From Fimbriimonadaceae bacterium (GTDB lineage Bacteria > Armatimonadota > Fimbriimonadia > Fimbriimonadales > Fimbriimonadaceae): 64,000 nt of DNA. A program made the position numbers and the translations under genes. The DNA lies in NCBI GenBank assembly GCA_023957775.1, contig JAMLGR010000002.1, forward strand, positions 1-64,000. The letters are read 5' to 3'. Positions 1 through 64,000 of this stretch are shown one piece after another; positions within the stretch are counted from its first letter, which is position 1, and the number at the start of each line of letters is the position of its first letter. The notes under the pieces were generated by a model. That model was given only the letters and a program-made list of their open reading frames with translations. It made no database searches and had not been told where the DNA came from.

Positions 1-1170
1 CTTGCCGTCGAACGGACTTGGCCACCTCTTTGTATCGATCGAGGGTGGAATCGAGGGGCTCCGCAGCGCAAGGGCCAGGGCCTGGTACTGCTGTCGGCGC
101 GCCTGCCACCCCTCCTCACGGCCGATCGTGAAGTCGGTGTCTGCAACAAGCGCATGGTAGATCCTCGCCGCCGTCGGAAAGGCGACCAACGCCTGGAAGA
201 GCTCCTGGCGGGCGTCCTCGAGGATTGGGTCCCTCTCCTTCGATGGCTGGTCGAGGGCCGCCCACGATCTTCGGAACGACTGAACGATCTTGATCCTCGA
301 CTTGCTGGGGCTGAGGAGGCGTGTGAAGATCTGCTCAGGGCCGCTCGGGAGGTCCTCTTCCTTGAGCCCCAGCTCGGCACGCCCTTTCGGCGTGGAGCAG
401 AGCTCGATCAACGACAGGACCCCGTACAGGTCCCCGCGGTGCTCCCGTTTCAGATCGGGAGGAGGCAACGCTCGCACCAAACGGTCCAATGCCAGAGCGT
501 AGGCGGGTTCGTCCCGGTGGATGAAGGACCACTCGCCGACGTGCTGCAAGGCGATCCTCTCGATCGACTCCGCCACCAAGGCTCCGAGGTCGGTCGGCTC
601 CTCGCGGAGGTGTCCAGCCATCGCAAAGAGGCGATCCGCATCGGCGATCGCGTCCGCAGCGCGCCCCTCGCAGGCGGCCACCGTACCACGCAGCGCCGTG
701 AGTTTCGCCGCCTGCCTGACGACGGCATACTCGGGAAACAGCGTGGCAGGCCCTTCCCACTTGCGTTCGAACCAACAACGGGGGAGCTTCACCGCCCGAT
801 CGACGAGCTCCAGTGTCTCAGAGTGCGAAGCCAGCAGCTGCTTCGCCTCGGCGAGCGTTCCCGCGTTGGAATGGAACCTCAGATTGCGGTCGGCTTCGTC
901 CGGGTCGACACGGATCGTGTCCGACGGATCAACGCCAGCCTTGCGAAGCCGGCGGTAGAGCAGGGCGGCGTTCTCGGCGGGGAGGGCGGGCCGCACCGTG
1001 GCCGCGAACTCGGCCGAGGTGGTCGGCAGCCCCTCGGCGCGCGCGAGACGAAGCTGCTCCCGGTACTCCGATTCCTCCTGCCTGGCGTGGATCGACCGAA
1101 CGATCAGCGGGGTCCCGACGACCAGCGCCGCCAGAGCCCCCATGCCAATCCAGGTATTGCGTGTCTTCAA
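1..1170 (-). CDS. Membrane-anchored protein of unknown function, cut by the left edge
   Basis: An uninterrupted minus-strand frame runs from a TTG at 1170 to base 1, giving 390 residues with the C-terminus outside the window. I prefer the TTG to the in-frame ATG at 1143 because it adds a basic start (MKTRN) before a hydrophobic stretch at about residues 8-25, a signal anchor or uncleaved signal peptide. The frame is bounded upstream by an in-frame TAA at 1180-1182. The rest is soluble, alpha-helical looking and rich in Leu, Ala and Arg. No catalytic motif is recognised. It resembles the secreted or anchored helical unknowns common in Planctomycetes and Armatimonadota, but I assign no function. 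It lies downstream of the sugar-binding lipoprotein gene on the same strand, about 115 bases away across a hairpin and a heptamer array. Confidence 0.7.
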   Translation of the reverse strand, partial: MKTRNTWIGMGALAALVVGTPLIVRSIHARQEESEYREQLRLARAEGLPTTSAEFAATVRPALPAENAALLYRRLRKAGVDPSDTIRVDPDEADRNLRFHSNAGTLAEAKQLLASHSETLELVDRAVKLPRCWFERKWEGPATLFPEYAVVRQAAKLTALRGTVAACEGRAADAIADADRLFAMAGHLREEPTDLGALVAESIERIALQHVGEWSFIHRDEPAYALALDRLVRALPPPDLKREHRGDLYGVLSLIELCSTPKGRAELGLKEEDLPSGPEQIFTRLLSPSKSRIKIVQSFRRSWAALDQPSKERDPILEDARQELFQALVAFPTAARIYHALVADTDFTIGREEGWQARRQQYQALALALRSPSIPPSIDTKRWPSPFDGK

Positions 1171-1206
1171 GGGACGCTCTTACAGTTCGCTTCGCTCACA
1201 GCCCCT

Positions 1207-1249
1207 CACCCCCTGCCCCCTCTCCCCCAGAGGGGCGAGGGGGTTCGAA
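1207..1249. repeat. C-rich/G-rich hairpin between two minus-strand genes
   Basis: A C-rich run is followed by its near-perfect complement: CCCCCTCTCCCC, a four-base loop, then GGGGCGAGGGGG with one mismatch. It lies between the binding-protein stop and the next minus-strand gene, so it could act as a transcript end or stability hairpin. There is no T tract on either side, so a canonical intrinsic terminator is not shown. Confidence 0.5.
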
Positions 1250-1250
1250 A

Positions 1251-1288
1251 CCACCACCACAAACCACAAACCACAAACCACAAACCTA
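1251..1288. repeat. Heptanucleotide array (AAACCAC / GTTTGTG)
   Basis: Three exact AAACCAC units at 1261-1281 are followed by a fourth, AAACCTA, at 1282-1288. On the minus strand this reads TAG then GTTTGTG repeated, so the stop codon of the sugar-binding protein lies inside the terminal unit. The same unit occurs right after the rfbA stop at 43822. Confidence 0.8.
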
Positions 1289-2245
1289 GAACAGATTCGG
1301 ATTCGCCTTGAGATATGCGTCCGCGTTCTCCTTGGTCACGATTTCCGTGGGAAGCACGATCTTTTTGTCCGCCGGAGGACCCTCGCCCTTGAGCAACGAC
1401 GCCGCGACCCGAATGCCCTCGGGACCCGGGATCGGGTACTTGAACGTCGCATCCACCTTGCCGTCGAGGATGTACTGGACGATCTCCTTCTGACAACCAT
1501 CGACCCCGACGATGATCTTCTTGGGCGTGCCCGCGGCTTCCATGGCGAGGTACGCGCCGATCGCCATCTCGTCGTTGTGGCAGTACACGGCGTCGAACGC
1601 GCGTCCGGACTGCAAGAACGTGTCCATGTAGTCGCGAGCGGCCTTGCGTTGGTACTTGCAGTCGTCGCCCTCGATCACGGTGATGCCGGGGTTCTTTTTG
1701 AAGACCTCCATCGCCCCCTGCGCCCGCTCCAGGGTGGCGGAGGCGCCGCCGAGTCCCTGGATCATCAGCACGGTGCCCTTGCCGCCCAGCCGCTCGACGA
1801 GATATTCGCCCGCCTTGCGTCCGATCTCGACATTATCTCCGCCGATCAGACACGTGTATTTGTCGCCGGGAATCCCGCGGTCGAGGAGGATGACGGGAAT
1901 GCCCGCATCGTACGCCTTCTCCACGGTTTGCTGCACCGACTCCTTCACCGGGCTGACCAGCAACACCTTCGGCGTTTTCACCAACAAGGTGTCGATCACC
2001 GAAATCTGCTTGTTGGGGTCGTCTTCCGCCGACTGCTGTTCGTACGCGAACTCGTCCCCGTGCTTGGCCGCCTCAGCCTGGATCTCTTTGTCGAACACCT
2101 GCCGCCAAGGGTCCTGGCTGTTGGCCTGGGCGAAAGCCACCAGAGGCTTCGCCTCGCCCGCCGCCGTCGGGGTGCCCCCCTCCGGCTTGCTCCCACATCC
2201 GCCGATCACAACGAGCGCCGCCAGCGCACCGATCATCCACTTCAT
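1286..2245 (-). CDS. Sugar ABC transporter substrate-binding lipoprotein (RbsB-like)
   Basis: This 319-residue protein is a periplasmic-binding-protein fold lipoprotein of the ribose/galactose family (peripla_BP_4 type). It would capture a sugar or sugar-like ligand outside the inner membrane and pass it to the permease encoded upstream. The N-terminus is a lipoprotein signal (MKWMIGALAALVVIGGC) with lipid-modified Cys at residue 17. Family hallmarks follow: LVAFAQANSQDPW near the start, a hinge segment around GIPVILLDRGIP, and the closing segment IIVGVDGCQKEIVQYI. The ATG has a clear GGAGG about nine bases upstream. It is 50 bases downstream of the permease gene, so the two are probably co-transcribed. 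No ATPase gene is adjacent. The ligand cannot be read from sequence. Confidence 0.88.
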   Translation of the reverse strand: MKWMIGALAALVVIGGCGSKPEGGTPTAAGEAKPLVAFAQANSQDPWRQVFDKEIQAEAAKHGDEFAYEQQSAEDDPNKQISVIDTLLVKTPKVLLVSPVKESVQQTVEKAYDAGIPVILLDRGIPGDKYTCLIGGDNVEIGRKAGEYLVERLGGKGTVLMIQGLGGASATLERAQGAMEVFKKNPGITVIEGDDCKYQRKAARDYMDTFLQSGRAFDAVYCHNDEMAIGAYLAMEAAGTPKKIIVGVDGCQKEIVQYILDGKVDATFKYPIPGPEGIRVAASLLKGEGPPADKKIVLPTEIVTKENADAYLKANPNLF

Positions 2246-2295
2246 GCCTGCTACCTCCGGTCACTTCAGAAGATACACCCTTTTCCGGGCGCGGC

Positions 2296-3255
2296 TCACT
2301 TGCGCCCGAGGTTCTGGAGATAGACCGCCACCAGAATGATCAGGCCTTTCCAGCCCATCGCGACCTTGTCGTTCACGTTCTGCAGGATCAGGAGCACGGT
2401 GAGCGAGCTGATGAACAAAGCGCCCACGAACGTCCCCAACGCGTTCCCCACGCCCCCCAGCAGGGCGCACCCGCCCACCACGGCGGCGGCGATCGCGTCG
2501 AGCTCGTAGCCCAGGCCCGCCGCCGGGTCCCCGTTGTTGCCCCGGGCCGTAAACAGGAGCGCCGCGACGGCCACGCAGAAGCCATTGATCGCGTACGCGC
2601 CCATTCGCGTCCGCGTGACTGCGACCCCGGCGAGCCGGGAAGCCTCCTCGTTTCCACCAATCGCGTAGACGTTTCGCCCAAAAACCGTTCTCGCGAGGAT
2701 CAGGGCGGCCAAACCCGTCACCGTGATCAGAATCCACGCGGGGACCGGCAAGGCCGCCTGCGTCTGCTGGAGCGGCGCCAACCCGTCCCCGATGCCCGAG
2801 ATGTTCTTGCTGTCGGTGTACACGTAGGCGATGCCGCGCAGACTCACCATGGCCGCCAGGGTGACGACGAACGGTTGCATCCGCGTGACGCCGATGGTCA
2901 AGCCGGACAAAGCCCCAACGCCGAGTCCCAGAACCAAAATGTACGCGCCCGTCGCCTCCAGCGACATGCCGTCCCGCATCCAGGTCGCCGCAATGCAGTT
3001 GAGCAGGCCGAGCAACGATCCCGCGCTCAGGTCGATGCCGCCCGTGAGGATCACGAACGTCATTCCCACCGCGAGCACGCCCGGGATTGCGACCTGGTTC
3101 AATACGTTGCGCAAGTTGTTTGGGGTGAAAAACAGGGGTTCGAACGCGTACGCGAACACCAGGAGGAGCACGAGGCTCAGCACGCCCTGATACCGCTGGG
3201 CCGTCCGGGCGACGCCCGACCACCCGCCCGGACCACCATCGGTCACCTCGGCCAT
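2296..3255 (-). CDS. Sugar ABC transporter permease (RbsC/BPD_transp_2 family)
   Basis: This 319-residue polytopic membrane protein belongs to the ribose/xylose-type permease family. Alternating hydrophobic segments run throughout, with the family segments VAIPGVLAVGMTFVILTGGI and LSAGSLLGL near residues 50-80 and GYELDAIAAAVVGGCALLGG near 240-260; the last matches the conserved ELDAIAA(V/A)VxGG signature. It should form the membrane channel used by the lipoprotein binding protein 50 bases downstream. It is the first gene of the minus-strand pair and is divergent from the glycoside hydrolase gene, with about 113 bases between. The cognate double-ABC ATPase (RbsA/MglA type) is missing here and must be encoded elsewhere if the importer works. 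Confidence 0.88.
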   Translation of the reverse strand: MAEVTDGGPGGWSGVARTAQRYQGVLSLVLLLVFAYAFEPLFFTPNNLRNVLNQVAIPGVLAVGMTFVILTGGIDLSAGSLLGLLNCIAATWMRDGMSLEATGAYILVLGLGVGALSGLTIGVTRMQPFVVTLAAMVSLRGIAYVYTDSKNISGIGDGLAPLQQTQAALPVPAWILITVTGLAALILARTVFGRNVYAIGGNEEASRLAGVAVTRTRMGAYAINGFCVAVAALLFTARGNNGDPAAGLGYELDAIAAAVVGGCALLGGVGNALGTFVGALFISSLTVLLILQNVNDKVAMGWKGLIILVAVYLQNLGRK

Positions 3256-3368
3256 CCGCCCAGGGGGTTCCCCGCATCCCGCGCCTCGGCTACAATCAAC
3301 TCAACCCGCTGCATTCGTCGCTCCGTCCTTTCGATTCGGGGCGGCGGGTCGGCATCCTTCCGGAGAAA

Positions 3369-5360
3369 TTGATGATCGCCTCTCTGTTCCTCTCCGCCTT
3401 GGCGCTCGCCCCCGCACCGACGATCAGCGTGAAGACCCTTCTTCCCGAAATGACCGATCTGGCGCGGCTCGCGCACCGCCCATCTCCCGCGTACACGCTG
3501 TCCCAAGCGAGCAGCTACGATCGCAAGTCCCTCGAGCCCGGGAACGACGATTGGTTTGCCAACGCCGATTACGGCCAGTTCATCCGCACGATCGAGGTCG
3601 GCAGCCGCAAGGAGCACGTCATGGCGGACCTCAAAGGTCCGGGGGCGGTGGTGCGCATCTGGTCCGCCAATCCAAATGGGGTGATCCGCTTCTACTTCGA
3701 CGGCGAGGCCACCCCGCGCTTTGCGCCCCGGTTGGCCGACCTCCTTTCCGGCAAGACGCCGGGGCTGGGCGAGCCCTTCGGCTACATGGCCGATCGCGGG
3801 GCGAACCTCTACTTCCCCTTCCCGTACGCGAAGTCGCTCCTGATCACCGTCGATGACGACGGGGCACCGGCCAGCCGCCTTTACTACCACGTGGGCTATC
3901 GCACGTACACCGAGCCCGTGGACGTGGTGACCTTCACCCCCGCGCAGATCGCTGAAAACGCCGCGGCCATGAAGCGGATCGCTTCCGAGTTGGAGGACCC
4001 CGGCACGATCCCAACACCGGCGGGAGAGACCGTCCGCGCCGAGTGGACGCTCGCTCCGGGGTCGACCGAGGTGCTGGAACTCCCCTCGGGACCGCGCGCC
4101 ATCCGCACGCTGCGCATGCGCGCAACCGCGGTGGCCAGCCCGGGCGCGGCCTGGACCGACCCGAACCAGACGCACAACGTCCTGCGGCGCGTCCTGCTGA
4201 ACATCCAGGCGGACGACGAAGATTGCGTCAGCTCGCCCCTCGGGGACTTCTTCGGCGCGGCGCCCGGCATCCAGCCCTACCAATCCGTTCCCTTCTCTGT
4301 TGCCGCGGACGGAACGATGACCAGCCGTTGGGTGATGCCCTACCGCGAGGACGCGCTCGTCATCGCCACGAACATCAACACGGTCCCCGTGAAAGTGACC
4401 GTCGAGGCCACCGCCTCGCCCATGCCTTTCGATGCGAGCACCTACTACTTCCGCGCACAGTGGGGCGGTGAAAACGGCTCCACGCGTCCCCACCACGACA
4501 TGACGTTCCTCAATGCCTCGGGCGAAGGGGTCTGGGTGGGCTCGATGCTGCACGTGGCGAACCCGGTGCCCAGTTGGTGGGGCGAAGGTGACGAGAAAGT
4601 GTCGGTCGATGGCGAAAGATTCCCCAGCACCTTCGGCACGGGAACAGAGGATTACTACGGCTACGCGTGGAGCTCGAACAAGACGTTCCAACGGCCCTAC
4701 CACGCCCAACCGCACAGCGAGACGCCGGGCAATCGCGGACACAGCGTGGTGAACCGATGGCACATCTTCGATCCCATTCCCTTCCGGAAGTCGATCCGGT
4801 TCGACATCGAGAACTGGCACTGGGCCGACACCACGACCGCGTTCCTCCACACGGCGTACTGGTACTCGGCGCCTGGCGGAAGCGGACCGGGGAGCATCAA
4901 CCAAGCCCTTCTGGCCCCGCCGGAGATCGTCGCTCCCAAGCCGGTCGAAGGCGCCATCGAAGGCGAGAGCCTCGTGATCGCGAGCCGATCGGGGGGCACG
5001 ACCGAAGCCCAAGAGGGATTCTGGGAGACCTCCGGCGAGAAGCAGCTTTGGTGGAAGGACGTGGCCAAAGGGGACACTCTGGTGCTCCGGGTCCCCGTGC
5101 CCAAGGCCGGACGCTACACGGTGGTGGGCCACTTCTGCATGGCGACGGATTACGGCATCCACACGCTCACGCTGAACGGAAAGGAGCTGGGCACGTTCGA
5201 CTTCTATTCGCCCACCCTGAAGTGGGAGAAGAAGACGCTCGGCGAAGTCGAGCTTCCCGCCGGCGAGGTGTCGCTCGAGGTTCGGTGTGCGGGGGAACAT
5301 GCGGGGGCGATTCCGTCTCGCATGTTCGGCCTGGACTACCTCCTGCTCGTCCCGAAGTAG
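3369..5360 (+). CDS. Secreted GH172 (DUF2961) glycoside hydrolase
   Basis: A 663-residue exported protein beginning with a short hydrophobic signal (MMIASLFLSALALAPAP). The body matches DUF2961, now glycoside hydrolase family 172, whose characterised members act on fructofuranose or arabinofuranose linkages. Seen directly: an early KEHVMADLKGPGAVVRIWSA segment, a FYFDGE strand, and the strongly conserved GTGTEDYYGYAWSS near residue 420, where one catalytic glutamate is expected from characterised relatives. After about residue 530 comes a beta-rich domain with alternating strands (GRYTVVGHFCMATDYG, EVSLEVRCAG), probably carbohydrate-binding. It is divergent from the sugar importer genes, consistent with extracellular glycan breakdown followed by uptake. 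The substrate is not predictable. Confidence 0.85.
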   Translation: MMIASLFLSALALAPAPTISVKTLLPEMTDLARLAHRPSPAYTLSQASSYDRKSLEPGNDDWFANADYGQFIRTIEVGSRKEHVMADLKGPGAVVRIWSANPNGVIRFYFDGEATPRFAPRLADLLSGKTPGLGEPFGYMADRGANLYFPFPYAKSLLITVDDDGAPASRLYYHVGYRTYTEPVDVVTFTPAQIAENAAAMKRIASELEDPGTIPTPAGETVRAEWTLAPGSTEVLELPSGPRAIRTLRMRATAVASPGAAWTDPNQTHNVLRRVLLNIQADDEDCVSSPLGDFFGAAPGIQPYQSVPFSVAADGTMTSRWVMPYREDALVIATNINTVPVKVTVEATASPMPFDASTYYFRAQWGGENGSTRPHHDMTFLNASGEGVWVGSMLHVANPVPSWWGEGDEKVSVDGERFPSTFGTGTEDYYGYAWSSNKTFQRPYHAQPHSETPGNRGHSVVNRWHIFDPIPFRKSIRFDIENWHWADTTTAFLHTAYWYSAPGGSGPGSINQALLAPPEIVAPKPVEGAIEGESLVIASRSGGTTEAQEGFWETSGEKQLWWKDVAKGDTLVLRVPVPKAGRYTVVGHFCMATDYGIHTLTLNGKELGTFDFYSPTLKWEKKTLGEVELPAGEVSLEVRCAGEHAGAIPSRMFGLDYLLLVPK

Positions 5361-5391
5361 CCGATGTGGAATAACCCTAGCGGAGCGGGGG

Positions 5392-5949
5392 ATGGGTGGC
5401 AAAGAGAGACTGCTTGAGGCGGCGCGCGGCTTGTTCGGCACGTCGTCGTACGTCTCCGTAGGCGTCGCCCAGATCCTCGACGCCGCAGGCGTTCAGGCGC
5501 CGACGCTTTACCACCACTTCGGCGACAAGGAGGGCCTTTACGTCGCGTGGGCTCGGGACGCGATGGAACGGCTCGGGCAGCGCTCGGCGCCGTTCCGCGA
5601 CGCGCCTCTCCCGCTTCGGGAGCGCTTCGAGGGGTTCGCGGCCTGCCTCCTGTCGGACCCGGGTTTCGACTTGCTGCTGGCGCTGCGGGAGGCGCCCCAA
5701 CTCGCGCGGCCCGCAAGCGGGGAAACGATTCTCGGCGCCTATCTCTCCCACGTGTACGAGCCCCTGTGCTCGCTGCTGGTCCAGGCCGTCGAGACCGGGC
5801 AGGTTCGGAGGGACCCCATCGGCCGAATGGCCGACGTGTTCCTCATGGGCACCTTCGCGCTTTCCACCCAATACGGCCGCGCGGATCTCGGCCCGCGGGA
5901 GGCCGCCCAGTGGTGGACCGATCGGTTCCTCGTCGCGATGCGTCCTTAG
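5392..5949 (+). CDS. TetR/AcrR family transcriptional regulator
   Basis: A 185-residue one-domain regulator. The N-terminal helix-turn-helix is clear: KERLLEAARGLFG, then VGVAQILDAAGVQAPTLYHHFGDKEGLY, the classic TetR recognition helix ending in YHHFxxKE. The remaining helical part would bind an unknown ligand and dimerise. I chose the ATG at 5392, preceded by GGAGCGGGGG, over an upstream in-frame start that would overlap the hydrolase gene. It follows the GH172 gene by about 30 bases on the same strand and could be co-transcribed with it. Its targets are unknown. Confidence 0.88.
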   Translation: MGGKERLLEAARGLFGTSSYVSVGVAQILDAAGVQAPTLYHHFGDKEGLYVAWARDAMERLGQRSAPFRDAPLPLRERFEGFAACLLSDPGFDLLLALREAPQLARPASGETILGAYLSHVYEPLCSLLVQAVETGQVRRDPIGRMADVFLMGTFALSTQYGRADLGPREAAQWWTDRFLVAMRP

Positions 5950-6024
5950 GGGCGAAACGGGCTCGGATCGGTTGCGTCGCGCCTGGGTGAATCTGCCACA
6001 ATAGCGCCTGGGAGAGTTGGTCAA

Positions 6025-6273
6025 TTGCCTTACGTTGTGACAGAGCCGTGCATCGGCGTGAAAGACAAATCGTGCATGACGGTGTGCCCCGTGGACTGCA
6101 TCTACGAGGCGGACGACATGGTCTACATCCATCCGGACGAGTGCATCGACTGCGGTCTTTGCGAGCCTGAATGCCCGGTCACGGCGATCTTTGTGGACAC
6201 CGACGTTCCCAAGGACTGGAAGGATTACATCCAGAAGAACGCCGTCGAGGCCGCCAGGATCAGCGGCGGCTGA
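6025..6273 (+). CDS. Bacterial-type 7Fe/8Fe ferredoxin
   Basis: An 82-residue soluble electron carrier. The first cluster region reads CIGVKDKSCMTVCPVDCIY, with an insertion typical of seven-iron ferredoxins. The second reads CIDCGLCEPECPVTAIF, a complete CxxCxxCxxxCP. The family usually carries a [3Fe-4S] and a [4Fe-4S] cluster and serves as a low-potential donor. Translation starts at TTG, with GGAGAG about eight bases upstream; the mature start MPYVVTEPCIG is typical of the family. It is convergent with the PilZ-like gene, with only a few bases between. No redox partner is adjacent. Confidence 0.9.
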   Translation: MPYVVTEPCIGVKDKSCMTVCPVDCIYEADDMVYIHPDECIDCGLCEPECPVTAIFVDTDVPKDWKDYIQKNAVEAARISGG

Positions 6274-6276
6274 CGC

Positions 6277-6861
6277 TCACGCCGCATCCTGTTCGACGAG
6301 CCGATTCCAACGAGCGCGCTCGATGCGCCCAAGCTCCTCGAGCTGCACGCCGATTCGGTACGTGCCGTCCTCGATCGACTCCATCTTGCAGTAGCGAACC
6401 TCGGCGTCGCACTCGACGTTGCCAAGCGGCGTGGTGAAGATCACGCGCACGTGTTCGCCCTTTTTGATCTCGCGGGCGGCCACGAGGCCGGCCCCGCCCA
6501 CGCTCAGATCGACGACCGTGGCCTCGAGGGCCTTTCCGCCGCCCGTGATCGTCGCTGTGACGTCTTCGACGGTGACCCGAACCTGTTCGCTCGCCGTCAG
6601 AAACCGCACCGGCTCGGGAATCACAAAGGTCAGCTCTTTGGGGCCGACCGCACGGAGCACGGCACGAAACAGTGCGGTCGACGAGTGCCCGTGCACCTGG
6701 ACCATGAACGTCTCGCCCAGCTTCACCTGCGTCGGCCCACCAAGCTTGACCACCAGATCGGTCCGTGTGAAATCCTTGACCCAGCCCGAGAAGAACTTGG
6801 CGTCCGCCAAGCGCTGCAAACGCACGCGCGTATTGATGAAGATTGCTTCTTGGGTCGCCAT
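6277..6861 (-). CDS. PilZ-like domain protein
   Basis: About 194 residues from the ATG at 6861; upstream in-frame starts up to 6978 would run into the divergent regulator. The N-terminal half is a beta-rich YcgR-like region (GWVKDFTRTDLVVKLGG). The C-terminal half contains DLSVGGAGL, which matches the (D/N)xSxxG motif of PilZ domains. The RxxxR motif normally needed for c-di-GMP binding is not obvious, so ligand binding is uncertain. A role in regulating motility or polysaccharide is only what the family suggests. It is divergent from the GbsR/MarR-like gene, with about 97 bases between. Confidence 0.68.
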   Translation of the reverse strand: MATQEAIFINTRVRLQRLADAKFFSGWVKDFTRTDLVVKLGGPTQVKLGETFMVQVHGHSSTALFRAVLRAVGPKELTFVIPEPVRFLTASEQVRVTVEDVTATITGGGKALEATVVDLSVGGAGLVAAREIKKGEHVRVIFTTPLGNVECDAEVRYCKMESIEDGTYRIGVQLEELGRIERARWNRLVEQDAA

Positions 6862-6958
6862 GACAACTGGTCGCCCACCGGGGCCGTTTCCATACATGTC
6901 GGTTGGTTTGCATCGCACACTCACCCCCCGGACGCCGCGGGAGCGTATCATTTGTACA

Positions 6959-7510
6959 GTGAGCGAAAGTTCAAACATTTCATCAGATCCGATTCTTGCG
7001 GCTCAGGACCAGTTCATCCTCGAGTGGGGCCGCATGAGTTCCAGTTGGGGCATCAACCGAACGATGGCTCAGATCCACGGGCTGCTCTTCATCACGGGAC
7101 AGGCGATGAGCGCGGACGAGATCGTGGAGCGGTTGCACATCAGCCGGGGCAATGCGAGCATGAACCTGCGCGATCTGATGGACTGGGGCATCGTCCGGCG
7201 GTTTCGACGTCCGGGCGAACGCCGAGACACCTACGTCAGCGAATCCGATCCTTGGCAGATGTTCGCCCGAGTCGCGCGCGAGCGGAAACGCCGGGAGCTC
7301 GATCCCACCGCCGGCGCGATCCGGGAGTGCATCGCGGCGCTTCCCCAAGACGGGGAGGCGCCGCAGGCGGTCCTCATGCGCTCCCGACTCCAAGCATTGC
7401 TTGAGATCTTCGAGATCATCGATGCGGTCTACCAGCAGGCCCTGGCTTCGGACGGCGCCCTCCTTCAGGCGCGCGAGTTGTTCCGCAAAGACGAGAACGA
7501 CCGCCGGTAG
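6959..7510 (+). CDS. GbsR/MarR-family winged-helix transcriptional regulator
   Basis: A 183-residue protein starting at GTG (MSESSNISSDP...). It has the GbsR-family layout: an opening helix (FILEWGRMSSSWGINRTMAQIHGLLFI), a winged helix (MSADEIVERLHISRGNASMNL, then LMDWGIVRRFRRPGERRDTY), and a long C-terminal helix for dimerisation. In characterised members this fold represses osmoprotectant or exporter genes, but no such gene is adjacent. No good ribosome site precedes the GTG. A TATCAT hexamer ends only eight bases before it, so the message could be nearly leaderless. It lies 66 bases upstream of lon on the same strand. Confidence 0.82.
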   Translation: MSESSNISSDPILAAQDQFILEWGRMSSSWGINRTMAQIHGLLFITGQAMSADEIVERLHISRGNASMNLRDLMDWGIVRRFRRPGERRDTYVSESDPWQMFARVARERKRRELDPTAGAIRECIAALPQDGEAPQAVLMRSRLQALLEIFEIIDAVYQQALASDGALLQARELFRKDENDRR

Positions 7511-7576
7511 GAAGGCTGGTTTTGCGCGTTTCGCCTGGGTCGCAGACCCAAGCCAATGGTATGTTGAGTTCAAGGC

Positions 7577-10027
7577 ATGCCCAAACTGGACCGCTCCGAT
7601 GCCACGCCGGCACCTCCCCGCCGCCGCCTCATCCCCGTGCTGGCGGTGCGCGACACGGTGCACTTCCCCAACCTCATCAACACGGTCCACGTGGCGCGCG
7701 AGTCATCGCTGAGGGCTGTCCGGCGGGCTCTGGAGACGGATCGGCGCGTCCTCGTGTTGAGTCAGCGAGACATGTCGGTGGAGGACCCCTCCGCCTCGGA
7801 TCTCTGTCGGATCGGCACGCTCAGCGAGACGCTCCAAGCGCTTCCGATGCCGGACGCCACGTTACGGGCGGTCCTCCGCGGCACGGGTCGCGTCGAAGTG
7901 CGCCACCTGGTCAAACGCGGATCGATCTTCTATGCCGAGGCGATTCCGGTGAGCACGGTACCCGCTCACGGGGTGGAAGCCGACGCACTCATGCGTGAGT
8001 GCCTCGACTCCCTCGAGGCGGTCATCCGCCTAGGCGACGAGGTGCCTCCCGAAGCCCTTCCCGCCGTGGCCCACCTCGACGATGCGGGAGCCCTCGCCGA
8101 CGCGATCGCGCACCATCTGCCCCTCAAACCGCTCGTCAAGCAGGGCCTCTTGGAGGAGGTGGACGATCATCGGCGCCTCGACGAGGTGCTTCGGTGCCTT
8201 CGCCGAGAGATGCAGGTGCTCGAGATGCGGGCGGACATCAAGCACCGGGTGGACAGGGAGGTCGCCGACGTCCAGCGCGAGTACTACCTGCGCGAGCAGC
8301 TTCGCGTGATCCAGACCGAACTCGACGAGCGCGGCGCGCGCGTCAGCGACGCCGAGCTTCTTCGCGAGCGCATCGCCTCGTGCGGGATCTCCGGCTCCTC
8401 CCTCGACAAGGCCCTTGCCGAGGTCGACCGACTGGATCGAACCCCTCCGTCGTCCCCCGAAGCCGTGGTGCTGCGCAACTACCTCGAGTGGATCGCGGAA
8501 CTGCCCTGGTCGCGGCTCAGCGAAGATCGCCTGGACGTCAAGGCCGCGGCCTCCCTTCTCGACCAACAGCACTACGGCTTGCAGAACGTCAAGGGGCGGA
8601 TCTTGGACTTCCTCGCCGTTCGCCAGCTCAACCAAACCCTGCGCGGGCCGATTCTCTGCTTCGTGGGTCCCCCGGGCGTGGGAAAGACGAGCCTCGGACG
8701 GTCGATCGCCGAGGCGATGGACCGCTCGTTCCATCGGCTGTCCCTCGGAGGCGTCCGAGACGAGGCGGAGATCCGAGGCCACCGCCGGACCTACGTCGGC
8801 GCCCGGCCGGGATGTTTGGCTCAGGCGATGCGGACGTGCGGAACGCGCAACCCGGTCCTCGTGCTGGACGAGATCGACAAGATGGGACACGACCTTCGCG
8901 GAGACCCGACCAGCGCCTTGCTCGAAGCGCTCGATCCCGAACAGAACGCCCGCTTCGTCGACCACTATCTGGAGCTTCCCCTCGATCTCAGCGCCGTGCT
9001 GTTCATCGCCACGGCCAATGTGCTGGAGGAGATCCCCGCCCCGCTGCTCGACCGGATGGAGATCATCCGGTTCCCTAGCTACACGAGCGAGGAGAAGGTT
9101 CACATCGCCACCCGTTTCCTCATCCCTCGCGCGATCCGCGAGAACGGGCTGCTCAAATTCAACCTGGACCTGCATCCGGACGTTCCGGCGCTGCTCGTCG
9201 ACGAGTACACGCGGGAGGCCGGGGTTCGCTCGCTCGAACGGGTCGTCGACGAGCTCTGCAGGAAGGTCGCGCGACAAGCCGCAGGCTCGCGGAAACGCAC
9301 GTTCCGCATCGGCATGCCGGAGGTTTCGAAGCTGCTGGGAATTCCCCGCTACCCGCGCGATTCAAGCGGCCTGCGAGACCGGGTCGGCGCAGCCACGGGG
9401 CTGGTGGTGACCGAAGCGGGAGGAGACGTCGTCCAGATCGAGGCCAGCGTCCTCGAGCCGCTCGGCCCCTCGCCGGTACTGCACCTCACGGGCAACCTGG
9501 GCAACGTGATGAAGGAGTCCGCCCAAGCGGCCATGACGTACATTCGCGCCACGCAGCCCGATTGGGCGCCGGGCCGCACGTTGCGCCACGACGTCCACAT
9601 CCACGTTCCGGCGGCGGCGACCCCGAAGGACGGGCCGAGCGCGGGCCTGACCATCGGCGTCGCCCTTGCCTCCGCGCTGTCCGGCGCGGCGGTGCGCGGG
9701 GACGTCGCCATGACGGGCGAACTGACTTTGCGGGGGAACGTCCTGGCGGTCGGCGGTGTCCGCGACAAGGTACTCGCCGCCCACCGCGCGGGAATCACCA
9801 CCGTCATCCTGCCCGAAGAGAACAGAATCGATCTGGGCGAGATTCCCGAGAGCATCCAAAAGGCCGTGCGGCTCCAGTTTGTGGAGACGATGGACCAGGC
9901 GCTTGCCATCGCCCTGCGTCCCACCGGGACAACCCACACTAGTCGGCGAGGTTCCGCAGTTCCAACATCCGCTCGAGGGCAAGCGTCGCGAAGCGGGCGG
10001 TCTTTTCCGGCACCTGGATCTCGTTGA
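7577..10027 (+). CDS. lon: ATP-dependent protease Lon (LonA type)
   Basis: An 816-residue cytosolic AAA+ protease that degrades misfolded and regulatory proteins. Domains in order: N-terminal substrate-binding LON domain (about 15-200, with IPVLAVRDTVHFP), a coiled segment (about 205-260), the AAA+ module with Walker A GPPGVGKT at 364-371 and Walker B PVLVLDEIDK around 426-435, and the peptidase domain. The Ser-Lys dyad is visible: Ser688 in KDGPSAGLTIG and Lys731 in GGVRDKVLAAHRAG. The last 30 or so residues (THTSRRGSAVPT...) are unlike the family and arise because the frame runs 89 bases into the opposing nadA gene before reaching a stop. Confidence 0.95.
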   Translation: MPKLDRSDATPAPPRRRLIPVLAVRDTVHFPNLINTVHVARESSLRAVRRALETDRRVLVLSQRDMSVEDPSASDLCRIGTLSETLQALPMPDATLRAVLRGTGRVEVRHLVKRGSIFYAEAIPVSTVPAHGVEADALMRECLDSLEAVIRLGDEVPPEALPAVAHLDDAGALADAIAHHLPLKPLVKQGLLEEVDDHRRLDEVLRCLRREMQVLEMRADIKHRVDREVADVQREYYLREQLRVIQTELDERGARVSDAELLRERIASCGISGSSLDKALAEVDRLDRTPPSSPEAVVLRNYLEWIAELPWSRLSEDRLDVKAAASLLDQQHYGLQNVKGRILDFLAVRQLNQTLRGPILCFVGPPGVGKTSLGRSIAEAMDRSFHRLSLGGVRDEAEIRGHRRTYVGARPGCLAQAMRTCGTRNPVLVLDEIDKMGHDLRGDPTSALLEALDPEQNARFVDHYLELPLDLSAVLFIATANVLEEIPAPLLDRMEIIRFPSYTSEEKVHIATRFLIPRAIRENGLLKFNLDLHPDVPALLVDEYTREAGVRSLERVVDELCRKVARQAAGSRKRTFRIGMPEVSKLLGIPRYPRDSSGLRDRVGAATGLVVTEAGGDVVQIEASVLEPLGPSPVLHLTGNLGNVMKESAQAAMTYIRATQPDWAPGRTLRHDVHIHVPAAATPKDGPSAGLTIGVALASALSGAAVRGDVAMTGELTLRGNVLAVGGVRDKVLAAHRAGITTVILPEENRIDLGEIPESIQKAVRLQFVETMDQALAIALRPTGTTHTSRRGSAVPTSARGQASRSGRSFPAPGSR

Positions 10028-11069
10028 GCACCACCCCTTCGACGAGGTTCTCGAGCACCCAGCACAGAAAGCTGGGGTGGATTCGGTACATGGTCGAACA
10101 GGGGCAGATTTGCGGGTCCAGGCAGAAGATCGTCTTGTCGGGGTGCTCTTTGGCCAAGCGGCTGACCAGGTTGATCTCGGTCCCGATCGCCCAGGTGCTC
10201 CCCGACTCCGCCGCCTCCACCGTCTTGATGATGAACTCCGTCGAACCGTCGAGATCGGATTCCCGCACCACTTCCAACGTGCACTCGGGATGGACCAGCA
10301 CCTTCACGTCCGGGTGCTCGGCTCGCGCCTGCCGCACCTGCTCGACCGTGAACCGACCGTGCACGCTGCAGTGCCCCTTCCAGAGCAGGAACGTGGCTCG
10401 GCGCAGGTCGTCCACGGTGTTGCCACCCAGGGGCTTGAAGGGATCCCACACCACCATGTCCCGGTCGGGATCGTAGCCGAGCTTGACGCCTGTGTTCCGT
10501 CCGAGATGCTGGTCGGGAAAGAAGAGGATCTTCTCGCCGCGTGTCAGGGCCCACTTCACCGCCACCGGGGCGTTGGTCGAGGTGCAGACCGTTCCTCCGC
10601 GCTCGCCGACGAACGCTTTGAGGTTGGCCGCGGAGTTGATGTACGTGACCGGCACCACGCGCGGCCCAGCCCCCGCGGCATCCGGCGCGCGGGCGTCCAA
10701 CTCCTTCACCAGCGCGTTCCAGCAGTTGCGCACCTGGAAGTGGTTGGCCATATCAGCCATCGAGCAGCCCGCGGCGAGGTTGGGGAGGATCACGCGCTGG
10801 TTGGGGGCCGCCAACATGTCGGCGCTCTCGGCCATGAAGTGGACCCCGCAGAAGACGATGAACTCCGCCTCCGGGTGCGCGGACGCGTTCTGGGCGAGCT
10901 TGTACGAATCGCCGCGGTAGTCGCAGTGCTCGATGATCTCGTCGCGCTGGTAGTGGTGTCCCAGCATCACGAGGCGGGAACCGAGTTTGGCCTTCGCCGC
11001 GGCGATGCGCGCGCGAGCCTGCCCCTCGTCGAGCGAGGCGTACTCCTGCGGAAGCGGTTCTTGATACAT
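9939..11069 (-). CDS. nadA: Quinolinate synthase NadA
   Basis: A 376-residue enzyme that condenses iminoaspartate with dihydroxyacetone phosphate to make quinolinate, the first pyridine-ring step of NAD synthesis. It carries an oxygen-sensitive [4Fe-4S] cluster. Supporting segments: LVMLGHHYQRDEIIEHCDYRG, FIVFCGVHFMAESADML, VPVTYINSAANLKAF, CTSTNA, FFPDQHLGRNTG, KGHCSVHGRF, VLVHPECTLEVV, WAIGTEINLV and CLDPQICPCSTMYRI. Candidate cluster cysteines are all present. Neither nadB nor nadC is adjacent. The gene is downstream of dxs on the same strand by about 111 bases, and its 3' end overlaps the end of lon. Confidence 0.95.
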   Translation of the reverse strand: MYQEPLPQEYASLDEGQARARIAAAKAKLGSRLVMLGHHYQRDEIIEHCDYRGDSYKLAQNASAHPEAEFIVFCGVHFMAESADMLAAPNQRVILPNLAAGCSMADMANHFQVRNCWNALVKELDARAPDAAGAGPRVVPVTYINSAANLKAFVGERGGTVCTSTNAPVAVKWALTRGEKILFFPDQHLGRNTGVKLGYDPDRDMVVWDPFKPLGGNTVDDLRRATFLLWKGHCSVHGRFTVEQVRQARAEHPDVKVLVHPECTLEVVRESDLDGSTEFIIKTVEAAESGSTWAIGTEINLVSRLAKEHPDKTIFCLDPQICPCSTMYRIHPSFLCWVLENLVEGVVLNEIQVPEKTARFATLALERMLELRNLAD

Positions 11070-11180
11070 TTCTACTCAACCCGAGGCGGGCCGCTCAGGG
11101 GCATCTTGCCCGCTGGATGCCGTGCAACAGTCCTGCTCAGGACGGGGATGTTGTCGCAAGACACGGTAAGAAAAGTGTAC

Positions 11181-13106
11181 CTAAGCCCGGGACTCGGGAC
11201 TCCGCACACGAGCCTTCGCCGCCGACGGAGCGCGTTCCCGGCCGAGCACGGCGTCCACCACGCCTTCGGCGTCGAGCCCCACGTCCCTTCGGATCAACGG
11301 TTGGGCGCCGTGTTCGACGAACGCATCGGGCAGAGCGAGAATTTCGAACGGGATCGCACCGAGACCACGCTCGGCCAAACCGTCGCGCACCTGCTGGCCA
11401 AAGCCGCCGATCCGCACGTTCTCTTCGATGGTGACCACGCGACCGCATCGCTCGGCCGCCTCGGCGAAGGCGTCCAAATCCAGGGGTTTGAGGAACCGCG
11501 CATTCACGACGGTCGCCTCGAGGCCGTGCTCGCGGAGCCGCGCGGCGGCCTCCCAGGCCGCTCCCACCATCGACCCCACCGCGAAGATCGCCAAGTCCTC
11601 GCCGTCGCACAAGACCTCCGCCTTGCCGAACTGAATCGAGGTCCGCGACTCGGGCAACGCATCGTCGCTGGCGCCCCGTGGGTAGCGGACCGCGAGCGGA
11701 CCGGCCTCGTAGGTGCTGGCGAACCGGGTCATCTCGCGCAGCTCGGTGGTGTCGCGGGGAGCCATCAGCACGAGGTTCGGCATCAGGGTGAGATAGGAGA
11801 TGTCGAACGCGCCGTGGTGCGTCGGGCCGTCGTCCCCGACGAGCCCCGCCCGATCCATGAAGAACCGAACGGGCAGCCGCTGGATGCACACATCGTGCAG
11901 CACTTGGTCGAAACCGCGTTGGAGGAACGTCGAGTAGATCGCGCAGAACGGCTTGAGCCCGCCCGCCGCGAGGCCCGCGGCAAAGGTCACGGCATGCTGT
12001 TCCGCGATTCCAACGTCGTAGAACTGGTCGGGAAACTCCTTGGCGAAGCGGTTGAGCCCCGTGCCGTCGGGCATGGCGGCCGTGATCGCTACAACCGTCG
12101 GGTCCTGCTCCGCACACTCGACGGCCGCATCGCCGAACGCTTGCATGAAGGTCACGGGGCCGGCCGATTTCACCATCTCGCAAGCCGCCAGATCGAACGG
12201 CCCGACGCCGTGCCACTTGCGGGCGTCCTCCTCGGCGACCTCGTAGCCCTTCCCCTTGACGGTCAGGGCGTGGACGAACACGGGCCCCCTCAACTCTCGG
12301 ACGTTGCGGAAGACCTCGAGCAGGGTGGGCAGGTCGTGCCCGTCGATCGGGCCGATGTACTCGAAGCCCATCTCCTCGAAAATCGTGCCCGTGTCTTCAG
12401 GTGCGAAGTAGTGCGTGATGCCGTGACGCAGGCCCGCGGCGACCCTGGACACTGGAGAGGGGAGCTTCTCCACCACCTCTTTGGCGCGATGCGCGAGGTC
12501 CTGCAACAGGGGCCGCGACCGAAGCTTCTGGAGATAGGTGGTCAGGGCGCCCACGTTCGGAGCGATGGACATGCGGTTGTCGTTGAGCACGACGGTCAGG
12601 TCGGTCTTCATCTCCCCCGCATGGTTGAGGGCCTCCCACGACATCCCCGACGAGATCGCCGCGTCTCCGGTCACGGCCACGACGCGTTCTCGCGTTCCCA
12701 GCCGGTCGCGCGCCGTGGCGAACCCGAGGGCGGCCGAGATCGCCGTGCCCGCGTGGCCCGCACCAAAAGCGTCCAACTCGTGCTCGTCGCGCTTGAGAAA
12801 TCCGCTAAGCCCCTTGTGTTTGCGAAGGGTGTCGAAGCGGCCCAACCGGCCCGTCAACATCTTGTGCGGGTAGGCCTGATGCCCCGTGTCCCACACGACC
12901 TTGTCCGGAGGCAGCGAGTACGCCGCGTACATCGCCACGGTGAGTTCGACCGTGCCGAGGTTGGAACTGAAGTGTCCACCGGTCTTGCTGACACGCTCGA
13001 GGATGGCGTGGCGAACCTCGTCCACCACCTCCTGCAGCTCCTTGTCGGACAGTTTGTGCAAGTCCGTGGGTTGCACGATGGCGGACAAATGTCTCAGATG
13101 CTCCAT
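11181..13106 (-). CDS. dxs: 1-deoxy-D-xylulose-5-phosphate synthase
   Basis: A 641-residue thiamine-diphosphate enzyme joining pyruvate and glyceraldehyde-3-phosphate in the first step of the MEP isoprenoid pathway. Family marks: GHFSSNLGTVELTVAMY near the start, HQAYPHKMLTGR, the ThDP/Mg segment GDAAISSGMSWEALNHAG, EYIGPIDGHD, KGKGYEVAEEDARKWHGVG, and the transketolase pyrimidine-binding segment YDVGIAEQHAVTFAAGLA. I start it at the ATG at 13106 (MEHLRHLSAIVQ) because AAGGGGAAGG lies just upstream. The frame stays open another 52 codons, but those residues are not family-like. No other MEP gene is adjacent. Confidence 0.95.
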   Translation of the reverse strand: MEHLRHLSAIVQPTDLHKLSDKELQEVVDEVRHAILERVSKTGGHFSSNLGTVELTVAMYAAYSLPPDKVVWDTGHQAYPHKMLTGRLGRFDTLRKHKGLSGFLKRDEHELDAFGAGHAGTAISAALGFATARDRLGTRERVVAVTGDAAISSGMSWEALNHAGEMKTDLTVVLNDNRMSIAPNVGALTTYLQKLRSRPLLQDLAHRAKEVVEKLPSPVSRVAAGLRHGITHYFAPEDTGTIFEEMGFEYIGPIDGHDLPTLLEVFRNVRELRGPVFVHALTVKGKGYEVAEEDARKWHGVGPFDLAACEMVKSAGPVTFMQAFGDAAVECAEQDPTVVAITAAMPDGTGLNRFAKEFPDQFYDVGIAEQHAVTFAAGLAAGGLKPFCAIYSTFLQRGFDQVLHDVCIQRLPVRFFMDRAGLVGDDGPTHHGAFDISYLTLMPNLVLMAPRDTTELREMTRFASTYEAGPLAVRYPRGASDDALPESRTSIQFGKAEVLCDGEDLAIFAVGSMVGAAWEAAARLREHGLEATVVNARFLKPLDLDAFAEAAERCGRVVTIEENVRIGGFGQQVRDGLAERGLGAIPFEILALPDAFVEHGAQPLIRRDVGLDAEGVVDAVLGRERAPSAAKARVRSPESRA

Positions 13107-13233
13107 AGACCTTCCCCTTAGCATACGCGTTACGCCGCTTCTGCGTTTGGAAGCGCGCCGAGGGGCCTTGCTCCAATAACCGCAATTCTCAACCTGGCGT
13201 TCCAACGGATCGGCCGTAGAATCAAGGGTGCCC

Positions 13234-13647
13234 ATGAAGGCAATCTTGTTGATCGAGGACAATCCCGATGACGAGCGGCTGGCAGTGCGGGCGATTCAGG
13301 AGCGGGTCGCGGAAAGCCGGATCGTCGTCGCGCGCGACGGCGCCGAAGCCGTCGATCAGTTGGAGAACGAAGGAGACCAGTTCGACCTGGTGTTGCTCGA
13401 CCTGAAGTTGCCCAAGATCAGCGGCCTCGACGTGCTCAGGCGGCTGCGCGGAGCTCCTGCGACGGCCCAAATGCCCGTCATCGTGCTCACGTCCTCGAAC
13501 GAGGGGTCTGATTTGGCGTCCGCCCGCGCCCTCGGAGCGGACCTCTACGTGCAAAAGGCCGTGGACCTCGACTCCTTCCGCCGGTCGATCGACACGATTC
13601 TGGATCGTTGGCTTTCGGGCACCCCCGTCGCAAGCGACTCGCGGTAG
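13234..13647 (+). CDS. Single-domain response regulator (Rcp1-like receiver)
   Basis: A 137-residue CheY-fold receiver with no output domain. It has the acidic start (ILLIEDNPDDE), the phosphoacceptor Asp in FDLVLLDLKLPKISGLDVL, the Thr/Ser of VIVLTSSN, and a late Lys in YVQKAVDLDSF. NPDDE and LPKISG are typical of the Rcp1 group, partners of phytochrome-type or other hybrid kinases. Here an extra acidic residue follows the usual DD, but all core residues are present. The start is ATG 13234, with AAGGG a few bases upstream; a GTG two codons earlier is possible. No histidine kinase is adjacent, so it is an orphan. It is convergent with the next gene, ten bases apart. Confidence 0.9.
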   Translation: MKAILLIEDNPDDERLAVRAIQERVAESRIVVARDGAEAVDQLENEGDQFDLVLLDLKLPKISGLDVLRRLRGAPATAQMPVIVLTSSNEGSDLASARALGADLYVQKAVDLDSFRRSIDTILDRWLSGTPVASDSR

Positions 13648-13656
13648 CGCGCGAGC

Positions 13657-14547
13657 CTAGTGTTGGGCGCGCACCCACGCGTGCAAAGCGGCCGACGCCT
13701 CCGTTCCCTTCGTGGGAATCAGCTCCAAGCAGGGGATCCCCTCCCATTGGCCCCGATCGAGTCCGCCCGCGCGAACTTCCAAAGGCTCCGTTTCCAAGCC
13801 CACCGTGTGCCCCTCGGCAACCAGGTTGCCCAGGAGGTTCGACTGCGCAAGTCCGATGAGAAAGGCGGCCGCCACCTCGGCGTCCGTTTGGGCGAGGCCG
13901 TAGATCTCGATCTCCGGAAGGCTGAACTTCTGCAGGCCGAGGGTGAAGGCGTGCCAACCCTCTCGGCTCGGCTCAAACCGAACCACCACGTGCTCGCGCG
14001 CATCGACGCGCGGGTCCAGGCGCGGATGCACGAACAGCTTCTCGGGAAGCACGTACCGCTGGGCCAGCGGGTCGGCGACCACCCCCTGCGTCGCCCCGCC
14101 CAGGCGCCGGGCCAGATTGAGAAGGAAATCCAGGGCGGGGTAGACGTCGGGATCGTGCGACTCGAAGCTCAACTGCATCACGATCCAGGTGGCGCGCAAC
14201 CTGGCGAGCACCTCCTCCTCGAGCAGGGCCGCCAGGGGGCTGGTCGCGACCCAAGACGGGTCGAAGCCCGCCTCCTCCTTGCTGAGGACGCGCATCCGAA
14301 GGACCGTCTTGCGGTCTGTCGAGGCCAACGCGTACTCGCCCCGCTCCATCGGCCGCTGCAGATCGGCTTTCGACGCACCGGGCGCAAGCGGCACGCCGAA
14401 TCCCGGAACAGCGCCGTCCGCCCCCTTGGGCTCGATCGTCGAAACGAGCGCCGGCAACATCGCCTGGCCGCTCAGGACCGAGATGTAGAATCGGTCGGAA
14501 AGACCGAAACCGGGTGTCTTGGGCTTGCTGAACTTGAACAGCCTCAC
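13657..14547 (-). CDS. Protein of unknown function, third gene of the HTTM set
   Basis: A 296-residue soluble protein from a GTG at 14547. It has no signal peptide or membrane segment. The sequence opens with a basic stretch (RLFKFSKPKTPGFGLSDRFY) and contains ALLEEEVLARLRATWIVMQLSFESHDPDVYPALDFLLNLARRLGG. I do not recognise a family. Its GTG overlaps the stop of the HTTM gene by four bases (GTGA), so the two are probably translationally coupled and their products may work together. Confidence 0.7.
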   Translation of the reverse strand: MRLFKFSKPKTPGFGLSDRFYISVLSGQAMLPALVSTIEPKGADGAVPGFGVPLAPGASKADLQRPMERGEYALASTDRKTVLRMRVLSKEEAGFDPSWVATSPLAALLEEEVLARLRATWIVMQLSFESHDPDVYPALDFLLNLARRLGGATQGVVADPLAQRYVLPEKLFVHPRLDPRVDAREHVVVRFEPSREGWHAFTLGLQKFSLPEIEIYGLAQTDAEVAAAFLIGLAQSNLLGNLVAEGHTVGLETEPLEVRAGGLDRGQWEGIPCLELIPTKGTEASAALHAWVRAQH

Positions 14548-15752
14548 GCGCGAGCCACCGTCGCCGTGGGAGAGGGCTCGCTCCGACCCTCGGGCGCGCG
14601 GGTCGCCCCTTCGAGCCACGCGCGCCATCGGCCCCAGACAAGCAAACCGGCGAACGGGACGACCCCCAAGGAACGCTGCAGCGAGGCCTTGAACGGATCC
14701 ACGGCCTCCCCGCGCGCATTGGTCGCGGTCCACGTTTCCGCCGTGCCCTCCCCGTACTCGACCCATCCCATCGGGTCCGCGGCCTCCAACGCCCGCCGAG
14801 GATCCGGGGCGAGGACTTGGCCCTTTGGCAACTCCACCCGCACACGGAAGCGCGACAATCGCGCCCCGAACCGGCGCGCCCAGGCGGCGACTTCCCCACC
14901 CTCGTAGAAGCACACGTACGTCGACGTCGTGATGAAGGCAAACAACGGGATGTTGAACCGGTACTCGATGAACGCGTGCATCGCGAGGCCCGCGAGCAAC
15001 ACCCACTTGCGGAAGGGGCGGTAAAAGACCAACGTCGCCAAGGCAAGCTCGACCGCGAGCGTGCCGTAGGTGGTGAGCTGGACGAACCAGAGGCTGTTTT
15101 CGAGCGCTTCGGGAACCCAAAACCGGTGGAACTCCGGAAGGTGGGCGGGATACCAGGTGGCCGTCCCGTCGAACCAGAACGTGCCGCCGCGTTTGTGCCA
15201 CACGGTGGTGAGATACAGGAGCGCGATGTTGAACTGCACCAGCCGTTGGCCCAGAAGCGGCACGGCTCGGTGTGGAACCTGGGCCTTGCCTCTCCACAAG
15301 GCGAGGAGCCGATCGACGCTGCAAGCGGCGCCGCTGGGAGCCAGCGCCACGTAGATCAGCCCCACGCGCATCAGGGTGTCGCCCCCATGGAGGATCAGGA
15401 GGTTCCGGTGGTGCAAGCTCACCACCCCGATCGCGAACAAGATGGAGCTGACGCGCGTCCACAGCCCGATCGTGGTGAGGATTCCGGCCACGACGACCGC
15501 CGCATAGAATGCGGCGATCCAGGGGGTCTCCGCCACGTTCCGAAGCGGATTGATCCGCCAATCGTCCCCCGCGTAGAGGCGGGTGACCTCCATCGGCGAA
15601 TACCCCGACTGGGTGTACCACGAGTTGAAGTACAGGGCCACCATGAGGAGGTTCACGACCGCCAGCCCTGCAAAGAGGATGCGGAACAGGCCCATCGTCA
15701 CGGGCGATCCGTAGCCGAAGAACCACCTGTCGAGCGACCGGAGCGCCTTCAC
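14544..15752 (-). CDS. HTTM-domain integral membrane protein (gamma-carboxylase-like fold)
   Basis: A 402-residue multi-pass protein starting at GTG 15752 (MKALRSLDRWFFGYGSPVTM). The segments YTQSGYSPMEVTRLY, RVSSILFAIGVVSLHHRNLLIL, HGGDTLMRVGLIYVALAPSG and the late FNIPLFAFITTSTYVCF fit the HTTM domain, shared with vitamin K-dependent gamma-carboxylase. In bacteria the family is mostly uncharacterised. Around eight hydrophobic segments are visible, followed by a soluble C-terminal tail and one last hydrophobic stretch. The GTG overlaps the upstream gene's stop by four bases and the gene overlaps the downstream GTG the same way, so the three are tightly coupled. Carboxylase activity is not implied. 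Confidence 0.8.
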   Translation of the reverse strand: MKALRSLDRWFFGYGSPVTMGLFRILFAGLAVVNLLMVALYFNSWYTQSGYSPMEVTRLYAGDDWRINPLRNVAETPWIAAFYAAVVVAGILTTIGLWTRVSSILFAIGVVSLHHRNLLILHGGDTLMRVGLIYVALAPSGAACSVDRLLALWRGKAQVPHRAVPLLGQRLVQFNIALLYLTTVWHKRGGTFWFDGTATWYPAHLPEFHRFWVPEALENSLWFVQLTTYGTLAVELALATLVFYRPFRKWVLLAGLAMHAFIEYRFNIPLFAFITTSTYVCFYEGGEVAAWARRFGARLSRFRVRVELPKGQVLAPDPRRALEAADPMGWVEYGEGTAETWTATNARGEAVDPFKASLQRSLGVVPFAGLLVWGRWRAWLEGATRAPEGRSEPSPTATVARA

Positions 15753-16474
15753 GGCGTCCCTCCATCGCTCCGAAGTTTCTTCTGATCCACGTCGTACTCG
15801 TAGTAGGTGTGGACCGTGTACTCGTCCGGGGTGATTTCGCCGGGTGGCTGGATGAAACGGTAGTGGCGCCGAAGCGACACGTGGACGGGCGGGTTGTTCT
15901 CGTTCTTCTCGTACTCTTCGAGCGCGATGCGCTGGGCGAAGGCGGGCCAAAGGAAGGTGAAGTCCTCGGAGTGAGCCCGCTCCAGATACTTGCGGTACCG
16001 TTCCTGCACATACTTGAGCGGCAACGGGAGGGTGGCGATGCGGGGGTAATCGTGCACCACGCGCGTCCCGTCCTGGAACTCGACGATCGCGTCCACCCAG
16101 ACATCGAGATTCGACGGGTTGGGAGCGAACATGTCCCAGTACTGCCACATGCCGGTGGGAATGAGGTAGGCGTGGATCGCGAGCGAAAGCCAGTGCATCG
16201 GGCCGTCGACTTGCGCGGGCGGCGTCTTGGCGCGCGAGGCGAAAAGCAGAACGTTGTCGTGGACGTAGGACACCGAGCTCCGCGCGAAGTCCGGGAGGGA
16301 GTCGGTGCTGACCGACGGGACGATCGAGCCGTTGGCGAGTCCGGGTGCCGGAGCAGGAAGGCTCCACAGCGTGATCGCCAGCAAGTGGAACGCCACCAGT
16401 GGCTTCACCCAAACCGGCAAGGTCCGGACCTGCTCGGTGCTTTCGGGAACCGACCCTTCGCCCATCCGCCTCAT
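15749..16474 (-). CDS. Membrane-anchored companion of the HTTM protein
   Basis: A 241-residue protein with one clear hydrophobic segment at about residues 23-42 (WVKPLVAFHLLAITLWSLP), then a mostly soluble body. The segment LIPTGMWQYWDMFAPNPSNLDVWVDA recalls the W-x-M-F-(A/S)-P-x-P motif often seen in genes beside HTTM proteins. The C-terminal part is rich in Tyr and charged residues (HYRFIQPPGEITPDEYTVHT). It is the first gene of the four-base-overlapping trio with the HTTM gene and the 296-residue unknown, and lies 53 bases downstream of the TPR gene. Function unknown. Confidence 0.75.
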   Translation of the reverse strand: MRRMGEGSVPESTEQVRTLPVWVKPLVAFHLLAITLWSLPAPAPGLANGSIVPSVSTDSLPDFARSSVSYVHDNVLLFASRAKTPPAQVDGPMHWLSLAIHAYLIPTGMWQYWDMFAPNPSNLDVWVDAIVEFQDGTRVVHDYPRIATLPLPLKYVQERYRKYLERAHSEDFTFLWPAFAQRIALEEYEKNENNPPVHVSLRRHYRFIQPPGEITPDEYTVHTYYEYDVDQKKLRSDGGTP

Positions 16475-16527
16475 TCTAAGCCATCGCGCCCCCCGCGCCT
16501 ATGACAGGGCTCATCTTCCCACAGCGT

Positions 16528-18360
16528 TCAGCGCTCGATTTCTGCCAGGACCTTCTCCAACTCCTCGTTGGGTCCGACGGCTTCGCGGATCTGCTTTGCC
16601 AGCGAGGTCGCCTCGTCCTTGCGGCCGGCGCGCTTGGCGGCGAGCGCAAGGTTCACGTGGATGCCGAGAGAGTTTGGAAGCCGCCCTGCCGCGAACCGCA
16701 TCGCCTCGTAGGCTTCCTCGTGCTTGTCGAGGCCGGTAAGGGCCGCCGCGAGTTCGCCGTAGGCCGGTTCGCAGCCCGGAAACAGCTCGATGAGTCGGCG
16801 CGCCGCGAATTCGGCATCCTCGTACTCGCCAAGCCGGTTGTGCGCCGCCCCGAGCAGGGCCCACATCTTCCAGTAGTCCGCCAGCCAGTTGCGAAGCGGC
16901 TTCAAGGTCGCCACCGCCGATTCGGCGTCTCCCTGCTCCATCTTCTCCCGCGCCGCCTCCACCACCTCGGCGCGTTTGGGCTGCTCCAGCTCGATCTGCC
17001 AAGCAAGGGTCTGGGCGCGCGTATCCGCATCGGGATTGCTCGCCAACACGTCCGCGAGAATCTTGGGGATCTCGAATTCGCGACCGGCCTGCTTGAGCGT
17101 CTGCGCGTACTCGAGGAGAAGCGGGATGTCGTTCGGGGCCACGTCGATGCAATCCTCGAAGAAGTCCATCGCCCGGTCCAGTTCGCCGCGGTTCGCGAGA
17201 ATCGGCGCATAGAACCGCTTGAGCGAAAGGGGATCCTCCAGCACGCGGAGACCCTCTTCGAACGCCGCGATCGCCTCCTCTTCCCTTCCCGCCTGCATCA
17301 GGGAGATGCCGTATTTGGCGTGCACCATCGCGTTTTGAGGCTGGCGCTCGATCTGCTGTTTCCACAACGCCGGCACCTCGTGGGCGCGGTTCGTCTGGTG
17401 CAGCACGGTGGCCAGGTAGTCGAGGGAGGGCTTGTCTTCTCCTTCCATCTCCACGGCCTTCTGGAAGTTGCGCTCGGCGTTCACGGGCATGCCCTGGGCC
17501 ATCTGGGCCATGCCCAAATGCGTGTAGATGGCGGGCTCGTTCGGCTCGCGCGCCAACGCCTTCTCGAACCACTCGCCGGCTTTGGCGGAGTGCCCGACCG
17601 CCTCGAACCCCTCGCCCATCGCGTAGTACGCGCGGAAGTCGTCGGGGGCGAGCTCGATGACCGCCAGCAGATACTTCTCCACCAGCTCGAACGTGCCGAT
17701 GCGGAACTGGACGGAGAGCCTCGCCAACTGCAGCAGGGTCTCGTAGGGCCCCAAGAAATCGGGATCGGTCTTCAGCGAAGCCAACAGCGATTCGAAAGCG
17801 GGCTCCGGCGAAAACTCGCGCGCGACGCGCCCTTCGGCCTGTTGGATGTAAAGCAGCGCGTCGTACCCTTCGAGGAAGCGGATGAAGGCGTCCGGGTCGT
17901 CGGTGCCGAACTCCATCGCGTCGCCGGCAAGCTCCTCCGGGAGCTCGACTTCGCACGTGGACGCAAGGTCTTTGACCATCGTGTGCAGGTGGGCGAAGAT
18001 CTCGGCCTTGGGGAACTTCCACTCGTGGAGGAAGAGCGCCTGGTCGTTGCCGCGCTCGTGGGCGCGGAAGCTCAGCTCGAACGTCCCGGCGTCCTCGTCG
18101 TAAGCCACCAACCCGTCCATCACGCGGTCGGCGTCGGATTGGGTGAAGAGCTGCTGGATCCACTCAGGCTCCATCAGCGTCTCCGCGACGTTGACGAAGG
18201 CAGCCCGATTCTCATCGTCCACGCGAGCCAGATAGCTCACGGAGTGGATCTCCGCACTCGTGGCGGTTCGGACGGTTTCCGCGGCGAAATTGGCGAATTG
18301 ACGGCCCAGGGCGGGGCGCGTGCCGGCGGCGGCACTCAAGGGAAGAACGGCGACCTTCAT
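16528..18360 (-). CDS. Large TPR-repeat protein
   Basis: A 610-residue soluble protein. The first 150 residues form a separate domain (MKVAVLPLSAAAGTRPALGR, then a region with AHERGNDQALFLHEW) that resembles the N-terminus of proteins computing a composite activity, but I cannot name it. From about residue 200 the chain is a series of 34-residue helical pairs with TPR spacing, for example FRAYYAMGEGFEAVGHSAKA, PAIYTHLGMAQMAQGMPVNA, AMVHAKYGISLMQAGREEEA and KMWALLGAAHNRLGEYEDA. TPRs mediate protein-protein contacts, so a scaffold role is likely. It sits 37 bases downstream of tdh. No signal peptide. Confidence 0.75.
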   Translation of the reverse strand: MKVAVLPLSAAAGTRPALGRQFANFAAETVRTATSAEIHSVSYLARVDDENRAAFVNVAETLMEPEWIQQLFTQSDADRVMDGLVAYDEDAGTFELSFRAHERGNDQALFLHEWKFPKAEIFAHLHTMVKDLASTCEVELPEELAGDAMEFGTDDPDAFIRFLEGYDALLYIQQAEGRVAREFSPEPAFESLLASLKTDPDFLGPYETLLQLARLSVQFRIGTFELVEKYLLAVIELAPDDFRAYYAMGEGFEAVGHSAKAGEWFEKALAREPNEPAIYTHLGMAQMAQGMPVNAERNFQKAVEMEGEDKPSLDYLATVLHQTNRAHEVPALWKQQIERQPQNAMVHAKYGISLMQAGREEEAIAAFEEGLRVLEDPLSLKRFYAPILANRGELDRAMDFFEDCIDVAPNDIPLLLEYAQTLKQAGREFEIPKILADVLASNPDADTRAQTLAWQIELEQPKRAEVVEAAREKMEQGDAESAVATLKPLRNWLADYWKMWALLGAAHNRLGEYEDAEFAARRLIELFPGCEPAYGELAAALTGLDKHEEAYEAMRFAAGRLPNSLGIHVNLALAAKRAGRKDEATSLAKQIREAVGPNEELEKVLAEIER

Positions 18361-18397
18361 CGTTGGCGAGAGTGTACCGGGAACCCGGGCCGGCTCC

Positions 18398-19426
18398 TCA
18401 GTCGAACAAGAAGACGACCTTGCCGGCGTCCCCGGCCTGCATCAGATCCATCGCGCACTTGAACTCCGTGTAGTGCATCTGGTGCGTGATGACCGGCCAC
18501 AGGTCGAGGCGCCCCCCGGCCAGCAGACGGCCCATCTGCTCCCACGTCTCCCACATGCGCCGGCCGACGATGCCCTGGACGTCGAGCCCCTTGAAGACCA
18601 CGGCGTTCATGTCCACGGATTGGATCGGCGAGCCGTAAACGCCGAGCAGGCTCACCCGACCGCCGGGACGGGTGTGGGCGATCGCGAGTTCGAGCGCGGA
18701 GGGATGTCCGGACATTTCCAGCGTCGCATCGACCCCTTCGGGCGCCAACTGCCTCAACACGACCGAGACATCCGACTCCTTCGGGTTCAGCACCTGGTCC
18801 ACGCCGACCTTCTTGGCGAGATCGATCCGGTAGTGGCTGACCTCCGTGCCAATCACCTGGGCGGCTCCGAGCGCTTTGCAGATACTTGCCGCAAAGAGCC
18901 CGATCGGACCCATGCCCGTGATCAGCACCGTCTGCCCGACGATCGGCCCCGCCATCACGGTGTGGACCGCGTTGCCAAGCGCGTCTTGGAAACAAGCGAT
19001 CTCCTTGGGAACGGAACGGTCCGTGGGGCGGGCGTTTTCGGTGGGGATGACCACGAACTCCGCGAATCCGCCGTCGACGTCGACGCCGAGGATGCGCGTG
19101 TTCACGCACACGTGTCCCTGACCGCTGAGACACTGCTTGCAGCGCCCGCAGACGATGTGGGATTCGCTCGCGACGAAGTCGCCGACGTGGCGGTCCTTGA
19201 CTCCCTCGCCCACCTCCACGATCGTTCCGCAGAATTCGTGTCCGATGATGCGCGGAGGGTGGATCCGCGAGGCCGACCAAGCGTCCCACGCATAGATGTG
19301 CAGGTCGGTTCCGCAAACCGAAGCGGCTTCCAGGCGGACCTTGACGGTGCCCGGCGACACCTGGGGCTCCGGAACGTCGATGATTTCTACCCCGGGGGCC
19401 GGCCGGGTCTTGGCAATGGCTCTCAC
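18398..19426 (-). CDS. tdh: L-threonine 3-dehydrogenase
   Basis: A 342-residue zinc-dependent medium-chain dehydrogenase that oxidises L-threonine to 2-amino-3-ketobutyrate with NAD. Catalytic zinc ligands are visible in ASVCGTDLHIY and IGHEFCGTIVEVGEG; the structural zinc cysteines are in CGRCKQCLSGQGHVC. The nucleotide-binding turn follows in TVLITGMGPIGLFAASICKA, and the family segment GNAVHTVMAG and DACF-like CFQDALGN are present. Length matches Tdh. The glycine C-acetyltransferase partner (kbl) is not adjacent. It lies between dprA and the TPR gene on one strand, so it may be part of a loose operon. A different alcohol substrate cannot be excluded by sequence alone. Confidence 0.88.
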   Translation of the reverse strand: MRAIAKTRPAPGVEIIDVPEPQVSPGTVKVRLEAASVCGTDLHIYAWDAWSASRIHPPRIIGHEFCGTIVEVGEGVKDRHVGDFVASESHIVCGRCKQCLSGQGHVCVNTRILGVDVDGGFAEFVVIPTENARPTDRSVPKEIACFQDALGNAVHTVMAGPIVGQTVLITGMGPIGLFAASICKALGAAQVIGTEVSHYRIDLAKKVGVDQVLNPKESDVSVVLRQLAPEGVDATLEMSGHPSALELAIAHTRPGGRVSLLGVYGSPIQSVDMNAVVFKGLDVQGIVGRRMWETWEQMGRLLAGGRLDLWPVITHQMHYTEFKCAMDLMQAGDAGKVVFLFD

Positions 19427-19492
19427 CGTCGGGGAGTGTACCGCCGCGCTTCGTTCTAGACAGTCCCCAATTGGAGCGACACCGGCTCAGAT

Positions 19493-20353
19493 TCACGTTT
19501 TGAAGAGACCGGTTTGCGCTGCCTCCTTCTGCAACGCTGCGCCCAACTCGGAGGGGTGGCCCAAAGGGATCGCGCCCAGGCCGGCCAGCGCGCGGGAGGC
19601 CTCGTTTCGAGGGTCCCACCGCACGGCGAGGCGCGTCGTCCTGCGTCGGATCGCGTCCACCGCGCCGTGCCAGGTGCCCCCCTCCTTGAACCGGGCGTGC
19701 ACGACGACGGCAAGATCCGCCGCGGCGTAGACCAGCGCGTTGCGCTCCATCGCCGACGCGGTCGAGAACCCCTCGTCCGGCGCGCAGACCGAGAGCTGGG
19801 TGACCGGGCCCACCGGGCCCGCGCGGAGGCCCCGGGGGAGGATCTCGAAGGCGCGCGGCATGGCCCCCCGGACGGCGGCGCGGTCGCACCCCGCCGCACC
19901 GCCCGAGACCACCACCAAACCCCGGGCGGACGCCTCGCTTCCCAGGTTGCGGGCGAATCGTCGGACGTCATCCCCGATTCTTCGCGAGCCCACCACGGCG
20001 AGCGCCGGACCCGCCGGAGGAGTCGCTCCCCAGATCCACAGGGCCGGAGGTGCCCCGCTTCCAAGAACGTCCACCCACCGCGACGGGTATCCCGGCGAGA
20101 GACACGTCAGCGCGCGGCCGCCTTGCACGAGCTTCTCGGCCCCAGCCGCCACACCGGGCGCCTCCAGCACCAGCGCTTCCGCATCGAGCCCGGCCCGCGC
20201 CAACGCCCGGGACGCCCGAGCCAGCGAAGAGCCCGAGGCGCGCAGGACGTTCTCCACCGCCCTCCATCCCGAACGGCGAACGTCCACCGGCCGCTCCAAG
20301 CCGCGGAGGTAGAGGGCGGCCAAGACCACCTCCCATTCCATTCTCGATTCCAT
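19493..20353 (-). CDS. dprA: DprA/Smf-like DNA-processing protein
   Basis: A 286-residue protein with the DprA layout: a short helical N-terminal part, then the Rossmann-like domain with CLSPGYPSRWVDVLG, LWIWGATPP, LAVVGSRRIGDD, ASARGLVVVSGGAAGCDRAAVRGAM and ERNALVYAAADLAVVV. DprA binds single-stranded DNA and loads RecA during natural transformation. Compared with typical DprA, the GGxAxGID motif is GGAAGCD and the C-terminal winged helix is missing or very short, so a related Rossmann nucleotide-binding role is possible. The start is taken at ATG 20353; an ATG at 20341 is also possible. It is divergent from the mannosidase gene. Confidence 0.72.
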   Translation of the reverse strand: MESRMEWEVVLAALYLRGLERPVDVRRSGWRAVENVLRASGSSLARASRALARAGLDAEALVLEAPGVAAGAEKLVQGGRALTCLSPGYPSRWVDVLGSGAPPALWIWGATPPAGPALAVVGSRRIGDDVRRFARNLGSEASARGLVVVSGGAAGCDRAAVRGAMPRAFEILPRGLRAGPVGPVTQLSVCAPDEGFSTASAMERNALVYAAADLAVVVHARFKEGGTWHGAVDAIRRRTTRLAVRWDPRNEASRALAGLGAIPLGHPSELGAALQKEAAQTGLFKT

Positions 20354-20397
20354 CTTTCGTACTTTACACGACGTTCGACACTTTGGGTTTGTTCCGG

Positions 20398-20425
20398 TTG
20401 ATCGCGCGGGTTCGAGGTGTAAACT
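20398..20425 (+). promoter_or_regulatory. Sigma-70-like promoter for the mannosidase gene
   Basis: TTGATC at 20398-20403 and TAAACT at 20420-20425 are separated by 16 bases, and the ATG follows 22 bases after the -10. The surrounding divergent gap also holds TTTACAC near 20363 and GTGTAAA at 20417-20423, an inverted pair that could be an operator. This is a motif match only. Confidence 0.4.
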
Positions 20426-20446
20426 GACCGATCCGAGGCCCCCGCC

Positions 20447-23400
20447 ATGCTCAAGCACCCTGATCTCACCCTTCGCCGCATCGACCTGTTCTTGAAGACC
20501 GAACTCGAGGAGCACCTCCTTGGGGCACGCGTACCGCTCCAGATCGAGTATTGCGAGGTGGCGCACGCCACCCAAAACGAGGCGAAGAAGGGACCTTGGA
20601 AGGTCGTTGAGAAGGGTTTCCGCTACGGCCCCGCCTACCGAACCGTCTGGTTCCGACTGACGGGCCGCGTTCCCGCCGAGTTGGCCAACGAGCCTCTTGG
20701 GGTCGTCGCCGAAGTGGGCTCCGAGCGCACCGTGTGGAAGGACAACGCCCCGTGGCGCGGCGTCGACGTGCAGCACTACGTCTTTCCGTACAGCGAGGCC
20801 GCCGGCGTGGTCCCGTTCGACACCAAGGGGAGCCGCAAGGTCGAGATCTACATCCAGGCCTACACCCGCAACGCGCAAGTGCGAGTCCACCTGCGCGAGC
20901 CGGAGCGCGAGCCGCTCGTCGAAGAGGTGGATCGCGCCGAGCTGGTCGTCGTGGACCGCGAAATATCCGATCTGCGCTACGACGTGGCGTTCACGCGCAA
21001 CCTCCACGAGGCCCTCGAGGGGGACGAATCCGCCCAGGCGACCCTGCTGCGCGCGATGAACGAGGTCTGCAACACGTTCGATCGCGAGAAGCGCCCCACC
21101 ATCGCCCGATGCCGCCGCGTGCTCAAGGAGGCCCTCAGCTCGCTTCCCGGCGAGGTGAAGCACACCCTGACGCCCGTCGGCCACGCGCACCTCGACACGG
21201 CGTGGCTGTGGCCCCTCGAGATCACCCGAAAGAAGATGGCGCACACCACGGCCACGCAGCTCGCCCTCATGGAGGAGTATCCCGAGTACGTGTTCGTGCA
21301 CTCCCAGGCCAGCCAATACGAGTGGCTGGAGAAGGAGTATCCCAGCCTCTTCGAACGGGTGAAGAAGCAGATCGCGAAGGGCCAGTGGGAGGTCGTCGGC
21401 TCCATGTGGGTCGAGGCGGACTGCAACCTCACCGGCGCGGAGTCGATGGTGCGGCAGTTCCTTTACGGCAAGCGCTACTTCCGGGACAAGCTGGGGGTCG
21501 AAACCGAGGACATGTGGCTCCCGGACGTGTTTGGCTACTCGGCCGCGCTCCCCCAAATCCTGGCGAAGTTCAACGTGGACTACTTCCTCACGCAGAAGAT
21601 CTGCTGGAACCAGACCAACAAGTTCCCCCACCACACGTTTTGGTGGCAGGGGATCGACGGGTCGAAGATCTGGTCGCACTTCCCGCCCGCGGACACCTAC
21701 TGCGCCGACTGCACCCCGGTGCAGATCCTCAAATCGATGCGGAACTACCGCGACCACGCGCGCTCCGACCACTCGCTCTACGTGTTCGGATTCGGCGACG
21801 GCGGAGGCGGTCCCACCGAGCAGCACCTCGAGTTCCTCAAGCGCGCGCGCCACGCGCCGGGCCTGCCCGAGATCGAGGGCGGCGCCAAGGCCCTGGATTT
21901 CTTCCGCGAAGCGAAGGCCCAGAGCAAGGACCTGATGACGTGGGTCGGCGAGCTGTACCTCGAGATCCATCGCGGGACCTACACGAGCCAAGCCGCCAAC
22001 AAGAGGGGCAACCGCTTCAGCGAGTTCCTGCTCCGCGACGCCGAGCTGCTCGCGTGCTTCCGCGAGCGGTTCCCGCGCACCTACCCGGCGGCGGAGTTGG
22101 AGGAGGCTTGGAAGCTCGTGCTGCTGAACCAGTTCCACGACATCATCCCGGGCTCCTCGGTGCGCGAGGTGTACGAGGAGAGCGATCGAGACTACGCGAA
22201 GATCATGGAGATCGGGGAGCGTGTCGTGCGCGAGAGCCTCGAGCAGATCGGTGCCAAGTTCGACACACAGCGCCATGAGAAGCCGCTCGCGCTGTTCCAA
22301 AACGCCACCACGACCACCGAGGGATCGGTGCCGTGGCCCAAGGGCGACGCTCCCGGGGCGCTGGTGTGCGGCGACGAGGAGCTGCCGGTGCAGTTGGTCG
22401 AGGGGTTCGGTGATCGCCGCGTGGTCTTCCAAACGCCCACGGACGCCTTGGGGGCCGTCGCCGTGGCGCACTTCGAGGACGAGGCGCCGGCGGCGAAGTC
22501 CCGCTTGAGAGCGCGGAGCCGCAGGATCGAGAACGACGAGTTCGCCGTCCGGTTCGACTCCAACGGGAACATCACCAGCATCCAGAACCTCGAGGACGGG
22601 TCGGAGTACGTCGAGCCCGGCAAGTTGGCGAACTGCTTCCAGCTCTTCGACGACAAGCCGCTGTTCTGGTCCGCGTGGGACATCGACGCCTACGCGCTGG
22701 AGACCGGAGTCGACCTCGTGAAGTCGGACAGCTTCGAAATCGTGGAGCGGGGCCCGGTTCGGGTGGCGGTGGAGATCGTCAAGCGTTTCGGCAAGAGCAC
22801 GCTCCGGCAGCGGATCAGCCTGGGTCCGACGCCCGGCATCCGTTTCGACACCGAGGTGGATTGGCACGAGGAGGACAAGCTCCTCAAAGTCGCGTTCCCC
22901 GTGAACGTGAACTCGTCGCGCGCCACCTACGAGATCCAGTTCGGCAGCGTGGAGCGGCCCACGCACGACAACACGTCTTGGGACGTGGCGAAGTTCGAGG
23001 TGTGCGCCCAGAAATGGGCGGATCTGAGCGAGGGCGACCACGGGGTGGCGCTTCTCAACGACTGCAAGTACGGCCACGACATCAAGGGCAACGTGATGCG
23101 CCTTTCGCTGCTGCGCGCGCCCAAGGCGCCGGACCCCCTTTGCGACATGGGCACGCACTTGTTCACCTACGTGCTGACGCCGCACTTCGGGCCGCACCAC
23201 TACGCGGGAGTCGTCGCCTCGGCCTACGCGCTCAACGCGCCGCTTCGGCACGCGTGGCTGAAGTCGAACGCGGGCGAGCTCGGCAACCTACCCCCGTTCG
23301 TGGCGTGCGACGACCGGAACATCGTGGTGGAAACGGTGAAGAAAGCCGAAGCGGACGGCGCGATCGTCGTGCGGCTCTACGAGTGCCACAACGCGCGCGG

Positions 23401-23551
23401 CGCCGCCGAACTCTTCTGCGCGAGAACGCCGAAGGCCGCCTGGCTTTGCGACATGGAGGAGAACAAGCTCAGCGAGTTGGAGGTCCACGACGGAATGGTC
23501 CTCTTCGACTACAAACCCTTCGAGATCCACACGATCAGGCTGGAAGTCTAA
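20447..23551 (+). CDS. Alpha-mannosidase, glycoside hydrolase family 38
   Basis: A 1034-residue GH38 enzyme, full length for the family, with no signal peptide, so probably cytosolic. It should hydrolyse alpha-mannosyl linkages with retention, using a zinc site. The zinc motif HAHLD is at residues 246-250, and the nucleophile region LPDVFGY at 358-364 places the catalytic Asp at about 360. Other family segments are WEVVGSMWVEADCNLTGAES, FHDIIPGSSV and FGFGDGGGGPT. The C-terminal half is the beta-sandwich region typical of the family (QRISLGPTPGIRFDTEVDW). GAGG precedes the ATG by about nine bases. With the GH172 enzyme, sugar importer and glycosylasparaginase nearby, it fits a glycan-scavenging lifestyle. 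Confidence 0.93.
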   Translation: MLKHPDLTLRRIDLFLKTELEEHLLGARVPLQIEYCEVAHATQNEAKKGPWKVVEKGFRYGPAYRTVWFRLTGRVPAELANEPLGVVAEVGSERTVWKDNAPWRGVDVQHYVFPYSEAAGVVPFDTKGSRKVEIYIQAYTRNAQVRVHLREPEREPLVEEVDRAELVVVDREISDLRYDVAFTRNLHEALEGDESAQATLLRAMNEVCNTFDREKRPTIARCRRVLKEALSSLPGEVKHTLTPVGHAHLDTAWLWPLEITRKKMAHTTATQLALMEEYPEYVFVHSQASQYEWLEKEYPSLFERVKKQIAKGQWEVVGSMWVEADCNLTGAESMVRQFLYGKRYFRDKLGVETEDMWLPDVFGYSAALPQILAKFNVDYFLTQKICWNQTNKFPHHTFWWQGIDGSKIWSHFPPADTYCADCTPVQILKSMRNYRDHARSDHSLYVFGFGDGGGGPTEQHLEFLKRARHAPGLPEIEGGAKALDFFREAKAQSKDLMTWVGELYLEIHRGTYTSQAANKRGNRFSEFLLRDAELLACFRERFPRTYPAAELEEAWKLVLLNQFHDIIPGSSVREVYEESDRDYAKIMEIGERVVRESLEQIGAKFDTQRHEKPLALFQNATTTTEGSVPWPKGDAPGALVCGDEELPVQLVEGFGDRRVVFQTPTDALGAVAVAHFEDEAPAAKSRLRARSRRIENDEFAVRFDSNGNITSIQNLEDGSEYVEPGKLANCFQLFDDKPLFWSAWDIDAYALETGVDLVKSDSFEIVERGPVRVAVEIVKRFGKSTLRQRISLGPTPGIRFDTEVDWHEEDKLLKVAFPVNVNSSRATYEIQFGSVERPTHDNTSWDVAKFEVCAQKWADLSEGDHGVALLNDCKYGHDIKGNVMRLSLLRAPKAPDPLCDMGTHLFTYVLTPHFGPHHYAGVVASAYALNAPLRHAWLKSNAGELGNLPPFVACDDRNIVVETVKKAEADGAIVVRLYECHNARGAAELFCARTPKAAWLCDMEENKLSELEVHDGMVLFDYKPFEIHTIRLEV

Positions 23552-23570
23552 CCCCTGGGAATGCGCTGAT

Positions 23571-25364
23571 TTATCCGCGCTTTCGAGGTGCCGCAGAACG
23601 TGGGCTTTCGAGCGGATAGGATATCCGGAATGACCGATCTTGCTGGTCGGAGTACCCAAACTCCACCATTAGACACGGTCCCATAGCGGGCGGCACCCCC
23701 GAGTTGAGGAACACATCGCTTTCTGCCGAGGAATTCCCCAGTCCTTCCCGTTCCCTGTAACGCAACGAGAGGGAGGACATGGAGTTCGAAAGAACCGCGG
23801 AAAGAAACCCATCGGGGAGAACGCTCTGCCAGAGGCTCTCTGAAATGACTCTGGCCCACTCCGCCCTTCGCTCGGCAGACACATCCTCCATTCCCAGACC
23901 GTGCGCCGAGGCAGCGGCCTGCCTCTCCGCCGCAGTCAGATGCGACCAGAACCTCAACGACGCCATTGCGACGGTCAAGGGCGTTCTGCTGAATCGCACG
24001 AGAACGGGTGCTCCCATCTGCCCGATCCAATCAGCTTGCCCCTCCGTTAAGGCACCCGCCAGGGCCGCATAATCCAATGTGGTCAGCGCTCGCTGGGATG
24101 CGGTCCGCTCGACCGGCCTCAAAAGCCGCTCGGGAATCTCCTTGTCGAGTTGCTTCCAATACTGATGCGAACGGAGCATGAGCCACCCATCATTGCTCCG
24201 TATCGGGCCAGGTTGGTAGGGGATCATCCCACCCCAAGATTGCCGGAGCGAGTTTAGGTACCCGTCAACGGTCGTGGCAGTAAAGGGTGCGGGTGGCGAA
24301 CAGGCGGTCCTAAACGCATCGGCGACGATGGATATTCCTGCACCGGTGGCCAGAAACTCAAGGTGGTCGCTGAGCGAAAACCCGGGAACGAAACACCCCT
24401 CCTCGGTCACACGGGCGATCGTCGGGTCGATCTCTTTCGCCAGTACTTCGGGATCCGTTGTTTCGCCCCACTCCCGCATTCGACGTTCCAACGGGCTCTC
24501 TTTGGCCCCTTCTGGAAAGCGAACTCGGAAAGGGGCACGCAACGCACCGAGCCCAGTGCCGAGAATCAAGCCGCGACCCTCGAACTCACTCTGTTCGCGC
24601 CGGTAACGGACCATGATCACCAGGCCCGCCGGCCCTTCGGTCTTGAAAGTCGTGAGCGGTTCGTCGGAGGCGGGGAGAAGCGGCAGGCCGTCTTCGGGCC
24701 GACTCGAGGCGAAGAGGGTCTCTCCCGATACAAGTCGGGCGACAGCCTCTTCCGTACGCCCACCCCATGCCGCACCGAAGCCCGCGCTCGGCTGGAGCCT
24801 AATCAACTGACGGTCCAGTTCCGCTTCCTTGAGCCTCTGGGATGCGTCGGGGCCCGTGGCCGTTCGGGCCGCTTCAAGCCGCGCAAGGATGGGCTGGTGT
24901 TCCTTCGCCTGCTCCTCCGGACTCATCCTCGCCCATCGTTGCATCGTGACGAGCGCCGTCCGGAGGTTCTCCCGATCCCGTTCGATCGCTTCTTGTCGTG
25001 CCGCGGCCTCCTCCTGCCGGACTCGCGGTTGCAATTCGAGGCGCCAGGTGTGCGAAGGCCTGTCGAACGTCCACTGCATGAAGAGGGCTTCGGCGACCTT
25101 CTCCATGACCTCCCACGCGGGACGGTTCACGCAAAATGCCGTCAGTTTCCGATCCGCATCCGCCTGCGCGACGGTCACATGGGCATGGGTCACCCGGCAC
25201 AGTTGGGCCACGAAGTCGGAAAGCGAAACGATTTTGATACGAACGGTAATTGGCAACTGAAGTTGAGGGTCGGACCTCAGTTGCGATTCTTGCGGAACCT
25301 TAGGCGCACCGAGACTTACAACGAAAAGAGCGAAGGCGCACCACATGCTCCGAGTATATGCCAA
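23571..25364 (-). CDS. Secreted protein of unknown function
   Basis: About 597 residues with an N-terminal signal (SMWCAFALFVVSLGAPKVPQ). The start is either the TTG at 25364 or the ATG at 25346. After the signal, a segment reads LPITVRIKIVSLSDFVAQLCRVTHAHVTVAQADADRKLTAFCVNRPAWEVMEKVAEAL, which resembles the secretin/TonB short N-terminal (STN) fold that often opens Armatimonadota and Planctomycetes unknowns. Then comes a charged helical stretch rich in Glu and Arg (about 110-165), and a long mixed region with no motif I recognise. Codon use looks less GC-biased than its neighbours. It is convergent with the mannosidase gene, 20 bases apart. Confidence 0.7.
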   Translation of the reverse strand: MAYTRSMWCAFALFVVSLGAPKVPQESQLRSDPQLQLPITVRIKIVSLSDFVAQLCRVTHAHVTVAQADADRKLTAFCVNRPAWEVMEKVAEALFMQWTFDRPSHTWRLELQPRVRQEEAAARQEAIERDRENLRTALVTMQRWARMSPEEQAKEHQPILARLEAARTATGPDASQRLKEAELDRQLIRLQPSAGFGAAWGGRTEEAVARLVSGETLFASSRPEDGLPLLPASDEPLTTFKTEGPAGLVIMVRYRREQSEFEGRGLILGTGLGALRAPFRVRFPEGAKESPLERRMREWGETTDPEVLAKEIDPTIARVTEEGCFVPGFSLSDHLEFLATGAGISIVADAFRTACSPPAPFTATTVDGYLNSLRQSWGGMIPYQPGPIRSNDGWLMLRSHQYWKQLDKEIPERLLRPVERTASQRALTTLDYAALAGALTEGQADWIGQMGAPVLVRFSRTPLTVAMASLRFWSHLTAAERQAAASAHGLGMEDVSAERRAEWARVISESLWQSVLPDGFLSAVLSNSMSSLSLRYREREGLGNSSAESDVFLNSGVPPAMGPCLMVEFGYSDQQDRSFRISYPLESPRSAAPRKRG

Positions 25365-25416
25365 CCGAGGACATTCGTCTGTGGCGCCTTCCGCTCAAAC
25401 AGCTCGTGCCTCGGTT

Positions 25417-26475
25417 CTAGTCGAACAACCACACGCTGGGCACGAGGCGGTTCTCCTTCCCGTCGTGCACCGCAAAGCTGCCGCCCTTGTTGAACCGGCC
25501 GCCGGCGACCTGGCCCTTCTTGTTCATCGCGTAGAAGTTCACGTCGAAGTTCGGACGGCCCGGGGCGGAGAGGAGGCGGGGGGAACGCGTCTGGTCGCAG
25601 ATGCGCCGAAGCACGTCGAGGATCGCCTGTTCCGGACTCATGCCATGGCGCATGTTCTCGACGACGGTGCGGCTGCCGCAGCTCAGGATTACGGCTTCCC
25701 CGCGTCCCGTGGAACCACACGCGCCGACGTCCCCATCGACGTACAGTCCCGCGCCGACGATCGGGGAATCGCCCACGCGGCCGGGCACCTTGTACGCCAG
25801 GCCGCTGGTGGTCGTGACGCCGGACACCTCGCCCTTCTCGTTCAGCGCCATGCACGAGATTGTGCCGGTGGGACGGCGGCCGCTCTCGACGTCGAGTCCG
25901 GCGCGTTTGAAGTCGGCGCGGATCTCCTCGTCGTCCAGCCAGTCGTCGTCCTTCGAGAGCCGGGTTTTCCAGCGGAGCCACGCCTGGCGGGCCCTGTCGG
26001 TCAGCAGGTTGGTCTCTTCGAAGCCGACCATTCGGGCGAACTCGAGGGCACCCTGGCCGACCAGCAGGACGTGGTCCGTGCGCTCCATGACCTGCTGGGC
26101 GACCCGCGACGGGGTCTTGATATTCTGGAGCGCGGCGACGGCCCCGGCGCGCATGGTCGGTCCGTGCATGCAGCACGAGTCAAGCTCGACGACCCCACGC
26201 TCGTTGGGAAGCCCCCCGTACCCCACGCTCATGTCGTTGGGGTCCTCCTCGACGATGTTGACGCCCGCGATCACGGCGTCCAACGTGTCCGCGCCCGCTC
26301 GCATCTGCTCCATCGCCTTCGCGGTCGCGCGCAGCCCGTTGCCGCTCGAAATCGCGATGGGAATCGCCTGGACGCCGGCTCCCTGGCCCACGCCCCCTCG
26401 GGCGAGGGCGGCAGGAGCCGCCGCGGCGGCCAAGCCGCCGATCAGAACGTCGCGTCGAGAGAGAGAGCCCGCCAT
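25417..26475 (-). CDS. N4-(beta-N-acetylglucosaminyl)-L-asparaginase (Ntn hydrolase)
   Basis: A 352-residue exported enzyme. The start chosen is ATG 26475, which gives MAGSLSRRDVLIGGLAAAAA, a Tat-type signal (SRRDVLIGG). The family precursor self-cleaves before a threonine to give alpha and beta chains; here that is Thr205 in RRPTGTISCMALNEKGEVSG, the new N-terminal nucleophile. Further family segments are DTLDAVIAGVNIVEEDPND, VGYGGLPNERGVVELDS, GRVGDSPIVGAGLYVD and GACGSTGRGEA. It would cleave the GlcNAc-Asn bond of glycopeptides or act as an isoaspartyl/plant-type asparaginase relative. The Tat signal puts it outside the cytoplasm. It fits the nearby mannosidase as a glycoprotein-degrading enzyme, though the two genes are on opposite strands. 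Confidence 0.88.
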   Translation of the reverse strand: MAGSLSRRDVLIGGLAAAAAPAALARGGVGQGAGVQAIPIAISSGNGLRATAKAMEQMRAGADTLDAVIAGVNIVEEDPNDMSVGYGGLPNERGVVELDSCCMHGPTMRAGAVAALQNIKTPSRVAQQVMERTDHVLLVGQGALEFARMVGFEETNLLTDRARQAWLRWKTRLSKDDDWLDDEEIRADFKRAGLDVESGRRPTGTISCMALNEKGEVSGVTTTSGLAYKVPGRVGDSPIVGAGLYVDGDVGACGSTGRGEAVILSCGSRTVVENMRHGMSPEQAILDVLRRICDQTRSPRLLSAPGRPNFDVNFYAMNKKGQVAGGRFNKGGSFAVHDGKENRLVPSVWLFD

Positions 26476-26580
26476 GGGGCAGAGTTCGGCAGGGCAGAAC
26501 CGGTGTCCTCCCACCCTGTGGCTGGTGCCACCCCCGGGGTTTCGCGGCCGTGAAAGCGCGTATCCGCGCAGTCCCAAACG

Positions 26581-26691
26581 CTACGGTGTTCCGGCGGGGC
26601 CGAGCGCCAGAGCTGTGATCAGCGCGCCGAGCACGAACGCTGCGACAAACACCCAACGAAACTGCATCCACTCGGCCATACGAACTCGCAT
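26581..26691 (-). CDS. Possible 36-residue single-span membrane peptide
   Basis: An ATG at 26691 opens a short frame ending at TAG 26581-26583. The peptide has a basic, amphipathic start (MRVRMAEWMQFRW) and one hydrophobic span (VFVAAFVLGALITALALG). GGATAGGG lies just upstream of the ATG. It lies between the asparaginase gene and the repeat array on the same strand. The shape is that of a real small membrane protein, but chance cannot be excluded. Confidence 0.35.
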   Translation of the reverse strand: MRVRMAEWMQFRWVFVAAFVLGALITALALGPAGTP

Positions 26692-26741
26692 CACACCCTA
26701 TCCGACGGACCTCGCCAAGCCTTCGTTCTGACAGTAGGTCC

Positions 26742-26783
26742 TTTGTCGTGGGTCGTCTATCGTTGGTCGTTTGTCGTGGGGCG
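26742..26783. repeat. Heptanucleotide array (TTTGTCG family)
   Basis: Six consecutive heptamers on the plus strand: TTTGTCG, TGGGTCG, TCTATCG, TTGGTCG, TTTGTCG, TGGGGCG. The third unit contains the stop codon of the minus-strand gene beginning at 27455. The same TTTGTCG/TTGGTCG alternation, reverse-complemented, lies in the leader at 41235. Confidence 0.75.
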
Positions 26784-27455
26784 TTCTTTCAGGACGAGAC
26801 CCTTGGTGGCGTGGGTCACGGACCCCCCGGGGGTCCAAAGGTCCACCTCGGTCGCGGATTGGGGAACCGCCTGGGCGAGGAGCACGCGCCAACCCGGGTG
26901 CGACCACTTCTCCCGAATGGCCCGCACGTCCGCGTCCAGACCGAACCCCGCATACGGCTTTTCCGAGAGCCAGCCCGCGGGCAGCGGCTCCCCGTCCCGC
27001 TTGGCGAGCTTCCTGGCGATCGACGGGAACTTCCGCTCCTTCACCGTGTCGAAAAGCGCCGCCGATTGCCCGGCGTTCACTTCCGGCATGGCCCCTCCGA
27101 TCAGCGCGCCGACGTCCAACCCGGTCCACATCGACGCGAGAACGTGCGCGACGCCGAGCACCACGATCGCCCCGACGACGCGCATGACTTTGGATCGCAC
27201 CATCGAAACGATCATCGCGAACAGGACTCCGCCCACGGCTGGGACCAGATAGGGGACCGGCGTGCGAGGGTAGAGCGGCTGCAGGAGCCACAAGACCCCG
27301 AAGCCGCACGCCGCGTAGAACGCGAAGAAGCCCCAGCGCACGATCTTCCGGCTCAGCGTCCAGACCAGATAGAGGGCGACCACCGCGATCACGAGCACGA
27401 CGGCCAACACGGCCGTGGGATCCATGCCCTTCATCCACTCCATCGGGAGACTCAT
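26757..27455 (-). CDS. Membrane protein of unknown function coupled to the uvrA C-terminal half
   Basis: A 232-residue protein with about four hydrophobic segments in the first 115 residues ([72 protein letters not shown]), followed by a soluble tail of about 110 residues. No family is recognised. Its ATG overlaps the stop of the upstream uvrA half by four bases (ATGA), so the two are translationally coupled. The last residues (ERPTTNDQR) are read from a heptanucleotide array, which also supplies the stop codon, so the C-terminus looks repeat-derived. Confidence 0.75.
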
Positions 27456-28519
27456 CGAACTTTGGCGGGCGACTTTGCGCGTTTCTCGGCAACCTTCAGG
27501 TCACCCGGCGGCCGGGACTTTTCCAGCATGGCCTTGAGGTACCGCCCCGTGTGCGAGTCCGGGTTGGAGGCGACCTGCTCGGGTGTGCCAAAGGCCACGA
27601 CCCGCCCTCCTCCGGTGCCGCCCTCGGGCCCCAGATCGATCAGCCAGTCCGCCGTCTTGATCACGTCGAGATTGTGTTCGATCACCAGCACCGTGTTGCC
27701 CTGATCCACGAGTTGGTGCAGCACGCCCAGCAACCGCCGCACGTCCTCGAAGTGGAGCCCGGTCGTCGGTTCGTCGAGGATGTAGATCGTAGACCCCGTC
27801 GAGCGCTTCGACAGCTCGGCGGCAAGCTTGATGCGTTGAGCCTCGCCACCGGAGAGCGTGGTAGCGGGCTGCCCCATCCGGATATAGCCCAGGCCGACCT
27901 CCTCCAACGTCGCGAGCTTGCGGTAGATCTTGGGAATGGGCTGAAAGAACGCGCACGCCTCCTCGAGGGTCATCTGCAGGACGTCTGCGATCGACTTGCC
28001 CTTGTACTTCACCTCGAGGGTCTCGCGGTTGTAGCGCTTGCCCTTGCACACCTCGCAAGGCACGTAAACGTCCGGCAAGAAGTGCATCTCGATCTTGATG
28101 ATCCCGTCGCCCTTGCAAGCCTCGCAGCGCCCACCCTTCACGTTGAACGAGAACCGCCCGGGCTTGTAGCCGCGAATCTGGGCGTCCGGCGTGCGCGCGA
28201 ACAGGTCGCGGATCAAGTCGAAGGTGCCCGTGTAGGTCGCTGGGTTCGAGCGCGGCGTCCGACCGATGGGCGACTGGTCGATGTCGATCACCTTGTCGAG
28301 CGCCTCGTGGCCCTCGAGGGAGTCGTGTTCGCTCCACACGCCCCGCGTGCCGTACACCTCGTACATCAGGCGTGGGAAGAGCGTGTCCTGCACCAGCGTG
28401 GATTTGCCGCTTCCGGAAACGCCGGTCACCCCGATGAACAACCCGAGGGGAAACGCCACATCGACGTTTTGCAGGTTGTTTCCCCGCGCCCCCCGCAACA
28501 CAAGCCAACCCTCGGACAT
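27452..28519 (-). CDS. uvrA: UvrA, C-terminal ATPase half (split gene)
   Basis: A 355-residue protein equal to the second half of UvrA, the damage-recognition subunit of nucleotide excision repair. It starts exactly where the second ABC module starts in full-length UvrA ([20 protein letters not shown]). Intact parts: Walker [10 protein letters not shown], zinc-binding CEACKGDG...[10 protein letters not shown], the ABC signature [11 protein letters not shown], Walker [12 protein letters not shown] and the H-loop [11 protein letters not shown]. The start is ATG 28519, or a TTG at 28537. It lies 39 bases downstream of the SARP-type regulator gene and overlaps the next membrane gene by four bases. 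The N-terminal half is a separate gene at 31834-33696, same strand. Confidence 0.93.
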
Positions 28520-28558
28520 GTGGACACCAGTATACAATGTTGGCTGGCGCTCCGACGA

Positions 28559-29917
28559 TCAGGCCAGATTGAGAAGGCGACGCTTGCGGTCTTGGAGGCG
28601 TGGTGTCGGCAACAGACCGGCCCGCCTTCGAATCCCCTCCGCCGAACGCCACAGCGAAAGCGCCTGCTTCCCGTTGCCTACCTTGGCCCAGGCTTCAGCC
28701 TCTGCCTCCTTCGCATAAAGGGATCGCAGCGGGTACCCCTGTCGACGTGCCTCCGCACCTACCGAAGCCAGGCGCTGGAGCGCCTCTTCAGGACGACGCC
28801 GAGCCATCAATTCCTCACCCTCGGCGAGTCCCAACATCAAGGTCGCCCATCGGTCCACCCGGGGATTGTAAAGGGACTTGGCAAACTCGGCGCCCTCCTG
28901 GACACGCTCCAACTCCCCCGCTTCGGCCGCCAACAGCGCGTAATTGCACCAGAATCCGAGCTGCGCATGGCGCTCAAGGGGATCTACACGCCCGCGAACC
29001 TCCGCCAGGATCGCAAGCGCATCCGCAAATCGAGCGCGATGCCAAAGCCGTTCCGCGGCATAGCTCTGGCAAATCACGTTGGCGGCCGCGCCTCTACGAG
29101 TCTTGGAGAGCCACTCCTGCGCGACGGTGTCCGCCTCGTCGATCAAGCCTGACTCCAACAGGGCGAACCCGAGCATCGCTTCGGTGCGCAACGAGGCCAT
29201 CCGATCGCCCCGCCACAAAGCGAGGCGGTTGGCTTTGCGGAACGCGCCCTGCGCCGCCTGGAGGGCCAAATCGCGGTAGAGGAGTTCGCCCTGAAACTCC
29301 AGATGCTCCACAGCGCAAACATCGGTTCGCCTCCGCGGCCGGGTCCTGCGCATCAGTTCGAGCATTCGATCCGGATCGACGATCTGGGCCATTTCGCGAC
29401 CTCCTATGAGAAGGCATCGCGCCGCGTCCACGTCGACGCGGCTGACCTCCTCGACCGCCATGACGTAGGCTTCTGCCGGGGATGGGTCGGTGGCAGGCTC
29501 GCCCGGGGCAAGGATGGCCACCTCGTCTCGAATCGCATCGAGCCACGGATGGGCGATGCCTGGGGCGATCAGGGCGCCGCTCGCTTCTCGACCGTCGGGG
29601 AGCCGCAAATCCAACCCCACGGCCCCCGGCCGGAGTCGGAGCCGGTGCCCGTCCGATTCGATCGCCCCTGGCCCGAGCCACCGCCGAAGCCGGAAGATCG
29701 TCTGTCTCAGCGCGTTGAGCGCTCCAGCTCCGGGAGAGTCGGGATAGAGGCGTGCGGCGCACTCCTCCCTTCCCGTCCAAGCCTGCCCACGCAGGGCAAG
29801 CACTGCGAGCAGAGTGGCGGTGCATTGCGTGGGCGGGGAAGCGAGATCCTCGTTTCCCCTGCGGACCTCGTACCGACCACCTAGACGAATCTGCCACCTG
29901 CACTGCACGTGGCTCAT
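28559..29917 (-). CDS. SARP-type winged-helix regulator with TPR-like C-terminal region
   Basis: A 452-residue regulator. Residues 1-110 form an OmpR/SARP-like winged helix: LLAVLALRGQAWTGREECAARLYPDSPG, then the recognition region ALNALRQTIFRLRRWLG and a wing (IESDGHRLRLRP). The rest is a helical-repeat array rich in Ala, Leu and Arg with TPR-like spacing (AMLGFALLESGLIDEADTVA, GFWCNYALLAAEAGELERVQ). Proteins of this plan usually activate a nearby gene. It is divergent from the PEP-CTERM gene; the gap holds a tandem heptamer operator (29999-30038) of the type SARPs bind. It lies between the two uvrA halves and is 39 bases upstream of the C-terminal half. Confidence 0.78.
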   Translation of the reverse strand: MSHVQCRWQIRLGGRYEVRRGNEDLASPPTQCTATLLAVLALRGQAWTGREECAARLYPDSPGAGALNALRQTIFRLRRWLGPGAIESDGHRLRLRPGAVGLDLRLPDGREASGALIAPGIAHPWLDAIRDEVAILAPGEPATDPSPAEAYVMAVEEVSRVDVDAARCLLIGGREMAQIVDPDRMLELMRRTRPRRRTDVCAVEHLEFQGELLYRDLALQAAQGAFRKANRLALWRGDRMASLRTEAMLGFALLESGLIDEADTVAQEWLSKTRRGAAANVICQSYAAERLWHRARFADALAILAEVRGRVDPLERHAQLGFWCNYALLAAEAGELERVQEGAEFAKSLYNPRVDRWATLMLGLAEGEELMARRRPEEALQRLASVGAEARRQGYPLRSLYAKEAEAEAWAKVGNGKQALSLWRSAEGIRRRAGLLPTPRLQDRKRRLLNLA

Positions 29918-29998
29918 ATCTGATTATGGTCCCTCCCGAGCCTCGCCGACGCCCCTTCCACGAGGTGAAAGCCCGCATTGTTGCCAGCTCGTTCGCCA

Positions 29999-30053
29999 CC
30001 AACGGCTCCTTCTCCGCTGCGTAACGGACCTGTAACGGCCAGACCCGTACCAT
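29999..30053 (+). promoter_or_regulatory. Putative SARP operator and -10 of the PEP-CTERM gene
   Basis: GTAACGG occurs at 30021-30027 and again at 30032-30038, exactly 11 bases apart. CCAACGG lies in the same register at 29999-30005, 22 bases before the first. Nine bases after the last copy is TACCAT (30048-30053), a possible -10. Known SARP activators bind heptamer direct repeats with 11-bp periodicity just upstream of the -10. The predicted transcript would have a leader of about 80 bases before the GTG at 30139. Confidence 0.5.
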
Positions 30054-30138
30054 GGAGTTGTCGGTTCTGCGTGAGTCGTCGGGCGGACACCCATCGTATG
30101 CGGTCGACCGGCATGCAACCGAAAGGGAGGAAACTGCT

Positions 30139-30831
30139 GTGATAACAACAACGAGACACTGCCGGCCCTTCGCGCGGTCGCTCGTGGTCGTCGCCGCGAT
30201 CGTCGCGGTCCACCCGGCATTCGGTGACATCGCTTACAACAATCTGGGCACGGACGACGCGTTCAACCACAACGACGGTTGGAACGTAGGCTACTACACG
30301 GGAGGTCACTGGAGCCACGGGTTCCTGTTCACATCGGCCACCACGGGCATGTTGGATCGGATCCTGATTGGGCTCTCCCGATCCTCCGGAACCAACGCCA
30401 TGCACGTCGATCTCTATGCGGCGAGGGACGCTGGGGGTGGAGATCTCCGCCTGGGCACCCAGCTCAAGGGATGGGACGTGGTGGACCTACCCCAGTTTGG
30501 CGATCCCAACATGACGCCGACGTTGCTGACCAACAACGACTCCGGTGTCACCCTGTCGGCTGGTGGCGCTTACTACCTGGTCGCGGAGCCCGGTGCGCCC
30601 GACTTCTTCGGCTTCTTCAACACCAACAGCACGGGCGCTGCGGGCAAATACGTCTATTGGGACCAGCCCCTGAACGGCGGGCAGGGAGACTGGAACTATC
30701 AGTATGGAGGCACCACCGGGGCCTTTCGAGTTGAAACGGCGGTACCCGAGCCGGCGACGATTCTGGTCCTCGCCCTCGGAGGCGCGGGAGTCTGCCGCAG
30801 GAGACGATCGAAAGGGCTCTGCGCCCACTAG
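30139..30831 (+). CDS. PEP-CTERM sorting-domain exported protein
   Basis: A 230-residue secreted protein. I start at GTG 30139 because AGGGAGGA lies about eight bases upstream and because this gives a clean signal peptide (SLVVVAAIVAVHPAFG, cleaved before DIAYNN). The C-terminus is a complete PEP-CTERM tag: VPEPAT, a hydrophobic span (ILVLALGGAGV) and an Arg cluster (CRRRRSK). The mature part is beta-rich with many Gly, Asn, Tyr and Trp (YYTGGHWSHGFLFTSATTGML). This resembles the choice-of-anchor style PEP-CTERM proteins. It is the likely substrate class of the exosortase at 45.2 kb and may be exported to the envelope or matrix. Confidence 0.88.
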   Translation: MITTTRHCRPFARSLVVVAAIVAVHPAFGDIAYNNLGTDDAFNHNDGWNVGYYTGGHWSHGFLFTSATTGMLDRILIGLSRSSGTNAMHVDLYAARDAGGGDLRLGTQLKGWDVVDLPQFGDPNMTPTLLTNNDSGVTLSAGGAYYLVAEPGAPDFFGFFNTNSTGAAGKYVYWDQPLNGGQGDWNYQYGGTTGAFRVETAVPEPATILVLALGGAGVCRRRRSKGLCAH

Positions 30832-30872
30832 CAGGTTGCTGAAGAACGACCTCGAACAGGTCGCAGACGGTT

Positions 30873-30903
30873 GCCCGGGGTCGAGCGCAGCAAGACCCCG
30901 GGC
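30873..30903 (+). terminator. Perfect 10-bp hairpin after the PEP-CTERM gene
   Basis: GCCCGGGGTC and GACCCCGGGC are exact inverted repeats around an 11-base loop, 42 bases after the PEP-CTERM stop codon. The position fits a transcript end. There is no following T run, so it may instead be a Rho-aided or stabilising hairpin. Confidence 0.4.
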
Positions 30904-31007
30904 TTGAATGGCGGTCGAGGGCACCCGAAGCGGACCCATCGCGGCCGCATGGAGTTGGTTCCCCCCGCCCCATCGCCACCGCAGGACCGTGAGCGTGAAT
31001 CCCTCCC

Positions 31008-31033
31008 TGCGCCCTTTGCGTTCCTTGCGTGAC
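31008..31033. repeat. Dispersed TTTGCG-type repeat copy
   Basis: The stretch TGCGCCCTTTGCGTTCCTTG and the following CGTGAC match, reverse-complemented, the repeat at 41201-41233 (CACGCAAAGAACGCAAAGG). The rest of the gap between the PEP-CTERM and msrA genes (30832-31102) has no other recognised feature apart from the hairpin. Confidence 0.6.
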
Positions 31034-31102
31034 AACCCCTCCGCGACAGTTCATGAAACTCCCGGCGCGGTTCGCGTGTTAGAGAGGTGTACGAGGTCCA
31101 CC

Positions 31103-31774
31103 ATGTTCATGAAACTCCTGATCGCCGCCGCCATGACCGCCGGGACCGCGTGTGTTCTACAATCCACCCCAATGCAAGCTCCAAACGAACCGACCCCTCC
31201 CGGCCAATCCACCCTCGTGGTCGCAGGTGGGTGTTTTTGGTGCCTCGAGACGCAGTTCGAGCGGTTGAAGGGCGTGTCCAAGGTCGAGAGCGGCTACGCC
31301 GGCGGCTCCATGGCGAACCCCACGTACGAGCAGGTGTGCACCGGCACCACCGGCCACGCCGAGGCCGTCAAGATCTTCTTCGACCCCAAGGTGATCAGCG
31401 CCGACGACCTCCTGCACGTCTTCTTCACGATCCACGACCCGACCACGTTGAACAGCCAGGGCCCGGACCACGGCACGCAGTACCGGTCCGCGATCTTCTA
31501 CTCGAACGACGTCGAGAAGGCCCGGGCTGAGAAGATCAAGGCCGAAATCGCGAACGAGAAGATCTGGCCCAACCCGATCGTGACGACGATCGAGCCGCTG
31601 AAGAACTACACGCGCGCCGAGGAGTACCACCAGGACTATTACAAGAAGTTCGAGGAGGGAACCACCACGGTCAAAGCGGGCATGAACGCGGGCTACTGCA
31701 CCGCGATCATCGAGCCCAAGGTGACCAAGTTCCGCCAGAAGTACGCCCACCTGCTGAAGGGCGGAACCCGCTAG
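31103..31774 (+). CDS. msrA: Peptide-methionine (S)-S-oxide reductase MsrA, exported
   Basis: A 223-residue repair enzyme that reduces S-methionine sulfoxide in proteins. The active-site motif is VVAGGCFWCLETQFERLKGV, with catalytic Cys at residue 44. Supporting segments are SGYAGGSMANPTYEQVCTGTTGHAEAV, FFTIHDPTTLNSQGPDHGTQYRSAIF and YHQDYYKKF. The chosen ATG, preceded by ACGAGG, adds an N-terminal hydrophobic leader (MFMKLLIAAAMTAGTAC) that looks like a signal peptide or weak lipobox, so the enzyme probably acts outside the cytoplasm. A late Cys (AGYC) could be the resolving residue. It lies between the two uvrA halves, convergent with the N-terminal half. Confidence 0.93.
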   Translation: MFMKLLIAAAMTAGTACVLQSTPMQAPNEPTPPGQSTLVVAGGCFWCLETQFERLKGVSKVESGYAGGSMANPTYEQVCTGTTGHAEAVKIFFDPKVISADDLLHVFFTIHDPTTLNSQGPDHGTQYRSAIFYSNDVEKARAEKIKAEIANEKIWPNPIVTTIEPLKNYTRAEEYHQDYYKKFEEGTTTVKAGMNAGYCTAIIEPKVTKFRQKYAHLLKGGTR

Positions 31775-31833
31775 GCGGTCTCGGCGGCCCGTCGCTGCGC
31801 GATGAAGTCGGGCCCGCATGAGAGCTTCTCAGC

Positions 31834-33696
<1,863 letters not shown>

Positions 33697-33831
33697 CTGC
33701 CCATTCTACCGTGCCAAGCAGTAGACGCACGACGGGGTAAATGCGACAGCCGGCCAAACCTGGTCGTTCGACGCGTGCCCCGGCGCAGCTTCGTCCGTTT
33801 GATCAGTAGCAAGATTTGGAGGACACAGAAG

Positions 33832-35355
33832 ATGCTCACCACCATCATCGCGGCGTCGGCCCTGCTCGGCGGCGCCCCCAAGGGAGGCACGACGATCGTC
33901 GCGGCTTCCCTGTTCAAGAACGGTTATGCCGTGGTCACACGCGAGGTTCCGCTCGTCGACGGCGAGGCCATCATCTCGGACATCCCGCAAGCGGCCCTCG
34001 GCACGTTTTGGGTGACCGCCACACCCGGGGTCACGCTCACGGAGGTCGTCAACGGCACCGAGGAGAGCACCGTGAAGAGCGCGGCCGGGTCCATCGACGA
34101 GGTGCTTGCCTTAAACGAGGGCAAGGAGCTGGTTCTCATGGCGCGCGAGTCCGGGAAGGTCGAGGGCAAGCTGCTCAGCGCGGCCGGCTCCGCGCTGATC
34201 ATCCAGACTCAAAGCGGCGTGCTCGTCATTCCGAAGAGCTCGGTAAGTTCGGTGCTGGGATCGGGCATCGCATGGTCGAAGGAGTCCAAGACGACCCGGC
34301 GCGTGATCCGAGTCAAGGGCAAGGGCCCCGCTTCCGCCAAGGTGATTCTGGTGGGACTGGAGCGCGGGATGACCTGGGCCCCGGCCTATTCGATCGACAT
34401 CTCGAACGAGAAGAAGCTCTCGATCATCGGCAAAGCCACGATCCTCAACGACCTCGGCGATCTCGACGGGATCGAGACCCGGCTGATCACGGGCTTCCCG
34501 AACGTTCCGTTCGCGGGGAGTCCCGATCCGTTCACCAGCGGGGCGAACGTCGACCAGTTCGTGGGTGGCCTGATCGCTCTCGGGGCTCCGGAGGCCGCGA
34601 AGGCGCCGGGCATGATGACTCAAAACGCCATGCGGCGGGACCGCATGCAGGAGTTCGACGAGGCGTTCCAAGTGAGCACCCTGCCAGGGCTTGCCGCCGA
34701 AGACCTGTTCTTCTACCGCCAACCCGCCGTCGCGCTCAAGAAGGGGGAGCGCGGCTACTATGTGCTGTTCAAGAGCGAGGCGGAGTACGAGCACCTCTAC
34801 ACGTGGTCGATCCCCGACACGCTGCCCGACGACAACCGACCGCAGCCCGACCTCTCCACCATCGGGGACGTGTGGCATGCGCTGAAGTTCAAGAACGGAT
34901 CGTCGATGCCTTGGACCACCGCACCGGCAACCGTGTTCAAGAACGGCGAGATCCTCGGCCAGGACGAGTCGCGCTACACGGCCGTCGGCGCCGACGCCCT
35001 GATCCGCATCACCAAAGCGCTCGATGTGCGGGCGGACCAGTCCGAAGAGGAGATCGAGCGGGAGCGCGGCGCCCTCAAGGTGAACAGCTCGAACCCGACG
35101 CACGACCTCGTGACGGTGAAGGGCACGCTCGAAATCCAGAATCGGAAGCCCGAGGCGATCAAGATGAAGGTCACGAAGGACGTCACCGGCGAGGTCACGG
35201 CCTCGACGGGCGACGCCAAGGTGATGAAGAACACCAAAGGCCTGCGCGATGTCAACGCGCACGCCCGGATCGAGTGGACGCCCACCGTGGCCGCCGGCAA
35301 GACCATCACGCTGACCTACACGTACAAGGTCTACGTCCCCACCCGCGGCTACTAG
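33832..35355 (+). CDS. Exported protein, possibly DUF4139-like
   Basis: A 507-residue protein from ATG 33832, with GGAGG nine bases upstream. The N-terminus is a weak signal (MLTTIIAASALLGGAPKGGT). Early strands read VAASLFKNGYAVVTREVPLVDGEAIISDIP, the opening found in DUF4139/mucoidy-inhibitor-like proteins. A middle region (RGMTWAPAYSIDISNEKKLSIIGKATILNDLGDL) also fits that family's W-x-P-x-Y strand pattern. The C-terminal part is beta-rich (TVKGTLEIQNRKPEAIKMKVTKDVTGEV), ending in an immunoglobulin-like strand (ITLTYTYKVYVP). I infer a periplasmic or surface role. The family assignment is tentative. It is divergent from the uvrA N-half and followed by a small lipoprotein gene. Confidence 0.68.
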   Translation: MLTTIIAASALLGGAPKGGTTIVAASLFKNGYAVVTREVPLVDGEAIISDIPQAALGTFWVTATPGVTLTEVVNGTEESTVKSAAGSIDEVLALNEGKELVLMARESGKVEGKLLSAAGSALIIQTQSGVLVIPKSSVSSVLGSGIAWSKESKTTRRVIRVKGKGPASAKVILVGLERGMTWAPAYSIDISNEKKLSIIGKATILNDLGDLDGIETRLITGFPNVPFAGSPDPFTSGANVDQFVGGLIALGAPEAAKAPGMMTQNAMRRDRMQEFDEAFQVSTLPGLAAEDLFFYRQPAVALKKGERGYYVLFKSEAEYEHLYTWSIPDTLPDDNRPQPDLSTIGDVWHALKFKNGSSMPWTTAPATVFKNGEILGQDESRYTAVGADALIRITKALDVRADQSEEEIERERGALKVNSSNPTHDLVTVKGTLEIQNRKPEAIKMKVTKDVTGEVTASTGDAKVMKNTKGLRDVNAHARIEWTPTVAAGKTITLTYTYKVYVPTRGY

Positions 35356-35384
35356 CCGCGGTTGGAGGCTACACTACCACTAAC

Positions 35385-35660
35385 ATGAAGACCCTCCTTC
35401 TCCCCTTGGCCCTGGCCCTACTGGTCGGTTGTGGGCCTGCCCCTGAAGAGCCACCCGCGCCGACGCCCGCGCAGACCCAAGCTGCCGGCTCCGATCCCGG
35501 CATCACGCCCATGACTCCGACCCCGATGCCCAACGCCCCGGTCGCCGGCTCGGAGTCGCTCCAAGGGGGAGGCAGCGCCGTGGGCCAAATCGCGAAGGAT
35601 CGAGCCCGCAGCCTCGGCGGCGGCTCAAGCCTCGACCAGATGGCCCCCGACGGCCAATAG
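35385..35660 (+). CDS. Small Pro-rich lipoprotein
   Basis: A 91-residue lipoprotein. MKTLLLPLALALLVGCGPAP carries the lipobox LVGC with the lipid-modified Cys at residue 16. The rest is a low-complexity Pro/Ala/Thr linker (PTPAQTQ, TPMTPTPMPNAP) and a short charged tail (GQIAKDRARSLGGG). It is 29 bases downstream of the exported-protein gene and probably co-transcribed. No function can be given. Confidence 0.72.
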   Translation: MKTLLLPLALALLVGCGPAPEEPPAPTPAQTQAAGSDPGITPMTPTPMPNAPVAGSESLQGGGSAVGQIAKDRARSLGGGSSLDQMAPDGQ

Positions 35661-35722
35661 CCGAGCACGACGAACGAAAAACGAAGCGGAACCGTCACCC
35701 TCGCACCTGGAGTAAATCGAAT

Positions 35723-37228
35723 ATGCACCGAACTCGCTGGATTCTCGGGACCGCGGCCGCCGCGGTCCTCCTTTCGTTCGCGGCTCTCGCGACCGCTCAA
35801 TACCCCGGCTCGACCCCGCCGCCCGAGGCGTACAAGAAGGGCTTCGACAGCATCCGTCCCGCTGACGGGCACACGTGGCTCTCGTACCTGGCTGGGCCCG
35901 AATGCGACGGACGCGGAAGCGGCCAGCCCGGCTACCAGAAGGCCGCCGAGTTCATGGCCGCCCGATTCAAGGAGTTCGGACTCCAGCCTCTGGGCGACAA
36001 CGGCACCTACTTCCAGAACATCCCCTTTTCCCGCAGCCGGGTCGACGACGAAGCGTGCAGCCTCGCCTTGGGCAGCACGGTGCTCAAAGGCGGCAAGGAC
36101 ATCGGCTTCACCGGCCTGTCGGCCGACGCGGAGTCCAAGGGCGCCGTCGTGTTCGTGCGGGCCGATTCGGCGGCAGCCAAGCTCGCCGATCCCGCGGTCC
36201 TGGAAGGCAAGATCGTCATCTTGTCGGCCGACAACATCGGCAACGAACTGCGACGCCAGCTTTTCCAAGGATCGCCCGCGGCGGTTCTGACGGTCTCAGA
36301 CTCGGTCTCAGCGAGCGGGTGGTCGGTCCGCCGCGGCAGCGGCCGTGCGGGACGGGGCGGTTCGAGCGTGAGGGGTTCGATCACGCAGTCGGCGGCCCGC
36401 CGCCTTGCCGAGGGGGCGGGCATCGACCCGGCGTTCCTCGACGCCGCGAGCGGAGACACGGCTGCCGTGCGCACCGCAGGAGAAGCCTCGCTCGAGGCAA
36501 AGGTCCAGAGCGAGGAGATCATGGTTCCCAACGTCGTGGGCATGCTCGAGGGGTCCGACCCGAACCTCCGAGCACAGCACGTCGGGATGGGGGCGCACCT
36601 CGACCATTTGGGAAATCAGAACGGCGTGATCTACTACGGCGCCGACGACGATGGCTCGGGCTCGACCGCACTCCTCCAGGTCATCAAGGCGTTCTCGATC
36701 AACCCGGTGAAGCCGCGCCGAAGCATCGTCTTCATGGCGTTCTGCGGCGAGGAGATGGGGCTCATCGGCTCGCGTTTCTACTCCGAGAACCCGAAGCTGC
36801 CACTCGAAAACATGGTTTGCGAGCTGCAGATGGACATGGTGGGGCGCAACTCCGACGGCGCCCAGAACGGCGACCGCAACCGCATGGACAAGGCCGAGGA
36901 GAACGTGGACACGATCCGCCTCGTGGGGAGCAAGCGCATCTCCATGCAGCTCCACAATCTCATCCTCGAGGCGAACCAGCACGTGAACTTCCGGTTCAAG
37001 TACGACGCGGAAGACGTCTACACGCGCAGCGACCACTACTCGTTCGCGTCGAAAGGCATCCCGATCGCGTTCACTTTCAGCGGGTTCCACCCCGACTACC
37101 ACCGCCCCACCGACACGATCGAGAAGATCAACTTCGACAAGATCGCGAACACCGCGAGATTGTTCTATCTCACGGCGTTCGAGGCGGCCAACCTCGACCA
37201 GCCGGTGGCCAAAGACGGAGGCGGCTAG
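35723..37228 (+). CDS. Exported M28-family zinc peptidase
   Basis: A 501-residue secreted metallopeptidase with a signal peptide (WILGTAAAAVLLSFAALATAQ). A PA-like insert lies at about 130-255. The M28 co-catalytic zinc site is complete: His in GMGAHLDHLG, Asp in YYGADDDGSGSTALL, Glu pair in FMAFCGEEMGLIGS, Asp in LQMDMVGRNSDG, and late His in FSGFHPDYHRPTDTIEKI. These match aminopeptidase S/Y-like proteins, which release N-terminal residues from peptides. It is convergent with superoxide dismutase, one base apart. Confidence 0.92.
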   Translation: MHRTRWILGTAAAAVLLSFAALATAQYPGSTPPPEAYKKGFDSIRPADGHTWLSYLAGPECDGRGSGQPGYQKAAEFMAARFKEFGLQPLGDNGTYFQNIPFSRSRVDDEACSLALGSTVLKGGKDIGFTGLSADAESKGAVVFVRADSAAAKLADPAVLEGKIVILSADNIGNELRRQLFQGSPAAVLTVSDSVSASGWSVRRGSGRAGRGGSSVRGSITQSAARRLAEGAGIDPAFLDAASGDTAAVRTAGEASLEAKVQSEEIMVPNVVGMLEGSDPNLRAQHVGMGAHLDHLGNQNGVIYYGADDDGSGSTALLQVIKAFSINPVKPRRSIVFMAFCGEEMGLIGSRFYSENPKLPLENMVCELQMDMVGRNSDGAQNGDRNRMDKAEENVDTIRLVGSKRISMQLHNLILEANQHVNFRFKYDAEDVYTRSDHYSFASKGIPIAFTFSGFHPDYHRPTDTIEKINFDKIANTARLFYLTAFEAANLDQPVAKDGGG

Positions 37229-37229
37229 T

Positions 37230-39317
<2,088 letters not shown>

Positions 39318-39324
39318 CGCCGTC

Positions 39325-39798
39325 TTACCAAACGTCGGCGAGTTTGTCGCCCAGGAAGCCCGAGAGCTGCTCGAGGTGGTACAGGTCGTGCCCCAGCAAC
39401 ATGTTCGCCTGGTCGTCAACGGTCATCGGGCCCCGCTCAGGGTGTATGAACGTGTTGCCAAAGACCGCTGGATCGAGCCCTTCCACGTACCGCACGGTTA
39501 CGGCGCGACCAGCCTCGAAACGATCCAGCTCCTGTGCCGGGTCGGACTGGGCATAGCCCTGCTCGATCGCGCGTTCGGCCTCGTCGTACGCGAGCACCGT
39601 GGAGCCCGGCTTCTCCACTGCGGACACGAGGCGCTGCAGCATGATCGGCTCCCAATCCGCCAGATGGGCGATCACTTCGCGGGGCGTGAAGCGATCCCCG
39701 GCGGTGGCCTCGTCCCAACGCGCGGGCGCGATGCGCTCGAACAGACGGCGGACAATGGTGGGGCCGAATCGCAGCCCCGGAACCAAGTAGGCGTGCAT
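39325..39798 (-). CDS. DinB/YfiT-family metal-binding protein
   Basis: A 157-residue four-helix-bundle protein. The helices fit the DinB fold: LVPGLRFGPTIVRRLFERI, FTPREVIAHLADWEPIMLQRL and LLGHDLYHLEQLSGFLGD, where the histidines would form the metal site (HLAD...H..YH). The family includes thiol-transferases and many unknowns. It is convergent with enolase, seven bases apart. No partner gene suggests a substrate. Confidence 0.78.
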   Translation of the reverse strand: MHAYLVPGLRFGPTIVRRLFERIAPARWDEATAGDRFTPREVIAHLADWEPIMLQRLVSAVEKPGSTVLAYDEAERAIEQGYAQSDPAQELDRFEAGRAVTVRYVEGLDPAVFGNTFIHPERGPMTVDDQANMLLGHDLYHLEQLSGFLGDKLADVW

Positions 39799-39901
39799 GC
39801 TCCATTGTAACGATCCCATGGGCCTTTGGTCGTTCGACCGGCTCGCCACCGGGCATTTTCGCGTACCTTGGAGCCATCGCTTCTTGCGGGAGGAATGGCA
39901 A

Positions 39902-40567
39902 ATGGTTTTGACAACAATGGTGGCGGGGCTGCTGATGACCGCTTCTGGAATCGACAAATGGGAACTCAAACCCGGGATCGAGCCCAAGGCCAAAGCGGCC
40001 TGGGCGATCCAGGTCGACGTGGATAGCCCCGATGGGGGGCACCAGGCCGAGTTCACGATGGTGCGCGAAATCGGAGACGCGGATGGCGCCAACCACAAGG
40101 CCACCTGCGCTTGGTCCAAACTGCTCGTCGACGGCGGCGAAGTGGGCGAGGATCCCACCTGGGACGTCAGCTTTGGCCCGCGCGGGGCGCTGGTCGGCAC
40201 CACCGACATGATGGGCGACGACATCCGCCGCATGCTCTCGCCGATGACCTTCGTGTATCCCGAAGGAGCGGTTGGCGATGGCGACAAGTGGACGGCCGAG
40301 GTGCGCCCGTTCAAGGGCAAGGACGATCTCCTGCTGACCTACGCGTATGAAGTCAAGGGCGTCGAAAAAGTGGACGGTGCCGACGCGCTTAGGGTCGCCG
40401 CAACGCTCACCGAGAAGGGTCAGGACGCCATGTCGGCGGAGGGCACCTGGTGGGTCGGCAAGGACGGCGGCGTTCTGAAGTTCCAGATGAAGGTCACGAA
40501 CTGGGTCGTGCCGATGGCCGGTGGCGACCTGATGAACGCGACGATGACCGGAAAGACGGCCAAGTAG
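39902..40567 (+). CDS. Exported protein of unknown function
   Basis: A 221-residue protein from ATG 39902, with GGGAGG about seven bases upstream. A short hydrophobic start (MVLTTMVAGLLMTASGI) is probably a signal. The mature part is beta-rich with repeated Asp/Gly turns (GDGDKWTAEVRPFKGKDDL) and ends in strands (GGVLKFQMKVTNWVVPMAGG). It resembles the small DUF6263-like exported beta proteins, but I cannot confirm a family. It is divergent from the DinB gene. Confidence 0.62.
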   Translation: MVLTTMVAGLLMTASGIDKWELKPGIEPKAKAAWAIQVDVDSPDGGHQAEFTMVREIGDADGANHKATCAWSKLLVDGGEVGEDPTWDVSFGPRGALVGTTDMMGDDIRRMLSPMTFVYPEGAVGDGDKWTAEVRPFKGKDDLLLTYAYEVKGVEKVDGADALRVAATLTEKGQDAMSAEGTWWVGKDGGVLKFQMKVTNWVVPMAGGDLMNATMTGKTAK

Positions 40568-41200
40568 CCGTTCGAGTGGCGGCCCCCTGCGGAAGGGGGC
40601 TGCCAAAAAAATGCGCCCTTGGACGGGCAAGCCCGCTCAAGAGCGCAAAGACTCCGGGTCGGCAACTTCCCGAAGGAAGCCGCCGGACCCAAAGCTTTTG
40701 GCGTTTCCGACGCGCCCGCAACGAACCCGAAGGTCCGTCCGGCGCTCCTTCCGCGCCAGGGAATCCGACGAGCCGATGAAGATGTGCACCTTCCTCGACT
40801 CTATCTCGGCGGTTCGACCGTCATCTCCCCGCCAAGGGAGCGGAATCCCAAACCGTTGATGCCTCCGGGGAATAGGCTTGAGTCCCCCGGCGCTACGCTC
40901 GCATGGCCCTGGTCCAAGCAACCACACAAGTGGAGCAGCGGTTTTTTGACACCCGGTGGACGATCTTGATACTGACCACCGTCGGCCCTTGCGGGCTCTG
41001 CGACGGGAGTCCCCCGCCGCCGTGCGACCTCTCCGAGTGAGGGGAATAGCGTCCCCACTCCACCGTTCTCTGCGTTTCCGCAGGTCCCGGTCCGGTGATC
41101 CTCCACCACCGTCGATCGGTAGAAATACTGTAGGCCATTCCAGGCGAGGCGCCAACCGATTCTTTTGCACATCTCCACAGGGGGTTGGGGAAAAGGGGAT
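40568..41200. other. About 630 bases with no supported gene
   Basis: Between the exported-protein gene and the exopolysaccharide island I find no convincing gene. The first 40 bases form a strong hairpin (GGCGGCCCCC...GGGGGCTGCC at 40578-40604) followed by an A run, the wrong side for a plus-strand terminator. Several shorter inverted repeats follow. Minus-strand frames here translate to Arg/Gly-rich sequence without family features. Either an unrecognised RNA or decayed gene fragments could lie here. The segment ATCGGTAGAAATAC at 41115-41128 recurs at 52811-52824. Confidence 0.45.
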
Positions 41201-41233
41201 TTCACGCAAAGAACGCAAAGGCGCAAAGGGGGA
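41201..41233. repeat. Dispersed TTTGCG-type repeat copy
   Basis: TTCACGCAAAGAACGCAAAG followed by GCGCAAAGGGGGA: three GCAAAG units spaced eight to ten bases apart. Related copies are at 31008 and, as a long tandem run, at 51186-51428. It directly precedes a heptanucleotide array. Confidence 0.6.
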
Positions 41234-41234
41234 C

Positions 41235-41262
41235 CGACAAACGACAAACGACCAACGACAAG
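41235..41262. repeat. Heptanucleotide array in the leader of the island
   Basis: Four units: CGACAAA, CGACAAA, CGACCAA, CGACAAG. The reverse complement is TTTGTCG/TTGGTCG, the same unit as the array at 26742. It ends 13 bases before the ATG of the RfbC-like gene, whose upstream region has no Shine-Dalgarno-like sequence. Confidence 0.75.
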
Positions 41263-41275
41263 TAGACTCCCCCCG

Positions 41276-41719
41276 ATGGACGGCGTGGTGATCAAGAGGC
41301 TGAAGCGGTTCTCGGACGCGCGCGGGTGGCTGGTGGAGCTGTTCCGCGACGACGAGCTGCCCGAGAGCTTCGAACCGACGATGGGTTATCTCAGCGTCAC
41401 GCACCCGGGCATCGCGCGGGGGCCCCACGAGCACCGGGACCAGACCGACGGCTTCGTGTTTCTGTCCGGAACGTTCGAGCTGCACCTTTGGGAGAACCGG
41501 CCCGGGCGGGAGCCGCTTCACGAGGTCCACGCCGTGGGCGAGGCGTCGCCCGTGTTCGTCACGGTCCCTCCGGGGGTCGTGCACGCCTACCGCAACGTGG
41601 GCGAGACCGATGCCTACGTGCTGAACTTCCCCGATCGCCTCTATGCAGGCTGGGGCAAGAAGGAGCCGGTCGACGAAATCCGGCACGAGGACGACCCCGA
41701 AGCGCGTTTCGGGTTCTAG
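41276..41719 (+). CDS. RmlC/RfbC-like cupin (dTDP-4-dehydrorhamnose 3,5-epimerase family)
   Basis: A 147-residue cupin of the dTDP-sugar epimerase family, shorter than classical RmlC (about 180). Family segments: FSDARGWLVELFRDDEL, PGIARGPHEHRDQTDGF with the active-site His, VPPGVVHAYRNVGETDAYVL, and LNFPDRLYAGWGKKEPVDEI. In the pathway it would epimerise C3/C5 of dTDP-4-keto-6-deoxyglucose, or act on a related sugar. It is the first gene of the island and four genes upstream of ugd. The ATG lacks a ribosome site, following a heptamer array instead. Confidence 0.82.
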   Translation: MDGVVIKRLKRFSDARGWLVELFRDDELPESFEPTMGYLSVTHPGIARGPHEHRDQTDGFVFLSGTFELHLWENRPGREPLHEVHAVGEASPVFVTVPPGVVHAYRNVGETDAYVLNFPDRLYAGWGKKEPVDEIRHEDDPEARFGF

Positions 41720-41731
41720 GGAATGAAAAGA

Positions 41732-42760
41732 ATGAACCTCCTCATCACCGGCGGCGCGGGCTTCATCGGCTCCCACTACGTGCGGCTCGCGCTCGTGCGC
41801 TACCCCGACGCCCGCATCGTCGTGCTCGACGCCCTCACCTACGCGGGCAACCTCTCCACGCTGCGCGATGTGTGGGACCACCCGAACTTCGCCTTCGTCC
41901 CGGGCAAGATCCAGGACGCGACCGTCGTCGAAGGGCTCATCGAGGCGGAGCAGATCACGCACATCGTGAACTTCGCGGCCGAGAGCCACAACGATCGCTC
42001 GATCCTCGATCCCGGCTCGTTCATCGCCACCAACACCTTCGGCGTCTACGTGCTGCTCGAGGCGACGCGCAAGTTCGGGCTGGAGCGCCTGCTACACGTG
42101 AGCACGGACGAGGTGTACGGCTCGGTGGCGCAGGGCGAGTTTACCGAGGAGAGCCCTCTGCAGCCCAACACGCCCTACAGCGCCAGCAAGGCGGGGGGCG
42201 ACCTCCAGGCGCGGGCCCACCACGTCGCGTTCAAGACCCCGGTGGTGGTCACGCGCGGAGGCAACAACTACGGGCCCTTCCAGTATCCGGAGAAGCTGAT
42301 CCCCTTCTTCGCCACCCGCCTGATCGACGGCAAGAAGGTCCCGCTCTACGGCGAGGGCGACCAGGTCCGCGAGTGGATCCACGTCGAAGACCACTGCCGC
42401 GGCATCGACCTGGTGCTTCGCGAGGGCGAGCTCGGCCAGGTGTACAACATCGGCGACACCAACGAGCGCAAGAACCGCGAGGTCGTCGACGTGCTGCTCG
42501 AGGAGACCGGCCGCGACGCGACGCTGGTGAAACGCATTCCCGATCCGCGCCAAGGGGCGCACGACCAGCGGTACTCGATGTCCACAGCCAAGGTTGAGAA
42601 GCTGGGCTGGAAACCCGAAAAGAAGTTTGGGGAGGAGTTGAGGAACACCGTGCGCTGGTACCGCGACAACGAGTGGTGGTGGCGGCCGATCACGCAGAAG
42701 CCGGTGTTCCAAGATTTCGTGCGGGCCTTCTACGGTCCGGGCCTTGGGGAGGATCTTTGA
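41732..42760 (+). CDS. rfbB: dTDP-glucose 4,6-dehydratase
   Basis: A 342-residue short-chain dehydrogenase that makes dTDP-4-keto-6-deoxyglucose. NAD-binding LLITGGAGFIGSHYVRLAL, the family segment DALTYAGNLSTL, FAAESHNDRSI, LHVSTDEVYGS, the YxxxK motif in PYSASKAGGDL, and RGGNNYGPFQYPEKLIPFF. I start at ATG 41732 because GGGA lies ten bases upstream; an ATG three codons earlier is also in frame. It is 12 bases downstream of the RfbC-like gene and its stop overlaps the rfbA start. Confidence 0.94.
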   Translation: MNLLITGGAGFIGSHYVRLALVRYPDARIVVLDALTYAGNLSTLRDVWDHPNFAFVPGKIQDATVVEGLIEAEQITHIVNFAAESHNDRSILDPGSFIATNTFGVYVLLEATRKFGLERLLHVSTDEVYGSVAQGEFTEESPLQPNTPYSASKAGGDLQARAHHVAFKTPVVVTRGGNNYGPFQYPEKLIPFFATRLIDGKKVPLYGEGDQVREWIHVEDHCRGIDLVLREGELGQVYNIGDTNERKNREVVDVLLEETGRDATLVKRIPDPRQGAHDQRYSMSTAKVEKLGWKPEKKFGEELRNTVRWYRDNEWWWRPITQKPVFQDFVRAFYGPGLGEDL

Positions 42761-43821
42761 AAGCGCTCATTCTGGCAGGCGGCAAAGGCACGCGCCTTCG
42801 GCCGATCACGTTCTCGATGGCCAAACAGCTCGTGCCCGTGGCGAACAAGCCCGTCATCGAGTACGGCATCGAGGCGATCCGCGAGGCGGGCATCACCGAC
42901 TTCGGCATCATCGTCGGCGACACGCACGAGGCCGTCGAGGAGGCCCTCGGCGACGGCTCGCGCCTGGGCGTCTCCATCACCTACATCCCGCAGCCCGAGC
43001 CCCTCGGACTCGCACACGCGGTGATGACGGCACGCGCGTATCTGGGCGACGACGACTTCATCATGTATCTCGGCGACAACCTCCTGAAGTCGAGCATCGC
43101 CGGCCTGGTCGAAGAGTTCCAAATCTACGAACCCGCCGCGACGATCCTGCTCACCGCCGTCCCGAACCCGCAGGATTTCGGGGTCGCGGAGTTGGACAAA
43201 GGCAAAGTCAAGCGCCTGGAAGAGAAGCCGGCAAAGCCCAAGTCGGACCTCGCTCTGGTGGGCGTGTATCTCTTCACGAAGCAGATCCACGACTCGATCG
43301 CCAAGCTCAAGCCGAGCAAGCGCGGCGAGTACGAGATCACCGACGCCATCCAAGGGCTCATCGACATGGGGCTCGACGTGCGCTCGCACGTGGTGGACGG
43401 CTGGTGGAAAGACACGGGCACCGTCGAAGCGATGCTCGAGGCCAACCGCCTGATCCTGGAGGACGTCGAACGGCAAGTGGATGGAGAGGTGGACGAGTCG
43501 TCGCGCATCGAGGGGCGCGTGGTCTTGGCCAAAGGGGCGAAGGTGGTGAACAGCACGATCCGTGGCCCCGCCATCATCGGCGAAGGCTGCGTCATCGAGA
43601 ACGCGTTTATCGGTCCGTTCACCGCAATCGACTCGGGAACGGTCCTGCGCAATAGCGAAATCGAGTACTCGATCGTGCTCGCAGACTGCTCGATCGAGGA
43701 TGTGCGCGCGCGCATCGAGTGCTCGTTGATCGGCCGAAGCGTGCACGTGTCGAGAACGGAAGGCAAACCATGGAATATCTCCTTGGTGCTCGGCGACTCC
43801 AGCTCGCTGCGGCTCACTTGA
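42757..43821 (+). CDS. rfbA: Glucose-1-phosphate thymidylyltransferase, long form
   Basis: A 354-residue nucleotidyltransferase making dTDP-glucose. Starts at TTG 42757 with GGGGAGG six bases upstream, overlapping the rfbB stop (TTGA). The N-terminal domain holds the nucleotide loop LAGGKGTRLRPITFSMAKQL and later PQPEPLGLAHAV, YLGDNLL and the metal-site WWKDTGTVEAML. It differs from the 290-residue RmlA by a C-terminal left-handed beta-helix (VVNSTIRGPAIIGEGCVIEN), as in archaeal-type long forms. No rfbD follows, so the end product may not be rhamnose. Confidence 0.92.
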   Translation: MKALILAGGKGTRLRPITFSMAKQLVPVANKPVIEYGIEAIREAGITDFGIIVGDTHEAVEEALGDGSRLGVSITYIPQPEPLGLAHAVMTARAYLGDDDFIMYLGDNLLKSSIAGLVEEFQIYEPAATILLTAVPNPQDFGVAELDKGKVKRLEEKPAKPKSDLALVGVYLFTKQIHDSIAKLKPSKRGEYEITDAIQGLIDMGLDVRSHVVDGWWKDTGTVEAMLEANRLILEDVERQVDGEVDESSRIEGRVVLAKGAKVVNSTIRGPAIIGEGCVIENAFIGPFTAIDSGTVLRNSEIEYSIVLADCSIEDVRARIECSLIGRSVHVSRTEGKPWNISLVLGDSSSLRLT

Positions 43822-43856
43822 TGGTTTGTGGTTTGTGGTTTGTGGTTGGTGGTTGG
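43822..43856. repeat. Heptanucleotide array touching the rfbA stop
   Basis: Immediately after the TGA come TGGTTTG three times and TGGTTGG twice, ending just before the ugd start. The unit is the same as at 1261-1288. Confidence 0.8.
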
Positions 43857-43866
43857 TGAATAAGAG

Positions 43867-45156
43867 ATGAAGGTAGCGGTTGTCGGAACGGGATATGTGG
43901 GATTGGTCACCGGCGTGGTGCTGGCGGACCTCGGCAACGAGGTCATCTGTGTGGACAACGACCGGGAGAAGGTGGCCAAGCTGCGCCAAGGCATCCCCCC
44001 GATTTATGAACCGGGGATCGAGGAGTTGCTCAAGCGCACCCTTGCCGACGGGTTCCTGAGCATCAGCGAGGACATTGCAGACGCCACCCGCAAGAGCGAC
44101 ATCGTGTTCATCGCCGTCGGCACGCCGCCCGCCGAGGACGGCACGCCCGACATGACCGCCGTCAAGGCCGTCGCCAACGCGATCGCCCAGGCGATCGACA
44201 AGTACACGGTGGTCGTCAACAAGTCCACGGTGCCGGTGGGCAGCGGAGGGCTCGTGGCGGGCATCCTCGCTTCGCACGGCGTGGACCCTTCCCTGTTCGA
44301 CGTGGTCAGCAATCCCGAATTCCTGCGCGAGGGCTCGGCGATCTACGACACGCGCAACCCCGACCGGGTGGTCATCGGTGCGAAGAACCCCGAGGCCGCG
44401 CAGAAGCTCGTCGAGTTGTACGAGCCGCTCCAGGCGCCGACCTACATCACCGATCTCGAGTCGGCCGAGCTCATCAAGTACGCGAGCAACAGCTTCCTCG
44501 CCATGAAGATCTCGTTCATCAACGCGATCAGTCGGCTGTGCGAGGCCGCGGGGGCGAACGTGGCGGATGTCGCCAAGGGCATGGGCGCCGACAAACGCAT
44601 CGGCGATCAGTTCCTCGGCGCGGGCCTCGGGTGGGGCGGTTCGTGCTTCCCGAAGGACGTGCAGGGCCTCATCAAGGTCGCCGCGCAGCTTGGTTACGAC
44701 TTCAAGCTGCTGCAGGCCGTATGGGACATCAACGAGGACCAGACCCTCCACTTTGTGAAGCGCATCGAAGACCGTCTCGGCGGCTTCGAGGGCAAGCGTG
44801 TGGGGCTTCTCGGTCTCGCGTTCAAACCCAACACCGACGACATCCGCGATGCCAAATCGCTGGTGATCATCGACAAGGTGCTCTCGGGCGGAGGCTCCGT
44901 GGTCGCGTTCGATCCCGTGGCGGACGTGCACGTGAAAGGGCTCTTCCCGCAGGTGGAGTACGTGGACAACGTCTTCGACGTGGCGGCGGGGGTGGACGTG
45001 CTGGTGCTCGTCACCGAGTGGAACGAGTTCCGCCAGATCGACCTGAAGCGGCTTGCCTGCTCGATGCGCCAGAAGATCCTCTTCGACGGACGGCGCGTGT
45101 ACTCCCCCGCGCAGGCGGAGAAGGCGGGTCTCGAGTACTACACGATCGGCAGCTAG
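43867..45156 (+). CDS. ugd: UDP-glucose 6-dehydrogenase
   Basis: A 429-residue enzyme oxidising UDP-glucose to UDP-glucuronate, a precursor of acidic exopolysaccharides. It has the Rossmann start VAVVGTGYVGLVTGVVLADLG, VFIAVGTPPAEDGTPDM, STVPVGSGG, NPEFLREGSAI, and the catalytic Cys in GLGWGGSCFPKDVQGL. The C-terminal domain has GLAFKPNTDDIRDAKSL. It follows rfbA by 45 bases filled with heptamers and precedes the exosortase gene, so it is probably part of the polysaccharide operon. Confidence 0.95.
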   Translation: MKVAVVGTGYVGLVTGVVLADLGNEVICVDNDREKVAKLRQGIPPIYEPGIEELLKRTLADGFLSISEDIADATRKSDIVFIAVGTPPAEDGTPDMTAVKAVANAIAQAIDKYTVVVNKSTVPVGSGGLVAGILASHGVDPSLFDVVSNPEFLREGSAIYDTRNPDRVVIGAKNPEAAQKLVELYEPLQAPTYITDLESAELIKYASNSFLAMKISFINAISRLCEAAGANVADVAKGMGADKRIGDQFLGAGLGWGGSCFPKDVQGLIKVAAQLGYDFKLLQAVWDINEDQTLHFVKRIEDRLGGFEGKRVGLLGLAFKPNTDDIRDAKSLVIIDKVLSGGGSVVAFDPVADVHVKGLFPQVEYVDNVFDVAAGVDVLVLVTEWNEFRQIDLKRLACSMRQKILFDGRRVYSPAQAEKAGLEYYTIGS

Positions 45157-45216
45157 TCCGGCCGATGGCCCGGATCTTGCTTCCTTGAGCCCAGGCGGCA
45201 ATAGGAGAAACGGAAT

Positions 45217-46149
45217 TTGGCGATCAGCCCTCACGCCCTTGGGAGACCCCAAGGCGAAACCGCATGGACGCGGACCATCAGGACACTCTTTCAGCGCGGG
45301 GCCCTTCCTCTCTGGGCAGTGCTCGCGGCGTTCGGCTTCGCATTCTGGCCGACCTTCGGTTACTGGTGGTCGGTGTGGACGGCCGAGCAGTCGCCCTTCG
45401 GGTTCGGCTACTTCGTACCGCCCACGGTCGCGTTTCTGATCTGGGCCCGCCGGAAGAAGATCGCTGACGAGCCCAAGCGGCCCGGCTCTGCATGGATCCT
45501 CCTTCCGATCTTGTTGGCGGTCGTCCTCCAGTGTCTGGCCCTGATCGCGCGGATCAACGTGCTGCAGTCGGCTTCGTTCCTCGTTCTCGCGATGACCGTT
45601 CCCTATCTCGTCTGGGGGGGAAAGGTGTACCGGCACATCTGGGGGGCGCTCGCCTATTTCGCGACGATGCTTCCCTGGCCCGAGCAGATTCACGGCCGCT
45701 TGCTGCTGCCGTCCCAAGAGCTGAGCACCGCGCTCTCCACGCGCCTCCTGGGTTGGACCGGCGTGCCCACGCTCGTCGAAGGCACCACCGTGAACACCCC
45801 GCACTACGGATTCGAGGTCGCGGCGGCATGCTCTGGGCTCACCATCCTCTTCCCGGTGATCTCCATCGTCATCCTCACGGCGATGATGTTGCGCGCTCCA
45901 TGGTGGAAGCTGGGGGCGCTGCTCATTCTCGCGTTCCCGCTCTCCGTCTTCGCCAACGCGGTCCGGATCTGGGCCATCGCGATGATCGGCGAATTCAAGG
46001 GCGCCGAACTCGCCAACACGCTTCACGACCCGAGCGGCTGGATGGCCGTGATCTTCGCGACGTTTGTGCTCATGGGTCTGACGGCGCTGCTCCGGTGCAC
46101 CGAGTACAAGCCCGAGTACATGCCGACCTTTGAGGAGGAGACCCGATGA
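45217..46149 (+). CDS. Exosortase
   Basis: A 310-residue multi-pass membrane protease/transpeptidase that processes PEP-CTERM proteins. Starts at TTG 45217 with AGGAGA eight bases upstream. The conserved catalytic triad is visible: Cys205 in VAAACSGLTIL, Arg250 in FANAVRIWAIAMIG and His270 in LHDPSGW. About eight hydrophobic segments are present, with the family's early FGFGYFVPPTVAFLIW. Its stop overlaps the start of the EpsI-like gene by four bases (ATGA). Position between ugd and EpsI marks a polysaccharide-linked exosortase locus. The substrate class is represented by the PEP-CTERM protein at 30.1 kb. Confidence 0.93.
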   Translation: MAISPHALGRPQGETAWTRTIRTLFQRGALPLWAVLAAFGFAFWPTFGYWWSVWTAEQSPFGFGYFVPPTVAFLIWARRKKIADEPKRPGSAWILLPILLAVVLQCLALIARINVLQSASFLVLAMTVPYLVWGGKVYRHIWGALAYFATMLPWPEQIHGRLLLPSQELSTALSTRLLGWTGVPTLVEGTTVNTPHYGFEVAAACSGLTILFPVISIVILTAMMLRAPWWKLGALLILAFPLSVFANAVRIWAIAMIGEFKGAELANTLHDPSGWMAVIFATFVLMGLTALLRCTEYKPEYMPTFEEETR

Positions 46150-46814
46150 GGCTGTTCGCTTCCCTTCCCCTTCGCACCCTGCTGGCGTGCCTCGTGCTGG
46201 CCCCCGCCGGGGTCGTGGCTCTCCGCACGACGCTCGGCGACTCGCATCCGCCCCGCATGCGGGTGGACACGCTCCCCGAAGTGGTGGGAGAGTGGGTCGG
46301 GGTCGATGCGCCGCTCACCGATCGCGAGCTGAGCATCTTGCAGTCGCCGGTCGCCAGCCAGCGCATGTACACCGCCCCGAACGGCGACACGGTGCAGGTG
46401 TTGCTCGTGCAGGTGGACAACACGCAAAACGCGCACGACCCACGGCTGTGCATGGATGGCAGCGGCTACACCGAGACCTCGACGTTCGAGGAAGCCGCCC
46501 CCTGGTCTTGGTCCGGCTCCCGCAACAGGGTCTCGCACTCGGTGTTCTCGCGCGACGGCAGAGATCGAGAGATGGACTACTGGCTCGCGACGCCCAACGG
46601 GAACGTGCCGAACATGAGCGCGGGATTGAAGCTGGAGGGCCTAAAGCGCGCGCTGCGCGGCGAGTCCACGCAGGGCATCGCGGTCCGGCTGCTCACCCAC
46701 CCCAACGCCTACGACCCATCGGTGATGACGTCACCGGCAAGGGCCCGAGAACTGTGGGCACAGATCGACCGCCAAGTGGGATTCGAGCGGTTGGTGAGGG
46801 GTTCAGAGCACTAG
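46146..46814 (+). CDS. Exosortase-associated EpsI-family protein
   Basis: A 222-residue membrane-anchored protein, signal anchor at 5-27 (ASLPLRTLLACLVLAPAGVV). It has the EpsI-family segments LPEVVGEWVG, VQVLLVQVDNTQNAHDPRLC (compare the H-x-P-x-x-C segment of EpsI), and MDGSGYTE. EpsI proteins are regularly paired with exosortase, sometimes fused to it; their biochemical role is not established. Its ATG overlaps the exosortase stop by four bases. Confidence 0.85.
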   Translation: MRLFASLPLRTLLACLVLAPAGVVALRTTLGDSHPPRMRVDTLPEVVGEWVGVDAPLTDRELSILQSPVASQRMYTAPNGDTVQVLLVQVDNTQNAHDPRLCMDGSGYTETSTFEEAAPWSWSGSRNRVSHSVFSRDGRDREMDYWLATPNGNVPNMSAGLKLEGLKRALRGESTQGIAVRLLTHPNAYDPSVMTSPARARELWAQIDRQVGFERLVRGSEH

Positions 46815-46826
46815 GGGATTCGCGCG

Positions 46827-47193
46827 TGGGAGTGCGCGCGCTCGCGCGTCGCCTTCCCCAAGCCGAACTCGTTCGGCGAAACCCGGCTCGCGGCAAGCCG
46901 CTCGGTGGCAGGGCGGCGAGCAAGCTCGCGCACTCCCAGACGGCAGGACATGACCGCCTCGCGCGTCGCTTCCCCAAGCCGAACTCGTTCGGCGAACGCG
47001 GACTCGCGGCAAGCCGCTCGGTGGCAGGGCGGCGAGCAAGCTCGCGCACTCCCAGACGGCAGGACATGACCGCCTCGCGCGTGGGAGTGCGCGCGCTCGC
47101 GCGTCGCCTTCCCCAAGCCGAACTCGTTCGGCGAACGCGGACTCGCGGCAAGCCGCTCGGGGGCAGGGCGGCGAGCAAGCTCGCGCACTCCCA
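46827..47193. repeat. Three direct copies of a foldback element with TGGGAGTGCGC ends
   Basis: Copies at 46827-46938 (112 bases), about 46951-47054 (left end missing about 22 bases) and 47082-47193 (112 bases). Complete copies start TGGGAGTGCGCGCGCTCGCG and end GCTCGCGCACTCCCA, so the ends are inverted repeats. Inside are small palindromes (CCGAACTCGTTCGG). A spacer (GACGGCAGGACATGACCGCC) joins the copies. This repeat fills the 410-base gap between the EpsI-like and epimerase genes. No transposase is near. Confidence 0.75.
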
Positions 47194-47224
47194 GACGGCG
47201 GCGAGCTTGCGCCACCATCCGAGG

Positions 47225-48154
47225 CTAATCGGGCGTCCGCATCGCATCTGCGAGCGCGGCGAGGTCGCGGCGCAGGTCGGTCTGCGGCTTCATGCCCAGC
47301 GACTCCGCAAGCGCGTCGATGCCTGCCCGCGAGTGCTTGACTTCGCCCGAGCGAGCGGGGGCGTACTCGATGCGAGGCTCCTGGCCCAGCGCTTCGAAAA
47401 CCGCGACAGCCAACTCGTTGACGCTGATCGCGCGGCCCGAGGCCACGTTGATGGGGCGGCCATCGGCCACGTGGGACTCGAACGCGGCCACGTTCGCGCG
47501 CACGACGTCGTCCACATGCACGAAGTCGCGCGTCTGCTCACCATCCCCGAAAATGGTCACGGCTCCCCCGTCGAGCGCGCGCCGTACGAACTTGGGCACC
47601 ACCGCCGCGTACTCGCTGTTTGGGTTCTGCCTTGGGCCGAACACGTTGAAGTAGCGCAGGCATACGGCGCCCACCTCTCTCAGATCGGAGTAAACGCGCA
47701 CGTACTGCTCGCTCGAGAACTTCTGCACGGCATAGGGCGAGAGCGGCTGGATCTCCGAGGTCTCGCTTTTGATTGCGTCCGGTCCCTCGCCGTACACCGC
47801 CGAGGACGAGCTGAAGACGAACCGCGCGCCTTCTCGCGCGGCAGCCTCGAGCAGATTGATCGTTCCCTCGGTGTTCACGCGATGGGTGCGCACCGGCTCG
47901 TTGACCGATTCGATGACGCTCGCTACGGCGGCGAGGTGGAAGATCCCCGCGCACCCGGCGGCCGTGCTCCCAACCAACCCGCCATCGAGAATGGAGCCTT
48001 CGACGAACGTGAGGCGCGGATCGTCCGGCAAATTTTCGGACTTGCCGGACGTGAGGTCGTCGAGCACGACGACTTCGTCGCCGCGCGCGAGCAAGCCTCG
48101 AACCAAGTGGCTCCCGATGAAGCCCGCGCCGCCGGTCACCAGCATCCTTCCCAC
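47225..48154 (-). CDS. NAD-dependent sugar-nucleotide epimerase/dehydratase
   Basis: A 309-residue extended short-chain dehydrogenase of the GalE/UDP-glucose epimerase type. MLVTGGAGFIGSHLVRGLLA at the start, LDDLTSGKSENL, FHLAAVASVIESV, FSSSSAVYGEG, the YxxxK in LSPYAVQKFSSE, RYFNVFGPRQNPNS. It probably interconverts a UDP-sugar for the exopolysaccharide, though substrate is uncertain. The start is GTG 48154, or ATG 48145. It is on the opposite strand to the rfb-exosortase genes, separated from them by the foldback repeats. Confidence 0.88.
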   Translation of the reverse strand: MGRMLVTGGAGFIGSHLVRGLLARGDEVVVLDDLTSGKSENLPDDPRLTFVEGSILDGGLVGSTAAGCAGIFHLAAVASVIESVNEPVRTHRVNTEGTINLLEAAAREGARFVFSSSSAVYGEGPDAIKSETSEIQPLSPYAVQKFSSEQYVRVYSDLREVGAVCLRYFNVFGPRQNPNSEYAAVVPKFVRRALDGGAVTIFGDGEQTRDFVHVDDVVRANVAAFESHVADGRPINVASGRAISVNELAVAVFEALGQEPRIEYAPARSGEVKHSRAGIDALAESLGMKPQTDLRRDLAALADAMRTPD

Positions 48155-48255
48155 GCAACGATCCTACCTTCGCCGATGCTTGGACGGGGAGGTTCGGCAA
48201 GGGCCGAACAGTACCTTCGATACCTTCGCTGTTGTTGCTACCTGAAGCAACCGGT

Positions 48256-48714
48256 ATGCTGGACTCTGTGAGGAGACGAACTCTCGCCCGGAGAGTCGAA
48301 CGGCTATCGGTATGGATTCTGTCCGTCGCCCTGATCTTGCTCACAAGCCCGTTCGGCACTCGGCTCACCCCCCGCGGAGTCCAATGCCCGACCGCCCCCG
48401 TCCAACAGGTGGTCGAGGTCGTGCAGACGCGCGACGCTCATGGCCATCTCGTGGGCATGACGATCGTGCGAAAGCCGCAGGAGGGCGAGGCCGGTTTCAA
48501 GCAGTGCCGATGCGCTGAGAAAAAATCGGCTCCGCGGGATACCCAGGCGAACTCCGCCGAATCCAAGTTCGTGCCGATCCTTGCGTTCGCCGAACTGGTG
48601 CGGATCGATCCTCCGGTCGCGACGCCCGAGGTCGGGTCGAAGAGGCCCACCTTCGTCATCGCTGAACCGGACGCACCGCATTCCCCCCCGACACCCCCTC
48701 CGCAACGCATCTAG
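48256..48714 (+). CDS. Small membrane-anchored unknown
   Basis: About 152 residues with one hydrophobic segment near the start ([19 protein letters not shown]) preceded by an Arg-rich stretch ([11 protein letters not shown]), so type II anchored or secreted. The middle has a Cys pair ([10 protein letters not shown]) and the tail is Pro-rich ([11 protein letters not shown]). No family is recognised. It is divergent from the epimerase gene and followed by the prepilin-like gene 82 bases later. Confidence 0.55.
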
Positions 48715-48796
48715 CTCCCTCGTTCTCGACGTCTGGGATGGTCCTCTGCGGGAATCCGCAGCGGACGCCCCCAACCGTGTACTCCAAGGAAGACAG

Positions 48797-49549
48797 ATGC
48801 AAACTATTTACAACAATTCTCGCTGGCGAAGTGGACCCCGGCGCGCGTTCACCCTCATCGAGCTGCTGGTTGTGATTGCGATCATCGCGATCCTCGCGGC
48901 CATTTTGTTCCCCGTCTTCGCCCAGGCAAAGCAGGCGGCGAAGAAGATCTCCGATCTGAGCAACCTCAAGCAGATCGGCTTGGCGCTGATGCTGTACGCC
49001 GGCGACTACGACGATCGCGTGCCGATGGTCAAGATGACCGGCATGCACGCCATCTCGTGGGTCGACGAACTGCAGCCGTACAGCACGGAAAGGCTGCTCA
49101 ACCGTTCGCCGCTCGACAATTCGCCCCAGTGGGACACCGGCGCGCGGGCGACCTCCTATGGTCTCAACGCCTACTTCGAAGCGCTCCATCCGCCATATCA
49201 CGGCATCTCTTTGACCCAGCCGAACAACCCCGCCCGGACGATCTTCGCAGCGCCGGTTCGGGACAGACTGATGTGGTCGGATCCTGTGCAGACGGTGAAT
49301 CCCGATCATTTCATGCCGATGTTCTGGGGCAGCCCGCCAAAGGTGGAAGGCGGCATGATGGGAATGACGCAGTGGGACATGATGCGCCACCTGCCGCGCA
49401 CCCTCTGGTACGACATCGACGGGCAGCGAGCGAACTACCTGTTCAGCGACGGCCACGCGAAGAACCACGCGTTCTCGCAGACGTGGCAACAGGTGCCGGG
49501 CAACGCGCCCACGATCGACTGGTACGACCCGATGTTCAGCGGTTCGTAA
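48797..49549 (+). CDS. Type IV prepilin-like protein (H-X9-DG style)
   Basis: A 250-residue protein with a classic prepilin leader and helix: [20 protein letters not shown], cleaved after the Arg/Ala before FTLIE, then [18 protein letters not shown]. The following [23 protein letters not shown] is the signature of the large prepilin families of Armatimonadota and Planctomycetes. The C-terminus carries [11 protein letters not shown], the H-x-DG-like motif of that group. Such proteins are cleaved by prepilin peptidase and sit in pseudopilus-like assemblies or the envelope. AAGGAAG precedes the ATG. No secretion machinery is adjacent. Confidence 0.88.
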
Positions 49550-49577
49550 GGAGGTGCGTTCGAGAGCGAGCGCACCC

Positions 49578-49647
49578 TTGGGCCTTGGGCCTTGGGCCTT
49601 GGGCCTTGGGCCTCGGGCTTTGGGCCTTGGGCCTTGGGCCTTGGGCC
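49578..49647. repeat. Heptanucleotide array (TTGGGCC)
   Basis: Ten consecutive heptamers: five TTGGGCC, one TCGGGCT, four TTGGGCC. It lies after the prepilin gene stop and before the 3' end of the flippase gene, two genes facing each other. Confidence 0.85.
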
Positions 49648-49672
49648 ATGAAGCCGCTCGTCGCCTGCCCCG

Positions 49673-51175
49673 CTAGGCAGCCAGCCGATTCGGAGCGTCC
49701 CTGCCGAACTCCAGCAAGCGAAGCGGCCCGGGCAAGCGGACGTGCGGCGTCAGGCCGGTCCAGCGCAACACCGCCCAACACAAGAGGCTGAGAACGGGAG
49801 CGCAGGCCAGGGCCCCCCACGCCGAGAGCCATCCGCAAAGCCACCATCCCGCCCCAACGGCAGCGAGTGCGACACCCAATGTCCCGGCGACGTTCCGAAG
49901 CAGCCGCACCGTCGACATTTCCGGCGCGCAATACCGGCGCACTTGGTGCAGCAACAGCGGCAGCAGGACGACGAACAAGCACAGGTTCTGCACCGCGATG
50001 CCGACGACCCCGAACTGCCGTGCCAGCGGCGCGGTGAAGGCTGCGGTCGCCAGCGCATTCAATCCGGCAACCGGAACCAACACGTGAGGCTTTCCTACCG
50101 AGTAAGCCATCGAGTTGAACACCCCATGCAGCAGCTCCAACGTGCAGGCTCCGCCCAAGGCAAGCATCACCCAGGCACCTCCCGGCATTGCCACACCGTT
50201 CGGCAACCAGACCGCGAGAATCGGTGCGCCGAAGGACGACGGAATCAGGATCGCGCAACAGGCGATCCCCAACACGATCCGGGCAAACCGCTCGGTGCTC
50301 GCGGCCAAATCCGCGCTTCCCGCCATGCCCTTGCGGGTCAGCTCGGGGCGCAAGGTGTTCTGGATGGGGTCCATCACGCGCTGGAGCGTGATCGGAACCT
50401 GACCCGGCACCTGGTAGTGCGAAAGCTGCCGCAACGGCAACGCGTGGGGCAGCAGGATCTTGTCGATAGTCGTGCTGACCGTGAGCATCGCGCGGTGAAG
50501 ATAGCCGCGGAGGCCAATGCGCAACAAGTCCCGGTTGACCTCGGGGATCCAGCGGGGGCGCACGCGAAACTCGGGATAGAGCCGCTTGGTGAGAATCCAG
50601 AGCATCAGCGTCCCCACCACGCCGTTGAACGCCGCCACGCCGGCGAGGGCCAAGGGCGTGCGGTAGATGGACACGAGCACGATGCCCGCAACCGCCCCGC
50701 CGGTCGAGACGAAGAACTCGCGCACCGCCAGTTGCTGGAACTTGTCCTGCGCGTAGAGCACCGGGTGCAACGACTCGCCCATCACGTTCGCCGCATAGGC
50801 GAAACCGAACAACACGCACATCAACTGCGCCTGAGACGAGGAGCCCGCGGGAAACGGAACCACGCCCGCCAACGCCACCACCACGACCAGGCCCACCAGC
50901 GCCGTCACGAGCGCGAGGCTTGTGAAAGCCTGCTGCACGCGCCAAGCCCCGTCATGATCGCCCCGGGCAAACGCCTCGGTCAACCGCAGCTTCGCCCCTT
51001 CGACGAACTGGAGGTTGGTCAGACTCACAAAGCCGGTGAGAAAGAGGAGGTAGAGATAAAGCGAATACTGCTCCTCACCCAGCCAGACCAGGTACAGCGG
51101 CACCGTCGCCATGCGCAACAGAAGCGATACGCCCCCCGTCGCCACCAAGCTGATCGAACCCGCTACCCGAGCCAA
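49673..51175 (-). CDS. Polysaccharide flippase (Wzx/MATE-like)
   Basis: A 500-residue membrane protein with about twelve to fourteen hydrophobic segments and no motif beyond the MOP/oligosaccharide-flippase pattern: MARVAGSISLVATGGVSLLLRMATVPLYLVWLG at the start, ALVGLVVVVALAGVVPFPAG, and the late region LLRNVAGTLGVALAAVGAGWWL. It would move lipid-linked oligosaccharide units across the inner membrane. It lies downstream of the O-antigen ligase-like gene on the same strand, separated by a long repeat run. A MATE-type exporter is the less likely alternative. Confidence 0.83.
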   Translation of the reverse strand: MARVAGSISLVATGGVSLLLRMATVPLYLVWLGEEQYSLYLYLLFLTGFVSLTNLQFVEGAKLRLTEAFARGDHDGAWRVQQAFTSLALVTALVGLVVVVALAGVVPFPAGSSSQAQLMCVLFGFAYAANVMGESLHPVLYAQDKFQQLAVREFFVSTGGAVAGIVLVSIYRTPLALAGVAAFNGVVGTLMLWILTKRLYPEFRVRPRWIPEVNRDLLRIGLRGYLHRAMLTVSTTIDKILLPHALPLRQLSHYQVPGQVPITLQRVMDPIQNTLRPELTRKGMAGSADLAASTERFARIVLGIACCAILIPSSFGAPILAVWLPNGVAMPGGAWVMLALGGACTLELLHGVFNSMAYSVGKPHVLVPVAGLNALATAAFTAPLARQFGVVGIAVQNLCLFVVLLPLLLHQVRRYCAPEMSTVRLLRNVAGTLGVALAAVGAGWWLCGWLSAWGALACAPVLSLLCWAVLRWTGLTPHVRLPGPLRLLEFGRDAPNRLAA

Positions 51176-51185
51176 CCAGACCCCC

Positions 51186-51428
51186 TCCGCGCCTCAGCGC
51201 CTCCGCGTGAAACCCCCATAGCGCTCTTAGCGTTCTTTGCGTGCCAATCCCCCATAGCGCCCCTCTCACGCCAATCCCTCATAGCGCCCCTTGCGCCCTT
51301 TGCGTGCCAATCCCCCATAGCGCACTTGGCGTCCTTTGCGTGCACCCCCCTCCGCGCCTCAGCGCCTCTGCGTGAGACCCGCAATCCCCCCATAGCGCTC
51401 TTAGCGTTCTTAGCGTGAAATCCCCCCA
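51186..51428. repeat. Tandem TTTGCG/CATAGCGC repeat run
   Basis: About 240 bases made of variants of CCCCCATAGCGCTCTTAGCG followed by TTCTTTGCGTGCCAA, mixed with GCGCCTCAGCGCCTCCGCGT units. The frames open through it are repeat-derived and not genes. Fits the same family as 31008 and 41201. It fills the gap between the flippase and ligase-like genes. Confidence 0.75.
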
Positions 51429-52799
51429 TCACGCCGCTGCGGCCTCCCGCACCCCGATCGACCGCGACCGGGCCACCCGCTCGTCCGCCGCGTCGCGCAT
51501 TAGCAGCCCGCCCAGCAGGAACGTGAACGGCAGGGGCATCACCTCGTCCACCAAGTTCGAGGAGTAGAAGTTGAACGCCACGTAAAGCAGCGCGGCCAGG
51601 ACGACCATCGCCGCCATCCGCCGGTCCCAACCAGGGGCCGGACGCCGCATCACCTGAAACACGGAGCCGAACGCCAACAACAACACGGCAACCACGAGCA
51701 CCAGCCCCGGGATGCCGTACATCGCGAGGAACAGCCGGTACCCGCTCTCCATCAGCGCGCGTCCGCCCCAACGGTCGACCACCAGCGGCTCGGTGCCGAA
51801 CATCATCACCTGGTCGGGGCCGATGCCGGTGAGCGCGTGCTGCTCGAGGATGGGATCGAGCTGCGACCACGCGTTGTCCACGCGGTACTGGTAGCTCGCG
51901 TCCTTGCCCGTCGATTGCGACTGGAGCGCGTAGCCGAATCGCTTCGGCGCGACCGCCACGGCCGCCGCGAGCGCGATCATTCCCGCCAGTACCAACCCGC
52001 CCGCCAGCTTCGGATTGCGCCGGAAGAGCAGCACGAGGAACACGAGCCAGCACGCCGCAAACACGAAGTACGCCATCCGAGCCTGGGTGGCGAGCACCGC
52101 CGCGGAGTACGCGAAGAGCAGCGCGACCTCGCCCTTGCGCGCCTGCCCCTCCAACAAACGGCCCATGAAGACCGCCAGGCACACGAGCGCCTGGAACGCC
52201 AGCGCGCGCGGGTGCCACGTGAGGCCTACCGCGCGCACGCCCGGCGTGCCGTCCCAGAAGTCGATCGACTTGTACGTGTAGAGGTGCGAAAGCGAGATCG
52301 CCGGCCCAAACCGGGCGAACTGCAGCAGCCCCACAAGACACGAGAGCGAGAAGGCCGCGACGACCATCCCAAGCACCCACTTGCGGGCTTGGGGCTCGAT
52401 GTAGACGAGGGCGGAAGCCAAGAAGAAGGGAATCACGGCCTCGAGCAGATACATCTCCGGACGCTGCACGGTGGAGGGTCTCCCCAGCACGATCCAAGCG
52501 TGCACCGTCGTGAACACGCTCCACATCTGGAGCACGAAGACCCCGACGATCGGGGCGCACAGCCGCAAGGCGCTGCGAGACATCGAAAAAGCGAACAAAC
52601 ACCAGGGAATCCCGCTCCCAAGGGTCGCGATGCGGCCGATGCCCTCGAAGTCGCGCGGAAGGATGAAGGTCAGGAGATGGAAGGCGACCGTGACCAGCCC
52701 CCAGCCGACCAAAAGCCCCCGCATCGCCCCCAACCCCCGGGCATGCTCGGGCAGGCGAACGGCGGCAGCGGTCCCAACGGGTCGGCCGACAAGCTTCAT
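51429..52799 (-). CDS. O-antigen ligase/polymerase-like membrane protein
   Basis: A 456-residue membrane protein with about twelve hydrophobic segments and one large loop near residues 280-345 (SQSTGKDASYQYRVDNAWSQ, LEQHALTGIGPDQVMMFGTE), the layout of WaaL/Wzy-type proteins. The loop motif HALTGIGPDQ resembles the N-P-(L/I)-x-G-x-G region of the family. It would polymerise or ligate the island's glycan. I use the ATG at 52799; a TTG at 52808 is in frame. No ribosome site is seen. ATCGGTAGAAATAC lies just upstream. Confidence 0.83.
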   Translation of the reverse strand: MKLVGRPVGTAAAVRLPEHARGLGAMRGLLVGWGLVTVAFHLLTFILPRDFEGIGRIATLGSGIPWCLFAFSMSRSALRLCAPIVGVFVLQMWSVFTTVHAWIVLGRPSTVQRPEMYLLEAVIPFFLASALVYIEPQARKWVLGMVVAAFSLSCLVGLLQFARFGPAISLSHLYTYKSIDFWDGTPGVRAVGLTWHPRALAFQALVCLAVFMGRLLEGQARKGEVALLFAYSAAVLATQARMAYFVFAACWLVFLVLLFRRNPKLAGGLVLAGMIALAAAVAVAPKRFGYALQSQSTGKDASYQYRVDNAWSQLDPILEQHALTGIGPDQVMMFGTEPLVVDRWGGRALMESGYRLFLAMYGIPGLVLVVAVLLLAFGSVFQVMRRPAPGWDRRMAAMVVLAALLYVAFNFYSSNLVDEVMPLPFTFLLGGLLMRDAADERVARSRSIGVREAAAA

Positions 52800-52850
52800 C
52801 CAAGCCAAGTATCGGTAGAAATACGGGGACTACGCATGGTGCCCGGGCCC

Positions 52851-52960
52851 TGGGAGTGCGCGCGCTTGCGCGTCGCCCTGCATCCGAGCGGCTAGCCGCG
52901 AGTCCCGGGCGCCGGGCAAGCCCGGCGGGGCAAGGCGACGACCAAGGTCGCGCACTCCCA
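52851..52960. repeat. Foldback element with TGGGAGTGCGC ends
   Basis: A 110-base element starting TGGGAGTGCGCGCGCTTGCG and ending AAGGTCGCGCACTCCCA. The outer 11 bases are inverted copies; an inner pair (CGTCGCC...GGCGACG) and a central GCCGGGCAAGCCCGGC palindrome are also visible. A partial copy of the right end (GGTCGCGCACTCCCA) follows at 52971-52985. Same family as 46827. Confidence 0.75.
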
Positions 52961-52998
52961 AACGGGCCAAGGTCGCGCACTCCCAGGTGCGACCAACC

Positions 52999-53448
52999 CT
53001 ACTTCAACAGCGGCGCGAGGTCGCGCTTGGGGTACTTGCCCTGCCACTGCGCGAACTCCTCGGCCGGCGAAAGCACCGCCCCAAGAATCGCCTTGGGGTA
53101 GGTGAACCACAGGGTCCCCTCCTTCTCCTCGACCACCCACGGGCCTTGCCCCTTCACAGGCACCTCGTAGTAGGTCCGCACGATCAGGTGCAGCTTGTGC
53201 TGGAACGCGAACGGGTCGGTGTCTCGCCCCGGGTCCCGGGCAGACTTCAGCGCGATGGCCACGATCGCGGGATCGTACGACTGGAGCTTCTGCACGCTCT
53301 CCAAGAACCCCCGAAGCTGCGCGTCCGGCTTGCCGGAGTTCCACGCCTTCGGGGCACGCTCGACGAGCTGGATGACCTCCTTCGTGTGGTTTGCCGCACA
53401 ACCAGCGAGGATCAGGGCGACGAGGGCCAAGGCGCCAAAGACTTTCAT
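52999..53448 (-). CDS. Small lipoprotein of unknown function
   Basis: A 149-residue lipoprotein: MKVFGALALVALILAGC carries the lipobox LAGC with modified Cys at 17. The mature part has one helical stretch (KEVIQLVERAPKAWNSGKP) and mixed strands (KLHLIVRTYYEVPVKGQGPW). No family recognised. It is isolated, on the opposite strand to the nuo operon. Confidence 0.75.
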   Translation of the reverse strand: MKVFGALALVALILAGCAANHTKEVIQLVERAPKAWNSGKPDAQLRGFLESVQKLQSYDPAIVAIALKSARDPGRDTDPFAFQHKLHLIVRTYYEVPVKGQGPWVVEEKEGTLWFTYPKAILGAVLSPAEEFAQWQGKYPKRDLAPLLK

Positions 53449-53467
53449 CGGGACCTCAAGAATACGC

Positions 53468-53695
53468 GACCCCTATGGGAGCGCGCCGATTCAGAGACAG
53501 TCGCAAAACCCTGGGTGCCATGCCCGCTTGGCGGGCGTGCGGGGGCTTTCAGCTACAACCTTGAACTCACGCCCGTCCAGCGGGCGTGGCACCCGGAGCC
53601 CTTGACTGCAGTTTGCGACAGTCTCTTCATCGGCGCTTTCACAAGCGGTCTGAGATTCCAAGCGCGGATGAATCCGCGCACTCCCATATGGGGAC
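53468..53695. repeat. Large nested palindrome upstream of nuoG
   Basis: About 228 bases. Outer arms: GACCCCTATGGGAGCGCGCC and its near-reverse-complement ending at 53695. Inside, 53483-53507 pairs with 53612-53636 (22 of 25 bases), and a third pair reads GGGTGCCATGCCCGC... with ...GCGGGCGTGGCACCC. The ends share GGGAG(C/T)GCGC with the elements at 46827 and 52851. Together with short flanks it fills the 312-base gap before nuoG. Confidence 0.75.
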
Positions 53696-53760
53696 CCCCG
53701 GAAGGGAGGCCAAATCGGGTACACCTAGCATCGGCGTCGCACCCCGACGGCGGAAGGGAT

Positions 53761-55968
53761 ATGGCAGCGGTAGCAGGCACCGAAACAATCACGATTTCCA
53801 TCAACGGCGTCGACGTCGAAGTCCCGAAAGGGGAGCTGATCGTCGAATCCGTCAAGCGCCTTGGGCTTGAGATTCCCATCTTTTGCTACCACCCTCGGAT
53901 GAAGCCCGTCGGCATGTGCCGCATGTGCCTCGTCGAGGTCGGGTTCAAGCAGCAGGACGGCTCGGTGCGCATGATGCCCAAGCCCCAGGCGGGGTGCACC
54001 TTGCCCGCCTCCGAGAACATGGTGGTGCTCACCGACTCCGAGATGGTCCACCGCGACCGCAAAGGGGTCCTCGAGTTTCTGCTGATCAACCACCCCCTCG
54101 ACTGCCCGATCTGCGACCGTGGCGGCGAGTGCCCGCTGCAGAACAACACGCTCTACTACGGACCCTCCACCAGCCGGTTCGTCGAACTCAAACGCCACCT
54201 TCCCAAGGCCTTCCCGCTCAGCCAGTACGTGACGCTCGACCTCGAGCGGTGCATCCAATGCGGGCGGTGCGTGCGGTTCACCGAGGAGATTTCCGGGGAC
54301 TCCCAACTCGCCTTCCGCTTCCGCGGCGCGTCGATGCAGCCGTCCACATTCCAGCTCACCGATTTCGAGTCCAAGTTCAGCGGCAACGTCATCGAGATCT
54401 GCCCGGTCGGCGCCTTGACCAGCGCCAAATACCGCTTCCGCGCACGGCCGTGGGATCTCGAAACCAACCCCGCGATCTGCACCCTCTGCTCGAACGGCTG
54501 CAACATCTGGTTCGACCACCGCGTGGGCAAGCTCGTCCGAATCAACGGCCGCACCAACGAGGCGGTCAACGAGGAGTGGACCTGCGACCGCGGCAAGTTC
54601 GGCCACGATTTCTACAACAGCCCGAATCGTCTCACCCAGCCCCTCATCCGGAAGGAGAACGAACTCGTGCCCTGCTCGTGGGCCGAGGCGTTCGAAGCCA
54701 TCCTCGAGGGGTTCCAGGGCAAGGGCAACGAGGTCGGCGCGCTGGCGGGAGGCTCCCTGTCGAACGAGTCCCTGTTCATGCTCCAGCGTACGTTCCGCAC
54801 CCACTTCGATTCCAACAACCTGGATCACCGGTGGACGAAGACCCTTCCCTCCATCGACGACCGCCTCGATCGCAAGATGGGCGTCTCCTCGGTCCAAACC
54901 CGACTCGCCGCGTTTGAAGCAAAGACCAACCTCCTGTTGTTCGGCACCTCGCTCGCCGACGAGGAGCCAATCCTCTTCCTCCGCGTGCGCAAGGCGTGGT
55001 TCAACAATGCGGCGAAGGTCGTGGTCGCCAGCGCGGAAAGAACGGACGCCGACAGCTTCGCCCACCTCGTGCTCCGCTACAAGCCCGGCACCGAGAAGGC
55101 GCTCGCCGCGGGGCTGCTCGCGGCCGCGGTGAAGTCGGGCAAGGCCACGGTGCCTAAGCCGGTCGCGGACCAGCTCAAACCCGCCACGCCGGAGAAGACC
55201 GCTGAAATCACAGGCGTGCCCGCCGAACGGATCGTCGAAGCCGCGAACCTGATCGGCCAACACGGCGCCATCGTCTCGACGACCGCCCTCTACGATGTCC
55301 CGGAGGCCCAGGACACGCTCGAATTGCTGGCGGGCCTCGCGATGACCACGGGTGCCGAATTCAACTGTTTCGCGCGCGAAGCCAACGAACAGGGCGCCGA
55401 GGATCTGGGATTCCTTCCCGACAGCCTTCCCGGCCACCGCTCGATCCTCGAGGGGCTCGGACCCAAAAAGCCCGGACTCGGGACCCACGGCATGCTCAAA
55501 GGGTGCGCCGAGGGCACGGTGAAGGCCCTGTGGCTCGCCGGCGTCGATCCCTTCGCCAAGGCCGCCGATCGCGAGATCGTCCAAGCCGCTCTTGAGAACG
55601 TGGAGTTCCTCGTCGTGCAGGACGTGGTTGAAACCGAAGCGACCGCGTATGCGAGCGTCGTCCTGCCGATGGCCGCACCCGCCGAGTGCGACGGCACGAT
55701 GACCAACCTCGAGCGCCGCGTCCAGCGCATGCGCCCCGCGATTCCCGCACGCGGCGAGGCGAAACCCGCGTGGAGGACCTTCGCTGACCTGAACGTGCGC
55801 ATCAAGCCCGCCACACCCTTCTTCAACGCGGGCGAGATCATGGCGGAGATCGGGCGGACAGTCCCCTGGTTCGCGCCGGCGGACTACGCGAATTTGGACG
55901 GCGAGGGCGTGGTCGTCGCACCCTCCGCCAAGGGTCCCGCCGAAGGTAAAGTGGAAGACGCCGAATGA
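53761..55968 (+). CDS. nuoG: NADH-quinone oxidoreductase subunit G
   Basis: A 735-residue iron-sulfur subunit of complex I. The N-terminal [2Fe-2S] region has IFCYHPRMKPVGMCRMCLVEV. Then LLINHPLDCPICDRGGECPL, a ferredoxin-like stretch LERCIQCGRCVRFTEEI, and the molybdopterin-like domain starting ICTLCSNGCNI. The late part is the degenerate molybdopterin oxidoreductase fold typical of NuoG. It passes electrons from NuoF toward NuoI. Start ATG 53761 preceded by GGAAGGG. It is the first nuo gene here; nuoA-F are not in the window. Stop overlaps nuoH (ATGA). Confidence 0.95.
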   Translation: MAAVAGTETITISINGVDVEVPKGELIVESVKRLGLEIPIFCYHPRMKPVGMCRMCLVEVGFKQQDGSVRMMPKPQAGCTLPASENMVVLTDSEMVHRDRKGVLEFLLINHPLDCPICDRGGECPLQNNTLYYGPSTSRFVELKRHLPKAFPLSQYVTLDLERCIQCGRCVRFTEEISGDSQLAFRFRGASMQPSTFQLTDFESKFSGNVIEICPVGALTSAKYRFRARPWDLETNPAICTLCSNGCNIWFDHRVGKLVRINGRTNEAVNEEWTCDRGKFGHDFYNSPNRLTQPLIRKENELVPCSWAEAFEAILEGFQGKGNEVGALAGGSLSNESLFMLQRTFRTHFDSNNLDHRWTKTLPSIDDRLDRKMGVSSVQTRLAAFEAKTNLLLFGTSLADEEPILFLRVRKAWFNNAAKVVVASAERTDADSFAHLVLRYKPGTEKALAAGLLAAAVKSGKATVPKPVADQLKPATPEKTAEITGVPAERIVEAANLIGQHGAIVSTTALYDVPEAQDTLELLAGLAMTTGAEFNCFAREANEQGAEDLGFLPDSLPGHRSILEGLGPKKPGLGTHGMLKGCAEGTVKALWLAGVDPFAKAADREIVQAALENVEFLVVQDVVETEATAYASVVLPMAAPAECDGTMTNLERRVQRMRPAIPARGEAKPAWRTFADLNVRIKPATPFFNAGEIMAEIGRTVPWFAPADYANLDGEGVVVAPSAKGPAEGKVEDAE

Positions 55969-57329
55969 TCACCGATTGGATCGCCTCGCAAAGCGCATTC
56001 GTGCAGGCCCTGATCCGGGTCGTCTTCCTGCTCCTTCCCCTGCTGATGCTCGTGCCTGGGCTTATTTGGTGGGAACGCAGACTCCTCAGTTGGATGCAGG
56101 ACCGCATCGGGCCCAACCGCGTCGCCACCTACACGTTCGGCGAGAAGGCCGAGATGTGGGTGCCGGGGGGCAAGCTCCGGTGGACGTGGCCCAAGGGACT
56201 CCAAGGCAAGAAGCTGAAGCTTGCCGGTCTTCTGCAGCCCATCGCCGACGGCGTCAAGCTGTTCCTCAAGGAGGACATCACCCCGACGGCCATCGACCGC
56301 GTGATCTACTTCGTCGCCCCGGCCGTGGCCCTCTTTCCCGCCTTTGCCATCGCGGGGACGCTGCCGTGGGGCCCGAACCCACTCCTCACGCCGGTCGCCG
56401 ACGTCAACATCGGCATCCTTTACGTGCTGGCGGTCAGTTCCCTGGGTGTGTACGGCGTGGTGCTCGCCGGCTACGGGTCGAACAACAAGTATTCGCTGCT
56501 GGGCGGCCTGCGCGCCTCGGCCCAGCTCATCAGCTACGAACTCGCGATGGGCATGTCTCTGGCGGCCGTCGTGCTCGCCACCGGCTCGCTGAAGATGACC
56601 GAGATGGTCCGCGTCCAGGAAGAGCCGCTCTGGGGCGCGGTGCCGGCCCTGCAGAACTGGTTCCTGTTCACGCCGTTCGGCGCGCTCGCCGCTCTCATCT
56701 TCGTCGTGTGCGCGGTCGCCGAGACGAACCGCGCTCCGTTCGACCTTCCCGAGGCTGAAAACGAGCTGATCGCGGGCTACCACACCGAGTACAGCTCGAT
56801 GAAATTCGCCGTGTTTTTCATGGGCGAGTACGCGGCCATGTTCGTGTTCGGAGGCATCTTCGCGGCCGTGTTCCTGGGCGGCTACAACGTCTTGCCTCTG
56901 AATTGGGAGGTGCTCGCCGAGCAGTTCCCGGGCATGGCCGGCGCGTTCAAGGCCATGGGCACGCTGAACCTCGCGCTGGCGCCGATCTGGTTCCTGGGCA
57001 AATGCGTGGCGGCCATCACGTTCTACATCTGGCTGCGCGCGACCCTTCCGAGGCTCCGCTACGACCAGTTGATGTCGCTCGGGTGGCGCTCGCTTCTGCC
57101 GATGGCCGTCGCGAACTTCCTGGTCGTCGCGCTCTGGATCGTCTGCACCTCGGTCTACGGCCCGACCGGCGGTTGGATCGCGGTCGGGATCGCCGCGGTC
57201 GTGGTGATGGTGGGCGTCACCGCCATCATCCGTTTCAGCACGCGCACGTCGCCGATGAGTCGGCCGCGCACGATCCAACTCGTCGAGGGGCGAGGCATCG
57301 ATTACACCGAGGGGGTGGCGGGCAGCTAG
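55965..57329 (+). CDS. nuoH: NADH-quinone oxidoreductase subunit H
   Basis: A 454-residue membrane subunit that lines the quinone pocket of complex I. Family marks: WWERRLLSWMQDRIGPNRV, LLQPIADGVKLFLKEDITP, the conserved acidic stretch AETNRAPFDLPEAENELIAG, and WLRATLPRLRYDQLMSLGW. A loop insertion (EKAEMWVPGGKLRWTWPKG) after the first transmembrane segment makes it longer than the usual 330 residues. The ATG overlaps the nuoG stop. The next gene is nuoJ, not nuoI. Confidence 0.95.
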   Translation: MITDWIASQSAFVQALIRVVFLLLPLLMLVPGLIWWERRLLSWMQDRIGPNRVATYTFGEKAEMWVPGGKLRWTWPKGLQGKKLKLAGLLQPIADGVKLFLKEDITPTAIDRVIYFVAPAVALFPAFAIAGTLPWGPNPLLTPVADVNIGILYVLAVSSLGVYGVVLAGYGSNNKYSLLGGLRASAQLISYELAMGMSLAAVVLATGSLKMTEMVRVQEEPLWGAVPALQNWFLFTPFGALAALIFVVCAVAETNRAPFDLPEAENELIAGYHTEYSSMKFAVFFMGEYAAMFVFGGIFAAVFLGGYNVLPLNWEVLAEQFPGMAGAFKAMGTLNLALAPIWFLGKCVAAITFYIWLRATLPRLRYDQLMSLGWRSLLPMAVANFLVVALWIVCTSVYGPTGGWIAVGIAAVVVMVGVTAIIRFSTRTSPMSRPRTIQLVEGRGIDYTEGVAGS

Positions 57330-57347
57330 CCCGCGAGTCATGGGAGG

Positions 57348-57857
57348 ATGGATTTGGATTCGTCGCTGCTGATCTTCGGCGCGCTGGGGGCGGTCGCCGC
57401 GGCGTCCGCGGTCGGGGTCGTGGCATTCGGAAACGCGGTCCGCTCGGCCCTGTGCCTCGTGGCGAACTTCTTCACGCTCGCCTTCCTCTACTTCACGCTG
57501 AACGCGGAGCTGCTCGGCATCACCCAGGTCATCGTCTACACCGGGGCGATCATGGTGCTGTTCCTCTTCGTCATCATGCTGTTGAACATCGGCGCGCCCC
57601 AGGCGCTCACCGAGAAACGCGATCCCAGGCTGTTGGCGGGCTACGCCTTCGGTGCCGCGTTGTTCGCCCTGCTGTTCACGCAAGTGATCCTTCCCCTCAA
57701 GGACTTGAACCAACCGGGTTCGCCCGACGCCTACGGCTCGCCGCAGGCCGTCGGCCGCGCCCTCTTCACCGGCTACGTCTGGCCGCTCGAAATGGTGAGC
57801 GTCCTGCTCGTCATCGGCATCGTGGGATCGATCCTGCTTGCCAAGAGGAGGATCTGA
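57348..57857 (+). CDS. nuoJ: NADH-quinone oxidoreductase subunit J
   Basis: A 169-residue subunit with five hydrophobic segments: [67 protein letters not shown], and others. The [21 protein letters not shown] motif is diagnostic. GGGAGG sits directly against the ATG, so a TTG six bases later (57354) is a better-spaced start. It follows nuoH by 18 bases; nuoI, usually between H and J, is absent. Confidence 0.93.
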
Positions 57858-57858
57858 G

Positions 57859-58194
57859 TTGAGCGGCGTTCCTTTGATGGCCTACCTCGCGCTCGGCCTG
57901 TTCATGTTCACCACGGGCGTCGTGGGCGTGATCATCCGACGCAACCCAATCGTGATCTTCATGTGCATCGAGCTGATGCTCAATGCGGTGAACCTGACGC
58001 TCTTGGCTTTCGCCCGCTACCAGCCTTCCGCCGGGTCCGACCCCGTCGGGAGCGCGATGGCGGGCCAGATGATGGTGATCTTCGTGATGGCCGTCGCGGC
58101 GGCGGAGGTCGCGGTCGGCCTCGGCATCATCATGGCGATCTTCCGGCTGCGCCACGACATCGACATCGACGAAATGAATTTGCTTCGCGGATAG
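57859..58194 (+). CDS. nuoK: NADH-quinone oxidoreductase subunit K
   Basis: A 111-residue three-span subunit of the complex I proton channel. Segments: [38 protein letters not shown] with the conserved Glu, and the second Glu in [19 protein letters not shown]. It starts at TTG 57859 with GAGGAGG eight bases upstream, one base after the nuoJ stop. Confidence 0.94.
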
Positions 58195-58197
58195 CGC

Positions 58198-60363
58198 ATG
58201 GACAATCCCTTCTCGCTGATCTGGTACGTGCTGTTCCTCCCGCTGGCGGGCTCGCTGATCCAAGCGTTGTTCGGCGGCGCGGTGGTGCGGCGCCTCGGCC
58301 CCGCGCAGGGCAAGCGGCTCATGGGCACGATCGCCGTGCTCCCCGTCGCCGCATCGTTCCTGATCGGCGTGGTGCTGGTCCAGCAGCTCACCACGATGCC
58401 CGTTCAGACGCGCCACGAGGTCGTGACACTGTTCGACTGGATCCAACTGCAGAGCATCTCGATTCCGTTCGAGGCCCTGGTCGATCCCCTCTCGATGACG
58501 ATGGTGTTGATCATCACGGGCGTCGGCGCCCTGATCCACCTCTATGCGACGGGCTACATGGGCGACGATCGCGACTACACCCGCTTCTTCACCTACCTGA
58601 ACCTGTTTATCGCTTTCATGCTCATCCTCGTGCTGGGCAACAACCTGCCGCTGCTGTTCATCGGGTGGGAAGGGGTCGGTCTCTGCAGCTACCTGCTGAT
58701 CGGGTTTTGGTACAAGGACCTCAACAACGCGCGGGCCGCCAACAAGGCGTTTATCGTCAACCGCATCGGCGACTGGGGGCTCATGCTGGGCATGTTCCTG
58801 CTGATGGTGGTGCTGGCGGGCAGCAAGGTCTCGCTGCAGAGCAACCACTACCTCAGCTACGAGGTGATCTTCGCAAACGCGGTGAACGCCCTGCGCGCGC
58901 ACCCCGAACTCGCCACGGCGATCGCGTTGCTGCTGTTCGTGGGCGCGTGCGGCAAGTCCGCGCAGTTCCCGCTCTACTTCTGGCTCCCGGACGCGATGGC
59001 GGGCCCGACGCCCGTCTCCGCTCTCATCCACGCCGCCACGATGGTCACCGCCGGCGTCTACCTGCTGAACCGCATGCACGTGCTGTTCGAACTGTCGCCG
59101 GTCGCCAGCGCGGTCGTCGCGATGGTCGGAGCCTTCACCGCCGTGTTCGCTGCACTGATTGCGTTCGGGCAGACGGACATCAAGAAGGTGCTCGCCTACT
59201 CGACGGTCTCTCAGCTCGGATTCATGTTCATCGCGTGCGGCTCCGGCGCGTACTGGGCGGGCATGTTCCACGTCACCACGCACGCGTTCTTCAAGGCGCT
59301 GCTCTTCCTCGGCTCCGGCGCGGTGATCTACGCGATGGCGCACGAGCAGGACATGCGGCGCTACGGGAATCTGATCAAGTACCTCCCCATCACCGCGGGA
59401 ACGATGATCGCGGGGTACCTCGCCATCGCCGGCGTGCCCGGCCTCGCCGGGTTCTACTCGAAGGAAGCGATCCTCGGGGGGGCGCTCGGGAACGAGCACG
59501 CGATTGCCGGCGGCGTGAACCTCGGCGCGGTCGCCGGGTGGGTCGGGCTCTTCGCGGCGATGCTCACGGCGTGGTACATGACCCGGCTCACGATGCTCAC
59601 GTTCTTCGGCAAGCAGGAGCGGTGGCGCGAACTTCCCGCCGAGGAGCACCACGAAGAGGCGCACGCGCACGACGCCCATGAGGCCCACGAGGAGCACGCG
59701 CACGAGGATCCCCACGGTTTCTTCTTCACCGACGAGGAGATGGCGGCGCGCCACGAGGAGCACGAGCACCACCACGCGCTGACCGGCGACCACCAGCCGA
59801 AAGAGGTCCCGCCGTCGATGTGGATTCCGCTCGTGGTGCTCGCGGTGCTCTCGATCGGCGGCGGCTACGTGCTGCACCAACACGAACTGCTGCAGAAGTG
59901 GCTCTACCCGAGCGGCCTGGCGGTCCTCGACCCCGCGCTCGTTCCCGGCCATCCCCACGCCCTGCCGCTGATGGCTCTCTCGATCTTCGCCGCAGGCCTC
60001 GGCCTGGCAGCCGGCCTATTCTTCTACTGGAAGGGGCTCCCCGCGAAGGAGACCTACGACGAGTCGAAGTGGAGCCCGTTCCGCAAAGCCGCGCGCGACC
60101 AGTTCGGCTACGACGGCGCCTTGATGGACGCGGGCGTGAACGGCGGCCGCGACATCGGGCTGGCGATGTGGAAGGGCGTCGACGTCGCCGTCATCGACGG
60201 CGCGGTGAACGGGCTGGCGTGGACGGTCGGACGCATCGGCGACCTCGTGCGCCGGGTCCAGACGGGCTTCGTGCGCTCCTACGCGCTGATGATGCTGCTC
60301 GGGGGGGTGGGGTTGCTCCTGTTCCTCCTGATGGAGCTTCGCAAGTTGGGAGGTGCGCAGTAG
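58198..60363 (+). CDS. nuoL: NADH-quinone oxidoreductase subunit L
   Basis: A 721-residue antiporter-like proton-pumping subunit with about sixteen transmembrane segments and the long lateral helix. Family marks: LFIGWEGVGLCSYLLIGFWY, PLYFWLPDAMAGPTPVSALIHAATMVTAGVYL, IKKVLAYSTVSQLGFM and HAFFKALLFLGSG. Between residues 482 and 540 is a loop unusually rich in His and Glu (HEEAHAHDAHEAHEEHAHED), a feature seen to varying degree in other NuoL proteins. It may bind metal. Starts three bases after nuoK. Confidence 0.96.
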   Translation: MDNPFSLIWYVLFLPLAGSLIQALFGGAVVRRLGPAQGKRLMGTIAVLPVAASFLIGVVLVQQLTTMPVQTRHEVVTLFDWIQLQSISIPFEALVDPLSMTMVLIITGVGALIHLYATGYMGDDRDYTRFFTYLNLFIAFMLILVLGNNLPLLFIGWEGVGLCSYLLIGFWYKDLNNARAANKAFIVNRIGDWGLMLGMFLLMVVLAGSKVSLQSNHYLSYEVIFANAVNALRAHPELATAIALLLFVGACGKSAQFPLYFWLPDAMAGPTPVSALIHAATMVTAGVYLLNRMHVLFELSPVASAVVAMVGAFTAVFAALIAFGQTDIKKVLAYSTVSQLGFMFIACGSGAYWAGMFHVTTHAFFKALLFLGSGAVIYAMAHEQDMRRYGNLIKYLPITAGTMIAGYLAIAGVPGLAGFYSKEAILGGALGNEHAIAGGVNLGAVAGWVGLFAAMLTAWYMTRLTMLTFFGKQERWRELPAEEHHEEAHAHDAHEAHEEHAHEDPHGFFFTDEEMAARHEEHEHHHALTGDHQPKEVPPSMWIPLVVLAVLSIGGGYVLHQHELLQKWLYPSGLAVLDPALVPGHPHALPLMALSIFAAGLGLAAGLFFYWKGLPAKETYDESKWSPFRKAARDQFGYDGALMDAGVNGGRDIGLAMWKGVDVAVIDGAVNGLAWTVGRIGDLVRRVQTGFVRSYALMMLLGGVGLLLFLLMELRKLGGAQ

Positions 60364-60364
60364 C

Positions 60365-62116
60365 ATGACTCCCACCGGTTTTGGCATCCTGACCCTCGTC
60401 ACGTTCCTGCCCCTGCTGTCCGCGCTGGTGCTGATGCTCGTCCCGAAGGAGAGCGTCACGATCCACCGTTACGGCGCGCTGCTCGCCACGGTCGCGACCT
60501 TCGGCGCCTCGCTCTACGCGTTTTCACAGTTCCACGGCGGGAGCTACCACTTCCAACTGCTCGAGTACGTGCCGTGGATTCCGAGCCTCGGGATCAGCTA
60601 CCTGGTCGGCGTGGACGGCATCAGCATCTGGCTTCTGCTGCTCACGACCTTCCTGAGCGTGATCTCCGTGTGGTTCAGCTTCTACGTGAACGATCGCGTG
60701 AAGGCGTACATGATCTTCCTGCTGATCCTCGAGACCGCGATGCTCGGGGTGTTCGTGTCGCTCGACATGATCGTGTTCTACACGTTCTTCGAGGCGTCGC
60801 TGATCCCGATGTACTTCCTCATCGCGATCTGGGGCGGCGTGCGGCGGTCGTACGCGTCGATCAAGTTCTTCATCTACACGTTCGCGGGCTCGATCTTCAT
60901 GCTCATCGGCATGATCACCCTTTATCGACTGTACGGCCAAGCCGTCGACGGCCCCGGTTCGTTCAGCCTGATCGACATTCAAGGGGCGGTGGCCAACGGC
61001 ACGTTGTGGAGCAACGCCGTGGGATTGCAGGCGATCGTCTTCTGGTCGTTCGCCATCGCGTTCCTCGTGAAGTGTCCCGTGTTCCCGTTCCACACGTGGC
61101 TTCCCGACGCCCATGTCGAGGCGCCCACGGCAGGGTCGATCATCCTTGCGGGCGTGCTCCTGAAGATGGGCACGTACGGGTTCCTGCGCTTCTGCCTGCC
61201 CCTGTTCCCCGACGTGATCCGCGACCAGGTGCCCTACATCATGGGCCTGGCGATCATCGGCATCGTCTACGGCGCGATCGTCGCCGCGATCCAGCCCGAT
61301 GTGAAGAAGCTGATCGCGTACTCGTCGGTCGCGCACATGGGCTTCATCCTGGTGGGCATCTTCTCCCTGACGCACACGGGCCTGATGGGCGGAGCGGTGC
61401 AGCAGCTCAACCACGGCATCAGCACAGGCGCCTTGTTCCTTCTGGTCGGGTTGATCTACGAGCGGCGCCATACGCGCCTTTTCACCGAATTCGGCGGACT
61501 GAAGGCGCAGATGCCCATCTACGCCGCGCTGTTCATGATCATCATGCTTTCGAGCGTGGGGTTGCCGGGCACCAACGGCTTCGTCGGCGAGTTCTTGGCG
61601 CTCATGGGCGGATTTGAGGCGGCCTTTGCGGGGCAGTTTGGGCTGAGCCTTCCGTTCGCCGTGATCGCGGCGGGCGGCGTGATTCTCGCCGCCGTGTACC
61701 TGCTCTGGATGTTCCAGAAGGTGTTCTACGGGCCGAACTCCAACCCGATCAACCAGCGCCTCAAGGACCTCAAGCCTTGGGAGATCGCCATGGTGGGTTG
61801 CCTCGTGGTGTTCGTGTTCTGGGGCGGGTTGTTCCCCAACACGTTCCTCAAGCCGATGGAGGCCAGCCTTGGCGCCGCGCGCATGATGGCGCTCAACCCC
61901 GAGTCGATGCGCCCGGCGTGGAACAACCTCCGCCAGGATATGGACGCACAGGGGAACCTCGTGCAGGGACAGGACCGCTCGCAAGACGATTTGGCGACGC
62001 CGCTGGTCGCGGGGAAGGACGGCGTGGAAGTGCTGGTTCCGGGTTCGTTCCACTTCCCGCTGAAGTCGCCCACGGAAGAGGTCGTCGCCGCGACGACGGG
62101 AGCGCCCACCCCGTGA
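60365..62116 (+). CDS. nuoM: NADH-quinone oxidoreductase subunit M
   Basis: A 583-residue antiporter-like subunit. Marks: YLVGVDGISIWLLLLTTF, MIVFYTFFEASLIPMYFLIAIWG, FPFHTWLPDAHVEAPTAGSIILAGVLLKMGTYG and KKLIAYSSVAHMGFI. A hydrophilic C-terminal tail (about the last 70 residues) extends beyond most NuoM proteins. The stop overlaps the next GTG by four bases (GTGA), coupling it to the uroporphyrinogen-decarboxylase-like gene rather than nuoN. Confidence 0.95.
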   Translation: MTPTGFGILTLVTFLPLLSALVLMLVPKESVTIHRYGALLATVATFGASLYAFSQFHGGSYHFQLLEYVPWIPSLGISYLVGVDGISIWLLLLTTFLSVISVWFSFYVNDRVKAYMIFLLILETAMLGVFVSLDMIVFYTFFEASLIPMYFLIAIWGGVRRSYASIKFFIYTFAGSIFMLIGMITLYRLYGQAVDGPGSFSLIDIQGAVANGTLWSNAVGLQAIVFWSFAIAFLVKCPVFPFHTWLPDAHVEAPTAGSIILAGVLLKMGTYGFLRFCLPLFPDVIRDQVPYIMGLAIIGIVYGAIVAAIQPDVKKLIAYSSVAHMGFILVGIFSLTHTGLMGGAVQQLNHGISTGALFLLVGLIYERRHTRLFTEFGGLKAQMPIYAALFMIIMLSSVGLPGTNGFVGEFLALMGGFEAAFAGQFGLSLPFAVIAAGGVILAAVYLLWMFQKVFYGPNSNPINQRLKDLKPWEIAMVGCLVVFVFWGGLFPNTFLKPMEASLGAARMMALNPESMRPAWNNLRQDMDAQGNLVQGQDRSQDDLATPLVAGKDGVEVLVPGSFHFPLKSPTEEVVAATTGAPTP

Positions 62117-62784
62117 CCGCGCGCGAGCGACTGACCGCGGCCTCGCGGGGCGGCCCCACGGATCGGCGCGCTGTGCTGCTGTGGCCATCCGGTTCGCGTT
62201 CGGATGCCGAGATCGTGCCGGTGGACGAGGTGGGCGCCGCGCTTTCGGAAGACCCGGACCGCATGGTGCTCGCCCACGTGCTGAGCCCGTTTGGCAGGGC
62301 TTTGGCGGACGGTTTCCCGCTCAACGAGTTGCTGACCGCCGACCCCGTTGCGGGCCAGCGCAAGTTGGAGGGCTACCTCGGCGAAACGCGGCAAGATCTC
62401 CACACCGCGATGGAGTTCGGGGCCGACGGCGTCTTCTACCAGCTGGAGGGGGCGCACCCGGCGGCGGCGACGCCGATGCAGTACGGCGGCTTCTACCTCG
62501 AGCTCGACCGCGCCCTTCTCGGCGAGGTGGGAGAGGCTCGCCTCAATGTGATGTACGTCGCGGGCGGCCCCGAGCCGTATCTCGATTTCGTCGCCGACCT
62601 GCCCGCGCATCTGTTCGCTTGGGACGTCGAGACGTCGGGCATCGCCGCCGACGCCGTGCGCCCCATGCGCAAGGGGGCGCTCGCAGCCTCCGATCCCGCG
62701 GCCGAGGTGCTGTTCGCCGACGACTGGGTTCGCATCCAGGCGTGGGCCGAGAACGGATCCGATCTGGAAACCACCCATGTTTGA
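62113..62784 (+). CDS. Uroporphyrinogen-decarboxylase-like protein inside the nuo operon
   Basis: A 223-residue soluble protein starting at GTG 62113, overlapping nuoM by four bases and nuoN by eight. The opening TARERLTAASRGGPTDRRAVLLWPSG and the segment AMEFGADGVFYQLEGAHPAAATPMQYGGFYLELDR resemble the URO-D superfamily, but it is about two-thirds the usual length, lacks the early substrate-binding region, and the usual active-site Asp is not evident. It may be a diverged or truncated relative with a new role in complex I assembly or a substrate unrelated to haem. The tight overlaps argue that it is expressed with the complex. Confidence 0.72.
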   Translation: MTARERLTAASRGGPTDRRAVLLWPSGSRSDAEIVPVDEVGAALSEDPDRMVLAHVLSPFGRALADGFPLNELLTADPVAGQRKLEGYLGETRQDLHTAMEFGADGVFYQLEGAHPAAATPMQYGGFYLELDRALLGEVGEARLNVMYVAGGPEPYLDFVADLPAHLFAWDVETSGIAADAVRPMRKGALAASDPAAEVLFADDWVRIQAWAENGSDLETTHV

Positions 62785-64000
62785 TTTCCCCGTCCCCACC
62801 ATCGACTTCGCGTCCATCGCCCCGATCCTGATCGTGGTGGTGACCGGCATGGTCGCGCTGATCATCGAGATGATCCGTCCGCGCCACGCCAACAGCGCGA
62901 TGGGCATCGCATGCCTGATCGGTTTGTTCACCGCGGGGTACTTCACCGCCCAGCAGTTCGGGCAGCCGGATTCGGAGACGCTCGCGGGGATGTTCGTGCG
63001 CGACCGGTTCGGCCTGGTCATGCAGCTCATTCTCGTGCTGGCCGCCTCGCTGGCCGTGCTGTTCAGCGACGGGTACCTGCGCGCCAAACGCATCGCGTTC
63101 GGCGAGTTCTATCCGCTGCTCATCTGGTCCACGGCCGGCGCGATGATGATGGCGACGACCAAGAACCTCCTGATGCTCTTTGTGGGGCTCGAGGTGCTTT
63201 CGATTTCGCTCTACGTGCTGGCGGGCATGAGCCGCACGGAGAACAAGTCCGAGGAGTCGGCGCTGAAATACTTCCTGCTCGGGGCCTTCGCCAGCGGGTT
63301 CCTGCTCTACGGCATCGCGATGGTCTACGGCGCCACCGGCAGCCTGCATGTGAGCGCGATCTCCGACGCATGGACCAACGGCATCGGCTACCAGCACACG
63401 CTGTTGCTGTTCGGGCTTGGGCTGATGCTGGTCGGCCTGGGATTCAAGGCCGCGTTCGTGCCGTTCCACCAGTGGACGCCGGACGTGTACCAGGGCGCGC
63501 CCACCAACGTCACGGCGTTCATGGCCGCCGGGTCGAAGATCGCGGCGATCGCCGCGCTGGTGCGCGTGCTGGACGGGATGCTCGCGCTCTCGGACTACTG
63601 GATGCCCGCGCTGTTCTGGGTTGCGATCCTCACGATGTCCGTGGGCAACCTCGCGGCGTGCGTGCAGAAGGACGTCAAGCGCATCCTCGGATACTCGAGC
63701 ATCGCCCACGCGGGATACCTGCTGGTCGCGGTCCTTTCGCACCTGAGCAACCCGGCGGAGATCGGGTTTGGGGCCATCTCGTACTACCTCGTCTCCTACA
63801 CGCTGATGACCGTCGGCGCCTTCGCCATCGTGACGCTGGGAACGAAGGACGGCCGGGAGGCCACCGGGCTGCAGGATCTGAACGGCCTGTGGCAGCGCTC
63901 TCCCTACGCGGCGGGGCTGCTCGTGATCTTCATGATCTCGCTGATCGGGATCCCGCCGACCGCGGGCTTCTTCGGAAAGCTGTACATCTTCAACGACGCG
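62777..64000 (+). CDS. nuoN: NADH-quinone oxidoreductase subunit N, cut by the right edge
   Basis: The first 408 residues of an antiporter-like subunit; the frame is open to the last base. Segments: ILIVVVTGMVALIIEMIRP, NLLMLFVGLEVLSISLYVLAG, SALKYFLLGAFASGFLLYG, FVPFHQWTPDVYQGAPTNVTAFMAAGSK and VKRILGYSSIAHAGYLLVA, all typical of NuoN. It overlaps the uroporphyrinogen-decarboxylase-like gene by eight bases. Confidence 0.95.
   Translation, partial: MFDFPVPTIDFASIAPILIVVVTGMVALIIEMIRPRHANSAMGIACLIGLFTAGYFTAQQFGQPDSETLAGMFVRDRFGLVMQLILVLAASLAVLFSDGYLRAKRIAFGEFYPLLIWSTAGAMMMATTKNLLMLFVGLEVLSISLYVLAGMSRTENKSEESALKYFLLGAFASGFLLYGIAMVYGATGSLHVSAISDAWTNGIGYQHTLLLFGLGLMLVGLGFKAAFVPFHQWTPDVYQGAPTNVTAFMAAGSKIAAIAALVRVLDGMLALSDYWMPALFWVAILTMSVGNLAACVQKDVKRILGYSSIAHAGYLLVAVLSHLSNPAEIGFGAISYYLVSYTLMTVGAFAIVTLGTKDGREATGLQDLNGLWQRSPYAAGLLVIFMISLIGIPPTAGFFGKLYIFNDA

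Follow-up and report, generated by a model that had tools for sequence, protein, structure and literature searches.

What switches on a PEP-CTERM gene that stands back to back with a SARP-like regulator gene in a Fimbriimonadaceae genome? Haft et al. (2006) noted that other PEP-CTERM regulators and DNA motifs, including some outside the Proteobacteria, were still to be discovered (PMC1569441). The window analysed here is a stretch of 64,000 nucleotides, in which the two genes are separated by the intergenic region 29918-30138. From comparisons of this sequence with its relatives, we consider it likely that the region is a promoter of the SARP-activated style, at which pairs of the predicted SARP-like activator would sit side by side over the -35 region. 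The Armatimonadota operator would then be a concrete candidate for PEP-CTERM gene control, and the conserved shared promoter suggests how sorted surface proteins may get switched on in this little-studied phylum. If true, the SARP promoter architecture extends beyond Actinobacteria and antibiotic clusters; in the literature searched, we came across no paper that connects PEP-CTERM genes with a SARP operator.

The right-hand gene (30139-30831, + strand), the probable target of the operator, had been called a PEP-CTERM gene in the preliminary description, and its product indeed scores above the cut-offs of both PF07589 (28.6 bits) and TIGR02595. The protein has the C-terminal PEP motif, membrane helix and basic end of an exosortase substrate, and the genome (3.5 Mb in 27 contigs) encodes two exosortases together with 69 PEP-CTERM matches, 66 of them above cut-off. 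Context is provided within the window by a gene for an exosortase, the PEP-CTERM sorting enzyme (45217-46149, + strand; TIGR02602, 120.5 bits against a cut-off of 105.55), and a gene for an EpsI-type exosortase-associated protein (46146-46814, + strand; TIGR02914, 49 bits against 42.8). The GTG at 30139 is the most likely translation start of the PEP-CTERM gene; it lies eight bases behind GGGAGG (30125-30130, + strand), a probable ribosome-binding site. An in-frame ATG at 30052, which overlaps the predicted -10 hexamer, is the less likely start.

Two copies of the heptamer GTAACGG lie on the + strand at 30021-30027 and 30032-30038, the second 11 bp after the first, and a -10-like hexamer, TACCAT, follows at 30048-30053 (+ strand), nine bases past the second copy. 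Both had been reported in the preliminary description and are present as claimed. Streptomyces SARPs bind heptamer direct repeats with 11-bp periodicity about 8 bp before the -10; the spacing of nine in the window is near this value, not exactly equal to it. A third copy, CCAACGG, had been proposed 22 bp ahead and in register. It is present (29999-30005, + strand), but a role in the operator is improbable: the other 17 aligned sites have no counterpart, and the sequence itself is without the core-initial T found elsewhere. It was thus rejected as a conserved element, and it probably lies outside the functional site. For two exact GTAACGG copies at this period, the expectation is 8e-5 occurrences in the window, and the exact site is unique in this genome, where the next best has two mismatches. 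At 12 start positions in the window, some 7-mer or other is repeated at a distance of 11, so that a sighting of the operator in a single window is weak on its own. It is conservation beside orthologous regulators that makes the putative operator compelling.

Of 101 relatives, 28 gave matches to the regulator, about a dozen of them full-length, and a profile search of 291 genomes from the phylum recovered it in 14 at E <= 1e-30. A scan with the single protein gave one named match, CP054189.1, a MAG labelled Chthonomonadaceae bacterium H1_ARM1. Conservation was assessed in 16 non-redundant loci of relatives with a homologous divergent regulator, with the upstream regions read away from the regulator. 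Pairs of T[AC]ACG in the same orientation occur beside the regulator with a period of 11 in 11 of the 16 loci, as in a SARP-type direct-repeat operator, and with a period of 12 in two more, and no further period exceeds two loci. All point toward the divergent gene and none the opposite way, and 500 dinucleotide shuffles gave a mean of 0.02 such pairs and a maximum of 1. It should be kept in mind with these counts that the motif was partly derived from the very loci counted, that the loci are homologous and that the genomes are drafts. Two further loci carry the pair with one mismatch, which brings the total to 15 of 16; the exception is relative G013, whose own regulator gene is without such a pair.

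The preliminary description had asked for an alignment of orthologous intergenic regions and had taken loss of the repeats in relatives with the gene pair intact as evidence against its reading. The repeats proved instead to be the conserved feature of otherwise diverged DNA: spacer letters vary among loci while the repeats and the -10 stay, and the regulators themselves are only 24-42% identical to that of the window. Examples include GTAACGGCGCAGTAACGG in relative G017, GTCACGCTCTTGTCACG in C16 of the window's own genome, GTCACGCTTTGGTCACG in relative G002, GTAACGGTATTGTAACGG in relative G048 and GTCACGGTATGGTCACG in G070, a member of a different family of the same order. In 13 of 18 sites a TAnnnT hexamer, corresponding to TACCAT, starts 9-11 bases past the second TMACG; the shuffled mean gives an expectation of 0.96 sites.

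The regulator gene (28559-29917, - strand) encodes 452 amino acids. Its AlphaFold2 model (pLDDT 90) has an N-terminal winged helix (residues about 1-103) followed by helical hairpins, with TPR-like repeats at about 147-452. The window's regulator alone has no significant Pfam or NCBIfam family; among 15 members of the regulator family, Pfam found BTAD (PF03704) in none and Trans_reg_C weakly in four (best E 0.0028). The closest match of a winged-helix profile in the PDB is AfsR (E 2.8e-4). In Foldseek searches the whole model retrieved TPR proteins, Rap and MalT domain III, and the matches also included AfsR chains; for residues 1-254, ranks 1-6 went to AfsR and then EmbR chains (266-308 columns), both of them known SARP structures. 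The E-values are good and the TM-scores low (about 0.32 to AfsR), perhaps due to a differing domain arrangement. The model, the AfsR profile match and the weak Trans_reg_C matches all point to the OmpR/PhoB-type winged helix that SARPs carry at the N terminus. The neighbour had been described as a SARP-type winged-helix protein, and the winged helix stands; a TPR-like domain is present and, since Pfam finds no BTAD, SARP-like is the most fitting label for the protein. Of the residues that contact DNA in the structure of AfsR, R92 and T88 make base contacts, and R87, S91, R94 and K95 grip the backbone (PMC10936776). AfsR R87, T88 and R92 align with R71, Q72 and R76 of the window's regulator, all three invariant in the family, and such an invariant reading helix is in keeping with a single operator core throughout.

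Sites resembling the putative operator, sought genome-wide by pattern and family searches, also occur away from the window. The pattern TMACGN6TMACG has 11 sites in the window's genome, five of which directly precede PEP-CTERM genes (the window's own, C16:46406, C16:48519, C16:49399 and C16:83717), compared with about 0.03 expected (P about 4e-11). With the window's site and the two motif-defining regulator sites set aside, two of eight precede PEP-CTERM genes (P about 2e-4). Repeat pairs before other PEP-CTERM genes, which the preliminary description had suggested looking for, were therefore found. Those at C16:48519 and C16:83717 are not divergent from a regulator, and the latter is ~33 kb from the nearest one. 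The full pattern GTMACGN5GTMACGN11TANNNT has 10 occurrences in 7 of 85 family genomes; all seven are among the 13 that bear the regulator, and four of the ten sites are away from it. Among non-adjacent sites with a G before the second repeat in regulator-positive relatives, one in 45 precedes a PEP-CTERM gene (L211 in G013), and several precede signal-peptide-like proteins (L207 and L208 in G013, L187 in G044). None of the 33 control sites without that G in these relatives and none of the 20 in regulator-negative genomes precede a PEP-CTERM gene; one control region, L247, was left out for its wrong orientation. Counted genome-wide in relatives, the short pattern shows no excess over a reversed-pattern control, and being at background it cannot define regulons alone.

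The divergent neighbour of the regulator is a PEP-CTERM gene in 9 of 16 loci; the others include a dockerin-like secreted protein, a TolB-like one and some genes unlike surface proteins. PEP-CTERM genes are thus the main partner of the divergent regulator, not the sole one. At the sites L187 and L040 in G044, the genes that follow encode secreted proteins with a common dockerin-like C-terminal tail rather than PEP-CTERM; the C-terminal end of the L187 protein resembles that of a protein encoded divergently from another G044 regulator. At the locus L110 (C16:44500-54000) of the window's own genome, two regulator paralogues are clustered with five PEP-CTERM genes, and three minus-strand genes among the latter have a repeat-pair promoter each.

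In line with the SARP-style activation of an exosortase substrate suggested in the preliminary description, which the -10 spacing, the winged helix and the further sites all fit, we propose that two copies of the regulator would bind side by side on the GTAACGG repeats, one DNA turn apart at the -35 position, and recruit RNA polymerase to TACCAT. Transcription of the PEP-CTERM gene would then start at around 30060, downstream of this hexamer, and the exosortase encoded in the genome could act on its product. A few further PEP-CTERM genes whose promoters match may be under the control of this regulator as well, or of its paralogues. Because just 11-49 bp separate the operator from the start codon of the regulator in most relatives (13 of 15 measured loci; 104 bp in the window and 101 bp in the other), bound regulator may also damp its own gene. 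Binding, activation, autoregulation and sensing by the TPR-like domain are all steps that we infer. A consensus sigma-70 scan of 28400-31900 found no -35/-10 pair, which is expected for an activator-dependent promoter and weighs little as evidence.

The close approach of the repeats to the regulator start could also mean that they are an autoregulatory operator only, through which the regulator, hindering its own transcription when bound, represses its own gene while the PEP-CTERM gene is a bystander. We think this improbable, since the repeats always face away from the regulator at a fixed distance from a -10 on the divergent side, and the same arrangement, at C16:48519 and C16:83717, precedes PEP-CTERM genes that have no divergent regulator. 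A slightly better case, still an unlikely one, can be made that the repeats form the box of a different OmpR/PhoB-type regulator, such as a PhoP-like response regulator, the SARP-like gene being incidental. In Streptomyces, the PhoP, GlnR and AfsR boxes all share an 11-nt direct-repeat layout, and they can overlap. GTTCACC is the core of the 11-nt direct repeat units in Streptomyces PHO boxes, and there is competition between AfsR and PhoP where their sites overlap (PMC6988585). However, the repeats described here adjoin the SARP-like gene in 15 of 16 loci whatever the divergent gene (two with one mismatch), the full pattern is confined to regulator-bearing genomes, and none of the 11 sites in the window's genome resembles a pho or pst promoter.

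Least probable of all is that the repeat arose by chance or was retained by descent without a function. The loci are homologous and the window holds other 7-mers repeated at the same distance, as this explanation would have it, but the low identity of the regulators to that of the window and the divergence of intergenic DNA and spacers around retained repeats and -10 hexamers argue against it, as does the recurrence of the same elements at other PEP-CTERM genes.

SARP-style activation, the reading we prefer, is closest to that of AfsR at the afs box of Streptomyces coelicolor, a large SARP whose operator covers the -35 region with two direct repeats of 11 bp (PMC10936776). The winged-helix profile also matches AfsR better than any other PDB entry, and the equivalents of its recognition-helix R87 and R92 are invariant here. 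The distance to the -10 is comparable, and would presumably be equal if the -10 of afsS sits at the usual -12 to -7. Unlike AfsR, the regulator has no NOD ATPase and no BTAD that Pfam detects, and a TPR-like domain follows the winged helix; the core is GT[AC]ACG, the Thr88 position is an invariant Gln, the phylum is different and the target is a surface protein. The operators of PimR and the SARP-LAL regulators are likewise built of heptamers with 4-bp spacers (an 11-bp period), two of which are required for binding, and a 10-bp variant operator is known there that recalls our second subfamily (PMC5930380). Those operators differ in having three copies of a CGGCAAG core, an antibiotic cluster as the setting and a regulator with a different C-terminal half.

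Dedicated cis-sites and regulators for PEP-CTERM genes have been described for Proteobacteria, namely the PEP-CTERM box with PrsK/PrsR (PMC1569441; pepA, PMC9850573). That system depends on sigma-54 and an NtrC-type activator, whereas the prediction here is a one-component protein of SARP-like type and a -10 that is sigma-70-like. A sigma-54 box (-24/-12) found no support at this locus: the window has 10 weak matches versus 22.6 expected, and the nearest one upstream (29892, two mismatches) is at chance level. Excerpts from a study of Geobacter sulfurreducens describe GSU1771 as a SARP-family regulator outside Actinobacteria, with altered mRNA of PEP-motif exosortase substrates and epsH in the mutant by RNA-seq (PMC10599522). 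GSU1771 differs in having a receiver domain, and these excerpts mention neither direct PEP-CTERM control nor operator repeats; its effect on PEP-motif genes is an independent hint.

A distant subfamily of the regulator, found in C13 of the window's genome and in G045, G029 and G001, is also divergent from PEP-CTERM genes (L109, L271, L272, L274 and L299). In all five loci there are pairs with a TTCACG core, or close variants, at a period of 10, and the residue at the R76 position is changed. Two of the pairs are oriented toward the regulator, and pairs in both directions occur at a third locus. The combination of changed R76 position and TTCACG core, in these few loci, is suggestive of a recognition code. 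More tentatively, these regulators could form a family of surface-protein switches, in which each SARP-TPR regulator controls the PEP-CTERM or secreted-protein gene at its back, along with a few copies located elsewhere, via a repeat code of its own (period 11 with GTMACG, or period 10 with TTCACG in the other subfamily); the TPR-like domain would sense a signal, either a peptide or one at the surface. If true, this would be a form of exosortase-substrate regulation unrelated to the sigma-54 PrsK/PrsR route.

A last observation concerns the surroundings of the gene pair. Just 3' of the PEP-CTERM gene is a gene for an MsrA-type methionine sulfoxide reductase (30908-31774, + strand), with a probable signal peptide and a likely start near 31103. 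On either side, uvrA is split in two on the - strand, at 27452-28537 and 31834-33696; between them the two genes cover UvrA residues about 1-631 and about 632-960. The 3.3 kb between the halves comprise the regulator, the PEP-CTERM gene and the MsrA gene, as if a module had been inserted into uvrA.
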